This document shows, piece after piece, positions 1-38,834 of a DNA stretch of 38,834 nt. How positions within the stretch are numbered: position 1 is the stretch's first letter; each line of letters begins with the position of its first letter. Both the position numbers and the translations under genes were made by a program. This DNA is from Lachnospiraceae bacterium (GTDB lineage Bacteria; Bacillota; Clostridia; Lachnospirales; Lachnospiraceae), in NCBI GenBank assembly GCA_024698075.1, contig JAILRP010000063.1:1-38834 (forward strand), read 5' to 3'. The notes below the pieces were generated by a model. The model did not search any database. It saw nothing but the letters and a program-made list of their open reading frames with translations, and was not told the origin of the DNA.

Positions 1-5
1 ACAAG

Positions 6-80
<75 letters not shown>

Positions 81-88
81 ATATGTTG

Positions 89-164
89 GTAGGGGGAACC
101 ACGAAGTGGTGGGACCCTGCCTACACATGCAGCAAGGAATCCGTACGCTGCGCGGACACCTTGC
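89..164 (-). other. tRNA spacer with two hairpins
   Basis: The 91-nt gap between the two tRNAs holds two inverted repeats. One runs from 89-93 (gtagg) to 120-124 (cctac), with an inner CCAC/GTGG stem. The other runs from 132-137 (gcaagg) to 159-164 (ccttgc), with an inner TCCG/CGGA stem. Neither is followed by a T-run, so they look like structured spacer or processing elements rather than terminators. Their function is not known. Confidence 0.45.
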
Positions 165-171
165 AGCATTA

Positions 172-245
<74 letters not shown>

Positions 246-261
246 GGAAACACTGCCCATT

Positions 262-290
262 ATGATATCGCATTTCCATATCCGCGTCAA
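262..290 (-). promoter_or_regulatory. Promoter of the tRNA-Arg/His unit
   Basis: On the minus strand there is a TTGACG -35 box (285-290), 17 bp of spacing and a TATCAT -10 box (262-267), placed 16 bp before the first base of tRNA-Arg. This matches the sigma-70 type consensus well. Confidence 0.8.
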
Positions 291-344
291 GAATTATCGC
301 TCAACTGCCATATCCCTCAACTGCCCCAGCCAGTGTCCGGCCGT

Positions 345-2006
345 TCAGTCCAGAATGCTGTAGAAATTGTCTATGTTCTCCTCCGGAAGAGTCACGGGAT
401 CCCATCCGTAATCTTTGTATGCCTTAATGGGCAGATTGTTCGCGGCAACATAGTTCGCGATTATCTGAGCCCTTGTGGCCTCGCGTCCGTCTATGTCCGC
501 GGTGCTCTTCGTAAACTCATCATAATGGTCCCCGAATATCTTCTTTGCGGTAGGATCGTAATCGGAGCCGTCACCGACGACTTCCATTTCCGTAACCTCA
601 TAACCGCTGTCAGTGCTCTTTACGTGGATGAGTCCGGGATAAGAACCGCCCGATACCATTTCAAGAGTATCTCCGTTAAGGTTGTAGTTCATGATCCAAA
701 AATCACCCCATATGCGGATGTCATCCCTGTTGCTCTCATCCTCTGCGATTATGATCGGGCAGGGTATCGTAACGTCGGCTTTATCATAATTTTCGGCATA
801 TTCATCGATGAGGAATTTGTAGAGAACCGTATAGAAAAGCTCAGGCCCGGGATACTCATAAGGAGGAAGTGCGGAGCTGACTGTCTTTTCAGAGCTCCCG
901 TCTCCGGCAGGTGCGGTAAAAGAAGACAGCGGTGCATAGTCAAACCTTACATAATTGTCCTCGATCTCCATCTCCTTATTGTACTCTTCCTCGGTAAGGG
1001 CTTCGTATTCACCTCCATTGTATGCCTTGAACCAGGGATTTTCCTCGTTCTCGTACTCATCGTATTTCACCCCGTACTGATATACGAGTTCGGTCGAATT
1101 GGCCATCAGGGCATAAACGTCACATCCGCTCGATCCGGCTCCGCCTGACCATTCGTTGTTCAGGAATGAATCCTCGTAATCATAGTATCTGTCTCTGGCC
1201 GTTCCGGAAATAACATGGGCGGGAGCCCGGTCAACCATGGTATACACATCATATGCCACTCCCATAAATTCGCCATCGGCTATCTCTCCGACAAAAAGCT
1301 CATCTATCCCGTCCGAATTTATGTCTCTGTACGCAAAGCCGATATTATCCATGCCGCCTTCCGACTGCGTTCCGATGTAGAAGAACTCGGGGCTCATGTT
1401 TTCTTCTTCAAGCTTATTTGCGTCCCATGCTTCATTGACCGCCGTCACATATTTTGCAAGGACATCCCCGTAGAGGTCCTCACCCTTCATTCCGGCGCCT
1501 TCAAGGTAATCCGCACCGTTTATTCCCTTTACCGATGCGATTATCGCGTCTGCCGCCTCATCGAGCTTCTCAAAGCTCTCCGGCATTTCCGGAAGATTGT
1601 AGTCCCACTGTATCTCTGTCGGATAGCCCCTTACAACATCATAGCTTCCGCCGTCCTTTGAAAGTTCGCCGATCTTTTTATAAGGTCCTCCCGCATATTC
1701 CTTTGGGACGGAAACTGCCCATACCGACAGTTCAAGTCCGCCAAAGCCGGCATCCTTCGATTCTTTATGATATACATCGATCCTGTCTTCTGATGTCTCG
1801 ACATCTACTATTCCCACAAGTTCCTGCGGTATCGTTATCTCAAAGAGGCCGCATGAAAATGTGCCTGCTGCCGCTTCCTGTACGTCCGCTTCGGCCTGCT
1901 GCTGTTCGGGCCCGGCAGGTACTGCGGGTGCTGCCGATGCGCACCCGGCAAGCATGAGCACGCTCATAGCCAATGCCGTCAGTTCTCTCAGTGTTCTTCT
2001 CATCAT
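345..2006 (-). CDS. Large lipoprotein of unknown function
   Basis: The protein has 553 residues. It starts with a positively charged stretch and a hydrophobic segment ending in a lipobox (MLAGC, Cys at about residue 22), so it is predicted to be a membrane-anchored surface lipoprotein. A low-complexity Ala/Glu/Gln linker follows. At roughly residues 205-240 the stretch containing DINSDGIDELFVGEI resembles the Asp-rich repeats of calcium-binding or FG-GAP-like segments. The C-terminal 180 residues are rich in Tyr and Asp and look like a second globular domain. AGGAGG lies 8 nt before the ATG at 2006. A second ATG one codon later is also possible. I do not recognise a named family, and no catalytic motif is evident. 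It is a single gene between the aromatic operon and the tRNAs. Confidence 0.8.
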   Translation of the reverse strand: MMRRTLRELTALAMSVLMLAGCASAAPAVPAGPEQQQAEADVQEAAAGTFSCGLFEITIPQELVGIVDVETSEDRIDVYHKESKDAGFGGLELSVWAVSVPKEYAGGPYKKIGELSKDGGSYDVVRGYPTEIQWDYNLPEMPESFEKLDEAADAIIASVKGINGADYLEGAGMKGEDLYGDVLAKYVTAVNEAWDANKLEEENMSPEFFYIGTQSEGGMDNIGFAYRDINSDGIDELFVGEIADGEFMGVAYDVYTMVDRAPAHVISGTARDRYYDYEDSFLNNEWSGGAGSSGCDVYALMANSTELVYQYGVKYDEYENEENPWFKAYNGGEYEALTEEEYNKEMEIEDNYVRFDYAPLSSFTAPAGDGSSEKTVSSALPPYEYPGPELFYTVLYKFLIDEYAENYDKADVTIPCPIIIAEDESNRDDIRIWGDFWIMNYNLNGDTLEMVSGGSYPGLIHVKSTDSGYEVTEMEVVGDGSDYDPTAKKIFGDHYDEFTKSTADIDGREATRAQIIANYVAANNLPIKAYKDYGWDPVTLPEENIDNFYSILD

Positions 2007-2049
2007 TTAAAATGCCTCCTGTAAAACTGTATATTGTTACATACAGATT

Positions 2050-2078
2050 ATTTTACCACTTTTGGGGCCGGATGATAA
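2050..2078 (-). promoter_or_regulatory. Probable promoter of the lipoprotein gene
   Basis: On the minus strand TTATCA (2073-2078) and TAAAAT (2050-2055) are separated by 17 bp, 44 bp before the start codon. A small inverted repeat (CTGTAT...ATACAG) lies in the leader. The -35 box is only a fair match. Confidence 0.5.
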
Positions 2079-2138
2079 TCACCTTTATCATTTATCCGTC
2101 ATCTGCAGCCACTCCGTGGGCGAAAATCATTCCCGACC

Positions 2139-3167
2139 CTACAGGAGGTCTGCGATCTCATATATCAGCCGCTCCGTGTCTTCCCATCCGAGGCAGGGAT
2201 CGGTGATCGACTTGCCGTAGCATCCCCCTCCGGGTTCCTGCGCACCTTCCTCTATGTAGCTTTCTATCATGAAGCCTTTCAGTATTCCGGCGATCCGGCT
2301 GTCATGTCTTGCGGAGTGGAGGACCTCCTTCACGATCCTCCTCTGCTCATAAGGATTTTTATTGGAATTGCAGTGGTTTGTATCAACTATGAGGCTCGGA
2401 TTCATAAGCTCCATCTCATCATATATATCGCACAGCCGAACCAGGTCCTCATAATGGTAATTGGGCTTCATCGATCCGTGTTGGTCCGTGTAGCCCCGAA
2501 GGATCGCATGGGTGTGCCTGTTCCCGTCGGAATGCACCTGCCAGCCGCGGTATATGAACGTATGCCCGTTCTGTGCGGCGCTGATCGCATTCATCATGAC
2601 GCGGTAGTCGCCGGAGGTGGGATTTTTCATGCCCACGGGAACGCTTATGCCGCTCGAAGTCAGCCTGTGCTGTTGGTCCTCGACAGATCTTGCCCCAACC
2701 GCTACATATACCAGCAGGTCATCAAGATAACCGTAGTTTTCCGTGTACAGCATCTCATCGGCGCATGCAAATCCGGTCTCCATCACTGCGCGCATATGAA
2801 GGTGCCTCGTGGCCTCAATCCCTTTGAACAGGTTCGGCTTCTCCGTAGGGTCGGGCTGGTGCAGCATGCCCTTGTATCCTTCGGCGTTCGTCCTCGGCTT
2901 GTTCGTATATATCCTCGGAACTATGAAGATCTTGTCCTTCACCTTTTCCTGCACGGGCACGAGCCTTCCGATATAGTCCATGACAGATTCCTCGTTGTCG
3001 GCCGAACACGGTCCGATGATAAGGATGAGCTTGTCGCGTCTTCCCTCGAATATCGACACAAGCTCCGCCTTCCTCGTCTGTACCGTTTCGTTCATCTTGG
3101 CCGTCAGCGGATACATCTCCTTAAGCTCCGCAGGTATTGCAAGCTGTCTTTCATACACCATTCCCAT
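2139..3167 (-). CDS. aroF: 3-deoxy-7-phosphoheptulonate (DAHP) synthase
   Basis: This enzyme condenses phosphoenolpyruvate and erythrose 4-phosphate to DAHP, the first step of the shikimate pathway. At 342 residues it has the length of the AroF/G/H type. Visible motifs are GPCSAD (about residue 52), the PEP-binding stretch RIYTNKPRTNAEGYKG, VGARSVEDQQHR, GMKNPTSGD, and the metal-site region IVDTNHCNSNK followed by GFMIESYIEEGAQ. AGGAGG sits 9 nt before the ATG at 3167, inside the end of the preceding gene. The prephenate dehydratase stop is only 1 nt upstream, so the two are translationally coupled and share the Phe attenuator. The exact paralogue (AroF, AroG or AroH) cannot be told from sequence, and feedback specificity is not assigned. 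Confidence 0.95.
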   Translation of the reverse strand: MGMVYERQLAIPAELKEMYPLTAKMNETVQTRKAELVSIFEGRRDKLILIIGPCSADNEESVMDYIGRLVPVQEKVKDKIFIVPRIYTNKPRTNAEGYKGMLHQPDPTEKPNLFKGIEATRHLHMRAVMETGFACADEMLYTENYGYLDDLLVYVAVGARSVEDQQHRLTSSGISVPVGMKNPTSGDYRVMMNAISAAQNGHTFIYRGWQVHSDGNRHTHAILRGYTDQHGSMKPNYHYEDLVRLCDIYDEMELMNPSLIVDTNHCNSNKNPYEQRRIVKEVLHSARHDSRIAGILKGFMIESYIEEGAQEPGGGCYGKSITDPCLGWEDTERLIYEIADLL

Positions 3168-3168
3168 C

Positions 3169-3726
3169 TTACTGATCCTCCTGTGTTCTCTTTGCCGCTA
3201 CGACGGCAAACTTCGTAGCATTGTCATCTCTTTCGTTTATCTGTTCATCAAGCACCTTAAGCCCGTAAAAAGCCGCCGTCTCAACACTTGCTATGGCGGC
3301 AACCGCCATGTTCTGCATCCTCGCGACCTGCCTTGCCGCAACGGCCGTGTTTTCCGCCTCGATGACCTCATACCCCCTGTCCCTGATATAGGTATCGCAC
3401 TGCTCAAGCGCCTTGTGCTGGCTGATGACCTTTCTGATATCACTTATCCTGCTTCCGCGCACACCGAGCAGATTCTGCGTGATCGGGAAGGACTGCTCCC
3501 GGACCACTTCGAGTCCGCCTTCTGCCAGAAGCTCCTTCACCTCACGGACAGGGCCTGCATAGCTGTTCTCAACCGGCAGGACCGCATAGTCGCAGTCTCC
3601 GGAGGCGACTGCATAATACGCCTCTGCAAAGCTTCCGAACGGCACATGCATCTCATCCGGAAACATGTTCCTTGCCACCATATGTGCAAACGCTCCTTCT
3701 ATCCCGCTGTATGCGATCCTTTTCAT
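3169..3726 (-). CDS. pheA: Prephenate dehydratase, catalytic domain only
   Basis: This enzyme converts prephenate to phenylpyruvate, the committed step to phenylalanine. The 185-residue protein begins KRIAYSGIEGAFAH, and carries the family motifs ENSYAGPV, the SQHKALEQC region and NATKFAVV (the TRF-type substrate motif, here with Lys). It ends right after the catalytic domain. The C-terminal ACT domain that normally gives Phe feedback inhibition is missing, and there is no chorismate mutase fusion. The ATG at 3726 is preferred because AAGGAG lies 10 nt upstream. An in-frame start at 3774 has no such site. It is the first gene of the pair with DAHP synthase. Loss of ACT fits with control at the RNA level by the leader just upstream. 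Confidence 0.93.
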   Translation of the reverse strand: MKRIAYSGIEGAFAHMVARNMFPDEMHVPFGSFAEAYYAVASGDCDYAVLPVENSYAGPVREVKELLAEGGLEVVREQSFPITQNLLGVRGSRISDIRKVISQHKALEQCDTYIRDRGYEVIEAENTAVAARQVARMQNMAVAAIASVETAAFYGLKVLDEQINERDDNATKFAVVAAKRTQEDQ

Positions 3727-3816
3727 GGTTATCATTCTCCTTCGAAAATCATCCGGCCTTAATTTTTCATCCATAAGTTTCGCAGTTCCCCCTGCCCGAT
3801 CTCATACGGACCGCAC

Positions 3817-3848
3817 AAAAAAGGCGGCCCGTTCTTTTCCGGACCGCC
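3817..3848 (-). terminator. Attenuator terminator upstream of pheA
   Basis: On the minus strand the sequence GGCGGTCCG, a short A-rich loop and CGGGCCGCC form an 8-9 bp GC-rich stem (one G-U pair) followed directly by TTTTTT. It lies between the Phe-rich leader peptide and pheA, so it would stop the transcript before the structural genes. Its 5' arm contains CGGTCCG, the exact complement of CGGACCG in the leader peptide, which allows a competing antiterminator. Confidence 0.88.
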
Positions 3849-3876
3849 TGCAAGTTCAACTCATGATACGAACACA

Positions 3877-3951
3877 TCACAAATTTCCCTTACATCGGTC
3901 CGATGTAAAGGCAAACAGGAAATATGCTGCTGTGAACTTGTTCTGGCTCAT
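3877..3951 (-). CDS. pheL: Phe/Tyr-rich leader peptide of the pheA-aroF operon
   Basis: A 24-residue ORF starts about 30 nt after the -10 box and ends before the terminator. It contains a Phe codon at position 6, then the cluster YFLFAF at positions 10-15, the arrangement expected of a ribosome-stalling leader peptide. A purine-rich stretch (GAGAGAAAG) precedes the ATG. The last Phe codon begins one arm of a hairpin (TTTACATC...GATGTAAG) whose centre, CGGACCG, is complementary to the 5' arm of the terminator. A ribosome stalled on the Phe codons would open that hairpin and free CGGACCG to form an antiterminator. This parallels enterobacterial pheL in logic, not in sequence. The symbol is by analogy. 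Confidence 0.82.
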   Translation of the reverse strand: MSQNKFTAAYFLFAFTSDRCKGNL

Positions 3952-3980
3952 ATCTTTCTCTCTTAAATATCTTTTTTGTC

Positions 3981-4009
3981 AGAATACACGTTCTGAAAAA
4001 TCATGTCAA
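3981..4009 (-). promoter_or_regulatory. Promoter of the pheA-aroF operon
   Basis: On the minus strand there is a perfect TTGACA (4004-4009), 17 bp of spacing and TATTCT (3981-3986). It starts immediately after the iscU stop codon, so the aromatic operon is a separate transcript with a leader of about 250 nt. Confidence 0.85.
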
Positions 4010-4017
4010 TGATTTTT

Positions 4018-4479
4018 TTATTCTCCCGGCATCTGATAATATTCCTCGGTCTCCTCGATATCGTTTACCGGAGGCTTTAATCCGTCTATGACTATGTTCT
4101 CCTTCTGCGCATAATCCCACAGTGCCGCATGTATTGCCTGCTCGGCGAGAAGCGAGCAGTGCACCTTTACGGGCGGCAGTCCGTCGAGCGCCTCCATCAC
4201 GGCCTTATTTGTGACCGTCATGGCGTCTTCAATGCTTTTTCCCTTTACAAGCTCCGTTGCCATCGAACTCGTCGCTATCGCCGCACCGCACCCGAATGTT
4301 TTGAACTTCGCATCGCGTACTATCCTATCATCATCGATGTCAAGATACATGCGCATGATGTCTCCGCACTTTGCATTTCCCACAGTGCCGACCCCTGATG
4401 CATTTTCGATCTCTCCTACATTTCTCGGATTCGAGAAATGATCCATTACCTTATCGCTGTATTCCGTTACCTGGCTCAT
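4018..4479 (-). CDS. iscU: Iron-sulfur cluster scaffold protein, NifU/IscU type
   Basis: This is the scaffold on which Fe-S clusters are assembled from sulfide supplied by cysteine desulfurase, acting in the cytosol. At 153 residues it is the single-domain NifU-N/IscU form. The three cluster-ligand cysteines are visible in GNAKCGD (about residue 38), KTFGCGAA (about 63) and KVHCSLLAEQA (about 108). The segment HFSNPRNVGE is typical of the family. The ATG overlaps the iscS stop by ATGA, so synthesis is coupled. The C-terminal extension after the third Cys is longer than in IscU of proteobacteria, as is common in Clostridia. Confidence 0.95.
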   Translation of the reverse strand: MSQVTEYSDKVMDHFSNPRNVGEIENASGVGTVGNAKCGDIMRMYLDIDDDRIVRDAKFKTFGCGAAIATSSMATELVKGKSIEDAMTVTNKAVMEALDGLPPVKVHCSLLAEQAIHAALWDYAQKENIVIDGLKPPVNDIEETEEYYQMPGE

Positions 4480-5684
4480 ATTGCTCCTTTCCCTTTATCA
4501 CCAACAGAGGATGCGCTGCAAAAATCAGCATAAAGCGGTGACATGCTGCGAAGCCTCTCAACAATCTGTCTGAGTGTTTCGGCAACACGGTCGACCTCTT
4601 CCTCCGTATTTTCTTTTGAAAGTGTCAGCCGCAGCGACCCATGCGCAGTCTCGTGCGGAAGTCCGATCGCCAGAAGCACATGCGACGGATCGAGGCTCCC
4701 CGATGTACAGGCCGACCCGGATGATGCGCAGATTCCGCTCTTATCAAGCAGCAGCAGGAGCGATTCGCCCTCGATGAACCTGAAACAGAAGCTGGCATTG
4801 TTAGACAGGCGCTCCTTCAGATCCCCGTTTACAATGGTATAGGGGATCTCCTCCGTCACTTTTCTGATGAGCCTGTCCCGGAGAGATGCCTCATATGCGC
4901 TGACTTTATCCATTTCGGATGCGGCGAGCCTGACTGCTTCCGCAAATCCTATGATGCCCGCTGCATTCACCGTCCCTGCCCTTCGTCCGTATTCCTGTGC
5001 ACCCCCGTGTATGAGGTTCGATATCCGGGTTCCGGTGCGGACATACAGGAGTCCGACGCCTTTAGGGCCGTTAAGCTTGTGTGCGCTTGCCGACAGCATG
5101 TCTATGTTCATCTTGTCGACATCGATCGGAATATGGCCGAATGCCTGAACCGCATCCGTGTGGAAAAGTATGCCATGCTCATGCGCTGTCTTTCCGATCT
5201 GTGCTATCGGCTCGATCGTCCCAATCTCATTGTTTGCCGTCATCACGGATATGAGCACCGTTGAAGGCTTAATGGCGCCCTCAAGCGCTTTTGGGTCAAC
5301 AAAACCCCTGCTGTCGACCGGAAGGTATGTGACTTCAAAACCGTGCTTTTCCAGAAATTCACACGTGTGGAGCACCGCATGGTGTTCGATCGCCGTGGTT
5401 ATTATATGGTTTCCCTTTTCCCGCAAGGCATCCGCGACACCCTTTATGGCCCAGTTGTCCGACTCGCTGCCGCCTGCGGTAAAGTATATCTCCCGCTCTT
5501 TTGCGCCTATAAAGCCGGCTATCGTCCGCCTCGCCTCTGCCACGTTCTCAGCGATCTTTCCGGAGAATGCATATGCGCTCGAGGGATTCCCATACTGCTC
5601 GCAAAAATACGGGAGCATGGCGTTTAAAACTTCCGGCGCAACCCTTGTCGTTGCGGCATTATCCATATATATAAGGTCCGACAT
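4476..5684 (-). CDS. iscS: Cysteine desulfurase, NifS/IscS type
   Basis: This PLP enzyme takes sulfur from cysteine to give a protein persulfide and alanine for Fe-S assembly. The sequence opens with YMDNAATT and shows FTAGGSESDN, HHAVLHT, TANNEIG, FHTDAVQ, SASAHKLNGPKG with the PLP lysine, RAGTVN and the catalytic loop SSGSACTSG. The ATG at 5684 is preferred over those at 5690 and 5693 because AAGGAG lies 9 nt before it and directly abuts the others. It is coupled to iscU by a 4-nt overlap, with a near-consensus promoter and a palindrome just upstream. The last 20 residues after SMSPLY are unusual and may be a lineage-specific tail. Confidence 0.95.
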   Translation of the reverse strand: MSDLIYMDNAATTRVAPEVLNAMLPYFCEQYGNPSSAYAFSGKIAENVAEARRTIAGFIGAKEREIYFTAGGSESDNWAIKGVADALREKGNHIITTAIEHHAVLHTCEFLEKHGFEVTYLPVDSRGFVDPKALEGAIKPSTVLISVMTANNEIGTIEPIAQIGKTAHEHGILFHTDAVQAFGHIPIDVDKMNIDMLSASAHKLNGPKGVGLLYVRTGTRISNLIHGGAQEYGRRAGTVNAAGIIGFAEAVRLAASEMDKVSAYEASLRDRLIRKVTEEIPYTIVNGDLKERLSNNASFCFRFIEGESLLLLLDKSGICASSGSACTSGSLDPSHVLLAIGLPHETAHGSLRLTLSKENTEEEVDRVAETLRQIVERLRSMSPLYADFCSASSVGDKGKGAI

Positions 5685-5702
5685 CTTCATCATCTCCTTT
5701 TA

Positions 5703-5719
5703 CCTACCATTTTGGTAGG
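5703..5719. promoter_or_regulatory. Palindromic operator candidate at the iscS start site
   Basis: CCTACC and GGTAGG form a perfect 6-bp inverted repeat around a 5-nt AT-rich centre. It begins directly after the -10 box and therefore covers the predicted transcription start, the place for a repressor. Rrf2-family regulators (IscR, CymR) commonly control Fe-S and cysteine genes, so one of these is a reasonable guess. No such gene is present in the window. The short palindrome could also be a weak RNA hairpin in the leader. Confidence 0.55.
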
Positions 5720-5748
5720 ATTATAACTCGCGGTCGGATTCCTGTCAA
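5720..5748 (-). promoter_or_regulatory. Near-consensus promoter of iscS-iscU
   Basis: On the minus strand there is TTGACA (5743-5748), exactly 17 bp of spacing and TATAAT (5720-5725). Both hexamers are perfect, which suggests an intrinsically strong promoter that needs repression to be regulated. Confidence 0.92.
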
Positions 5749-5757
5749 GATTCTTCT

Positions 5758-6617
5758 TCAGGAATCCGTTAATCTGCGAAAATCCGGCCTGCACTGCCTC
5801 CACCACCACAGGAATCCCCTGGGGCCTATCGAGTATTTGATCTCTTTGCTTCCGCCCCATTCTCCCGTGCCGTATACGGTCACTTTTGCGGAGCCCTTAT
5901 CGATATTGTTTATGTAACTGTCTTCATCGATCTCGAATTCCACATCGACAGGCTTTCCGGCTCTGGTCCAGACGATCTCATCCGGAGTTACCATTACTTC
6001 CCTGGACGTATACAGTTTTGGATCCTTCGGGACTACTGTCGCCTTCAGCCTGCTGATATCCTATAAGAAGACCAGGAAATGATGGTGCCATGCTGCGTTT
6101 CGCTCTCCGTCCCATCCTCGGCCGTAAATACAAACCTTGCAAGGCTGGCAAGATTTTTCCCTGCTGCAGAAACGATCGGAACCGATTCATCAGCTATGAC
6201 TTCTATTTTTCTGATCTTGTCCATGGCATGCCATGTGGCAGTATGCGTATATCCGGCAGACACCTGATGTTCTCCGATATATGCGCCTTCCATGGGCATG
6301 GCAAATGAAACATTCTGCGTGTTGCAGCCGGGCATTCCAAGAAGCTCCTCCGAGCACTCGCAGACTTTCCCGCCATGGGCGTCAAGAAGGTCGAGCGTCC
6401 AGTACTTGAAGAACGTGTTCTCCGGAAGTTCAGGTGCAAATACTGCAGTACTCCCCGCATAATAACTGTGTTCTTCGGCGGTCCGGCCGTCTGTGACCGT
6501 TGCAATACGCTATGCCGCCTGTACCGGCACAGGCGCCGACAGATACAGATCCGGCAGTGCGGAGAACACAGTCACCGCCGCAAGTATAAAGGCTGCTTTT
6601 CTCTTCATTTTTTTCAT
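5758..6617 (-). pseudogene. Decayed gene for a secreted protein
   Basis: A start at 6617 gives a good signal peptide (MKKMKRKAAFILAAVTVF...) ending near PVQAA. The frame is then stopped by TAG at 6510-6512 and stays open, in the same frame, through a Cys-containing domain (KVCECSEELLGMPGC) down to about 6060. The matching sequence continues in another frame (RLKATVVPKDPKLYTS, then EVMVTPDEIVWTR...) to about 5830. A third frame would give a GGGGSAGRIFAD tail ending at 5769, a C-terminus style seen in secreted Clostridial proteins. One nonsense and one or two frameshift changes mean no intact product. I do not recognise the family. Sequencing error cannot explain the in-frame stop easily, so true decay is likely. 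Confidence 0.7.
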
Positions 6618-6654
6618 GCTCCGTACCCCCGTGCAGGAATGCGTAAACGTTTGC

Positions 6655-7725
6655 TCAGTATTCGACCCGGACATAGTCAAGGCCGTACATCTCCTTAAAC
6701 TTCTTTTCGTCATCAGGACCTTTTATCAGCATGACTTCCGTAAAATGTCCGTCATTGCTGTTCCTGAAGCCGGCGACTTTTTCTCCGGTGCAGATAGAAC
6801 TTCTGATTGCCGGATACTGGGTGTCAGGGTCGTATTTTACTAGAGGCATCGGCTTCTTGGCCCTCTTCTTCCAAGCTATGGCAACTGCCGCAAATGACAG
6901 GAACTGCGCGGTCATGACGCGGACGATCATCATCTCGTCGGTCCCGCTCTGTGTTACAACATGAAGAAGGTTTGTGGCTATGCAGTTGTTGAAGAAATGG
7001 TCCGCCATTCCCGCATAGAGATTTCCCGTCATGCGGTAAAGCATCGACCACTTGATGCCCATAAGCCCCGCAAGGATGATATAGCCCACGCTAAGCCCCA
7101 CAAAGCCTCCGAGGCTCAGGTCTTTGTCTATATAGTTGTGAAGCGGTGTGACGATATGCCATATGCCGAACAGAAGTGCCTGGAAGAACATGGCGCAGCG
7201 CTCGGAATGGTCAATACATGCAATATGCCAGAACAGTCCCCTGAACGTTCCCTCTTCCATGATGACATTGATGATATTGAAAAATATGCACATGAGTATA
7301 AAGCCGGCACCCGTATGTATCTCGGCTTCCCCCGTGAGCGAAAATCCTGAAGTGAAGATCCCCAGCGAAACATCACTCCCCCCGCTCTTTAAAATGGCCG
7401 CCTCTAAAGTGTATGCCACCGTAAATGCGGCAGCTCCGAGAAGCAGTCCCGTGCATAGCCCTTTTAGGATCCCCTTCTTTGAAAAACCTATATCCCAAGG
7501 TTTCCAGCCAAGCATCCTGAGTATGATGATGACGGCGATGATGCCAAACACCTTGTTTATGAAGTTCTCTCCGAGTACGGTTTCATCCATGCGAAGGACA
7601 ATGGCTTCGAACCCGTGGACAGCGATCATAACGGCAAATATCACCACGGCTGATAATAATGTCCTGCTCTTTATCTTATCTCCCAATCTTTCCTCCTCCG
7701 GAAAATCATACAGCTTAAAGATCAT
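6655..7725 (-). CDS. CPBP-family intramembrane metalloprotease (CAAX protease type)
   Basis: The protein has 356 residues and many hydrophobic segments, about eight predicted helices. It carries the CPBP/Abi motifs: IMEEGTFRGLF (EExxxR, about residue 157) and FGIWHIVTPLHNYI with the second conserved His. Family members cleave or protect membrane peptides and include prenyl-protein proteases and bacteriocin immunity proteins. The substrate here is unknown. The ATG overlaps the stop of the ZIP transporter gene by ATGA, so the two are coupled. About 120 residues after the last transmembrane segment form a soluble tail (SSICTGEKVAGFRNSND...) not typical of the family core. Confidence 0.85.
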   Translation of the reverse strand: MIFKLYDFPEEERLGDKIKSRTLLSAVVIFAVMIAVHGFEAIVLRMDETVLGENFINKVFGIIAVIIILRMLGWKPWDIGFSKKGILKGLCTGLLLGAAAFTVAYTLEAAILKSGGSDVSLGIFTSGFSLTGEAEIHTGAGFILMCIFFNIINVIMEEGTFRGLFWHIACIDHSERCAMFFQALLFGIWHIVTPLHNYIDKDLSLGGFVGLSVGYIILAGLMGIKWSMLYRMTGNLYAGMADHFFNNCIATNLLHVVTQSGTDEMMIVRVMTAQFLSFAAVAIAWKKRAKKPMPLVKYDPDTQYPAIRSSICTGEKVAGFRNSNDGHFTEVMLIKGPDDEKKFKEMYGLDYVRVEY

Positions 7726-8501
7726 CCGAGCGCCACATCGAGTGCCATCATCAGGCTGAACCCGACGGCAAACGATATCACGCCGATGTTCGAATGCTCA
7801 CCCGCAGACATCTCGGGGATGAGCTCTTCCACGACGACATAAAGCATTGCGCCTGCTGCAAATGACAGAAAATACGGCATCGCCGGCACTATCATTCCGG
7901 CAAGGATCACGGTCAGGGCTCCGAATACCGGTTCCACGACGCCTGAGAGAACGCCGAGCGCAAACGATCTCGGCTTATTTTTTCCTTCCGCGTAAAGCGG
8001 CATTGATATGATGGCCCCTTCGGGAAAATTCTGTATGGCTATTCCGAGCGCGAGTGCAAGTGCGCCGCCGGCCGTTATCATCCCGGATCCGCTGACCAGT
8101 CCGGCATATACTACACCGACCGCCATTCCTTCAGGGATATTGTGCAGGGTCACCGCAAGGACGAGCATCGCGGTTCTCGTAAGGTGGCTCCTCGGTCCTT
8201 CCGCCTGCTCGATGCCGACATGCAGATGCGGGATGACGTGGTCGAGAAGCAGCAGGAACAGTATTCCGGCCCAGAACCCGGCAAAAGCGGGTGCAAAGGC
8301 GAAACTGCCCATGCCCTCTGACTGCTCTATCGCAGGTATGATAAGGCTCCATATGGATGCCGCAACCATTACCCCTGCCGCAAATCCTGTAAGGGCGCGC
8401 TGCACTCCCGTCTTCAGCTCATTTTTCAAGAAGAATACACAGGCGGCCCCGGCAGATGTTCCGATGAACGGTATTAAGAGACCTATTATGATCGTTTTCA
8501 T
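7722..8501 (-). CDS. ZIP-family metal transporter
   Basis: A 259-residue membrane protein with the two ZIP signature helices: HNIPEGMAVGV (metal-binding H and E) and QNFPEGAIISMPLY. It belongs to the GufA/ZupT-like bacterial group, which imports zinc and sometimes other divalent metals across the cytoplasmic membrane. I place the start at ATG 8501 because a GAGG site precedes it. The longer open frame up to 8687 runs through a tandem repeat and is not expected to be translated. It is followed, with overlap, by the CPBP protease. No Zur-like palindrome stands out upstream. Confidence 0.9.
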   Translation of the reverse strand: MKTIIIGLLIPFIGTSAGAACVFFLKNELKTGVQRALTGFAAGVMVAASIWSLIIPAIEQSEGMGSFAFAPAFAGFWAGILFLLLLDHVIPHLHVGIEQAEGPRSHLTRTAMLVLAVTLHNIPEGMAVGVVYAGLVSGSGMITAGGALALALGIAIQNFPEGAIISMPLYAEGKNKPRSFALGVLSGVVEPVFGALTVILAGMIVPAMPYFLSFAAGAMLYVVVEELIPEMSAGEHSNIGVISFAVGFSLMMALDVALG

Positions 8502-8563
8502 TGTCAAATCCTCACATGAATTGTTATATTTTATCCCAAATGTAATATTATCATAAACGCCCT

Positions 8564-8669
8564 GCAATAAGCAAATCAAAAGCATCCGGGAAATAACCGG
8601 ATTCAGGGCATTCGGACAATAGGCAGATTTAAACATTCCGGCAATAAGCAGATTCAGCTCATGTGGCAA
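8564..8669. repeat. Degenerate 25-26 bp tandem repeat, about four copies
   Basis: Units beginning near 8564, 8590, 8615 and 8641 (partial fifth at 8666) share the pattern gcaataagcagattca followed by gcattccg-like sequence. Spacing alternates 26, 25, 26, 25 bp. The array fills the gap between the DUF4342 terminator and the ZIP transporter leader. No RNA fold or protein is suggested; it may be a spacer VNTR or a set of protein binding sites. Confidence 0.6.
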
Positions 8670-8706
8670 TAAAATAGCCGGGGCCACATCATATGGTCCC
8701 GGCTAT
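8670..8706 (-). terminator. Rho-independent terminator after the DUF4342 gene
   Basis: On the minus strand ATAGCCGGG (complement of 8698-8706) pairs with CCCGGCTAT (8674-8682) across a short loop, followed by TTTTATT. It lies about 20 bp after the stop codon of the DUF4342 gene. Confidence 0.85.
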
Positions 8707-8724
8707 GGAAAATAAGCCTTTGTA

Positions 8725-9114
8725 TCAGATGATCTCGTCCTTTGAGCCGTCTTTTTTGACTATCTCTATCCTGCATCCGAATCCGAGCGTTGCAAGGGTT
8801 GCGGCGATAAAAGCCCACGGTGCGGCAGCAAGTCCGACGATCCCGCCGATTATCCCGATATTTACCGGAATGGACAGTACCGTCTCACCGTCCTTGCTGA
8901 TAACGATCTTATCGACATTTCCTTCCTTGACCTTGGCTTTGATCTTATCGACCGTCTCCTTTACCTTGTCATTTTCCTTCTTCTCCTCGGGAGAAATGAG
9001 CTTTACAGCCTCATCGACATCGCCGTCGGCCTTAACAAGCGCATCCTTGGCGGCCGCGTAGTCAACTCCCGTGGTCTCCATTACCTTTTCTACTGCTTCA
9101 AGTGTGATCTGCAT
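8725..9114 (-). CDS. DUF4342 domain protein with UBA-like N-terminus
   Basis: The 129-residue protein opens with a UBA/TS-N-like three-helix segment (VEKVMETTGVDYAAAKDALVKADGDVDEAV, residues about 8-38), then a Lys/Glu-rich helix. The DUF4342 part has a beta strand pair (VDKIVISKDGETVLSIPV), a Gly/Ala-rich hydrophobic stretch (residues about 87-112) that may touch or cross the membrane, and a basic tail. The family's role is not established. A UBA-like fold suggests protein binding. The gene ends at a clear terminator. The small membrane protein upstream is about 80 bp away and may be co-transcribed. Confidence 0.85.
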   Translation of the reverse strand: MQITLEAVEKVMETTGVDYAAAKDALVKADGDVDEAVKLISPEEKKENDKVKETVDKIKAKVKEGNVDKIVISKDGETVLSIPVNIGIIGGIVGLAAAPWAFIAATLATLGFGCRIEIVKKDGSKDEII

Positions 9115-9197
9115 GATTATCCTCCTTATTTACATTCTGCAGTCCGGCCGGCCGCGAAGCGGTCCTGATGCCCGAGCGTCCTCTTGCGAACGTTTTC

Positions 9198-9410
9198 CTA
9201 AACTCTCACCGCCGCTGATACGATCCCCGCTATGATGAGCACCGGCAGGGCGATAAAGAACATCCCTCCGAATATCATTGCAAGGATGATGCCGGGAAAG
9301 AATACAATATATAATGCGACTTTCATTATCCCCCACCCGAGCTTCAGCGCAAAACCGATGAGCCTGAACAAAACCATTACGAACAATACGCAGCAAATAA
9401 ATGTGATCAT
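9198..9410 (-). CDS. Small membrane protein, about 70 residues
   Basis: Two to three hydrophobic segments with almost no polar loop make up the protein (ITFICCVLFVMVLFRLIGF, then IMKVALYIVFFPGIILAMIF, then FFIALPVLIIAGIVSAAV). AGGAGG lies 10 nt before the ATG at 9410, which I prefer over a longer in-frame start at 9518. Position next to a DUF4342 gene suggests a shared envelope-related role. That is inference only. No named family is recognised with confidence. Confidence 0.7.
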   Translation of the reverse strand: MITFICCVLFVMVLFRLIGFALKLGWGIMKVALYIVFFPGIILAMIFGGMFFIALPVLIIAGIVSAAVRV

Positions 9411-9495
9411 CGTCTTCTTCCTCCTGTCTGAAGACGATATTACGCCCGGTTCATTAAACGGTCTTTGAAGAAACATTAAAAAAACATTAAACCGT

Positions 9496-10122
9496 TCAGT
9501 CGTCGGACTCAAACACAAAAAGGCATGTGTCGGTTTCTATCTCGGCCGCATCTCCCGCGATCTCGTTGCTTATGCCGAGCGATGTTCCCCGCCCAAGCGA
9601 TATGTGCTCCCCGCTGTACTTAAAGCCTCTCAATGATACCGTGGCCGTCCCGTCTCCATACGGGATAAGGGATACATAGCGGTATCTGCTCTTCCTTATG
9701 ACTGCATGTCCCTTGACGAGCCTTATGCGGTTGCTGCTGTCATATATGAATGCCACCCTGCATCGGTCATGGCATACCTTCAGAAGATCGAGTGCGGAAA
9801 ATGTCTGGTCGAGCCTCGTTCCCGTTGCTCCGAGAATGTGTATCGCACCTTCGAGCGATAGGGCGCGCCTTAAGGCGGCTTCAAGATCAGTCTCATCCTT
9901 TTCAGACGGAAGGCGGAGTATCTCATCCGAGTTTCCGGATATGGTCTTCATCTCATCCTCCATCACGGAGTCAAAATCGCCCACGGCAAGGTCTGCCCTA
10001 TACCCTTCTTCCGCAAGATAAAGAGCACCTCTGTCCGCTCCGATCAGAAATGCTCCCTTCATTAATTCCTCATGTTCCGGCAGGCTGCATCTTCCGCCTG
10101 CGACTATAACGATATCCGGCAT
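9496..10122 (-). CDS. thiN: Thiamine pyrophosphokinase
   Basis: This enzyme transfers pyrophosphate from ATP to thiamine to make the cofactor thiamine diphosphate. The roughly 208-residue protein shows the family motifs: GADRGALYL (about residue 28), AVGDFDSV (about 48), PSEKDETDLEAAL (about 72) and GATGTRLDQTFSAL (about 95). The ATG at 10122 is chosen. A longer TTG-initiated frame reaches 10149 and would overlap the preceding gene. It sits 17 bp after the aldo/keto reductase stop and is probably the last gene of that transcript. No thiamine riboswitch is visible here, as expected for a salvage gene transcribed with upstream genes. Confidence 0.92.
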   Translation of the reverse strand: MPDIVIVAGGRCSLPEHEELMKGAFLIGADRGALYLAEEGYRADLAVGDFDSVMEDEMKTISGNSDEILRLPSEKDETDLEAALRRALSLEGAIHILGATGTRLDQTFSALDLLKVCHDRCRVAFIYDSSNRIRLVKGHAVIRKSRYRYVSLIPYGDGTATVSLRGFKYSGEHISLGRGTSLGISNEIAGDAAEIETDTCLFVFESDD

Positions 10123-10138
10123 TATGTTCTTCTGCCTT

Positions 10139-11284
10139 TCAGCACCCAAACAGACCCGCAGCCTCTTTCATCCTGTCTGCAATCCCGACTCCGAACGGGC
10201 ACCTTCCCTCGCAGCTCCTGCAGCCTATACACTCCGATGCCTTGTGCTCCAAGGCCCTATAATGCTCCGAAACGCTCTCCGGAACCTTGTCCTGCGCAGA
10301 CGCAAGGTCATAGAATTTATTTACCATAGCGATATCTATGCCTACGGGACAAGGCCGGCAATGACCGCAGTATGTGCACACTCCGCTGTATGAATGAAGC
10401 GGTGCGCCGGCTATGACCGATGCGTAATCCTTCTCGTCATCAGTTGCAGTCTCATATGATACGGCCTCATCAACCTGTTCCTTCGTGTCATATCCGCACA
10501 GTATTGACGAGACACCGGGCCTGGTAAGCGCATAATGGATCAGCTGGACCGGTGAGAACGCGACCCCGAACGGGGACCTCTCCCTGTCAAGAAGCGCTCC
10601 GCCGAAGAAACCCTTCATGACAGTCAGCCCGACATTGTTTTCCTCACACATCTGGTAAAACCTTGCACGCTCCGGGTCTATTCCCGACAGCTGGTCCTTA
10701 TCATACCCCCCGAACATGGAATCAAGGTCTTCCGTTGCGGGCCTCATGTCAAATGCGGGATTGATGCTGAACAGTATCATCTCTATAAAACCTGTCTCGA
10801 CAGCGAGCTTTCCTATCACGGGATTATGTGTGCTGAGCCCGATATGCCTTATCGTACCCTCATCGTGAAGCTTTCGCACATAATCGATGAACTCGCCGTT
10901 CATGGAATTGTTCCAGTCCTCGATCGAATCAATGTAGTGGATCATGCCGAGGTCGATATGATCGCTGTGGAATCTTGCAAGAAGATCTTCGAACGCCGGG
11001 ATCACATGCTCCATCTGTCTCGTCCTGACATACTGACCGTTCTGGTATGTTGAGCCGATATGGCCCTGCACATACCATGAATCCCTGCAGCCCTTCATTG
11101 CCTCGCCGATCATATCCCTTGATCTGGGATCCGGCATCCAGCAGTCGATTATGTTTATGCCAAGGCTATGCGCATATTTTATAAGATCGACAGATTCAGC
11201 CTCATCATGCCTCTCCAGCCATTCTCCGCCAAAACCTATCTCGCTCACTTTAAGCCCGGTCTTTCCAAGCGTCCTGTACTTCAT
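10139..11284 (-). CDS. Aldo/keto reductase with C-terminal ferredoxin-type cysteines
   Basis: The 381-residue protein begins MKYRTLGKTGLKVSEIGFGG, the usual AKR start, and keeps the AKR barrel with LLARFHSDHIDLGMIHYID and IRHIGLSTHNP. The last 100 residues carry two 4Fe-4S motifs: CTYCGHCRPCP and CIGCRSCEGRCPFG. This fusion type is common in anaerobes and suggests electron transfer in place of, or beside, NAD(P)H. AGGAGA precedes the ATG. It follows the GH5 gene with a 39-bp gap, so it may reduce a sugar released by that locus. The substrate is unknown. Confidence 0.9.
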   Translation of the reverse strand: MKYRTLGKTGLKVSEIGFGGEWLERHDEAESVDLIKYAHSLGINIIDCWMPDPRSRDMIGEAMKGCRDSWYVQGHIGSTYQNGQYVRTRQMEHVIPAFEDLLARFHSDHIDLGMIHYIDSIEDWNNSMNGEFIDYVRKLHDEGTIRHIGLSTHNPVIGKLAVETGFIEMILFSINPAFDMRPATEDLDSMFGGYDKDQLSGIDPERARFYQMCEENNVGLTVMKGFFGGALLDRERSPFGVAFSPVQLIHYALTRPGVSSILCGYDTKEQVDEAVSYETATDDEKDYASVIAGAPLHSYSGVCTYCGHCRPCPVGIDIAMVNKFYDLASAQDKVPESVSEHYRALEHKASECIGCRSCEGRCPFGVGIADRMKEAAGLFGC

Positions 11285-11323
11285 AACGTTTCTCCTAATC
11301 TCTTCACAGCCAGTTCCGGAAGA

Positions 11324-12256
11324 TCATGACTTTCCGGTAAGCCTTCTTACATACCATGCCGCAGGCTCACGCATGTCTTTTTCTTCATACGGACCGGTGT
11401 AATTGACGCATTCCGGTACAAATGATGCGCTTGTCTCGTCACGGTTGGAGATGTTCCACATCATATAGCTGGTCTTATTCTCATCAAGCATGTCAAGCCA
11501 CTTTGCTGTCTCTTCGGGATCATGCTCGCCTTTTCCGTCCGCACTGCACGTTCCGAACTCCGACACGAACACGGGAAGGGAATCATCTATTGCATCCTTA
11601 TATATCTTCCTCAGCTTTTCCCTGTGGGTGTTTGCATAGAAATGCAGGGCGTATGTGATGTTTCCGTCAATATCGAGCGGGGATTCCGCTACCTCATCGA
11701 GTCTCTGACTCCACTCCGGTGTTCCCACTATTATCACCGAATAACGGTCATTTGCCCTGATCACGGGAATGATCCGCTCCGCATACTTCTTTATGTCTTC
11801 CCATGTGCAGTTTTCGTTGGGTTCATTGCATATCTCATAAAAAACATTTCCGTAGGCTGCATACTTTGATGACACCTTCCGGAAAAAATCCTCCGCAAGG
11901 TCCGCATAAATGAGCGGGTTGGAATCCGACAGGATATGCCAGTCTATGATGACATAAAGCCCAAGCTCCGTGGCATATCTTACCCCTTTGTCTATAAGTT
12001 CAAGAAGCCCTGCCCTGCCCGCATCATCGACGACGCAGTATCCGCCGGGCTCGGCAGTATACATCGCCAGACGTATGCAGTCGATGTTCCAGTTTTCCTT
12101 TGCATTCTCAAAAAAATCACGGTTGATGTAATCGGGATACCACGCTATTCCGTGCATGGAATAACCGTGCAGTGCAACAGCGGTACCGTTCCTGTCACAG
12201 AGCCTGCCCGATCTGTCTATGTGGAGTGCCCCGTACTTGTCGTATTTGGTCTTCAT
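11324..12256 (-). CDS. Glycoside hydrolase family 5, cytosolic beta-glucanase type
   Basis: A 310-residue GH5 catalytic domain without a signal peptide, so it should act in the cytosol on imported oligosaccharides. The conserved acid/base Glu lies in YEICNEPN (about residue 145) and the nucleophile Glu in VFVSEFGT (about residue 234). The segments LHGYSMHG, CIRLAMY, VIIDWHIL and YALHFYA are typical of the GH5_2-like cellulase group. No binding module is attached. GAGG precedes the ATG, and a promoter of its own lies at 12298-12326, though it can also be read from the GH31 gene. Beta-1,4-glucan or xyloglucan oligosaccharides are likely substrates, judged from the neighbours. Confidence 0.9.
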   Translation of the reverse strand: MKTKYDKYGALHIDRSGRLCDRNGTAVALHGYSMHGIAWYPDYINRDFFENAKENWNIDCIRLAMYTAEPGGYCVVDDAGRAGLLELIDKGVRYATELGLYVIIDWHILSDSNPLIYADLAEDFFRKVSSKYAAYGNVFYEICNEPNENCTWEDIKKYAERIIPVIRANDRYSVIIVGTPEWSQRLDEVAESPLDIDGNITYALHFYANTHREKLRKIYKDAIDDSLPVFVSEFGTCSADGKGEHDPEETAKWLDMLDENKTSYMMWNISNRDETSASFVPECVNYTGPYEEKDMREPAAWYVRRLTGKS

Positions 12257-12297
12257 CTCTTATCCTCTTTCGGTTTCGGGTTCCGTCCCGTACGATA

Positions 12298-12326
12298 ATA
12301 ATATATCGAATGCGGAAAAAAGACAA
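12298..12326 (-). promoter_or_regulatory. Internal promoter before the GH5 gene
   Basis: On the minus strand TTGTCT (12321-12326) and TATTAT (12298-12303) are 17 bp apart, in the 87-bp gap between the GH31 and GH5 genes. It could let GH5, the aldo/keto reductase and thiN be expressed apart from the sugar operon. Confidence 0.6.
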
Positions 12327-12343
12327 TGACAGATGAAGTTTGA

Positions 12344-14317
12344 TTACACCCTTTCAAACACGGGTATGACAGAAAGCGGTGCATCCGCGCATACCATGCA
12401 TCCTCCGTTATATACCGTGCCGCCACGGTCCTTCCAGTCAGCACCTGACGGAAGGTATACATTCCTTTTATCCGCCCCTGCTTCCATGACCGGTGCTACC
12501 AGATATCTGCTTCCGAACATATACTCATCTTCCGTCTCCCACGACATAGGGTCGTCCGGAAATTCGTAGAACAGTGTCCTCATTACCGGAGTGCCCTTTT
12601 CATGGGCTTCTTTCATGATATCCCTTATATAATCACGCATGGATTCACGGATCCGGATGTATTCCCTGCATATCTCAAATACTTCCCCGCCGTAGCTCCA
12701 TATCTCATTAGGCGCCCCTGAACAGCAGGTGGCCCCGCCTGTCGTTCCGAGCTGCGGCTGCCTCGGCTCACGGTCCCCGTGAAGCCTCATGACGGGACAG
12801 TACGTTCCCCATTCGAACCATCTTACAAACAGTTCCCGGAATGCGGGATCATCAGGATTTCCGCCGTGGAATCCGCCTATATCCGTAGTCCACCAGGGGA
12901 TTCCGGCAAGGCCCATGTTAAGACCGGCAGCAAGCTGATTTTTCATGCTGTCAAAACTTGATGCGATATCTCCGGACCATACAAGGGCGCCAAACTTCTG
13001 GCTGCCTGCCCAGGCGCACCTTATCAGGTTGACGATGTTCTCCTGCCCCTCATCCCTCATTCCTTCATAAAAGGTCCTTGCGTAATCCACCGGATATATG
13101 TTTCCGATCATAAGGTCGGTCCCAAGATGATAACGGTAGTTGTCAAAATCATATGCCGAGTATTCCGGCTCAGCCTCATCCAGCCAGAATATCCTCACTC
13201 CCTTGTCATAGTAATTTTTCCTTACAGTATCCCACAGATACTTTCTCGCATCCGGATCCGTGACATCCAGATGTATCGTTGCACCCTGAAAATCAAGTCC
13301 TGTCCTGTATCCCCTTTCGGTGCGTATGAGATAACCCCTTTCAAGCATCAGAGCAAAGTTTTCACTTTCACGGTCTACGGTCGGCCAGACGGAGACCATG
13401 AGCTTGATGCCCATCGACTCGAGTTCTTCTATCATAGCATCGGGATCTGGCCAGTACACCGGGTCAAACTTCCACTCCCCCTGTCTTGGCCAGTGGAAAA
13501 AATCAACCACTATGACATCGAGCGGGATGCCGAGTTCATGGTATCTTCTCGCCACCTCCAGCAGCTCATCCTGCGTCCGGTAGCGGAGCTTACACTGCCA
13601 GAAACCAAGCCCGTACTCGGGCATCATCGGCACGGTCCCTGTCACCTTCGCGTATGACTCTTCTATCTGTGCCGGACAGTCTCCGGCAACGAACCAGTAA
13701 TCCATCGCCTTTGTGCTGTATGCTTCAAATGACGTGATATTTTTTCCGAACACGCATCTGCCGATCGCAGGATTGTTCCACAGCAGTCCGTATCCGAGTG
13801 AAGAGATGGCAAATGGGACACTTGCCTGTGAATTTCTGTGTGCCAGTTCAAGATCTGTCCCTTTAAGGTCAAGATACTTTTGCTGGTACTGCCCCATACC
13901 GTATATCTTCTCATCAGGATCTGCCGGCTCAAACCTGACAGTGAGGTGGTAATCCCCGCCGATGCACGGCCTGAACTGTCTCCCCTCGATCTCGAGGGCA
14001 CTGCACTTCGGATCGGTGACATCCCGGCGGTTTCTCGTATACTCTTCAAGAAGTTTTTTTCCGTCGTTACGGCAGAATGTGATCTTCCCCGTATGCGTCA
14101 GCCTGACCACGGCCTTCCCGTTTTCGAGAACGGCACAGTTTTCATCATACCTCGCGGTACCGGACGGCTTCTGCCCGATGGTCAGTGCCCAGCTGTCATC
14201 CGGCATCTTAGCATTTTTGGTCGCGCGCACTCTTACGGCATTTTCACCCCAGGATTCGATCCAGAGCGTTTCCGAATCATACGTATATATCAGTCTGTTA
14301 CCATCGACGCTTATCAT
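12344..14317 (-). CDS. Glycoside hydrolase family 31, alpha-xylosidase-like
   Basis: A 657-residue GH31 enzyme without a signal peptide. The N-terminal beta-sandwich leads into the barrel with KLRYRTQDELLEVARRYHELGIPLDVIVVDFFHW. The nucleophile Asp is in RIFWLDEAEPE (about residue 385) and the acid/base Asp in WSGDIASSF (about residue 447). The following GLAGIPWWTTDIGGF is a family signature. The WLDEAEPE form is common in GH31 enzymes annotated as alpha-xylosidases, so release of alpha-xylose from xyloglucan fragments is my preferred reading, with alpha-glucosidase as the alternative. AAGGAG precedes the ATG. It begins 15 bp after the GH127 stop and is surely co-transcribed. Confidence 0.9.
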   Translation of the reverse strand: MISVDGNRLIYTYDSETLWIESWGENAVRVRATKNAKMPDDSWALTIGQKPSGTARYDENCAVLENGKAVVRLTHTGKITFCRNDGKKLLEEYTRNRRDVTDPKCSALEIEGRQFRPCIGGDYHLTVRFEPADPDEKIYGMGQYQQKYLDLKGTDLELAHRNSQASVPFAISSLGYGLLWNNPAIGRCVFGKNITSFEAYSTKAMDYWFVAGDCPAQIEESYAKVTGTVPMMPEYGLGFWQCKLRYRTQDELLEVARRYHELGIPLDVIVVDFFHWPRQGEWKFDPVYWPDPDAMIEELESMGIKLMVSVWPTVDRESENFALMLERGYLIRTERGYRTGLDFQGATIHLDVTDPDARKYLWDTVRKNYYDKGVRIFWLDEAEPEYSAYDFDNYRYHLGTDLMIGNIYPVDYARTFYEGMRDEGQENIVNLIRCAWAGSQKFGALVWSGDIASSFDSMKNQLAAGLNMGLAGIPWWTTDIGGFHGGNPDDPAFRELFVRWFEWGTYCPVMRLHGDREPRQPQLGTTGGATCCSGAPNEIWSYGGEVFEICREYIRIRESMRDYIRDIMKEAHEKGTPVMRTLFYEFPDDPMSWETEDEYMFGSRYLVAPVMEAGADKRNVYLPSGADWKDRGGTVYNGGCMVCADAPLSVIPVFERV

Positions 14318-14332
14318 AGTCTCTCCTTATGT

Positions 14333-16279
14333 TCATGCTTCATTGATCCATACGCGCATCTCATTCACTCCCCTGTTTGCCCATGCATAGTAGGGAATGA
14401 GTTTTATCTTCCGCGGAGCCTTCCGGGGCCCTTCGGAAAGATACAGTCCGTCATCCTCTTCCGCCTCCTGCAGCCGGATCCCCTCTGCTTCTATAACGCC
14501 GACTCCTCCGAGAAGCTCATCATCCCATTTAAGGTCTAGGAATGAGTGGGCAGGAAGTTCCAGAAGATGAAGATCCTCCCCATTGTCGACGCCCTCCGCG
14601 CAGTATACGAACGGGCCGTAGGTAACAGCGGTTTTTCCGATGTTTTCCGACACCTTTGGATTCGAATACCATCTTTTCGGTATTATCTCAAGTTCGAACG
14701 AAATGGTGTGCTTTCCGGCAGAAACATCTGCACGCACGTATCCGTATTCGGCATCCGCTTCTGTCTCTTTTCCGTCGACCGAAAGCGTGTACCTGTCAGT
14801 CCATGACGGAATGCGGATCTTAACCGCAACGGGCTCTGCCCGGTTTTCCACATCAAAAGTGATAACGGGATTCTTCGGATAATCACTGTCCTGACGTATG
14901 GAAAGGCTTCTCCTGCCGTCCTCAATCTTAAGTTCGGATCCGATGAACAGGTTCACAAGCACCTCATCATCCTTGACCGTATAAATATACCTGTCAAGAG
15001 ATGCGATGAGCCTCGCAAGGTTCGGAGGGCAGCATGCACATCCGAGCCACTGGGGCCTGACGGCTTTCACATGGCTCTTCCCCGGATCGTTCAGTGATTT
15101 TCCCGGCACAGCCTCAAGCGGATTGACATAGAAGAAATGCCTGCCGTCAAGTGCCATTCCGGCGATCACGGTGTTGTATAGCGCTCTTTCCATTACATCG
15201 GCGTACTCTGCTTTTGATTCGATCCGGAGCATCTGCCTTGCAAAGAACATCAGTCCGATCGAAGCGCAGGTCTCACAGTACATCGTGTCATTGGGCAGGT
15301 CGTAATCAAGCGTAAAGGCTTCACCGGTAACGGTGGATCCTATCCCGCCCGTGATATACATTCTCCTGCCAGCGATATTGCTCCATATCTTTCTGCAGGT
15401 TTCCGCAAGTGCTTCATCGCCTGAAGTTGCAGCAAGATCGGCAAGTGCCGTACTCATGTATACAAGACGCACGGCATGTCCTTCAGCGGTATCCTGCTCG
15501 GTGACGGGACGGTGGACCTGAAAATACTTCAGCGGGAATGACAGCAGTCCGGTAAGCACCGGGTCACCTCCGTCCTCCCTTATCTGTCTTTCAAAGAATC
15601 CGGGATCCTTTCCCCTCTCCTTTAGGAAAAAGGCCGCCTTATCCATGTACTCGCGCTTCCCGGTAAGGTGGTACAGCCTCATGAGACCGATCTCTATCTC
15701 CTCATGTCCGTCCACTCCCCTGATCTGTCCTTCACCGGTTCCAAATGTCCTGCATATATGATCCGCAAGTTTTATGGCGGTTCCAAGGGCTTTGCTGCTT
15801 CCCGTTGCCTGATGGTACGCCGCTGCGGCCTCTATAAAATGCCCGGCACAGTACAGTTCGTGGCTTTCAACAAGGCGCCGGTATTTTCCGGACGGATTCA
15901 TTATGGAAAAATAGGTGTTCAGATAGCCATCTTCCTCCTGCGCCTCACTTATCAGGTCAAAGACCGAGTCCGCGGTTTCCTTAAGCTCATCATCCCACTC
16001 ATAGCAGAGCGAATACGAAACTGCCTCAAGCCATTTATATACGTCGCTGTCCTGAAAGACCCATCCGTAGTGCTTCCCCTGCGCCCGTCCGGCGGCTATG
16101 CGGAAGTTCTCCATGGCATGGCTTTTCTCGTTGGGGATCGATGCATCATTCCTTTCCCTCTCGATGCTTATGTCTGCCCTGTCGTTAAGCACATCCCACT
16201 GATAGGGGATCATGGTCTGTTTGACAAGTCTCCTGTATCGGTTCCAAAATCCGTCGAAAATCCTTACCTTAAAATCCAT
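14333..16279 (-). CDS. Glycoside hydrolase family 127, beta-L-arabinofuranosidase
   Basis: The 648-residue protein matches the DUF1680/GH127 family. It has an N-terminal alpha/alpha barrel with KWLEAVSYSL and GHFIEAAAAY, then ITGGIGST. The metal and catalytic site is visible as YCETCAS (Glu about 338, Cys about 340) and CACCPPN (Cys pair near 417-418), matching the zinc ligands and Cys nucleophile of the Bifidobacterium enzyme HypBA1. It removes L-arabinofuranose residues. There is no signal peptide. The ATG at 16279 is preferred: an AAAGGA site precedes it, and the earlier ATG at 16294 overlaps that site. It heads the enzyme operon, after a terminator that follows the binding-protein gene. 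Confidence 0.93.
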   Translation of the reverse strand: MDFKVRIFDGFWNRYRRLVKQTMIPYQWDVLNDRADISIERERNDASIPNEKSHAMENFRIAAGRAQGKHYGWVFQDSDVYKWLEAVSYSLCYEWDDELKETADSVFDLISEAQEEDGYLNTYFSIMNPSGKYRRLVESHELYCAGHFIEAAAAYHQATGSSKALGTAIKLADHICRTFGTGEGQIRGVDGHEEIEIGLMRLYHLTGKREYMDKAAFFLKERGKDPGFFERQIREDGGDPVLTGLLSFPLKYFQVHRPVTEQDTAEGHAVRLVYMSTALADLAATSGDEALAETCRKIWSNIAGRRMYITGGIGSTVTGEAFTLDYDLPNDTMYCETCASIGLMFFARQMLRIESKAEYADVMERALYNTVIAGMALDGRHFFYVNPLEAVPGKSLNDPGKSHVKAVRPQWLGCACCPPNLARLIASLDRYIYTVKDDEVLVNLFIGSELKIEDGRRSLSIRQDSDYPKNPVITFDVENRAEPVAVKIRIPSWTDRYTLSVDGKETEADAEYGYVRADVSAGKHTISFELEIIPKRWYSNPKVSENIGKTAVTYGPFVYCAEGVDNGEDLHLLELPAHSFLDLKWDDELLGGVGVIEAEGIRLQEAEEDDGLYLSEGPRKAPRKIKLIPYYAWANRGVNEMRVWINEA

Positions 16280-16305
16280 TCGTATTCCTTTCATCCAAAA
16301 CCTGT

Positions 16306-16337
16306 AAAAATGGGGCAGAGAATCTGTCTCTGCCCCA
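16306..16337 (-). terminator. Terminator between the sugar-binding protein and GH127 genes
   Basis: A perfect 10-bp stem GGGGCAGAGA/TCTCTGCCCC with a 5-nt loop is followed on the minus strand by ATTTTT. It lies 17 bp after the binding-protein stop. It probably lets most transcripts end there, so the binding protein is made in excess of the enzymes, an arrangement common in sugar operons. Part of the transcription must read through, or GH127 needs another promoter that I cannot see. Confidence 0.85.
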
Positions 16338-16353
16338 TTATCCCAAACCCGGT

Positions 16354-17658
16354 TTACTGGCCGAGTATCGAGTCTATCGTTGCCTGTGCTTCTGCTGCTG
16401 CAGATGCCGCATCGCTTTCACCGGTGATCACCTTATTGAAAGCAAGTGAGATCGCGTCTGAGATATCGGGCCATTCAGGGAGAGGTCCTCTTGCATTTGC
16501 ATACTGCATCTCATCTACAAATACCTGGTATACCGCATCACCCTGGAACTGGTCTTTTGCGATCGTTGAATCGGATGAGATGTATCCCATGTGATCCATC
16601 ATGTACAGGCATGTATCCTTGCTTGTTGCATACTTAAGGAAAGCAATGGCTGCTTCTTCGTTGCCGCCTGCGATGACAGCATAGTTTTCTCCGCCAAGTC
16701 CTGAAGCCTGCTGCTTATCCTGGGGTATCGGGGCAACATTCCATTTCATATCGGGCACTTCCTGGCGCATTGTAGGGATCTGCCATGTTCCGTTGATCAT
16801 CATTGCAAGGTTGCCTGAGATGAACTGGTTCATTGTATCACCCTGTGTCCAGTTGATTGCTTCCTTGGGGAATGCTCCGGCATCTACAAGGCTCTTTTCG
16901 AACTCAAGCGCCTTGATGCCGCCTTCGGAGTTGATCTCATAAGAAGTCTGGCCTGTTGACCATAACCAGGGAAGGAAGTTGAATGTGCCTTCTTCGTTCT
17001 GAAGTGCACAGTGTGCGAATCCGTAAACATTGCCCTTTGTCGTCTTCTTGGCTACGTCAAGCAGTTCGTCCCATGTTGCGGGAACTTCACATCCTGCATC
17101 TGCAAGCATGTCTTCGTTATAGAAAAGAACGAGGTCGTTGCTTCCGAATGGAACTCCGTAAAGCCTTCCGTCAAGCGTACAGGAATTAACGGGTCCGGGA
17201 TAGTATGTGCTTACATCAAATCTGTCCGTGATATCAGCGAAGATACCCATGGCAGCATATGATGCGTGGTCAGGGTTGTCAAGTATTACGATGTCGGGAA
17301 GCTCGCCTGCGGAAGCTCCTACAGACAGCTGCTTTTTGAAATCCGCAAAGGGAACGTACTTTGCCTGTACGGTTATCTTATCCTGCTGGCCGTTGAACTC
17401 CTGGATGATATGGTCGAGTGCTTCCTGATGTCCGGGTGTCTCCCAGTAATACCAGATCGTAACATCCCCCGATGCATCCTCTGAAGCAGGTGCAGCTTCT
17501 TCGCCGGCACTATCATATGCAGGTGCCGCTTCCGCTGTCTCCTCTTTTGCTTCCGGTGCCGCTGCCGGTGCAGGTGCCGCTGCGGTTGCTCCGCATCCTG
17601 CGAGTACAGATGCCAGCATCATGGCACTGACAAGTGTTGCAAAAACTTTCTTTTTCAT
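16354..17658 (-). CDS. Sugar ABC transporter binding lipoprotein (family 1)
   Basis: A 434-residue extracellular solute-binding protein. The lipoprotein signal ends in SVLAGCG (Cys about 22), and an Ala/Pro/Glu-rich linker follows. The mature part starts with DVTIWYYWETPGHQEALDHI and contains LPDIVILDNPDHASYAAMG, YGVPFGSNDLVLFYN and GNLAMMINGTWQIP, all typical of the oligosaccharide-binding MsmE/UgpB-like cluster. It captures oligosaccharides for the permeases encoded upstream. AAGGAGG lies just before the ATG. It has its own promoter region with the 22-bp box shared with the permease operon, and ends at a strong terminator. Confidence 0.95.
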   Translation of the reverse strand: MKKKVFATLVSAMMLASVLAGCGATAAAPAPAAAPEAKEETAEAAPAYDSAGEEAAPASEDASGDVTIWYYWETPGHQEALDHIIQEFNGQQDKITVQAKYVPFADFKKQLSVGASAGELPDIVILDNPDHASYAAMGIFADITDRFDVSTYYPGPVNSCTLDGRLYGVPFGSNDLVLFYNEDMLADAGCEVPATWDELLDVAKKTTKGNVYGFAHCALQNEEGTFNFLPWLWSTGQTSYEINSEGGIKALEFEKSLVDAGAFPKEAINWTQGDTMNQFISGNLAMMINGTWQIPTMRQEVPDMKWNVAPIPQDKQQASGLGGENYAVIAGGNEEAAIAFLKYATSKDTCLYMMDHMGYISSDSTIAKDQFQGDAVYQVFVDEMQYANARGPLPEWPDISDAISLAFNKVITGESDAASAAAEAQATIDSILGQ

Positions 17659-17740
17659 AAATACCTCCTTAAGTAAGAGCGGTTTTCTTTACGTGTTCAT
17701 TATCTGTCTGATGTCGCCTGCAGAAAACTCAAGAAAACTT

Positions 17741-17762
17741 AAAAAGGGGGAATAATCTAATC
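17741..17762 (-). promoter_or_regulatory. 22-bp regulator box, copy upstream of the binding-protein gene
   Basis: This sequence is identical over 22 bp to 21454-21475. On the minus strand it reads GATTAGATTATTCCCCC plus TTTTT. It begins inside the kinase stop region and lies 83-104 bp before the binding-protein ATG. It is followed by a direct repeat AGTTTTCT..AGTTTTCT and a GATAAT -10 candidate with no good -35, as expected for an activator-dependent promoter. The YesN/AraC-type regulator of this locus is the likely binder. The TAG in it also ends the kinase gene. Confidence 0.65.
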
Positions 17763-19526
17763 TGATTTAATCTTAAAAGGTATGTTAATGATTATCCTGG
17801 TTCCTTTCGGCTGTCCTTTTTCAACACGCAGCCTTCCTTCTTTTTTATAATACATTTCAAGTCTCGTGGCTGCATTCCTCATTCCTATCCCGGAACCTGA
17901 TTCCTCATAGATGCCGCGGTTGATCTTATCTATCAGATCGTCATCCATTCCGGATCCGTTATCTTCTATAAGTATCTCAACGGTATCCCCGTTTTTCTCT
18001 ATATGAAATCTCAGGAACGCATCGGCCGTATCCTTATCGAACCCGTGGACTATCGCATTCTCCACGAAAGGCTGCAGGAGGAGTTTATGTATGAGCGCCT
18101 CCTGGACAGGAGGAGCAACAAACAGTGAGCATGTGAAACGGTTTTTCATCCTGAACTGCTGAAGATAAATATACTTCCTGATCCACTCGGCTTCTTCCCT
18201 GACAGGGACCTCAGCGTTGCTGTTCACTATGGCATACCTCAGGATCGTTGCGAGTGCGCTTATCGCATTGCTTATATCGTATTCATCCCTGTCTATCGCC
18301 ATCCAGTTTATGGTATCAAGCGTATTGTACAGAAAATGGGGGTTGATCTGCGCCTCGAGTGCAACGATCTGCGCCTCCTGCTGCCTGGTTATCGCATCGT
18401 TGAGTTTCTCAAGCGTATCATTGAACCCGTCCGCGATGCTCTCTATTTCAACCGGCATATGTTCATCCTTGGGTATGCGGACCGACAGGTCGCCACCCTG
18501 CGTCTGCGCCATGCCGTCAACAATCTGCCCGACCGACGTGATCATCTTTTTGGACATCCTTGTTGACAGGAAAACCGAAACGATGATGACCGCCGCGCCG
18601 ATCAGAAGGATCAGCCAGAGCTGCTGCCTCTGGGAGCTCACAAAGCCGCTCATGTCGGTGATGCTGACGATGTCCCATCCGAGATCCTCATCATGTATCA
18701 TATATGTTCCGAACGAGGACGGGGATGCCCCCGAAAATCCCGCATAATATGAAGCATAATCCGCACGCCTTGTATCCTCATCATCCGACATGTCCGTTAT
18801 GACTTCGCCTATCCTTCCGGTTTCGGCACCGAACGAAATGATCCTGCCTTTTCCGTCAACGATAAAATTGAATACTTTTTCATCCCTTACCGAACTCCTG
18901 CACGCATTCTGGAGAAGCTCCTCGTCAATGCTAAGTACCGCGATCCCGCATTCCCTGTCAAGGTTCCTGTAATCTATGATCCTGTGGGCGATATGGAGAA
19001 GGTAATAATCCTTCTGGGCAAAGTTAGTTGCGAATTCGGTCGGATATATGTGTGTGCCGTAATCCTTTGCGACATCATCGTACAGGCTGTCTGCGCTTAG
19101 GCTGAAACCGTCCATCCATGAACTTTTGTATGTTGCCGGTGCGATCTGTTCATATGTTACTATCTTCCTGCCCGGCGTGATGACCGAAATGGAGCTGATA
19201 TAGTCCTTGGAATAAAGCAGCCCGCTCAGGACCCTTCGCATCTGGTTGACGGTCACTGCCTCATCGATCCCGTTATCAAGATCGCTTACCCATCTGACCA
19301 TGTCATCATCGGTATATATCTGATACAGAAGATCTTCATATGACGCAAGGGAAATGTTCAGGTTGTTGTCAAGCTGGCCGAGACTGCTCCCGGACATGAT
19401 CCTCATGTTCTCGCTGAGGGCCCTTGAGATATTGAAAAGCGAGAACAGTTCGATCACGATGATCGGGATTATAGACGTCAGGATAAAGATACGTATAAGT
19501 CTGTATTTGATGCTTGTTTTTCTCAT
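17757..19526 (-). CDS. Sensor histidine kinase, YesM type
   Basis: A 589-residue membrane kinase. One transmembrane helix at about 10-32 and another at about 302-322 flank an extracytoplasmic sensor domain of roughly 270 residues. A HAMP linker follows. The phosphoacceptor His is in EAQINPHFLYNTLDTINW (about residue 397), the LytS/YesM form of the H box. The ATPase domain has ENAIVHGF, DNGSGMDDD and GSGIGMRNAATRLEMYY. It should sense an extracellular sugar or the loaded binding protein and phosphorylate the YesN/AraC regulator encoded at 21477-23000. It has its own promoter and no strong ribosome site, which fits low expression. Confidence 0.93.
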   Translation of the reverse strand: MRKTSIKYRLIRIFILTSIIPIIVIELFSLFNISRALSENMRIMSGSSLGQLDNNLNISLASYEDLLYQIYTDDDMVRWVSDLDNGIDEAVTVNQMRRVLSGLLYSKDYISSISVITPGRKIVTYEQIAPATYKSSWMDGFSLSADSLYDDVAKDYGTHIYPTEFATNFAQKDYYLLHIAHRIIDYRNLDRECGIAVLSIDEELLQNACRSSVRDEKVFNFIVDGKGRIISFGAETGRIGEVITDMSDDEDTRRADYASYYAGFSGASPSSFGTYMIHDEDLGWDIVSITDMSGFVSSQRQQLWLILLIGAAVIIVSVFLSTRMSKKMITSVGQIVDGMAQTQGGDLSVRIPKDEHMPVEIESIADGFNDTLEKLNDAITRQQEAQIVALEAQINPHFLYNTLDTINWMAIDRDEYDISNAISALATILRYAIVNSNAEVPVREEAEWIRKYIYLQQFRMKNRFTCSLFVAPPVQEALIHKLLLQPFVENAIVHGFDKDTADAFLRFHIEKNGDTVEILIEDNGSGMDDDLIDKINRGIYEESGSGIGMRNAATRLEMYYKKEGRLRVEKGQPKGTRIIINIPFKIKSD

Positions 19527-19589
19527 ATTGTTCCAATCCCGTGCATTTAACGCAAAATGACCAGAAGATCAACGCCTGACCTCCTGATC

Positions 19590-19619
19590 ATTATAATAGT
19601 ACCGCCTGCATGCTTTCAA
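19590..19619 (-). promoter_or_regulatory. Promoter of the sensor kinase gene
   Basis: On the minus strand TTGAAA (19614-19619) and a perfect TATAAT (19590-19595) are 18 bp apart, in the 101-bp gap after the second permease gene. It lacks the 22-bp box and may give constitutive low-level expression. Confidence 0.7.
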
Positions 19620-19627
19620 TAACAATC

Positions 19628-20473
19628 CTATCCCTTTACGGCTCCGTTTGTCATTCCGCTAATGATATATTTCTGCATGAATATGAATATGAGCGTCACG
19701 GGTATGATCGCAACTATCGCAAACGCCGTCAGGTAACTCCACTTGGTCCCGTACTGACCCATGAAGTTGAAAATCCCGGCCGTGATCGGCCTCTTTTCCT
19801 GATCGAGTATGAATGTCATGCCATATGCAAGATCCCCCCACGCATACAGAAAAGAAAAGATCGCGCACACTATGACGCCCGGTTTGGCCACCGGTATCAG
19901 TATCCTCAGAAATGCAGACATCCTTGTGCATCCGTCAATATACGCCGCCTCCTCAAGTGCTTTGGGGATTGACGCAAAATAGTTTTTGAGGATCAGAACG
20001 GAAAAAGGTATTCCTATCGTCGCATCGGCAAGTATGGCTGCTCCCCATGTGTTATACATTTTCATGTTGCGGAACATTATGAACATCGGGGTCAGGAGCA
20101 CCGACACAGGCAGCATCTGTGTTACCAGAAATCCGAGGAGCATCGCCTTCCTGCCAACAAACCTGTACCTTGCTATTGCATACGAAGCGGGAACCGCAAG
20201 CACGACGGCGATAGCCATGGCACCCGAGGATATGACAAAACTGTTGAAGAACGACTTGAACATGTTAAAGTCGCCTGTCTCTATCTGTGCAGCATATGAT
20301 CTGGTATTAAGCACATGAGGATACCATGTCGGCGGGATCAGGAATATCTCCTTCTCCGTCTTGAATGAAGTGATGAGCGTCCAGAAAAGCGGGAACAGCA
20401 ATATCACCAGTATGATAACCGAAACCGTGCTGAACAGAATGTTCTTTTTTCCTGTCAATCTTCTCTCGTCCAT
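19628..20473 (-). CDS. Sugar ABC transporter permease, MalG type
   Basis: A 281-residue inner-membrane permease with six predicted helices. The EAA loop that contacts the ATPase is EEAAYIDGCTRMSAFLRILIPVAKPG (about residue 195). The N-terminus FSTVSVIILVILLFPLFWTLITSFK is typical of carbohydrate uptake family 1 permeases. Its ATG shares one base with the stop of the first permease (TGATG), so the two are made together. No ATPase gene is in the locus. A shared MsmK-type ATPase elsewhere in the genome is expected, as known for many Firmicute sugar importers. Confidence 0.93.
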   Translation of the reverse strand: MDERRLTGKKNILFSTVSVIILVILLFPLFWTLITSFKTEKEIFLIPPTWYPHVLNTRSYAAQIETGDFNMFKSFFNSFVISSGAMAIAVVLAVPASYAIARYRFVGRKAMLLGFLVTQMLPVSVLLTPMFIMFRNMKMYNTWGAAILADATIGIPFSVLILKNYFASIPKALEEAAYIDGCTRMSAFLRILIPVAKPGVIVCAIFSFLYAWGDLAYGMTFILDQEKRPITAGIFNFMGQYGTKWSYLTAFAIVAIIPVTLIFIFMQKYIISGMTNGAVKG

Positions 20474-21372
20474 CAGTCTTCCTCCCCCTGCATCGTGATC
20501 TTCAGATATAAAATGCCCACAAGCAGCAGTATCAGGAACAGGATATTGGCAACGGATGATCCTTTGCTGTACTGGAACATGTCAAATGACAGCTTGTAAG
20601 AATATGTCGAGAGCAGATGCGTGGAATTGACGGGTCCGCCTTCCGTCATGACATACACCAGATCGTAAACCTTGAATGTGTATATAAAGCCAAGCACCAG
20701 GACCGATTCGATCGTAGGCCGCAGCAGCGGGAGTGTGATCCTTGTCAGCTTCTGCCATCCGTTTGCACCGTCAACGGATGCGCTTTCATAGAGTTCCTGC
20801 GGTATTGTCGTAAGTCCGGTTGAGATGAGTATCGTGTTGAACGGGATTCCGATCCAAACATTAGCTGCTACCACGGCGATCATTGCCGTTCCCGGAGTGG
20901 TCAGCCACTCGATGTTTTCTTTGATGAATCCGGCAGAGCGGAGAATATAATTAATGATGCCGACATCAGTCGAAAACATGAATTTGAACATCAGCGCCGT
21001 AACCGTCATGGGCATCATCCACGGGATCATGGTCAGTCCCCTGACCGGCTTGGCAAGCCTGAAATTCTTATTGAACAGAAGTGCCAGAAGAAATCCGATA
21101 AGAAACTGGAACACCAGACATGCCACCGTAAAGGTCAGCGTGTTGAGCAGGGCCTTGCGGAACACATCATCCCCGAAGAGCGTGATATAGTTTTCCAGGC
21201 CTATGAACTCCTTCTGCCCTTTTACCAGATTCTTAACGGTTACATTCTGTGCGCTCAGAATGATATTGCTTATAATGGGATATCCCACGAAGAACATCAT
21301 ATAGCAGAATGCGGGCAGTATGAAGAGCAGCCCGATATTATCATAGCGAAAAAAATTCCTGATACGTTTCAT
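20473..21372 (-). CDS. Sugar ABC transporter permease, MalF type
   Basis: A 299-residue permease, partner of the MalG-type protein encoded next. Six helices are predicted, starting FRYDNIGLLFILPAFCYMMFFVGYPI. The EAA loop is ESASVDGANGWQKLTRITLPLLRP (about residue 210). Together with the binding protein at 16354 it forms an oligosaccharide importer. It is the first gene after the response regulator, separated by about 100 bp that contain the 22-bp box and a promoter. A GGGGGA site precedes the ATG. Confidence 0.93.
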   Translation of the reverse strand: MKRIRNFFRYDNIGLLFILPAFCYMMFFVGYPIISNIILSAQNVTVKNLVKGQKEFIGLENYITLFGDDVFRKALLNTLTFTVACLVFQFLIGFLLALLFNKNFRLAKPVRGLTMIPWMMPMTVTALMFKFMFSTDVGIINYILRSAGFIKENIEWLTTPGTAMIAVVAANVWIGIPFNTILISTGLTTIPQELYESASVDGANGWQKLTRITLPLLRPTIESVLVLGFIYTFKVYDLVYVMTEGGPVNSTHLLSTYSYKLSFDMFQYSKGSSVANILFLILLLVGILYLKITMQGEED

Positions 21373-21402
21373 GATTCCCCCTGAATTTCAGCCGGATTTT
21401 GT

Positions 21403-21432
21403 TTCATACATATTTTATTGGAACAGCGTCAA
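21403..21432 (-). promoter_or_regulatory. Promoter of the permease operon
   Basis: On the minus strand TTGACG (21427-21432) and a weak TATGAA (21403-21408) are 18 bp apart. The weak -10, the long spacer and the 22-bp box about 20 bp upstream fit an activator-dependent promoter. Confidence 0.55.
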
Positions 21433-21453
21433 TTAAAAAATACGATAAATCTA

Positions 21454-21475
21454 AAAAAGGGGGAATAATCTAATC
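21454..21475 (-). promoter_or_regulatory. 22-bp regulator box, copy upstream of the permease operon
   Basis: It is identical to the box at 17741-17762. On the minus strand TTAGATT occurs in the box and again 20-21 bp later (TTAGATTTATC), a two-turn direct repeat as bound by AraC-type dimers. It lies just upstream of the -35 box, the class-II activator position. Confidence 0.7.
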
Positions 21476-21476
21476 C

Positions 21477-23000
21477 CTATTTGAAAGCTTTTCTGTAATC
21501 GGCAGGAAGCTGCCCGGTGGTATCGCGGAACACCTTGCTGAAATACTTGGGATCCGAATACCCGACCCTGTCAGCGATCTCGTAAAGCTTTAATGATGTG
21601 CCGATAAGAAGCTCCTTGGCTTTCTGTATCCTGAAGTTCTTGATATATGTACTGAAAGTAACCCCTGTTTCCTTATGAAACAAAGTCCCGAGGTACTCGG
21701 GGGTGATGTCGAGTCTTGACGCTATCTCATCAAGCGTTATCCCCGTATGGTAGAATTCGGTTATCATGCTCTTGGCTCGCCGTATCGTGAGGTTGTCGGA
21801 ATCCGCCGCATCCGCGCTCTGTTCGAGGGTATCGGCGATCATGTCGCAAATGTCTGACAGCTCCTCACGTATCCTGGCATTCATGATCCTCTCGAGAAGC
21901 TTCTGCTGGCTTATCCCTCCGGCGCCTTTGTTTCCGATGCCTTTTGCCGTTTCGATCACAGCCCATATAAAACGGACAAAGCTTTCCTTGATCTCATGGG
22001 GATCGTAGACTTTCCCGTCCCTGAAATGATCAAGGAACTGTCCCAGGAGCTCCCTTTCCTTTTTATGGTCCGAAGCACAGATGGCGGATTTGATCTTGGC
22101 TTCGAGGTCCTGCGGATATACACACATCGATGTCTGGATCTGGGTGATCTTCGGATATGATATGAGAACGCTGTCCTCAAACGAAAGATTCCAGTCCATA
22201 TACGGGAACAGGCGGTCAAGACCGCTCCTGATATGGGTCAGCGAATCAACGACTGTATATCCTATGGCAGGATCATCAGTAAAGGAATTGAGCAGCTGGT
22301 ATTGGACCCAGCGTTCAAAATCAGAAGGATCCGGGCAGTTGTACACGATCGATACGACCGACTTTAAGTATTCGATCTCAAGACTGCAGTAGCTGATCCC
22401 CTCATACAGGGAAAGTGAATGTGAAAGTGACGATTTGCCAGATCCGGCTCCGGCGGCATACTGATCCCCCAGATACGAAACTATGAGTATGAACTGCTGC
22501 TCGCTTGACACGTGGTATTTTTTGAACAGATAGTTCTTGGTATCATCATCAGCCTGCAGCCTGCCACCGACTATCTCGCGCATTATCTGCTCGAGCGTTC
22601 CCACTTTGTCGGGCTTGCGGCGGTTATCCTCCATGATCTGGTGTTTGATATGCTCAAGTGCATTTGTAAACTCACTCAGGTTGATGGGCTTGAGAAGATA
22701 CTCCGTCACACCAAGTTTCATCGCACCCCTTGCGTATTCGAATTCAGAGTATGCGCTTATGACTATTGCCTTGGCATTGATCCCTTCAGCGTAAACGGCT
22801 TCAAGCATCCTGAGCCCGTCCATTTCAGGCATCTGAACATCAGTGATGATCAGATCGGGATGAAGCTGTCTGCAGAGCTCCAGTCCTTCAAGACCGTCAG
22901 ATGCGATCCCGACGACCTCATATCCGCTGTCCGTTTTATGCAGAAGTTTTTCTATGCCTTCGCTGATCCTTATTTCGTCTTCAACAATCAATACCCGCAT
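21477..23000 (-). CDS. Response regulator, YesN type with AraC DNA-binding domain
   Basis: A 507-residue protein. The N-terminal receiver has the acidic pair (VEDEIRI), the phosphoacceptor Asp in LIITDVQMPEMDG (about residue 55) and the Lys in YLLKPINLSEF (about 105). A central region of about 250 residues of unknown fold follows. The C-terminus is a double helix-turn-helix of the AraC family (ITLDEIASRLDITPEYLGTLFHKETGVTFSTYI, then KLYEIADRVGYSDPKYFSKVFRDTTG). It pairs with the kinase at 17757-19526 and most likely activates the importer and binding-protein genes through the shared 22-bp box. Confidence 0.95.
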   Translation of the reverse strand: MRVLIVEDEIRISEGIEKLLHKTDSGYEVVGIASDGLEGLELCRQLHPDLIITDVQMPEMDGLRMLEAVYAEGINAKAIVISAYSEFEYARGAMKLGVTEYLLKPINLSEFTNALEHIKHQIMEDNRRKPDKVGTLEQIMREIVGGRLQADDDTKNYLFKKYHVSSEQQFILIVSYLGDQYAAGAGSGKSSLSHSLSLYEGISYCSLEIEYLKSVVSIVYNCPDPSDFERWVQYQLLNSFTDDPAIGYTVVDSLTHIRSGLDRLFPYMDWNLSFEDSVLISYPKITQIQTSMCVYPQDLEAKIKSAICASDHKKERELLGQFLDHFRDGKVYDPHEIKESFVRFIWAVIETAKGIGNKGAGGISQQKLLERIMNARIREELSDICDMIADTLEQSADAADSDNLTIRRAKSMITEFYHTGITLDEIASRLDITPEYLGTLFHKETGVTFSTYIKNFRIQKAKELLIGTSLKLYEIADRVGYSDPKYFSKVFRDTTGQLPADYRKAFK

Positions 23001-23193
23001 ATTGTCCTCTTTTAGATTTCTAAACTTTCCCCGGGGGCAAAAATCAAATATGTGGACTCATTATACCACGGAATCAGCTGCCGCACTTTTTCCAAAGCAA
23101 AAAGACAGCCGGAATGCCATTTATGATATAATAGTCCGAAAACAGACGGCATAAAACAGCCGGCTGTATCAGACTGATCACGGAGGATAAACC
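23001..23193. promoter_or_regulatory. Divergent promoter region
   Basis: This region separates the regulator gene (minus) from the reductase-exporter pair (plus). TATAAT occurs on the minus strand at 23060-23065 and on the plus strand at 23127-23132. Neither has a good -35. A palindrome TTTAGAAATCTAAA (23011-23024) and the self-complementary CCCCGGGG lie in the regulator's leader. The run ttagattt...ttcccc there loosely resembles the 22-bp box, so the regulator may control itself. Confidence 0.5.
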
Positions 23194-24120
23194 ATGGACA
23201 GAATAAAAACCGCCGCCCTTGCTGGGCTTGGAGCTATAGGCGCATATTTCGCGGACAGAATGCAGCCCGCACTCGGGGATGATTTTCGCGTGATCGCGGG
23301 CGGAGAACGGAAGGCACGCCTTGAAGCCGAAGGGCTCATCGTAAACGGAAAACAGGAATTCTATAATGTAGTCTCGCCCGATTCGGATACGGGCCCTGCG
23401 GATCTTGTGATCATCACGACAAAGATCGGCGGCCTCCGCCGGGCCCTTGAGGATGTCCGGAAGCAGATCGGCCCGGACACCATAATACTGGTGCCCCTTA
23501 ACGGAGTGGAAAGCGAGGACATCGCCGCGTCGCTATACGGATGGGACCGCGTCCTTTATTCACTCATGCGAGTAAGCAGCGTAAAGCGAGGCAATGAAGT
23601 GTCCTTCAATCCCGCGACCTCCCATGTGGAGTTCGGTGAGAAGACAAACGACCTTTCGGCTCTTTCCGAAAGGGTGTCGGCCGTCGGGGATTTTTTTGAA
23701 AGTGCCGGCATCAGATATGAGGTAAGGCCAGACATGGAACTTGCCATATGGGAAAAATACGTATGCAATGTAAGCGAAAACCAGGTCTCCGCAGTGATGA
23801 AGATACCTTTCGGAGCATGGGGCGCTTACGAAGATGCAAACGCCCTCAGGGTTATGGTCGCGGACGAAGTGATAAAGATTGCACGCAAAAAGGGCATAAT
23901 GATAGATGAGGATTATGCAAGGAACCACATCGGTTTTCTGAAGAAGCTCCCTCCCGACAATATGTCCTCGACGCTTCAGGATATTCTCGCCGGCCGCAAG
24001 ACCGAGGTTGAAATGTTTGCGGGGACCGTGATGAGGCTCGGAGCCGAAACAGGCGTTCCGACTCCGCTCAATGAATTCCTCTACCACGCTATCAGACTTA
24101 TGGAAGCACAGTCCTTATGA
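23194..24120 (+). CDS. Ketopantoate reductase family protein (ApbA/PanE)
   Basis: A 308-residue NADPH-dependent dehydrogenase. The Rossmann motif is GLGAIGAYFADRM (residues about 12-24). The conserved catalytic Lys lies in LAIWEKYVCNVSENQVSAV (about residue 190). The C-terminal helical domain has SSTLQDILAGRKTEVEMFAGTV, the S..QD...R.TEI region of the family. Family members reduce 2-dehydropantoate for pantothenate and CoA synthesis, but many paralogues act on other 2-keto acids. No panB or panC is near, so panE is not assigned. GGAGG precedes the ATG, and its stop overlaps the MATE start by ATGA. Confidence 0.9.
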   Translation: MDRIKTAALAGLGAIGAYFADRMQPALGDDFRVIAGGERKARLEAEGLIVNGKQEFYNVVSPDSDTGPADLVIITTKIGGLRRALEDVRKQIGPDTIILVPLNGVESEDIAASLYGWDRVLYSLMRVSSVKRGNEVSFNPATSHVEFGEKTNDLSALSERVSAVGDFFESAGIRYEVRPDMELAIWEKYVCNVSENQVSAVMKIPFGAWGAYEDANALRVMVADEVIKIARKKGIMIDEDYARNHIGFLKKLPPDNMSSTLQDILAGRKTEVEMFAGTVMRLGAETGVPTPLNEFLYHAIRLMEAQSL

Positions 24121-25490
24121 ATCTTAAGATAAAGCAGAAAAACGCAGTCGTCATAGATGAGAACACTCCGCTCCTGCTCCTGGCAGGGCCGATGTTCCTT
24201 GAGCTGTTCCTGAACACGATGCTCAACAACGTCGATACGCTCATGCTGAGCCACTACGACGAATATGCCGTTGGAGCGGTCGGGAACGCCAACACGATAA
24301 TGTTCATGATGAACATACTGTTCAATGTCATCGCAACCGCCACAAGCGTCGTGGTCGCGCAGTATCTCGGGGCAAGACAGTTTGAGAGCATGAACATGAT
24401 CTATTCGCTTTCCGTCCTGGTCAACCTCGCCATAGGCCTTGTCCTCAGCGGGGCTTTCTGCCTTGCGAATCCGCTGATCATGAATTTCCTTCACGTGTCT
24501 AAAGAGATGCGCCCCTATTCCATGATATATATTTACATCGTCGGCGGAGGCGGTTTCATCACTGCGGTGTTCAATGTAATGCTGCAGATCATGCGCTGCA
24601 ACGGGTTCACCAAGATCGGAATGTGGGTCACGTTCGCCATAAACATCATCAACATCGGCGGCAACTATCTGTTCCTTTACGGCCCGTTAAAGTATCTGGG
24701 CATGGGCGTTGCGGGGGTTGCCATATCGACCGTTGCCGCAAGGTTTCTGGCAGTGGCGGCGCTCATCGGTTTCTTCTATGCGTCCGGGACCGGACGGATC
24801 GCGCCGAGGTACCTACGGCCCTTCCCCGGCAAGCTGCTCGCAAAGATGATCAAGATCGGACTGCCGTCCGGCGGCGAAAATCTTACATACAACCTGTATC
24901 AGACGACGCTGCTCTCATTCGTTAACGGAATGGGAAACGACTCGGTGAACGCAAGGGCTTACTGCAACTCCCTCATCGCCTTTGCGATGATCTTTTCGAA
25001 TGCGGCTGCCATGTCAACGCAGATAATAACAGGACATCTCGTGGGCGCGGGCAAATCCGACGAAGCCTACCGGCGGGTGTTCAAGACGCTTAGGACATCA
25101 ATGCCGATAACGATAGCACTGGCCGCGGTCAACGCACTGACGTGCCGGTACACGCTCCGGTTCTTTACAGCCAATCAGAACATCATCGCACTCGGCCAGG
25201 CCATAATGATCGCGGACATCTTCGTGGAAACCGGGCGTTGCCTGAACATGACTTTCGTCAGCAGCCTGAAGGCTGCCGGAGCATATATATTCCCGCTTAT
25301 CATGGGACTTGTGTGCAACTGGGGACTGGGCCTTACCACGGGATACGTGGTCGGCGTGCTGATGAGCGTCGGGGTTGCCGGGATCTATGCCGGAACGGCC
25401 ACGGATGAGATCATCCGCGGCCTTATCGTCATGTATTACTGGTATAAAAAGAAATGGCTCGGAAAGTCCGTCGTGGAACGAAAGACGTGA
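24117..25490 (+). CDS. MATE-family efflux transporter
   Basis: A 457-residue membrane protein with about twelve predicted helices. It begins with LLLLAGPMFLELFLNTMLNNVDTLMLSHY, the MATE N-terminal helix signature, and carries the second-half repeat GLPSGGENLTYNLYQTTLLSFVNGMGNDSVNARAYC. It should export organic cations or metabolites by Na+ or H+ antiport. The substrate is unknown. Translation is coupled to the ketopantoate-reductase-like gene, which may hint that it exports a related product. That link is inference. Confidence 0.92.
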   Translation: MNLKIKQKNAVVIDENTPLLLLAGPMFLELFLNTMLNNVDTLMLSHYDEYAVGAVGNANTIMFMMNILFNVIATATSVVVAQYLGARQFESMNMIYSLSVLVNLAIGLVLSGAFCLANPLIMNFLHVSKEMRPYSMIYIYIVGGGGFITAVFNVMLQIMRCNGFTKIGMWVTFAINIINIGGNYLFLYGPLKYLGMGVAGVAISTVAARFLAVAALIGFFYASGTGRIAPRYLRPFPGKLLAKMIKIGLPSGGENLTYNLYQTTLLSFVNGMGNDSVNARAYCNSLIAFAMIFSNAAAMSTQIITGHLVGAGKSDEAYRRVFKTLRTSMPITIALAAVNALTCRYTLRFFTANQNIIALGQAIMIADIFVETGRCLNMTFVSSLKAAGAYIFPLIMGLVCNWGLGLTTGYVVGVLMSVGVAGIYAGTATDEIIRGLIVMYYWYKKKWLGKSVVERKT

Positions 25491-25518
25491 GAATATAGCA
25501 GCCTGATCGAGCGGGAGC

Positions 25519-25812
25519 GTGCGCAGAGCCGAGGTGGCGGACGGAACATATTCCTCCGGAGAACTTCCCGCAAGGGTGGATTCCCTTCCGAATGCAAAGA
25601 GATTTATCCCGCTCGGCACGGGAACGATGATCCATGACATGAATGGCTTTACCGTCAGCGTGACAGACCGGGACGGAGATACTTTCAAAATGAAGAAGAA
25701 CGTCCCCTCCCTGTATTCCTGCCACATTGAATATGAGTATCTCGGAAAATTCGGAGACTGTGTCGACCTTAATACCTTAAAAGATACCTGGTATATATCC
25801 CGATCCCGATAA
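25519..25812 (+). CDS. Short ORF, possibly a gene remnant
   Basis: A 97-codon frame starts at GTG 25519 with no proper ribosome site; TGA lies upstream in frame at 25502-25504. The sequence from RFIPLGTGTMIHDMNG through YSCHIEYEYLGKFGDC looks like real, compact coding sequence with balanced codon use. It reads more like the C-terminal end of a longer protein than a whole one. I do not recognise the family. It follows the MATE gene by 28 bp and could be a 3' remnant of a gene whose 5' part was lost. Confidence 0.4.
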   Translation: MRRAEVADGTYSSGELPARVDSLPNAKRFIPLGTGTMIHDMNGFTVSVTDRDGDTFKMKKNVPSLYSCHIEYEYLGKFGDCVDLNTLKDTWYISRSR

Positions 25813-25901
25813 ATGCGATTTTTCCGTTACCAAAATGGCATTGTCAACCGAAGAGCTTTATAACGCCTGTAGGAAAAAATGAATCTTTACGCCGCGTGCT
25901 G

Positions 25902-27403
25902 TCACTGTCTTGTCGGTGTGCCCATGGCCTTCAGTTCTTTCTTGCGCTCATACATCATCCGGTCAGCTCTTTCAAAAACGTCGCTCAGATATTTGTCTTC
26001 TCTGATAAGTGTCGAGTAGCCGATCGAAACGACCACGGCTTTTTCTTTAATATTTGCTTCAACTATACGGTTCAGTGCGTCGATCGATTCCTGCATGGTA
26101 TCGAATCCTTCGTTCTGAAGGAGTATGACAAACTCATCACCGCCGACCCGAAATACCGCTCCATGGGAGAACTGAGCACAGATCAGGGCACAGGCGTCCT
26201 TTATAAGCTGGTCTCCTGCCGCATGTCCGAAATTATCATTCACATACTTAAGCCCGTTGATATCGCCCACAACTACCGCCAGCTTGTCTATCTCGCCTGC
26301 CTCGATCCGGCTGTTTATGAATTCCTCCTGTTCGGAGTATGCGTGCTTATTCCTGACGCCGGTCATGGAATCGGTATTCGCCATGTTCCGGAAATTCCTG
26401 CTGGTTTCTTTCTCCTCTTCAAGCTTCTCCCTTGAAAGACTTCCGACCTGAAACAGGAGGACACCTGCGAGCGCCAGTACCGACAGAAAAGTAATGATGA
26501 TCTGCCTTCTGCTTGTTTTAAGGTTTCTGTCGCTGATGTAGCGTATCTGATCCTATGATGCTCTCGCGGATCAGGGCAGCCATCTCCCATTCCGTGCCCT
26601 CGATCGGAACATAACACAGTGTCTGATGTGCATCACCGGTTCCAAATAACAGGGTACCCTCTTCTCCTTTTTCAAAATTCTCATGATTTTCTTCCCAGAT
26701 TTCTTCAGGAACTACTCCCTGCAGCGCCTCAAAGAGGTTGCCGCTTGAGATCACCGGGCCCAGGTTCGTGCCGGACAGGTTGCTTCCGTTTTTTGAATAC
26801 AGGGCAAAATGAGTCCCGGCATGTTCATCAAGCGCCAGAAGATCAAAGATATCATTTATGTCAAACTGAACAAAGCAGGCTTTATACTGCTTCCCCATAA
26901 TGTGAAGATCCGGTGTGGGCACTGCCAGGCACAGCTGCTTGGAAGATCCGTAAATGGATACGATGCTGATGATCCGGTCATCCAGACTGTCTTTCGAGAG
27001 GAAAGCATGCCTGGTCCCGCCGGTATATGTCGTATACCGGGTGTATACAACATTGTCTTCATCAACAAGCGCAAACTGGTTCATTCCCAGAAGCGACTCG
27101 ACTCTCCCGATCGCCTCCCGCAGGTCATACTGCGAAGCAACATCTTCGTCTGCGATATAAGCAATAGCTATCCTCATCTCCTCAAAGCTGTTGCTTATCA
27201 GATTTGTGATGGTTTTCGCATGGCTGTCTGCCATGGTCAGAAGATAGAAAGAGCTGACCGTGGAAACCGCTTCGTCTGTTGCCGCAGCGGTCTTTTTATA
27301 ATTCCATAATGTACTGGCAGTCACTATGGCCACGATGATCAGACTTCCTATGGCAGCCGTCAGCAAAAAAAGTCTTATTTGTTATCAGATTTTTCTGTTT
27401 CAT
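25902..27403 (-). pseudogene. Membrane diguanylate cyclase with extracytoplasmic sensor, frameshifted
   Basis: The gene would start at ATG 27403 (MKQKNLITNK), overlapping the stop of the binding-protein gene by ATGA. A 7-T run at about 27363-27369 puts the following sequence out of frame; one T less gives TFLLTAAIGSLIIVAIVTAS, a transmembrane helix. A sensor domain of about 240 residues (dCache-like layout) follows. At about 26540 a second shift separates RESIIGS from QIRYISDRNL, a second transmembrane helix and the cyclase domain with RVGGDEFVILLQ, which is intact. Product of the intact form: c-di-GMP synthase responding to the partner binding protein. These are either real mutations or sequencing errors. 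Confidence 0.75.
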
Positions 27404-28474
27404 GATATTTCACCGTACAATATCTCAAGCATTACAGCGGCATCTTTCTGATAGATCACGGTAGTGATCTCGTCGGTTTTCTCCGGGAACAGTGCTCCTG
27501 CCGTATTGCCGTGCGCGATCTTGACCGCGGTCTGGATCGTATCAAAACCAATCGAGTAGCAGTCCTGGACTCCGAGGCAGTATATCACCCCGTCCCTTAA
27601 ATATCTCAGTGCCTCTTCATCATGGTCCATGCCCACGATCACGGCACCGCTTTCCATTTCAGTGATCGTCCGCGCGGCATCGACGGGATTGCTCATGTTA
27701 CAGCAGACAATACCGTCAAGGTCCGGACAACCGTCCAGGATCTTCTTCGTAAGGTCATAAGCAAGGTCAACGGAATCATTATCATATTCCGTGGCAACGA
27801 TCTCCATATCACCGTATTTTGATATCGTATCCTTTGCTCCTTTTGCACGGTCTTCATGGCACGGGGCGCCGGCGCTTCCCACAAGGATCGCGATCTTTCC
27901 CTTGTATCCCAGCTTTTCACAGAGCGCTTCCGTCAGATCCGCACCATCCTGATAGTTATGCGTATTGCCGACGTATGCGATCCTTTTGCAGCCTTCCGCG
28001 GCATCGGAGCTTGAAAAAGTCATGACCTTTTCACCGTCATCCACCATCTTGTCGAGGAGCGGCGAGATTACCGCCTCATCAGCAACGTCTACGCCGATGA
28101 CATCATAATCCTTTTTCCCGGCTTCAATAAGCCTTTCTGCCTGGTCTTCGGCAGATGCCTGGTCCGGTGCCATGTACTCATAGGTGATCGTTATGCCACG
28201 GTCAAGGTACTGTCTCTGTGCCTCTTCCATTCCAAGAGCCACGGCATCCCACCAAGAATGAACGGTTTTGTATGTGAAATAAAAATTGTAACTGTCCTTT
28301 TTTGGTTTATATGAATCCAGTTCATGTTCAAAATTCACTATCGCTGCGCGCCGTATCGGATGATTCCTTCACATCCGGAGCGGCTTCGGGAGGCGCGGAA
28401 GAACAGGCAATAAAAAAAAGACCTGCTGCCAGTGCAGATATCAACAGGATCATTTTCTTTCCTTTTGTTTGCAT
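27400..28474 (-). pseudogene. Periplasmic binding protein-like lipoprotein, frameshifted near its start
   Basis: ATG 28474 is preceded by GAGGTG and encodes a lipoprotein signal (MILLISALAAGLFFIACSS). The frame stops at TGA after about 48 codons; one T less in TTTT (28330-28333) joins it to the main frame. The latter is open from a GTG at 28338 for 312 residues. The mature part is a sugar-binding type I periplasmic fold (peripla_BP_4, RbsB/LuxP-like): YKTVHSWWDAVALGMEEAQ, DYDVIGVDVADEAVISPLL, GYKGKIAILVGSAGAPCHEDRAKG, DGIVCCNMSNPVDA. No permease or ATPase is adjacent; it is coupled to a diguanylate cyclase, so a sensory role is likely. A GTG-started cytosolic form is less plausible. Confidence 0.78.
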
Positions 28475-28492
28475 TTATCACACCTCACATAT

Positions 28493-28596
28493 GTTTATCG
28501 TCTCAAACATCGAAGATCACGGGATAAACATCGCAATTAACCGATTACTTTTCACAGCATCCGAAGGGATGGCTTACATATATGTAGTTTATCGTC
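28493..28596 (-). repeat. Direct repeat in the leader of the binding-protein gene
   Basis: GACGATAAAC occurs on the minus strand at 28587-28596 and 28493-28502, each next to a CATATATG or CATATG stretch. A small hairpin (CATCC-CTTC-GGATG) lies between. The leader from the predicted start site to the ATG is about 135 nt. It may hold regulatory structure, but does not match a c-di-GMP riboswitch pattern I know. Confidence 0.4.
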
Positions 28597-28611
28597 AGAA
28601 TCATACAAAAA

Positions 28612-28640
28612 ATTATACTTTTACGCTATATTATTGTCAA
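28612..28640 (-). promoter_or_regulatory. Consensus promoter of the binding protein-cyclase pair
   Basis: On the minus strand there is a perfect TTGACA (28635-28640), 17 bp of spacing and a perfect TATAAT (28612-28617). Confidence 0.9.
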
Positions 28641-28730
28641 TAATAGCCGACCGTTCCTTCTCCCGGCCTGTCCGTCATTCTCCTTCTTTGATGAGATTCC
28701 CGCATCCCTGCGGAAAGATCCGTCATGATA

Positions 28731-29420
28731 TTACTTTGGATCGCATAAAAACCCCGCATACGGAAACTTATAGAGCAATACTTCGTTCCCGAATATATTA
28801 ACGGGATTGCTGTAAGCTTTACCCTCCTTAATGAGCAAGGCTCCTTCCAGAAGTTTCCCAATCTGGTCGGGTTTCTGCGGAAACGTACCGTGCATCGGAT
28901 AGATAACGTCAAACATCCCGGAAAAGTCCTGAAGATGCCTCAGGCTCTCAATATACCCGTCAAGGTTTCTCCTTGTTCCAAACATGAAGATGTCACCGTC
29001 CTGCACAGAATCACCGCTTATAAGGATCCTGTTATTCTCATCTATTATCGCAATGCTGCCCGGGGTATGTCCGGGGATGTCGATTATCCTGAGCGGCCTT
29101 TCGCCAAGATCGATCACGGTTCCTTCATGTACGGAAATAAAGCTGCCCTCTCCGCCATGATCCCTGTAATTGCCCTCCTCCTTGGCGCTCATATAAAATT
29201 CATCAAAAGCCGCATTCCCCGAAATATGATCAGGGTCCGCGTGAGTATTGATAAGGATTATTGGAAGCTCTGTAAGGGATTGTGCGACGGCCCTCGCATC
29301 CGGAACATTCATGCCCGTGTCGATAAGCGCTGCCTTCTCTTTCCCAATGAACAGATAGAATCTTACGTGCCCGTCCTCAATCCTGTATGTATCATCATTT
29401 ATCTTTATAGTCTCAGCCAT
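28731..29420 (-). CDS. MBL-fold metallo-hydrolase
   Basis: The 229-residue cytosolic protein has the metallo-beta-lactamase fold. The metal motif is NTHADPDHISGN (HxxxDH variant, about residue 60). Further ligands are in DIPGHTPGSIAIID (about 113) and YPMHGTFP (about 178), and the bridging Asp in ILISGDSVQDGD. Members include glyoxalase II-like thioesterases and other hydrolases; the exact substrate is unknown. GGAG precedes the ATG. It stands alone on the minus strand, ending about 90 bp before the promoter of the binding-protein gene. The spacer there contains a small CCGCA/TGCGG hairpin. Confidence 0.9.
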   Translation of the reverse strand: MAETIKINDDTYRIEDGHVRFYLFIGKEKAALIDTGMNVPDARAVAQSLTELPIILINTHADPDHISGNAAFDEFYMSAKEEGNYRDHGGEGSFISVHEGTVIDLGERPLRIIDIPGHTPGSIAIIDENNRILISGDSVQDGDIFMFGTRRNLDGYIESLRHLQDFSGMFDVIYPMHGTFPQKPDQIGKLLEGALLIKEGKAYSNPVNIFGNEVLLYKFPYAGFLCDPK

Positions 29421-29517
29421 AGCGTTCTCCTCATTTATGCCGTTAAACTATATGTAGTATCATATCACATATCCGGCGGTTCGGCACACTATCGTTCGTT
29501 TCTGCCAATTAAGACCG

Positions 29518-29550
29518 AAAAGGGACCGATCCTGCGATCGATCCCTTTTT
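29518..29550. terminator. Bidirectional terminator
   Basis: A 14-bp stem, AAAAGGGAcCGATC paired to GATCGaTCCCTTTT (one mismatch), with a CTGC loop ends in T-runs on both strands. It separates the MBL-fold gene from the response-regulator fragment and lies just after the stop of that fragment. Confidence 0.85.
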
Positions 29551-29571
29551 GACATTAATGAATCCGGGCGT

Positions 29572-29691
29572 TTACACTGCGGTCCATTCGTACTGCTCGA
29601 CCGCAGCATCGGGAATCACTTCTCTCACGCATTTTTCTATATGATCCCTTATGGATTTTTCATCGTCGCATATGGCAATCTTCATCGTCAT
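29572..29691 (-). pseudogene. Truncated response regulator receiver fragment
   Basis: This short frame (39 codons from ATG 29691, or 37 from 29685) reads MKIAICDDEKSIRDHIEKCV and then IPDAAVEQYEW, before TAA. That is the first beta strand and acidic pair of a receiver domain, of the kind heading LytTR/AgrA-type regulators. The phosphoacceptor Asp, the rest of the receiver and the DNA-binding domain are missing. A terminator follows at once. It is the remnant of a regulator that lost its body. A TATAAT -10 (29725-29730) with the 27-bp repeat element upstream is still present. Confidence 0.65.
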
Positions 29692-29737
29692 TTTTATCGA
29701 TCATCCCGGTGTCATTATTAATCAATTATACCTGAAA

Positions 29738-29764
29738 CGCACTTTTTTCGACGCGAAATGTATT
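29738..29764 (+). repeat. 27-bp intergenic element, copy 1
   Basis: It begins cgcacttttttcgacg and is shared, 25 of 27 bases, with 36945-36971. It lies between the regulator fragment (minus) and the ABC-2 operon (plus), reaching 2 bp into the -35 box of the ABC-2 promoter. The part TTTCGACG is one base off the Spo0A box (TTCGACA). Position suggests a protein binding site. Confidence 0.6.
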
Positions 29765-29791
29765 TACAGCCCACCGTCCCGGACATAAAAT
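29763..29791 (+). promoter_or_regulatory. Promoter of the ABC-2 exporter operon, predicting a leaderless mRNA
   Basis: TTTACA (29763-29768), 17 bp of spacing and TAAAAT (29786-29791) lie on the plus strand. The transcription start should fall 6-8 bp later, at or next to the ATG at 29799. No ribosome binding site is present before either ATG. Confidence 0.65.
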
Positions 29792-29798
29792 GGTTCAT

Positions 29799-30590
29799 AT
29801 GAAAAAATACCTGTTCATCATAAAAACTCAGCTCATCAAGAGTCTGACATACGAGTTCAATGTATATGGGAACATTATCATGCAGACGATAATCATGATC
29901 ACGTCTGCATACTTTTGGCGCGCGCTTTACAAAGACCGGATCATTGTAGGCGGAGTTGATGCGGACAGCATGCTTACCTACGTGATCATCTCATCTGCGC
30001 TGTCAGTGCTCCTTATAACAAATGTTGAAAGAAGGATCGGCCGGAGCATAGAAAAGGGGACCGTAGCATCCGACATGATAAAGCCCGTCAGCCTTTTCGG
30101 GATGTTCTTTGCGGAAGACATAGGCAGCATCACAGCGCTCATTTTCCAGAACATGCTCCCGATACTCCTTATAGGATCCGTCATGATAAAAGCCCCTGTT
30201 ATGGCAGATGTCAGAGACCTTCCGTTATTCATCACATCAGTCGCCGAATCTTTTCTGATCAACTGGCTCATCGCCGCTCTCTTTGGGATGACTGCATTTA
30301 CCGCGGTGAACATCAACGCCCTGATACAGGTGAAAAAACATCTCATCAGGCTTCTGTCCGGAAGCATAATCCCGATCTGGTTCTTTCCGGAGGGTGTAGC
30401 GAAAGTCCTTTCCGCGCTGCCTTTCGTATACATATACCAGCTGCCTCTCAGCATATATATTGGGAGGGGAACCCGGGCCGAGCATCTGATGCAGATGCGG
30501 ATCCAGTTTATCTGGCTTGTGATCTTATCCGCCCTGTTTCTCCTTGTTCATAACAGAGTGACTCGAAAAGTGATGGTTCAGGGAGGATGA
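29799..30590 (+). CDS. ABC-2 type transporter permease, first subunit
   Basis: A membrane protein of 263 residues with six predicted helices, beginning MKKYLFIIKTQLIKSLTYEFNVYGN. Hydrophobic segments include TYVIISSALSVLLITNV and LIAALFGMTAFTAVNI. It matches the DUF990/ABC-2 permease pattern of paired exporters (two different permeases plus one ATPase). I choose ATG 29799 over 29790 because the latter overlaps the -10 box. The next gene's ribosome site lies in its last codons. The substrate is unknown; relatives export drugs, peptides or polysaccharides. Confidence 0.85.
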   Translation: MKKYLFIIKTQLIKSLTYEFNVYGNIIMQTIIMITSAYFWRALYKDRIIVGGVDADSMLTYVIISSALSVLLITNVERRIGRSIEKGTVASDMIKPVSLFGMFFAEDIGSITALIFQNMLPILLIGSVMIKAPVMADVRDLPLFITSVAESFLINWLIAALFGMTAFTAVNINALIQVKKHLIRLLSGSIIPIWFFPEGVAKVLSALPFVYIYQLPLSIYIGRGTRAEHLMQMRIQFIWLVILSALFLLVHNRVTRKVMVQGG

Positions 30591-30592
30591 CA

Positions 30593-31417
30593 ATGAGAAA
30601 ATCGTTTGATACGCTGCGTCATTACCTTGACGTCACCGGAGCGAACATAAAAATGGCATTCATGACGATCATCGAATATCCGTCCAATATCGCCGGATGG
30701 CTGATCTCCAACCCGCTTCAGTTCATCATAGGGTTTGCCATCATCAAGTTCGTCGTCGAGACATTCGGCGAGATCAACGGATGGAATTACGGGCAGCTCG
30801 CTTTTCTGTACGGACTGTCGGTGATATCGCATGCCCTGTCGATGATCTTCTTCGTTCAGGGCTGGTTCATGGGATGGTACGTGATCGAGGGTGATTTTGA
30901 CAGATATCTGACACGGCCTCTCGGCGTGCTGTACCAGTTCTTTTTCACAAATATCAATATTTTCGGGATAACCGATCTGATACCGGGAATTATGGTGTTC
31001 ATCTATGGATGCATAAGATCAGGTGTCCACGCTTCCTTCATGTTCGTCATTCAGGTGATCATAATGCTGATCGGTGCAACGCTTATCCGCGGCGGGATTT
31101 ATATCCTTATCGGGAGCACTTCATTTCATACGCGAAGTGCCGTTGACTTCGGCCAATACACACAGGAGATCATGGATAAGACGACAATGTATCCGATATC
31201 TATGTACCCGGAAAGCATGCAGTTCATACTGACATATCTGATTCCGATAGGATGGGTGTCTTTTTATCCGGCATCTTCGCTCCTTGGTATTGATAACGGC
31301 ATCTCCTCCGGTATGGTCACTTCCTTTATCACGCTTGCTGTCGGCGTCCTTATGATGCTGCTGGCAGGGGGTTATTTTAACTCGGGCCTGAAAAAATATG
31401 AAAGCGCAGGTAACTGA
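30593..31417 (+). CDS. ABC-2 type transporter permease, second subunit (DUF990-like)
   Basis: The 274-residue protein has six predicted helices. The stretch IEGDFDRYLTRPLGVLYQ is characteristic of the family and probably marks the coupling loop that touches the ATPase. The C-terminal PIGWVSFYPASSLLG is also typical. AGGGAGG is 6 nt before the ATG at 30593; a start at 30587 would overlap that site. The gene overlaps nothing but follows the first permease directly, and the ATPase gene starts 2 nt after its stop, so all three form a single coupled operon. Confidence 0.9.
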   Translation: MRKSFDTLRHYLDVTGANIKMAFMTIIEYPSNIAGWLISNPLQFIIGFAIIKFVVETFGEINGWNYGQLAFLYGLSVISHALSMIFFVQGWFMGWYVIEGDFDRYLTRPLGVLYQFFFTNINIFGITDLIPGIMVFIYGCIRSGVHASFMFVIQVIIMLIGATLIRGGIYILIGSTSFHTRSAVDFGQYTQEIMDKTTMYPISMYPESMQFILTYLIPIGWVSFYPASSLLGIDNGISSGMVTSFITLAVGVLMMLLAGGYFNSGLKKYESAGN

Positions 31418-31419
31418 CA

Positions 31420-32385
31420 ATGATAGACGTTAACAGATTATGCAAGGATTATACGGTAAAGAAGAAAGGCGCCGGTCTTTCTGGGGCTCTGAAGGGCCTG
31501 GTCAGTAAAAACGCCGAAGTCATACATGCGGTGAAAGATCTGTCGTTTCATATAGACGAAGGAGAGATCGTGGGATTCATCGGTCCTAACGGTGCCGGAA
31601 AAAGCACAACTATCAAAATGATGTCAGGCATTCTTACCCCGACAGGCGGAAATGTGATGATAAATGGTGAGGACATAACGAAGAATCGTAAGGAAGTCGT
31701 TAAAAATATCGGCGTTGTCTTCGGACAACGGTCGCAGCTCAACTGGGACCTGCGCCTGGGAGAGACTTTTGAACTATTAAAACATATATACAGGATCGAC
31801 GCGGACGCTTACGAAAAGACAATGTCCGTTATGGATGACATACTCGGGATAAAAGAGCTCCTCGATAAACCGGTACGTCAGATGTCGCTCGGACAGCGCG
31901 TAAAGGGAGATCTTGTCGCCTCGATGTTACACTCTCCCAAGGTTCTGTTCCTCGATGAGCCGACGATCGGTCTTGATGTTTCCACCAAGTATTCGCTCCG
32001 CAAATTCATAAAAGAGATAAACAGTGTAAGGAAGACCACTGTCATACTGACTACGCACGATCTCGGAGATATACAGGAACTGTGCGAGAGGCTGATCATA
32101 ATCAACCATGGTATGATGATGGAGGACGGGAATCTTAAAGAGATCACGGACCGGATCGCTCCGTACAAAACCCTTGTTGTTGAGTACTATGACGAGGATG
32201 CCCCCGAACACGAAAAATGCGAGATGATCTCGCACGAAGGAAATGTTGCCAGGTATAGGTTTGCCAAATCCGATGTTACTGCCGCAGATATCATTGCTTC
32301 ACTTTCGTCGGAAAAGGCCATCAAAGATGTCTCGATCGAAGAAGCGGGAATAGACGATATCATAAAGATCGCCTACGGAAAATGA
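31420..32385 (+). CDS. ABC transporter ATP-binding protein
   Basis: A 321-residue ATPase with Walker A GPNGAGKST (about residue 58), Q-loop FGQRSQLNWDL, ABC signature MSLGQRVKGDL (about 148), Walker B KVLFLDEPTIGLD and switch His in ILTTHDLGDI. The phrase RSQLNWDLRLGETFELL is usual in ATPases that partner DUF990 permeases. The last 90 residues after the switch form a C-terminal domain seen in exporters of this type. It energises the two permeases encoded just upstream. No ribosome site stronger than CAGG is seen, so translation probably depends on coupling. Confidence 0.95.
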   Translation: MIDVNRLCKDYTVKKKGAGLSGALKGLVSKNAEVIHAVKDLSFHIDEGEIVGFIGPNGAGKSTTIKMMSGILTPTGGNVMINGEDITKNRKEVVKNIGVVFGQRSQLNWDLRLGETFELLKHIYRIDADAYEKTMSVMDDILGIKELLDKPVRQMSLGQRVKGDLVASMLHSPKVLFLDEPTIGLDVSTKYSLRKFIKEINSVRKTTVILTTHDLGDIQELCERLIIINHGMMMEDGNLKEITDRIAPYKTLVVEYYDEDAPEHEKCEMISHEGNVARYRFAKSDVTAADIIASLSSEKAIKDVSIEEAGIDDIIKIAYGK

Positions 32386-32390
32386 ACCCC

Positions 32391-32411
32391 TGACTCCGTC
32401 CCCGGGGGTCA
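32391..32411. repeat. REP-like palindromic unit, copy 1
   Basis: tgactcc and gggggtca form a 7-bp stem around gtcccc, starting 5 bp after the ATPase stop. The core GACTCCGTCCCC is shared with 37032-37047. It may end the ABC-2 transcript, though no T-run follows. GACTCCGTCCCC-like palindromes are widespread in Firmicute intergenic regions (from memory, unverified). Confidence 0.5.
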
Positions 32412-32417
32412 AATCTT

Positions 32418-32480
32418 TCAGTACTTATCCCAATGAATCCTGGTTTTGATATCAATATTTTTTTGTTCGGGAAAGTCCAT
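32418..32480 (-). pseudogene. Internally deleted relic of a second nitroreductase gene
   Basis: A 20-codon frame starts with the same leader and first codons as the nitroreductase at 34274-34900 (GGGAGGATCAG, then ATG GAC TTT) and continues directly with its C-terminus (PEQKNIDIKTRIHWDKY, one residue different from PEQKDIDIKTRIHWDKY). About 190 codons between are gone in frame. So a second copy once stood here and lost its middle. The ribosome site is intact, so a 20-residue peptide could still be made. It follows DUF5680 in what looks like the same transcript. Confidence 0.85.
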
Positions 32481-32491
32481 CTGATCCTCCC

Positions 32492-32932
32492 TTACTCTAT
32501 CAGTCCACCGTGAAAGAGGCATTCATAAACCGGTATGCCTTTAAAGCTTATGGTCTCTTTTCCCAAAAACCACTCAAAATCACCTTCTATATCGCAATCA
32601 TATCTGTAATCCCCAGATATATACATCTTCGGGCCGCGAAACGGTTTGTCTTCCGGAACACGCAGCAGCGCCTCTTTCAGAAAATCACCGCTGAAATGAT
32701 CACCGGTAACCCTCCCGACGTAATTCATGCTCCAATAAGGCTCCTTTGAGATCCATAGCGCCTCTTCTCCCGCAAACTTTTTACCGCCAAGGTAGGTATC
32801 ATAGTACATAAGTTCGCCGTCTTCAAAGATGAGATCATGTGATTTTTCGCGTGAAGATGTTGTCTCTGCGCCTTTTCCCGCATATGTGGCCTGTTTGGCT
32901 TTGATCAGGAATGCAGTGATGTTCTTATCCAA
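32492..32932 (-). CDS. DUF5680 domain protein
   Basis: The 146-residue cytosolic protein matches the DUF5680 pattern: FLIKAKQATYAGKGAETTSSR, then YYDTYLGGKKFAGEEALW and PYWSMNYVGRV. The family is small and of unknown function, often seen near acetyltransferases and other accessory genes. The strand-rich, aromatic-rich composition suggests a compact beta fold. The ATG at 32932 is preceded only by a weak AAGGAGAA-type stretch. The nitroreductase relic follows 11 bp after its stop. Confidence 0.85.
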   Translation of the reverse strand: MDKNITAFLIKAKQATYAGKGAETTSSREKSHDLIFEDGELMYYDTYLGGKKFAGEEALWISKEPYWSMNYVGRVTGDHFSGDFLKEALLRVPEDKPFRGPKMYISGDYRYDCDIEGDFEWFLGKETISFKGIPVYECLFHGGLIE

Positions 32933-32980
32933 ATGTGTTCTCCTTAGTAATTGTAATCATTCAGAAAAAAGCGTCCCATT

Positions 32981-34252
32981 TTAATATACGATCAGCTCGC
33001 TCACGCAGGTGTCGTCATACTTCGTCCCTTTTCGGGCACCGGTGATGGTGATCGTGACCGTATCCGTGACCACCGGTTCATCAAGCTCCACCCTGCTGCG
33101 GTTGCATTCCGCAAGGTCCTCCGGGCTGTATCCTTCATAACCATAGCCTTCCGGAATCTCGGCCTCGACCGTTTCTCCGCCAAAATCCACCGAAACCGCA
33201 GTCAGCATCCCATTCTTTTCGTACAGGTCGTAACCGGCCGTATAACCGTTCGTGATCAGGACACCGAAAACCGGCCGTTTCTTATCAAGATGCAGCGTGA
33301 CTGTCTCCCCGACGCCCGTTCCCGGCACGCCCTCAGCCCAGACAGTCTCCGGATCGCCATCCACAAGATTGGCTCCTGAATAGGTTTTATTTCCGGAAGG
33401 CGGCTGCTCTGTCGAAGTTTCCACTGAAACGACCGGAACGATGACATCCCGGTACCTTCCATACAGAAGCGTCACGCCAAACCTGCTGTCCGGATTTCTG
33501 GCCAGCAGAATATCCACATAGCCCTCATATTCCGTCGCACCGCTGTTATCCTCATAAAACGCCGGCCCGCTCAGCAGATAGAACAGATCATCCTCGAAAA
33601 ACTGCACATGCTCTGCCAGAACCCACGGATCCCCGTCTGCAAACGACAGCAGCAGCTTCCCGTTCTCAGCGCGCTCGTATGCGGCAGGTGTAAAGTGCTC
33701 CTCCCCGTAAACATCACGGAACAGCGCCTCCGCATCCTCAAGGTCAGCAATGCCATCGGCTTCATAGCGCCCTTCTGCCGGCTCAATGTCTATCGCATTC
33801 TCAAATTCCGGCCCGCCCCACATCACGTCAGACAGGATCTGGTAGCGAAGCCGCGCCCTCTTCTCATTATCCATTTTGGAGAAAATCTCCCCATATGCGC
33901 CAATGACTTTCGAGACAGTCACGATCTGACCCATCTCTTTAAGAAGCTCTGCATTTGCGGGGTGCACCGGCTCCGAATCAAGCAGGCGTCCGATCGCATT
34001 TTCACATTCCTCCTCCGTAAAAATCATGTCCCCGGCGTCCTCTGCCCGGGGTTCAGGTTCCTCCGGTGCCGCAGGTTCCCCATCAGCCGGCTCCATAACA
34101 TCCAAATCATCCTGCCCGGATGATTTCCGGCCATCCTCCTGCCCTTCTTCTTCCACAGCTTCCGGACCATGCGGATCTGCACTCCCTGAAGGAGCCGGCG
34201 CACAGCCCGCAAGCAGCATGGCACAAAGCATTATTACAATGATCTTCATCAT
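32981..34252 (-). CDS. Lipoprotein with NADase-type glycan-binding domain
   Basis: A protein of about 423 residues. The signal MKIIVIMLCAMLLAGC ends in a lipobox. A long acidic Pro/Glu/Gly-rich linker of about 60 residues follows, then a helical segment (about 90-160) and a region with GDPWVLAEHVQFFEDDLFYLLSG. The C-terminal 130 residues match the NADase-type glycan-binding (discoidin-like) domain: NLVDGDPETVWAEGVPG, GVLITNGYTAGYDLY and VTDTVTITITGARKGTKYDDTCVSELIVY. It is likely a surface protein that binds glycans. No NADase catalytic domain is seen. ATGs at 34249 and 34252 and a GTG at 34258 all could start; 34252 is chosen. Confidence 0.82.
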   Translation of the reverse strand: MMKIIVIMLCAMLLAGCAPAPSGSADPHGPEAVEEEGQEDGRKSSGQDDLDVMEPADGEPAAPEEPEPRAEDAGDMIFTEEECENAIGRLLDSEPVHPANAELLKEMGQIVTVSKVIGAYGEIFSKMDNEKRARLRYQILSDVMWGGPEFENAIDIEPAEGRYEADGIADLEDAEALFRDVYGEEHFTPAAYERAENGKLLLSFADGDPWVLAEHVQFFEDDLFYLLSGPAFYEDNSGATEYEGYVDILLARNPDSRFGVTLLYGRYRDVIVPVVSVETSTEQPPSGNKTYSGANLVDGDPETVWAEGVPGTGVGETVTLHLDKKRPVFGVLITNGYTAGYDLYEKNGMLTAVSVDFGGETVEAEIPEGYGYEGYSPEDLAECNRSRVELDEPVVTDTVTITITGARKGTKYDDTCVSELIVY

Positions 34253-34273
34253 AAGCACGCTATCCCTACCCTT

Positions 34274-34900
34274 TCAGTATTTATCCCAATGAATCCTGGT
34301 TTTGATATCTATGTCCTTCTGCTCGGGAGTCGGAGCATTTTTCTGTGGTTTCCCAATCCCTATAAAGCACGGCATATAGTAGTCTTCAGGATAACCAAGA
34401 ACTTCTCGGGCATGTTCACTTTCATTCCCCAGCGGGATACGAAGATTACAGCCATAGCCCTCTGCCACAGCAGCCAGGAAAATATTCTCGATACTGCACC
34501 ATATCGATGCGAACCCATTAAGATGCGAGATGTTCTCCGGATGAAGTATATCGGTCTTTTGTTTCAGAAGCGGAACAATGATCGCAGATGCATCAAAGAG
34601 CATTCTGTACTGTTTGGGAACCGCGTTGCGGTAGCATTCCTGTTGAACGCTGTCATCAAGATTCCAGTCCATAATCAGCTGATCCATATCCTCATCGGAT
34701 ATTCCTTTGGGAACGATATCCAGAAGCTTGGCTGCAACCTCCCGGTCTTTAACGATGATATAGTGCCAGTCTCTCATATGGTCGTTGGTAGGAGCTTTCA
34801 TCGCCGCCGATATGACCCTTTCAATAACATCCTCTGGAATATCCGCCGGTTCAAAATCCCGAATGGTTCTTCTCTTTTCAACTACTTCGTAAAAGTCCAT
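34274..34900 (-). CDS. Nitroreductase family protein
   Basis: The 208-residue flavoprotein starts MDFYEVVEKRRTIRDFEPADIPEDVIERVI with the FMN-phosphate binding RRTIRDF motif, followed by AAMKAPTNDHMRDWHYIIVKD. IENIFLAAVAEGYGCNLRIPLG and a PEDYYMPCFIGIGKP segment complete the fold. Such enzymes reduce nitro compounds, quinones or other acceptors with NAD(P)H. The physiological substrate is unknown. GGAGGAGG precedes the ATG. A second copy of this gene survives as a 20-codon relic at 32418-32480. The lipoprotein gene follows 22 bp downstream and may be co-transcribed. Confidence 0.92.
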   Translation of the reverse strand: MDFYEVVEKRRTIRDFEPADIPEDVIERVISAAMKAPTNDHMRDWHYIIVKDREVAAKLLDIVPKGISDEDMDQLIMDWNLDDSVQQECYRNAVPKQYRMLFDASAIIVPLLKQKTDILHPENISHLNGFASIWCSIENIFLAAVAEGYGCNLRIPLGNESEHAREVLGYPEDYYMPCFIGIGKPQKNAPTPEQKDIDIKTRIHWDKY

Positions 34901-35012
34901 CTGATCCTCCTCCCTTGTTTTCTATTTTATCATAAACCTTCAACAAGAATGTCTTAAAATCTCCGTTTTTCTGTATTAGGAAATGAGTAATCTGTTGTCT
35001 GATTTATACAAA

Positions 35013-35055
35013 TAAAAACGCATTTCCAATTGATCACTCCATTGAAAATGCGTTA
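35013..35055 (-). terminator. Terminator of the coiled-coil operon
   Basis: On the minus strand AACGCATTTTCAAT pairs with ATTGGAAATGCGTT (one mismatch), followed by TTTATTTG. It lies about 85 bp after the stop of the coiled-coil gene. The remaining gap to the nitroreductase gene holds only a T/A-rich probable promoter region. Confidence 0.8.
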
Positions 35056-35139
35056 TCCATAGCTGTTTATATTTATATCTACATGTATCAGTTATAACTT
35101 AACCTCGTCATACAAAATATTAGTACCAATCAATATCTG

Positions 35140-36108
35140 TTATGATCTTTCATCCACAGCAGCACCCTTCATGTCCTCCTCGACAAGTGCGAGCTTGTTC
35201 ATCATATCCTTAATATCCTTCTGTACATCGTTTATATTTGATGTAGTAACAGTCAGATCCTGCGCCGATTCGACGATATTCTCAGTCAGTTCCTCCTGTT
35301 CTTTTTCCCTTTCCTTTACGGCATCTATCTTTTTCTGAAGCTCCTCTTCCTTCTCCTTCTTCTCCTTTGCCCTCTCGGCTTCCTTTTCCGCTTCCTCGTC
35401 GATATGATCTTTTGCTTCATCGACGAGCATTCCCATGATCTCTTTGGACGCTGCGTCCTCTATGGCTTCGGCTTTAGCCTGTGCCTTAAGCATCGCAGTA
35501 TTCTTCAGGAGCTCCCGTTTTATGGCTGCTATGGTAAGATTTTCTTCCTCAATGCCCTGCCCGGCTTCATAGATCGCATCAAGATAAGGCTTCTCATGAT
35601 CAAGCATTTCCATGGACCGGCTCTGATATTCGGTAAGACCGCGAGCCTTGATCCCGGCTATCTCTTCAGCATCTTCCTTGCTTAAGAATACATCCGAGCC
35701 CTTCTGTTTTGCCCGGAATTCTTTTTCAAGAAGCTTAAGTTCACTTTCCTCTGAGCTTTCTGCCTCAACACCATACATATCACGAAGAGCAGCCCTGTCT
35801 GATTCTATTTCACTTACTGCTTTTCTTGCGTCATACTGAACGGTTTTCAGTTTTCTGATATGCTCACTTCTTGCATCAAGGTCTTCATCAATCTTTTGTT
35901 CATTGGCAAAAGCATCCCCTATGATCTTCATCGCCTTCTTTTTGGCTTCTTCCCTTTTGGCCGCGATGGGATCAGTCTGCCTTGCAAACGCACTGCCATT
36001 TATTGACAATCCGGACGATTTTGAAGAGTTTGACTTGGAATGCTCCTCATCACGCATCGATCCCGGCATTCCTTCTCCTATGAAAAATGATGTATTACCG
36101 ACTCTCAT
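35140..36108 (-). CDS. Coiled-coil protein of unknown function
   Basis: The 322-residue protein has no signal peptide and no transmembrane segment. The first 45 residues are Ser/Gly-rich with a hydrophobic start (NTSFFIGEG) and the patch LSINGSAFARQTDPIAAKREEA. From about residue 50 to the end it is almost entirely helical, with a long charged coiled coil: DEEAEKEAERAKEKKEKEEELQ and so on at 225-275. A final heptad-rich segment is ENIVESAQDLTVTTSNINDVQ. It overlaps the upstream gene by ATGA, so the two are made together, presumably as partners. I do not recognise the family. It could be a structural or scaffold protein. Confidence 0.75.
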   Translation of the reverse strand: MRVGNTSFFIGEGMPGSMRDEEHSKSNSSKSSGLSINGSAFARQTDPIAAKREEAKKKAMKIIGDAFANEQKIDEDLDARSEHIRKLKTVQYDARKAVSEIESDRAALRDMYGVEAESSEESELKLLEKEFRAKQKGSDVFLSKEDAEEIAGIKARGLTEYQSRSMEMLDHEKPYLDAIYEAGQGIEEENLTIAAIKRELLKNTAMLKAQAKAEAIEDAASKEIMGMLVDEAKDHIDEEAEKEAERAKEKKEKEEELQKKIDAVKEREKEQEELTENIVESAQDLTVTTSNINDVQKDIKDMMNKLALVEEDMKGAAVDERS

Positions 36109-36770
36109 GCGTCATCCTCCCTTGCAGTGCTTATCTTTTCCAGAATCCTGTTCCACAGTTCTTCCTGTGCTTTCTTATCACTATCCTTACTTGACTGAAG
36201 GAGCCTTATTTCATCTGTGGATATTATGAGTGCTGTTCTGTTACTTCTCATCTGATAATTATGATCTTCACCCATCCCCGGCGATTTTACATAAATATCA
36301 ACATCGGGGGCTTCCTTATGAATTCGGTCAAAAATATCTCCATATGCCCAATTGTATGCTTTTGCATATACCTTGAACTGTTCGCTCGGATCAGGAGCCT
36401 TTCTGGCGTTTTCCTCATACCTTAATAAGTCATTATAGGCATTATCCTCTTCTTTCATTCTGTCCCGGATATCATAGTATTCTTCCAACCTAAAGCTTTT
36501 AAGGATACAGGCCTCTTCGTCAGTAAGATTAAACTTTCTGTATCCGCCTTCAAGTTGTACTATGGATTGCTGAAGGATCGCCTCTCTTTCTGCCCGACCG
36601 GCCTGCGCGATCCCGGACGACGATATCGAAAGGGTTGCTGCCACTCCATCATCAAAGACATTGGAAACAGATCCTTCATCTTTTGCATTATTCAGCTTTT
36701 CTTTTATTGTCTTCTGGATTTCCTGAAGAAAATCCCCAGATTTACTGTTGACCGGATTGATTCCATTCAT
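36105..36770 (-). CDS. Partner protein of the coiled-coil gene, unknown function
   Basis: The 221-residue protein lacks a signal peptide. The ATG at 36770 is preferred, with AAGGAGG 7 nt upstream; an in-frame ATG at 36794 is before that site. The N-terminus (FLQEIQKTIKEKL) is helical. Then comes LSISSSGIAQAGRAEREA, which lines up with LSINGSAFARQTDPIAAKREEA of the next protein. A charged helical middle (EEYYDIRDRMKEEDNAYNDLLRYEE) and a C-terminal STDEIRLLQSSKDSDKKAQEELWNRI complete it. Upstream is about 400 bp without a gene: a leader hairpin (ATCCGAA/TTCGGAT), the 27-bp element, a terminator and a REP-like unit. Function unknown. Confidence 0.75.
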   Translation of the reverse strand: MNGINPVNSKSGDFLQEIQKTIKEKLNNAKDEGSVSNVFDDGVAATLSISSSGIAQAGRAEREAILQQSIVQLEGGYRKFNLTDEEACILKSFRLEEYYDIRDRMKEEDNAYNDLLRYEENARKAPDPSEQFKVYAKAYNWAYGDIFDRIHKEAPDVDIYVKSPGMGEDHNYQMRSNRTALIISTDEIRLLQSSKDSDKKAQEELWNRILEKISTAREDDA

Positions 36771-36944
36771 ATGACATCCTCCTTGACAATACAAATCCGA
36801 ATTCCATTTCGGATCCGGCGATATTACCGCTTATCTGAAATGTATATCGACATAATGAAGCTGAACGTTTATATTTCAATCAGCTTATCAACCATTATTA
36901 CTATCGTATATTCCTCTATCAATGTTGATCCAATATACGTATAC

Positions 36945-36971
36945 CGCACTTTTTTCGACGTGAAATGCATT
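36945..36971 (+). repeat. 27-bp intergenic element, copy 2
   Basis: It matches 29738-29764 in 25 of 27 bases and in the same orientation. Here no plus-strand gene follows; the nearest minus-strand gene starts 175 bp away. On the minus strand a TATATT-like -10 candidate follows the element as in copy 1, so this may be the promoter of a lost gene. Confidence 0.6.
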
Positions 36972-36988
36972 ATAGATTATCATAGCGG

Positions 36989-37016
36989 AAAAAAAGATTC
37001 CAATATCTTGGAATCT
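36989..37016 (-). terminator. Strong terminator after the GNAT gene
   Basis: On the minus strand AGATTCCAA-GATA-TTGGAATCT forms a perfect 9-bp stem followed by a run of seven Ts. It stops transcription of the acetyltransferase gene at 37170-37679 before the coiled-coil operon. Confidence 0.88.
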
Positions 37017-37026
37017 CAATAAAAAA

Positions 37027-37055
37027 TGGACCCCCGACTCCGTCCCCAGGGTCCA
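37027..37055 (-). repeat. REP-like palindromic unit, copy 2, acting as terminator
   Basis: tggaccc and gggtcca form a 7-bp stem that encloses the GACTCCGTCCCC core also found at 32392-32403. On the minus strand it is followed by ATTTTTTATT, so it can terminate. A second terminator lies 11 bp further on. Confidence 0.6.
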
Positions 37056-37169
37056 TTTCCCTATCTGCATTCATCGGGGTGACAGGATTCAAATGTGGCG
37101 CCGAAAATCACACGAACGTTGTAAAGAAAGGAGATTCGGGCAGTTTAACACGTGCATGAAAAATCAAAT

Positions 37170-37679
37170 TTATAACACATATTCCAGCTGTACATCAAAA
37201 GGTTCTTCATCCGCAATCCAAGGTATTATCTCCTCGGAATGCACGCATCCCAGGGCCTTATATGCAGCCTGAGATTCTTTTGATGAATGAGCGGAAATGT
37301 AAAGCTTTTTTGCACCATATCCCCTTGCAGTTGAGGCAGCTTTCTCAAAAAGTTTTCTGCCAACTCCCATACCCCTAAATGGTTCGGATACTTGAAATGT
37401 AACAAGCTGGACATACTGCTTTTTTGTTTCTATCCTTTCTGTACCAACCGTGATATATCCTATCAGATCTGTCTCTACAAATGCCCCATAAACTATCATA
37501 TCCCCATATAGATTATTTGCTATTGCCGACGCTTCTTCTCTGCACTTATCAAGGCTCCATTCTTCTGCAAATGAAATCGGCAGAAGAATCCAATTTCCAT
37601 CCACATTTCTCCAACACTCTGTGACAACCTGATGTCTGATAAAGTTATCCTCAGTTAGTCTCTCCACTCTTATTTCCAT
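37170..37679 (-). CDS. GNAT-family N-acetyltransferase
   Basis: The 169-residue protein has the GNAT acetyl-CoA site: VTFQVSEPFRGMGVGRKLFEKAA (R/QxxGxG/A as RGMGVG, about residue 103), preceded by the strand DLIGYITVGTERIE. The C-terminal ALGCVHSEEII is typical too. Its substrate, a small molecule or protein amine, is unknown. AT-rich codon use (ATA, TAT, AAA) is somewhat higher than in the glycan locus, so it may be acquired. It ends at two terminators in series. Confidence 0.9.
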   Translation of the reverse strand: MEIRVERLTEDNFIRHQVVTECWRNVDGNWILLPISFAEEWSLDKCREEASAIANNLYGDMIVYGAFVETDLIGYITVGTERIETKKQYVQLVTFQVSEPFRGMGVGRKLFEKAASTARGYGAKKLYISAHSSKESQAAYKALGCVHSEEIIPWIADEEPFDVQLEYVL

Positions 37680-37728
37680 ACTTACTCCTCACTCATAAAG
37701 ATTCTTAAGAGCGTTATTGCATCTGCCA

Positions 37729-37953
37729 TCATACTCTCCCGGCGTTTTCAAGCCTGCCACGTGCCTCAGGATTGTTCCCGATAATTGCTCCAACCTTTTC
37801 GCACAGCATCATTTCCGGCGTGATCTCCACTCCATTAAGCGCTGACCATTCTTTCGACACCTTTATCCGCAACTCATTATCGTTATTGATCGTTGCCAGA
37901 CGAGCTTCGCAAGTCTCACAATCCAGCCCACAATATGCAATGTAATCGTTCAT
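37729..37953 (-). CDS. DUF3795 protein with an internal deletion
   Basis: The 74-residue protein opens with the DUF3795 pattern YIAYCGLDCETCEAR and continues through KEWSALNGVEITPEMM. It then jumps to LCEKVGAIIGNNPEARGRL, the normal C-terminal part. The Cys-rich middle expected in this family (a GC-type pair, two further Cys and the GDC motif, roughly 35 residues) is absent, in frame. So only four Cys remain. AGGAGG lies 8 nt before ATG 37953. It overlaps nothing in the chosen frame but sits 2 nt after the GNAT stop. Full-length members are thought to bind metal or Fe-S. This form is probably non-functional or altered. Confidence 0.75.
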   Translation of the reverse strand: MNDYIAYCGLDCETCEARLATINNDNELRIKVSKEWSALNGVEITPEMMLCEKVGAIIGNNPEARGRLENAGRV

Positions 37954-37955
37954 GA

Positions 37956-38468
37956 TCATGCCCTCCTATATATCACCGATACATGTGTAATTCCATTTGC
38001 TGCGTCAGGGTATTCCCTGTCAAATTGCATCCCGATAGCCTCCGCTGTCCTTATGGAAGCTATATTTGTATAGTTACAATATGAATACAGCGCAGGGTAA
38101 TCTGTATTCTCATACGCCCAGTCCATCACTGCTCTTGCCGCTTCCTTTGCATAACCCTTACGCTGACAGCCACTGCGAATGTGGTACCCTATCTCCGGAA
38201 GCATTTCTCCTTCTATATCCTGCAACGTCAGCCCGCAGTCGCCGATCATTTCACCGGTATCCTTCAGGCATACTGCCCAAAGACCGAAACCATCTTTGCG
38301 GTATCGTTCTATGTTACGCTCTATCCAGCTTCGGACTCTTCTTTCATCAAAGGTATATGGATAGTGCCGCATGATGTCAGTATCCGCAAGAACCTGATAC
38401 AAGGCATCAAAATCTCCCATGTTCATTTTCCGCAGGAATAGCCTTTCCGTTTCCACGATCATTTCCAT
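37956..38468 (-). CDS. GNAT-family N-acetyltransferase, RimJ/RimL-like
   Basis: The 170-residue protein begins ETERLFLRKMNMGDFDALYQVL, the Acetyltransf_3 start. It has GEMIGDCGLTLQDIEG and EIGYHIRSGCQRKGYAKEAARAVMDWA with the acetyl-CoA loop (QRKGYA), then CNYTNIASIRTAEAIGMQFDREY. These features match the group that includes ribosomal-protein and antibiotic acetyltransferases. The substrate is unknown. It heads a two-gene unit with the DUF3795 gene. Confidence 0.92.
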   Translation of the reverse strand: MEMIVETERLFLRKMNMGDFDALYQVLADTDIMRHYPYTFDERRVRSWIERNIERYRKDGFGLWAVCLKDTGEMIGDCGLTLQDIEGEMLPEIGYHIRSGCQRKGYAKEAARAVMDWAYENTDYPALYSYCNYTNIASIRTAEAIGMQFDREYPDAANGITHVSVIYRRA

Positions 38469-38543
38469 ACGATCTATTAGTCTCCATTGTGGAATTTAAC
38501 TTTACAGTGGAATTTACTCATTCACTCAAGCACATCTTATGTG

Positions 38544-38834
38544 TTATGTAACAATCTCTTGCTTTCCGTCATTGTGGATGTTCTTGGGGGAGTAATCTCT
38601 TCGTATATCCTTATATCTGTAGATCGACAAGACCATGCCGATCATCGCATAATCAACGCTACAGTAGGAAATACTGCTGGTAAAAATCGGAACAGTCGAG
38701 CCCGTCATCGGAAGCAGTCCAAACACGATCAGGGTATTGCTGATGCTCTGAAGAGCCACAACGATACCGCAGGCACACCCTGTTATATAGCCCAGGTCAT
38801 TCTTTTGTCTTGCGGAAATGATTATCATATATGT
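38544..38834 (-). CDS. FtsW/RodA/SpoVE-family protein, C-terminal part
   Basis: The open frame runs off the right edge; about 96 residues of the C-terminus are visible. The stretch IVVALQSISNTLIVFGLLPMTGSTVPIFTSSISYCSVDYAMIGMVLSIYRYKDI is the terminal two helices of a SEDS protein, with the usual IQ..xN..V..GL.P.TG..LP pattern. Such proteins polymerise peptidoglycan glycan strands in division, elongation or sporulation. The final GGSS motif seen in most members is replaced by SISYCS, so it is a divergent member. The start and most of the protein lie outside the window. Confidence 0.8.
   Translation of the reverse strand, partial: TYMIIISARQKNDLGYITGCACGIVVALQSISNTLIVFGLLPMTGSTVPIFTSSISYCSVDYAMIGMVLSIYRYKDIRRDYSPKNIHNDGKQEIVT

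Follow-up and report, generated by a model that had tools for sequence, protein, structure and literature searches.

A leader region upstream of pheA-aroF

The window, that is the whole 38,834-nucleotide stretch of Lachnospiraceae DNA analysed here, carries on its minus strand an iscS-like gene (5693-4476), an iscU-like gene (4479-4018), a leader region, pheA (3774-3169) and aroF (3167-2139), in this order. The first two genes were assigned by likeness rather than by profile scan. The aroF product is a DAHP synthase of the aroFGH type (TIGR00034, 256.5 bits against a cut-off of 173.2) and the pheA product consists of a dehydratase domain only, its translation more likely starting at 3726, a position conserved in relatives, than at 3774. 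Two tRNA genes, also on the minus strand, lie at the start of the window (6-79 and 172-245).

A consensus scan of positions 3700-4100 returned two promoter-like sites, against a mean of 0.7 in shuffled sequence, and a single terminator-like site at 3849-3822 (shuffle mean 0.3). The stronger promoter-like site, TTGACA-17-TATTCT at 4009-3981 on the minus strand, is the predicted leader promoter and lies between the iscU-like gene and the leader ORF; the weaker one is on the opposite strand. The ORF itself (3951-3877, minus strand, like all features that follow) is predicted to encode a peptide of 24 codons, MSQNKFTAAYFLFAFTSDRCKGNL, containing the Phe-rich cluster YFLFAF (3924-3907), which places Phe codons 21, 15 and 9 bases upstream of the G in GACCG. 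A hairpin lies at the last of these codons (hairpin 1:2, CCUUUACAUCG / CGAUGUAAGGG, 3911-3887), and its region 2 (CGGACCGAUGUAAG, 3902-3889) is common to this hairpin and to an antiterminator 2:3, whose 3' arm is region 3 (CUUGCAGGCGGUCCG, 3854-3840). Between regions 2 and 3, nested within the antiterminator, is a helper hairpin (3885-3858), and the last part of region 3 doubles as the 5' arm of a Rho-independent terminator with a U run (regions 3:4, 3849-3817). The terminator and the antiterminator share one arm and are mutually exclusive. All the parts that the initial annotation had described, namely the 24-codon Phe-rich ORF, the hairpin at the last Phe codon and the terminator before pheA-aroF, are present on the minus strand.

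Distribution of the leader and conservation of its Phe codons

We searched for PheA in the window genome and 60 relatives, obtained a match in 44 of the 61 genomes and read 30 loci upstream of the gene. Among the 15 loci with the closest PheA (L001-L015), a count that leaves out one match in the closest-relative range (G035:C126), 11 have the full leader before pheA: the window's own (L001), L002, L003, L006, L008 and L010-L015. At L004, region 3 and the terminator are kept before pheA and the Phe ORF is absent (27.8 bits with our model R1; L004:2088-2180, minus strand); at L005, L007 and L009 neither the upstream sequence nor model R1 revealed a leader. Nor was a leader seen at the 15 more distant loci (L016-L030), where model R1 at E 1 gave a single match of 14.4 bits; 13 of these 15 genes are open frames of at least 368 codons that look, by likeness, like chorismate mutase-dehydratase fusions. 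The open frame nearest to the leader on its upstream side is a different one at each of the 11 loci and lies on the opposite strand at three; it is thus pheA, rather than the preceding gene, that the leader accompanies.

A DNA pattern covering region 2 and the segment behind it was found in 21 records of a species-level genome collection, all of them Lachnospiraceae and five with titles that name the rumen. Ten were already known through PheA, ten were new leaders, and one (L040:1017-1176, minus strand) has the RNA part only, with part of the hairpin, the pause-like segment described below and the terminator; it has no Phe ORF, and its first downstream ORFs are not PheA-like at their starts. 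L004 and L040 may be remnants of the leader, or may reflect assembly errors. The leader-bearing P6B14 and AD3010 are records without a metagenome-assembly mark. Together with a leader found before pheA-aroF in another genus by covariance-model search (L055, in genome G140), the 21 distinct Lachnospiraceae leaders (set A2) make up the 22 leaders analysed here. PheA follows in all 19 leaders checked (18/18 of A2, and L055), a check that left out L033, L036 and L041, whose loci end nearby. At least 13 of 21 loci have a DAHP-synthase start (MGMxYxRQLA) in the second or third listed ORF. Upstream, 16 of the 22 leaders have a site that matches TTGAC-type/TA..[AC]T at a spacing of 16-18; no such site was found for the other six, one of which (L032) is close to the start of its locus.

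The case for a Phe leader is carried by conservation in these relatives, since four Phe in 23 codons is by itself only moderately unusual (P ~0.02, assuming a Phe content of 4.5%). Counted from the G of GACCG, the codons at -21, -15 and -9 are for Phe in 22/22 leaders and the one at -18 in 16/22, and these positions fall outside the patterns that served to find the leaders. The codons vary silently, with TTC/TTT counts of 13/9 at -21, 1/21 at -15 and 0/22 at -9, the last codon being also constrained by pairing within hairpin 1:2. The ORF frame and its stop are likewise identical in 22/22, although the stop overlaps letters used to select ten leaders and to recognise the others. In every leader checked for PheA, an ORF with codons for the cognate amino acid, its translation being predicted, thus stands before the gene. 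Both features on whose conservation in relatives the initial annotation had staked its reading, the Phe codons and the pairing of CGGACCG with CGGTCCG, are kept, and the comparison did not refute that reading.

The same conservation could be ascribed to a structured RNA switch, such as a small-molecule riboswitch or a tRNA-binding element, in which the short ORF is incidental. The RNA letters around and behind region 2 are indeed more conserved than the first half of the peptide, and a leader from another genus with quite another ORF (L060, discussed below) keeps a similar segment. We nevertheless consider such a switch very unlikely, given the three invariant Phe positions with their silent third-base changes, ORF residues in the other leaders that suit the downstream gene (WW where that gene is TrpB-like, and Y, F and W where it encodes a DAHP synthase) and the lack of a match to any Rfam leader family at the window leader up to E = 10.

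Alternative RNA pairings and their covariation

The initial annotation had pointed to the complementarity of CGGACCG, within 3902-3889, and CGGTCCG, within 3854-3840. This complementarity is present and forms part of a longer antiterminator, in which six extra pairs (UGUAAG with CUUGCA) bring the total to 13/13, the full pairing being CGGACCG-A-UGUAAG with CUUGCA-GG-CGGUCCG. When all 77,638 15-mers of the window (both strands) were compared with the antiterminator arm, only one reached 13 pairs, region 2 itself, and three reached 12.

Across A2, 93.5% of the cells of hairpin 1:2 are paired, with little covariation and with shuffles equalling the real alignment on four of five measures. The corresponding values are 97.8% for the antiterminator, 96.1% for the five inner pairs of the helper hairpin and 98.0% for the terminator, whose covariation score was matched by 0/500 shuffles. 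Of the 22 leaders, ten were selected by a pattern that contained letters of region 2 and of the pause-like segment, and 11 more were recognised by one resembling it, so that the invariance of region 2 and of the pause-like segment is partly by choice. Because ten rows of A2 had been selected by the letters of region 2, we repeated the count on the 12 leaders found through the PheA protein or the covariance model rather than a DNA pattern (set A3). The antiterminator is paired in 98.1% of cells in this set, compared with 15.6-44.8% when the arms are slid against each other, and three of its pairs are changed on both sides; 0/500 shuffles were as high in such changes or in covariation score, while the terminator (97.5% paired) had its covariation score matched by 9/500, all of these shuffle counts overstating the certainty because the rows of the alignment are related.

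Individual leaders illustrate the compensatory changes. In L055 both arms of 2:3 are changed at two pairs, from CGGACCG/CGGTCCG to CGAGCCG/CGGCTCG. In L014, UGUAAG/CUUACA has become CGUAAG/CUUAUG, accompanied by a matching change in hairpin 1:2, and L014 and its close relative L052 have one 2:3 pair and one 1:2 pair changed.

These changes also bear on the peptide. Nascent-peptide arrest is a known principle, of which ermC and tna represent types, and the tail FTSDRCKGxL, which is much alike in the 22 leaders, might be taken for an arrest motif. The tail, however, overlaps hairpin 1:2 and region 2 and changes together with the RNA pairing, reading TPGRRKG in L014 and L052 and TSSRCKG in L055, and arrest at the stop would keep the antiterminator from forming; we therefore regard peptide arrest as highly improbable. 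That the terminator merely ends an upstream operon, with pheA starting further down and the remainder due to chance, is barely credible: the element does lie between a same-orientation upstream gene and pheA, but the leader stays with pheA while the upstream frame differs in 11/11 loci, the 13-pair match is unique, antiterminator and terminator both covary, and a promoter-like site separates the upstream gene from the leader ORF.

Folding under different ribosome positions

In order to follow the choice between these pairings, we removed from each of the 22 leaders the RNA that reaches to the leading edge of the ribosome, which was assumed to cover 12 bases counted from the A-site codon, and folded the rest. 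As long as region 4 has not been transcribed, stalling at -21, -18 or -15 yields the antiterminator in 22/22 leaders and stalling at -9 or at the stop in 0/22; an early stall frees region 2 and a ribosome at the stop masks it. The idea that a ribosome stalled for Phe-tRNA would free CGGACCG accordingly needs a shift in position: in every leader it holds when the ribosome stops two to four codons short of the last Phe codon, whereas a ribosome stalled on that codon itself would cover part of CGGACCG.

The folding comparison with and without a stalled ribosome, which had been suggested as a check, gave a divided answer. The antiterminator is obtained before region 4, but once the full transcript is at equilibrium the terminator wins in 22/22 leaders and in all six ribosome states, so that the switch must be kinetic. 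Classical attenuators are likewise held to be kinetic. With no ribosome and before region 4, the antiterminator is favoured in 18/22 leaders and hairpin 1:2 in four, and the role of hairpin 1:2 as a protector therefore rests on folding order or on a pause. The model needs hairpin 1:2 to be formed first and held, and a pause would help.

Taken together, we conclude that pheA-aroF is very probably controlled by a transcription attenuator of the ribosome-mediated, leader-peptide type, with charged Phe-tRNA as the signal sensed, as the initial annotation had proposed; the conserved Phe codons, the compensatory changes in the antiterminator and the conserved terminator support this assignment. RNA polymerase would start just downstream of 4009-3981, make hairpin 1:2 and probably pause at about 3879, giving a ribosome time to load on the leader ORF. 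With Phe-tRNA scarce, the ribosome would stall on Phe codons that precede the last one by two to four codons, covering most or all of region 1 and leaving region 2 free to pair with region 3 (13 pairs, with the helper hairpin between) before region 4 is made; the terminator would then not form and pheA-aroF would be transcribed. With Phe-tRNA plentiful, the ribosome would reach the stop and cover region 2, and the 3:4 terminator would form. One general consideration counts against an attenuator: Bacillota are classed as having runaway transcription in a passage of PMC13323073, which would weaken the coupling of ribosome and polymerase.

A pause-like segment behind hairpin 1:2

Directly behind hairpin 1:2, which is a likely pause hairpin, the 22 leaders have the segment GGGNNNNTTGTG, part of which was used in the finding and recognising patterns. 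In the window the corresponding stretch, GGGAAATTTGTG (3889-3878), fits the RNA polymerase pause consensus, and the spacing of the segment agrees with G-11 G-10 ... T-3 G-2 Y-1 G+1, a consensus that includes positions beyond -10G, -1Y and +1G. The predicted -1 base in the window is 3879, where the leader stop codon begins. These three positions, -10G, -1Y and +1G, are given as the E. coli pause consensus in a section of PMC10268239. The fit in letters and spacing suggests that the segment may pause the polymerase.

At the same place behind the hairpin, four leaders of other genera (L056, L057, L058 and L060) have GTARGGNNNNTTTGYNATG despite different frames and stops. As a loose pattern, GTARGGNNNNTTTGYNATG has a high background in whole genomes (34 of 299 genomes, compared with 22 for the reversed control), which is why its count was not used as evidence. 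Reading 30 loci with this pattern yielded five leaders, all already found by model R1.

Related leaders in other genera

We ran model R1 against 299 genomes that sample the family at close to one genome per genus. At E 0.01 it matched 12 of them, and we judged seven to be true on reading (G000, G025, G140, G288, G227, G113 and G278). In the order and the phylum it matched 8 of 295 and 5 of 398 genomes, respectively, with only the window's own leader convincing. The matches L059, L061-L064, L065 (the second in the window genome), L066-L072 and L164-L167 were rejected as chance on inspection by eye, having no fitting leader ORF or lying in or beside unrelated genes.

In G288, the ORF MKEFDNSTIYFYWFFFAGLTE (L056:1477-1625, plus strand) stands before a DAHP synthase that a profile scan assigns to the B. 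subtilis type. The genes downstream (L056/L126) read, by likeness only, as aroB, aroA, aroC and chorismate mutase-dehydratase and on to a TrpB-like gene. Apparently placed before a long aromatic operon, this mixed aromatic leader (IYFYWFFF) may respond jointly to Phe, Tyr and Trp. In both L057 and L058 a Phe-rich ORF precedes a gene for a PaaK-like ligase. The ligase of L058 scores 503.8 bits with TIGR02155, below the cut-off of 646.3, and the protein after it has two ACT domains; L057 was assigned from protein starts that are the same, and the genus of L058 holds one genome only. Rumen bacteria can make Phe from phenylacetate. We also observed a match to Clostridiales-1 (RF01699), below the gathering threshold, some 110 bases upstream of the Phe leader that precedes the PaaK-like gene (L124:12681-12834, minus strand; 37.2 bits, gathering 48, E 1.4e-4). 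In G278, L060 has MKRLYDIANKFWWRLTKY before a TrpB-like gene. Each of these four leaders has a terminator, and folds inspected by eye suggest that the alternative pairing includes the 5' arm of the terminator.

We tentatively propose, as a possibility that we hold to be on balance unlikely, that Lachnospiraceae possess a modular attenuator family with one chassis, made of a hairpin with GTAAGG in its 3' arm, a programmed pause and a terminator, whose codons would be re-tuned to Phe, to Phe, Tyr and Trp, or to Trp, and which could take the place of a T-box before one and the same gene; the pause built into it would restore the coupling of ribosome and polymerase in a phylum regarded as one of runaway transcription.

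T-boxes in leader-bearing genomes

The T-box family RF00230 has no match at the window locus, neither at gathering level nor up to E = 10. The window genome has one T-box-like match, of 74.1 bits (cut-off 93), before a TrpB-like gene. This genome (G000, 94.3% complete) gave no match to trpE (TIGR00564), and its TrpB-like gene behind the T-box-like match possibly serves indole salvage.

We observed that the genus of the window is poor in T-boxes. Its 37 genomes (G000-G036) have 0-3 matches each, with a median of 2, compared with 0-18 and a median of 9 in 59 genomes of the family's other genera (Mann-Whitney p 2.7e-13, with species that are not independent, some incomplete genomes and strict filters that lose weak matches). 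At pheA, no T-box was found in 19 relatives without the full leader, either at gathering level, a search that also missed the T-box of L031, or at E 0.01, and there is accordingly no support for the Phe leader having replaced a T-box there. Using a ranking of short ORFs, we found no cognate leader peptide before trpE at five loci (trpE being present in five of 12 leader-bearing genomes, with a T-box at two of the five loci) or before ilvB-type genes at 22 of 30 loci of leader-bearing genomes, and hence no sign of a general replacement of T-boxes.

A different situation is found in the genus of G278, in which a close TrpB-like protein is present in 12 of 14 genomes. A T-box precedes the TrpB-like gene in 11 of the 12 loci (L104-L114; 78.9-95.9 bits), and G278 alone of the 12 has a Trp leader (FWW) in this place (L060, L103). 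Judging from these sequences, L060/L103 and L104-L114 appear to represent a natural exchange of the sensing device before one TrpB-like gene.

The leader and the ACT domain of PheA

The initial annotation had noted that the dehydratase lacks its ACT feedback domain and suggested that control at the RNA level may be its main Phe control. The absence was borne out for the window PheA, in which PF00800 covers residues 20-195 and no ACT domain is found. The leader also precedes, however, PheA proteins that extend some 90 residues further at the C-terminus, at the place of the ACT domain (L008, L010, L014, L052 and L055). The extension is covered by full-length NCBIfam dehydratase profiles in L008, L014 and L055 and was judged by length and end in L010 and L052; Pfam detected no ACT domain in the extension of L005, L008, L010, L014, L052 or L055. 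In addition, the nearly identical pair L007 and L009 has neither leader nor extension. A tie between loss of the ACT domain and presence of the leader was therefore dropped, as the leader occurs with extended PheA and extension-less PheA occurs without the leader. RNA-level control as the main Phe control is unsupported as a rule and possible for the window genome.

Comparison with known systems

Leader-peptide attenuators are best known from E. coli, where pheA (with its pheL leader), trp, his and pheST are controlled in this manner. The window leader has the same design, with an ORF rich in the regulated amino acid, pairings 1:2, 2:3 and 3:4 and a terminator before the operon. It differs in belonging to another phylum, in having no Rfam match and in a stop that overlaps the pause-like segment, and its operon is pheA-aroF, with a dehydratase without an ACT domain.

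In many Firmicutes the same job, the sensing of charged tRNA to control a terminator, is done by the T-box (RF00230), unlike at the window locus, which has no T-box match. The initial annotation had taken T-boxes to be the usual device of the phylum for this task; leader peptides, some of them said to replace T-boxes, are nevertheless already in print there. The parts of the sources considered here describe His leaders of bacilli, reported as replacing T-boxes (PMC2965389), His attenuators in the B. cereus group, Eubacteriales and Erysipelotrichales (PMC9413887), the Rli60 attenuator of Listeria (PMC5864092) and a Leu-rich leader of S. aureus ilvD (PMC5794164); these belong to the same mechanism class with other amino acids, and the same parts name no Phe leader and no Lachnospiraceae. 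A passage of a 2005 paper states that no Firmicutes aminoacyl-tRNA synthetase gene uses classical attenuation (PMC1262725). Among the matches listed from the open-licence PubMed Central literature, no title reports a Phe leader peptide from Clostridia, Lachnospiraceae included.

The section of PMC8632094 describing the motif uORFC-13-1 presents a Phe uORF found exclusively before aroF, in Acholeplasma and unassigned environmental sequences only (24 representatives). This motif shares Phe codons, a short ORF, a DAHP synthase gene and a terminator with the window leader, and differs from it in that the same section gives no antiterminator.

Leader-peptide control in Firmicutes is thus already known, and the Phe leader adds to it. 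For Lachnospiraceae, most sampled genera of which are rich in T-boxes, it adds leader-peptide control by Phe and probably by Trp and mixed aromatic amino acids. The two devices occur in one genome and, in another genus, one stands in place of the other before the same gene. Since attenuation of this kind depends on a ribosome that follows the polymerase closely, the leader, if working, also makes coupled versus runaway transcription in Clostridia testable at a natural site. Measured against the systems above, the new elements are the pause-like segment, the similar layouts in four other genera and the T-box-poor host genus, and it is the proposed shared chassis with its putative pause that would be the more novel part.
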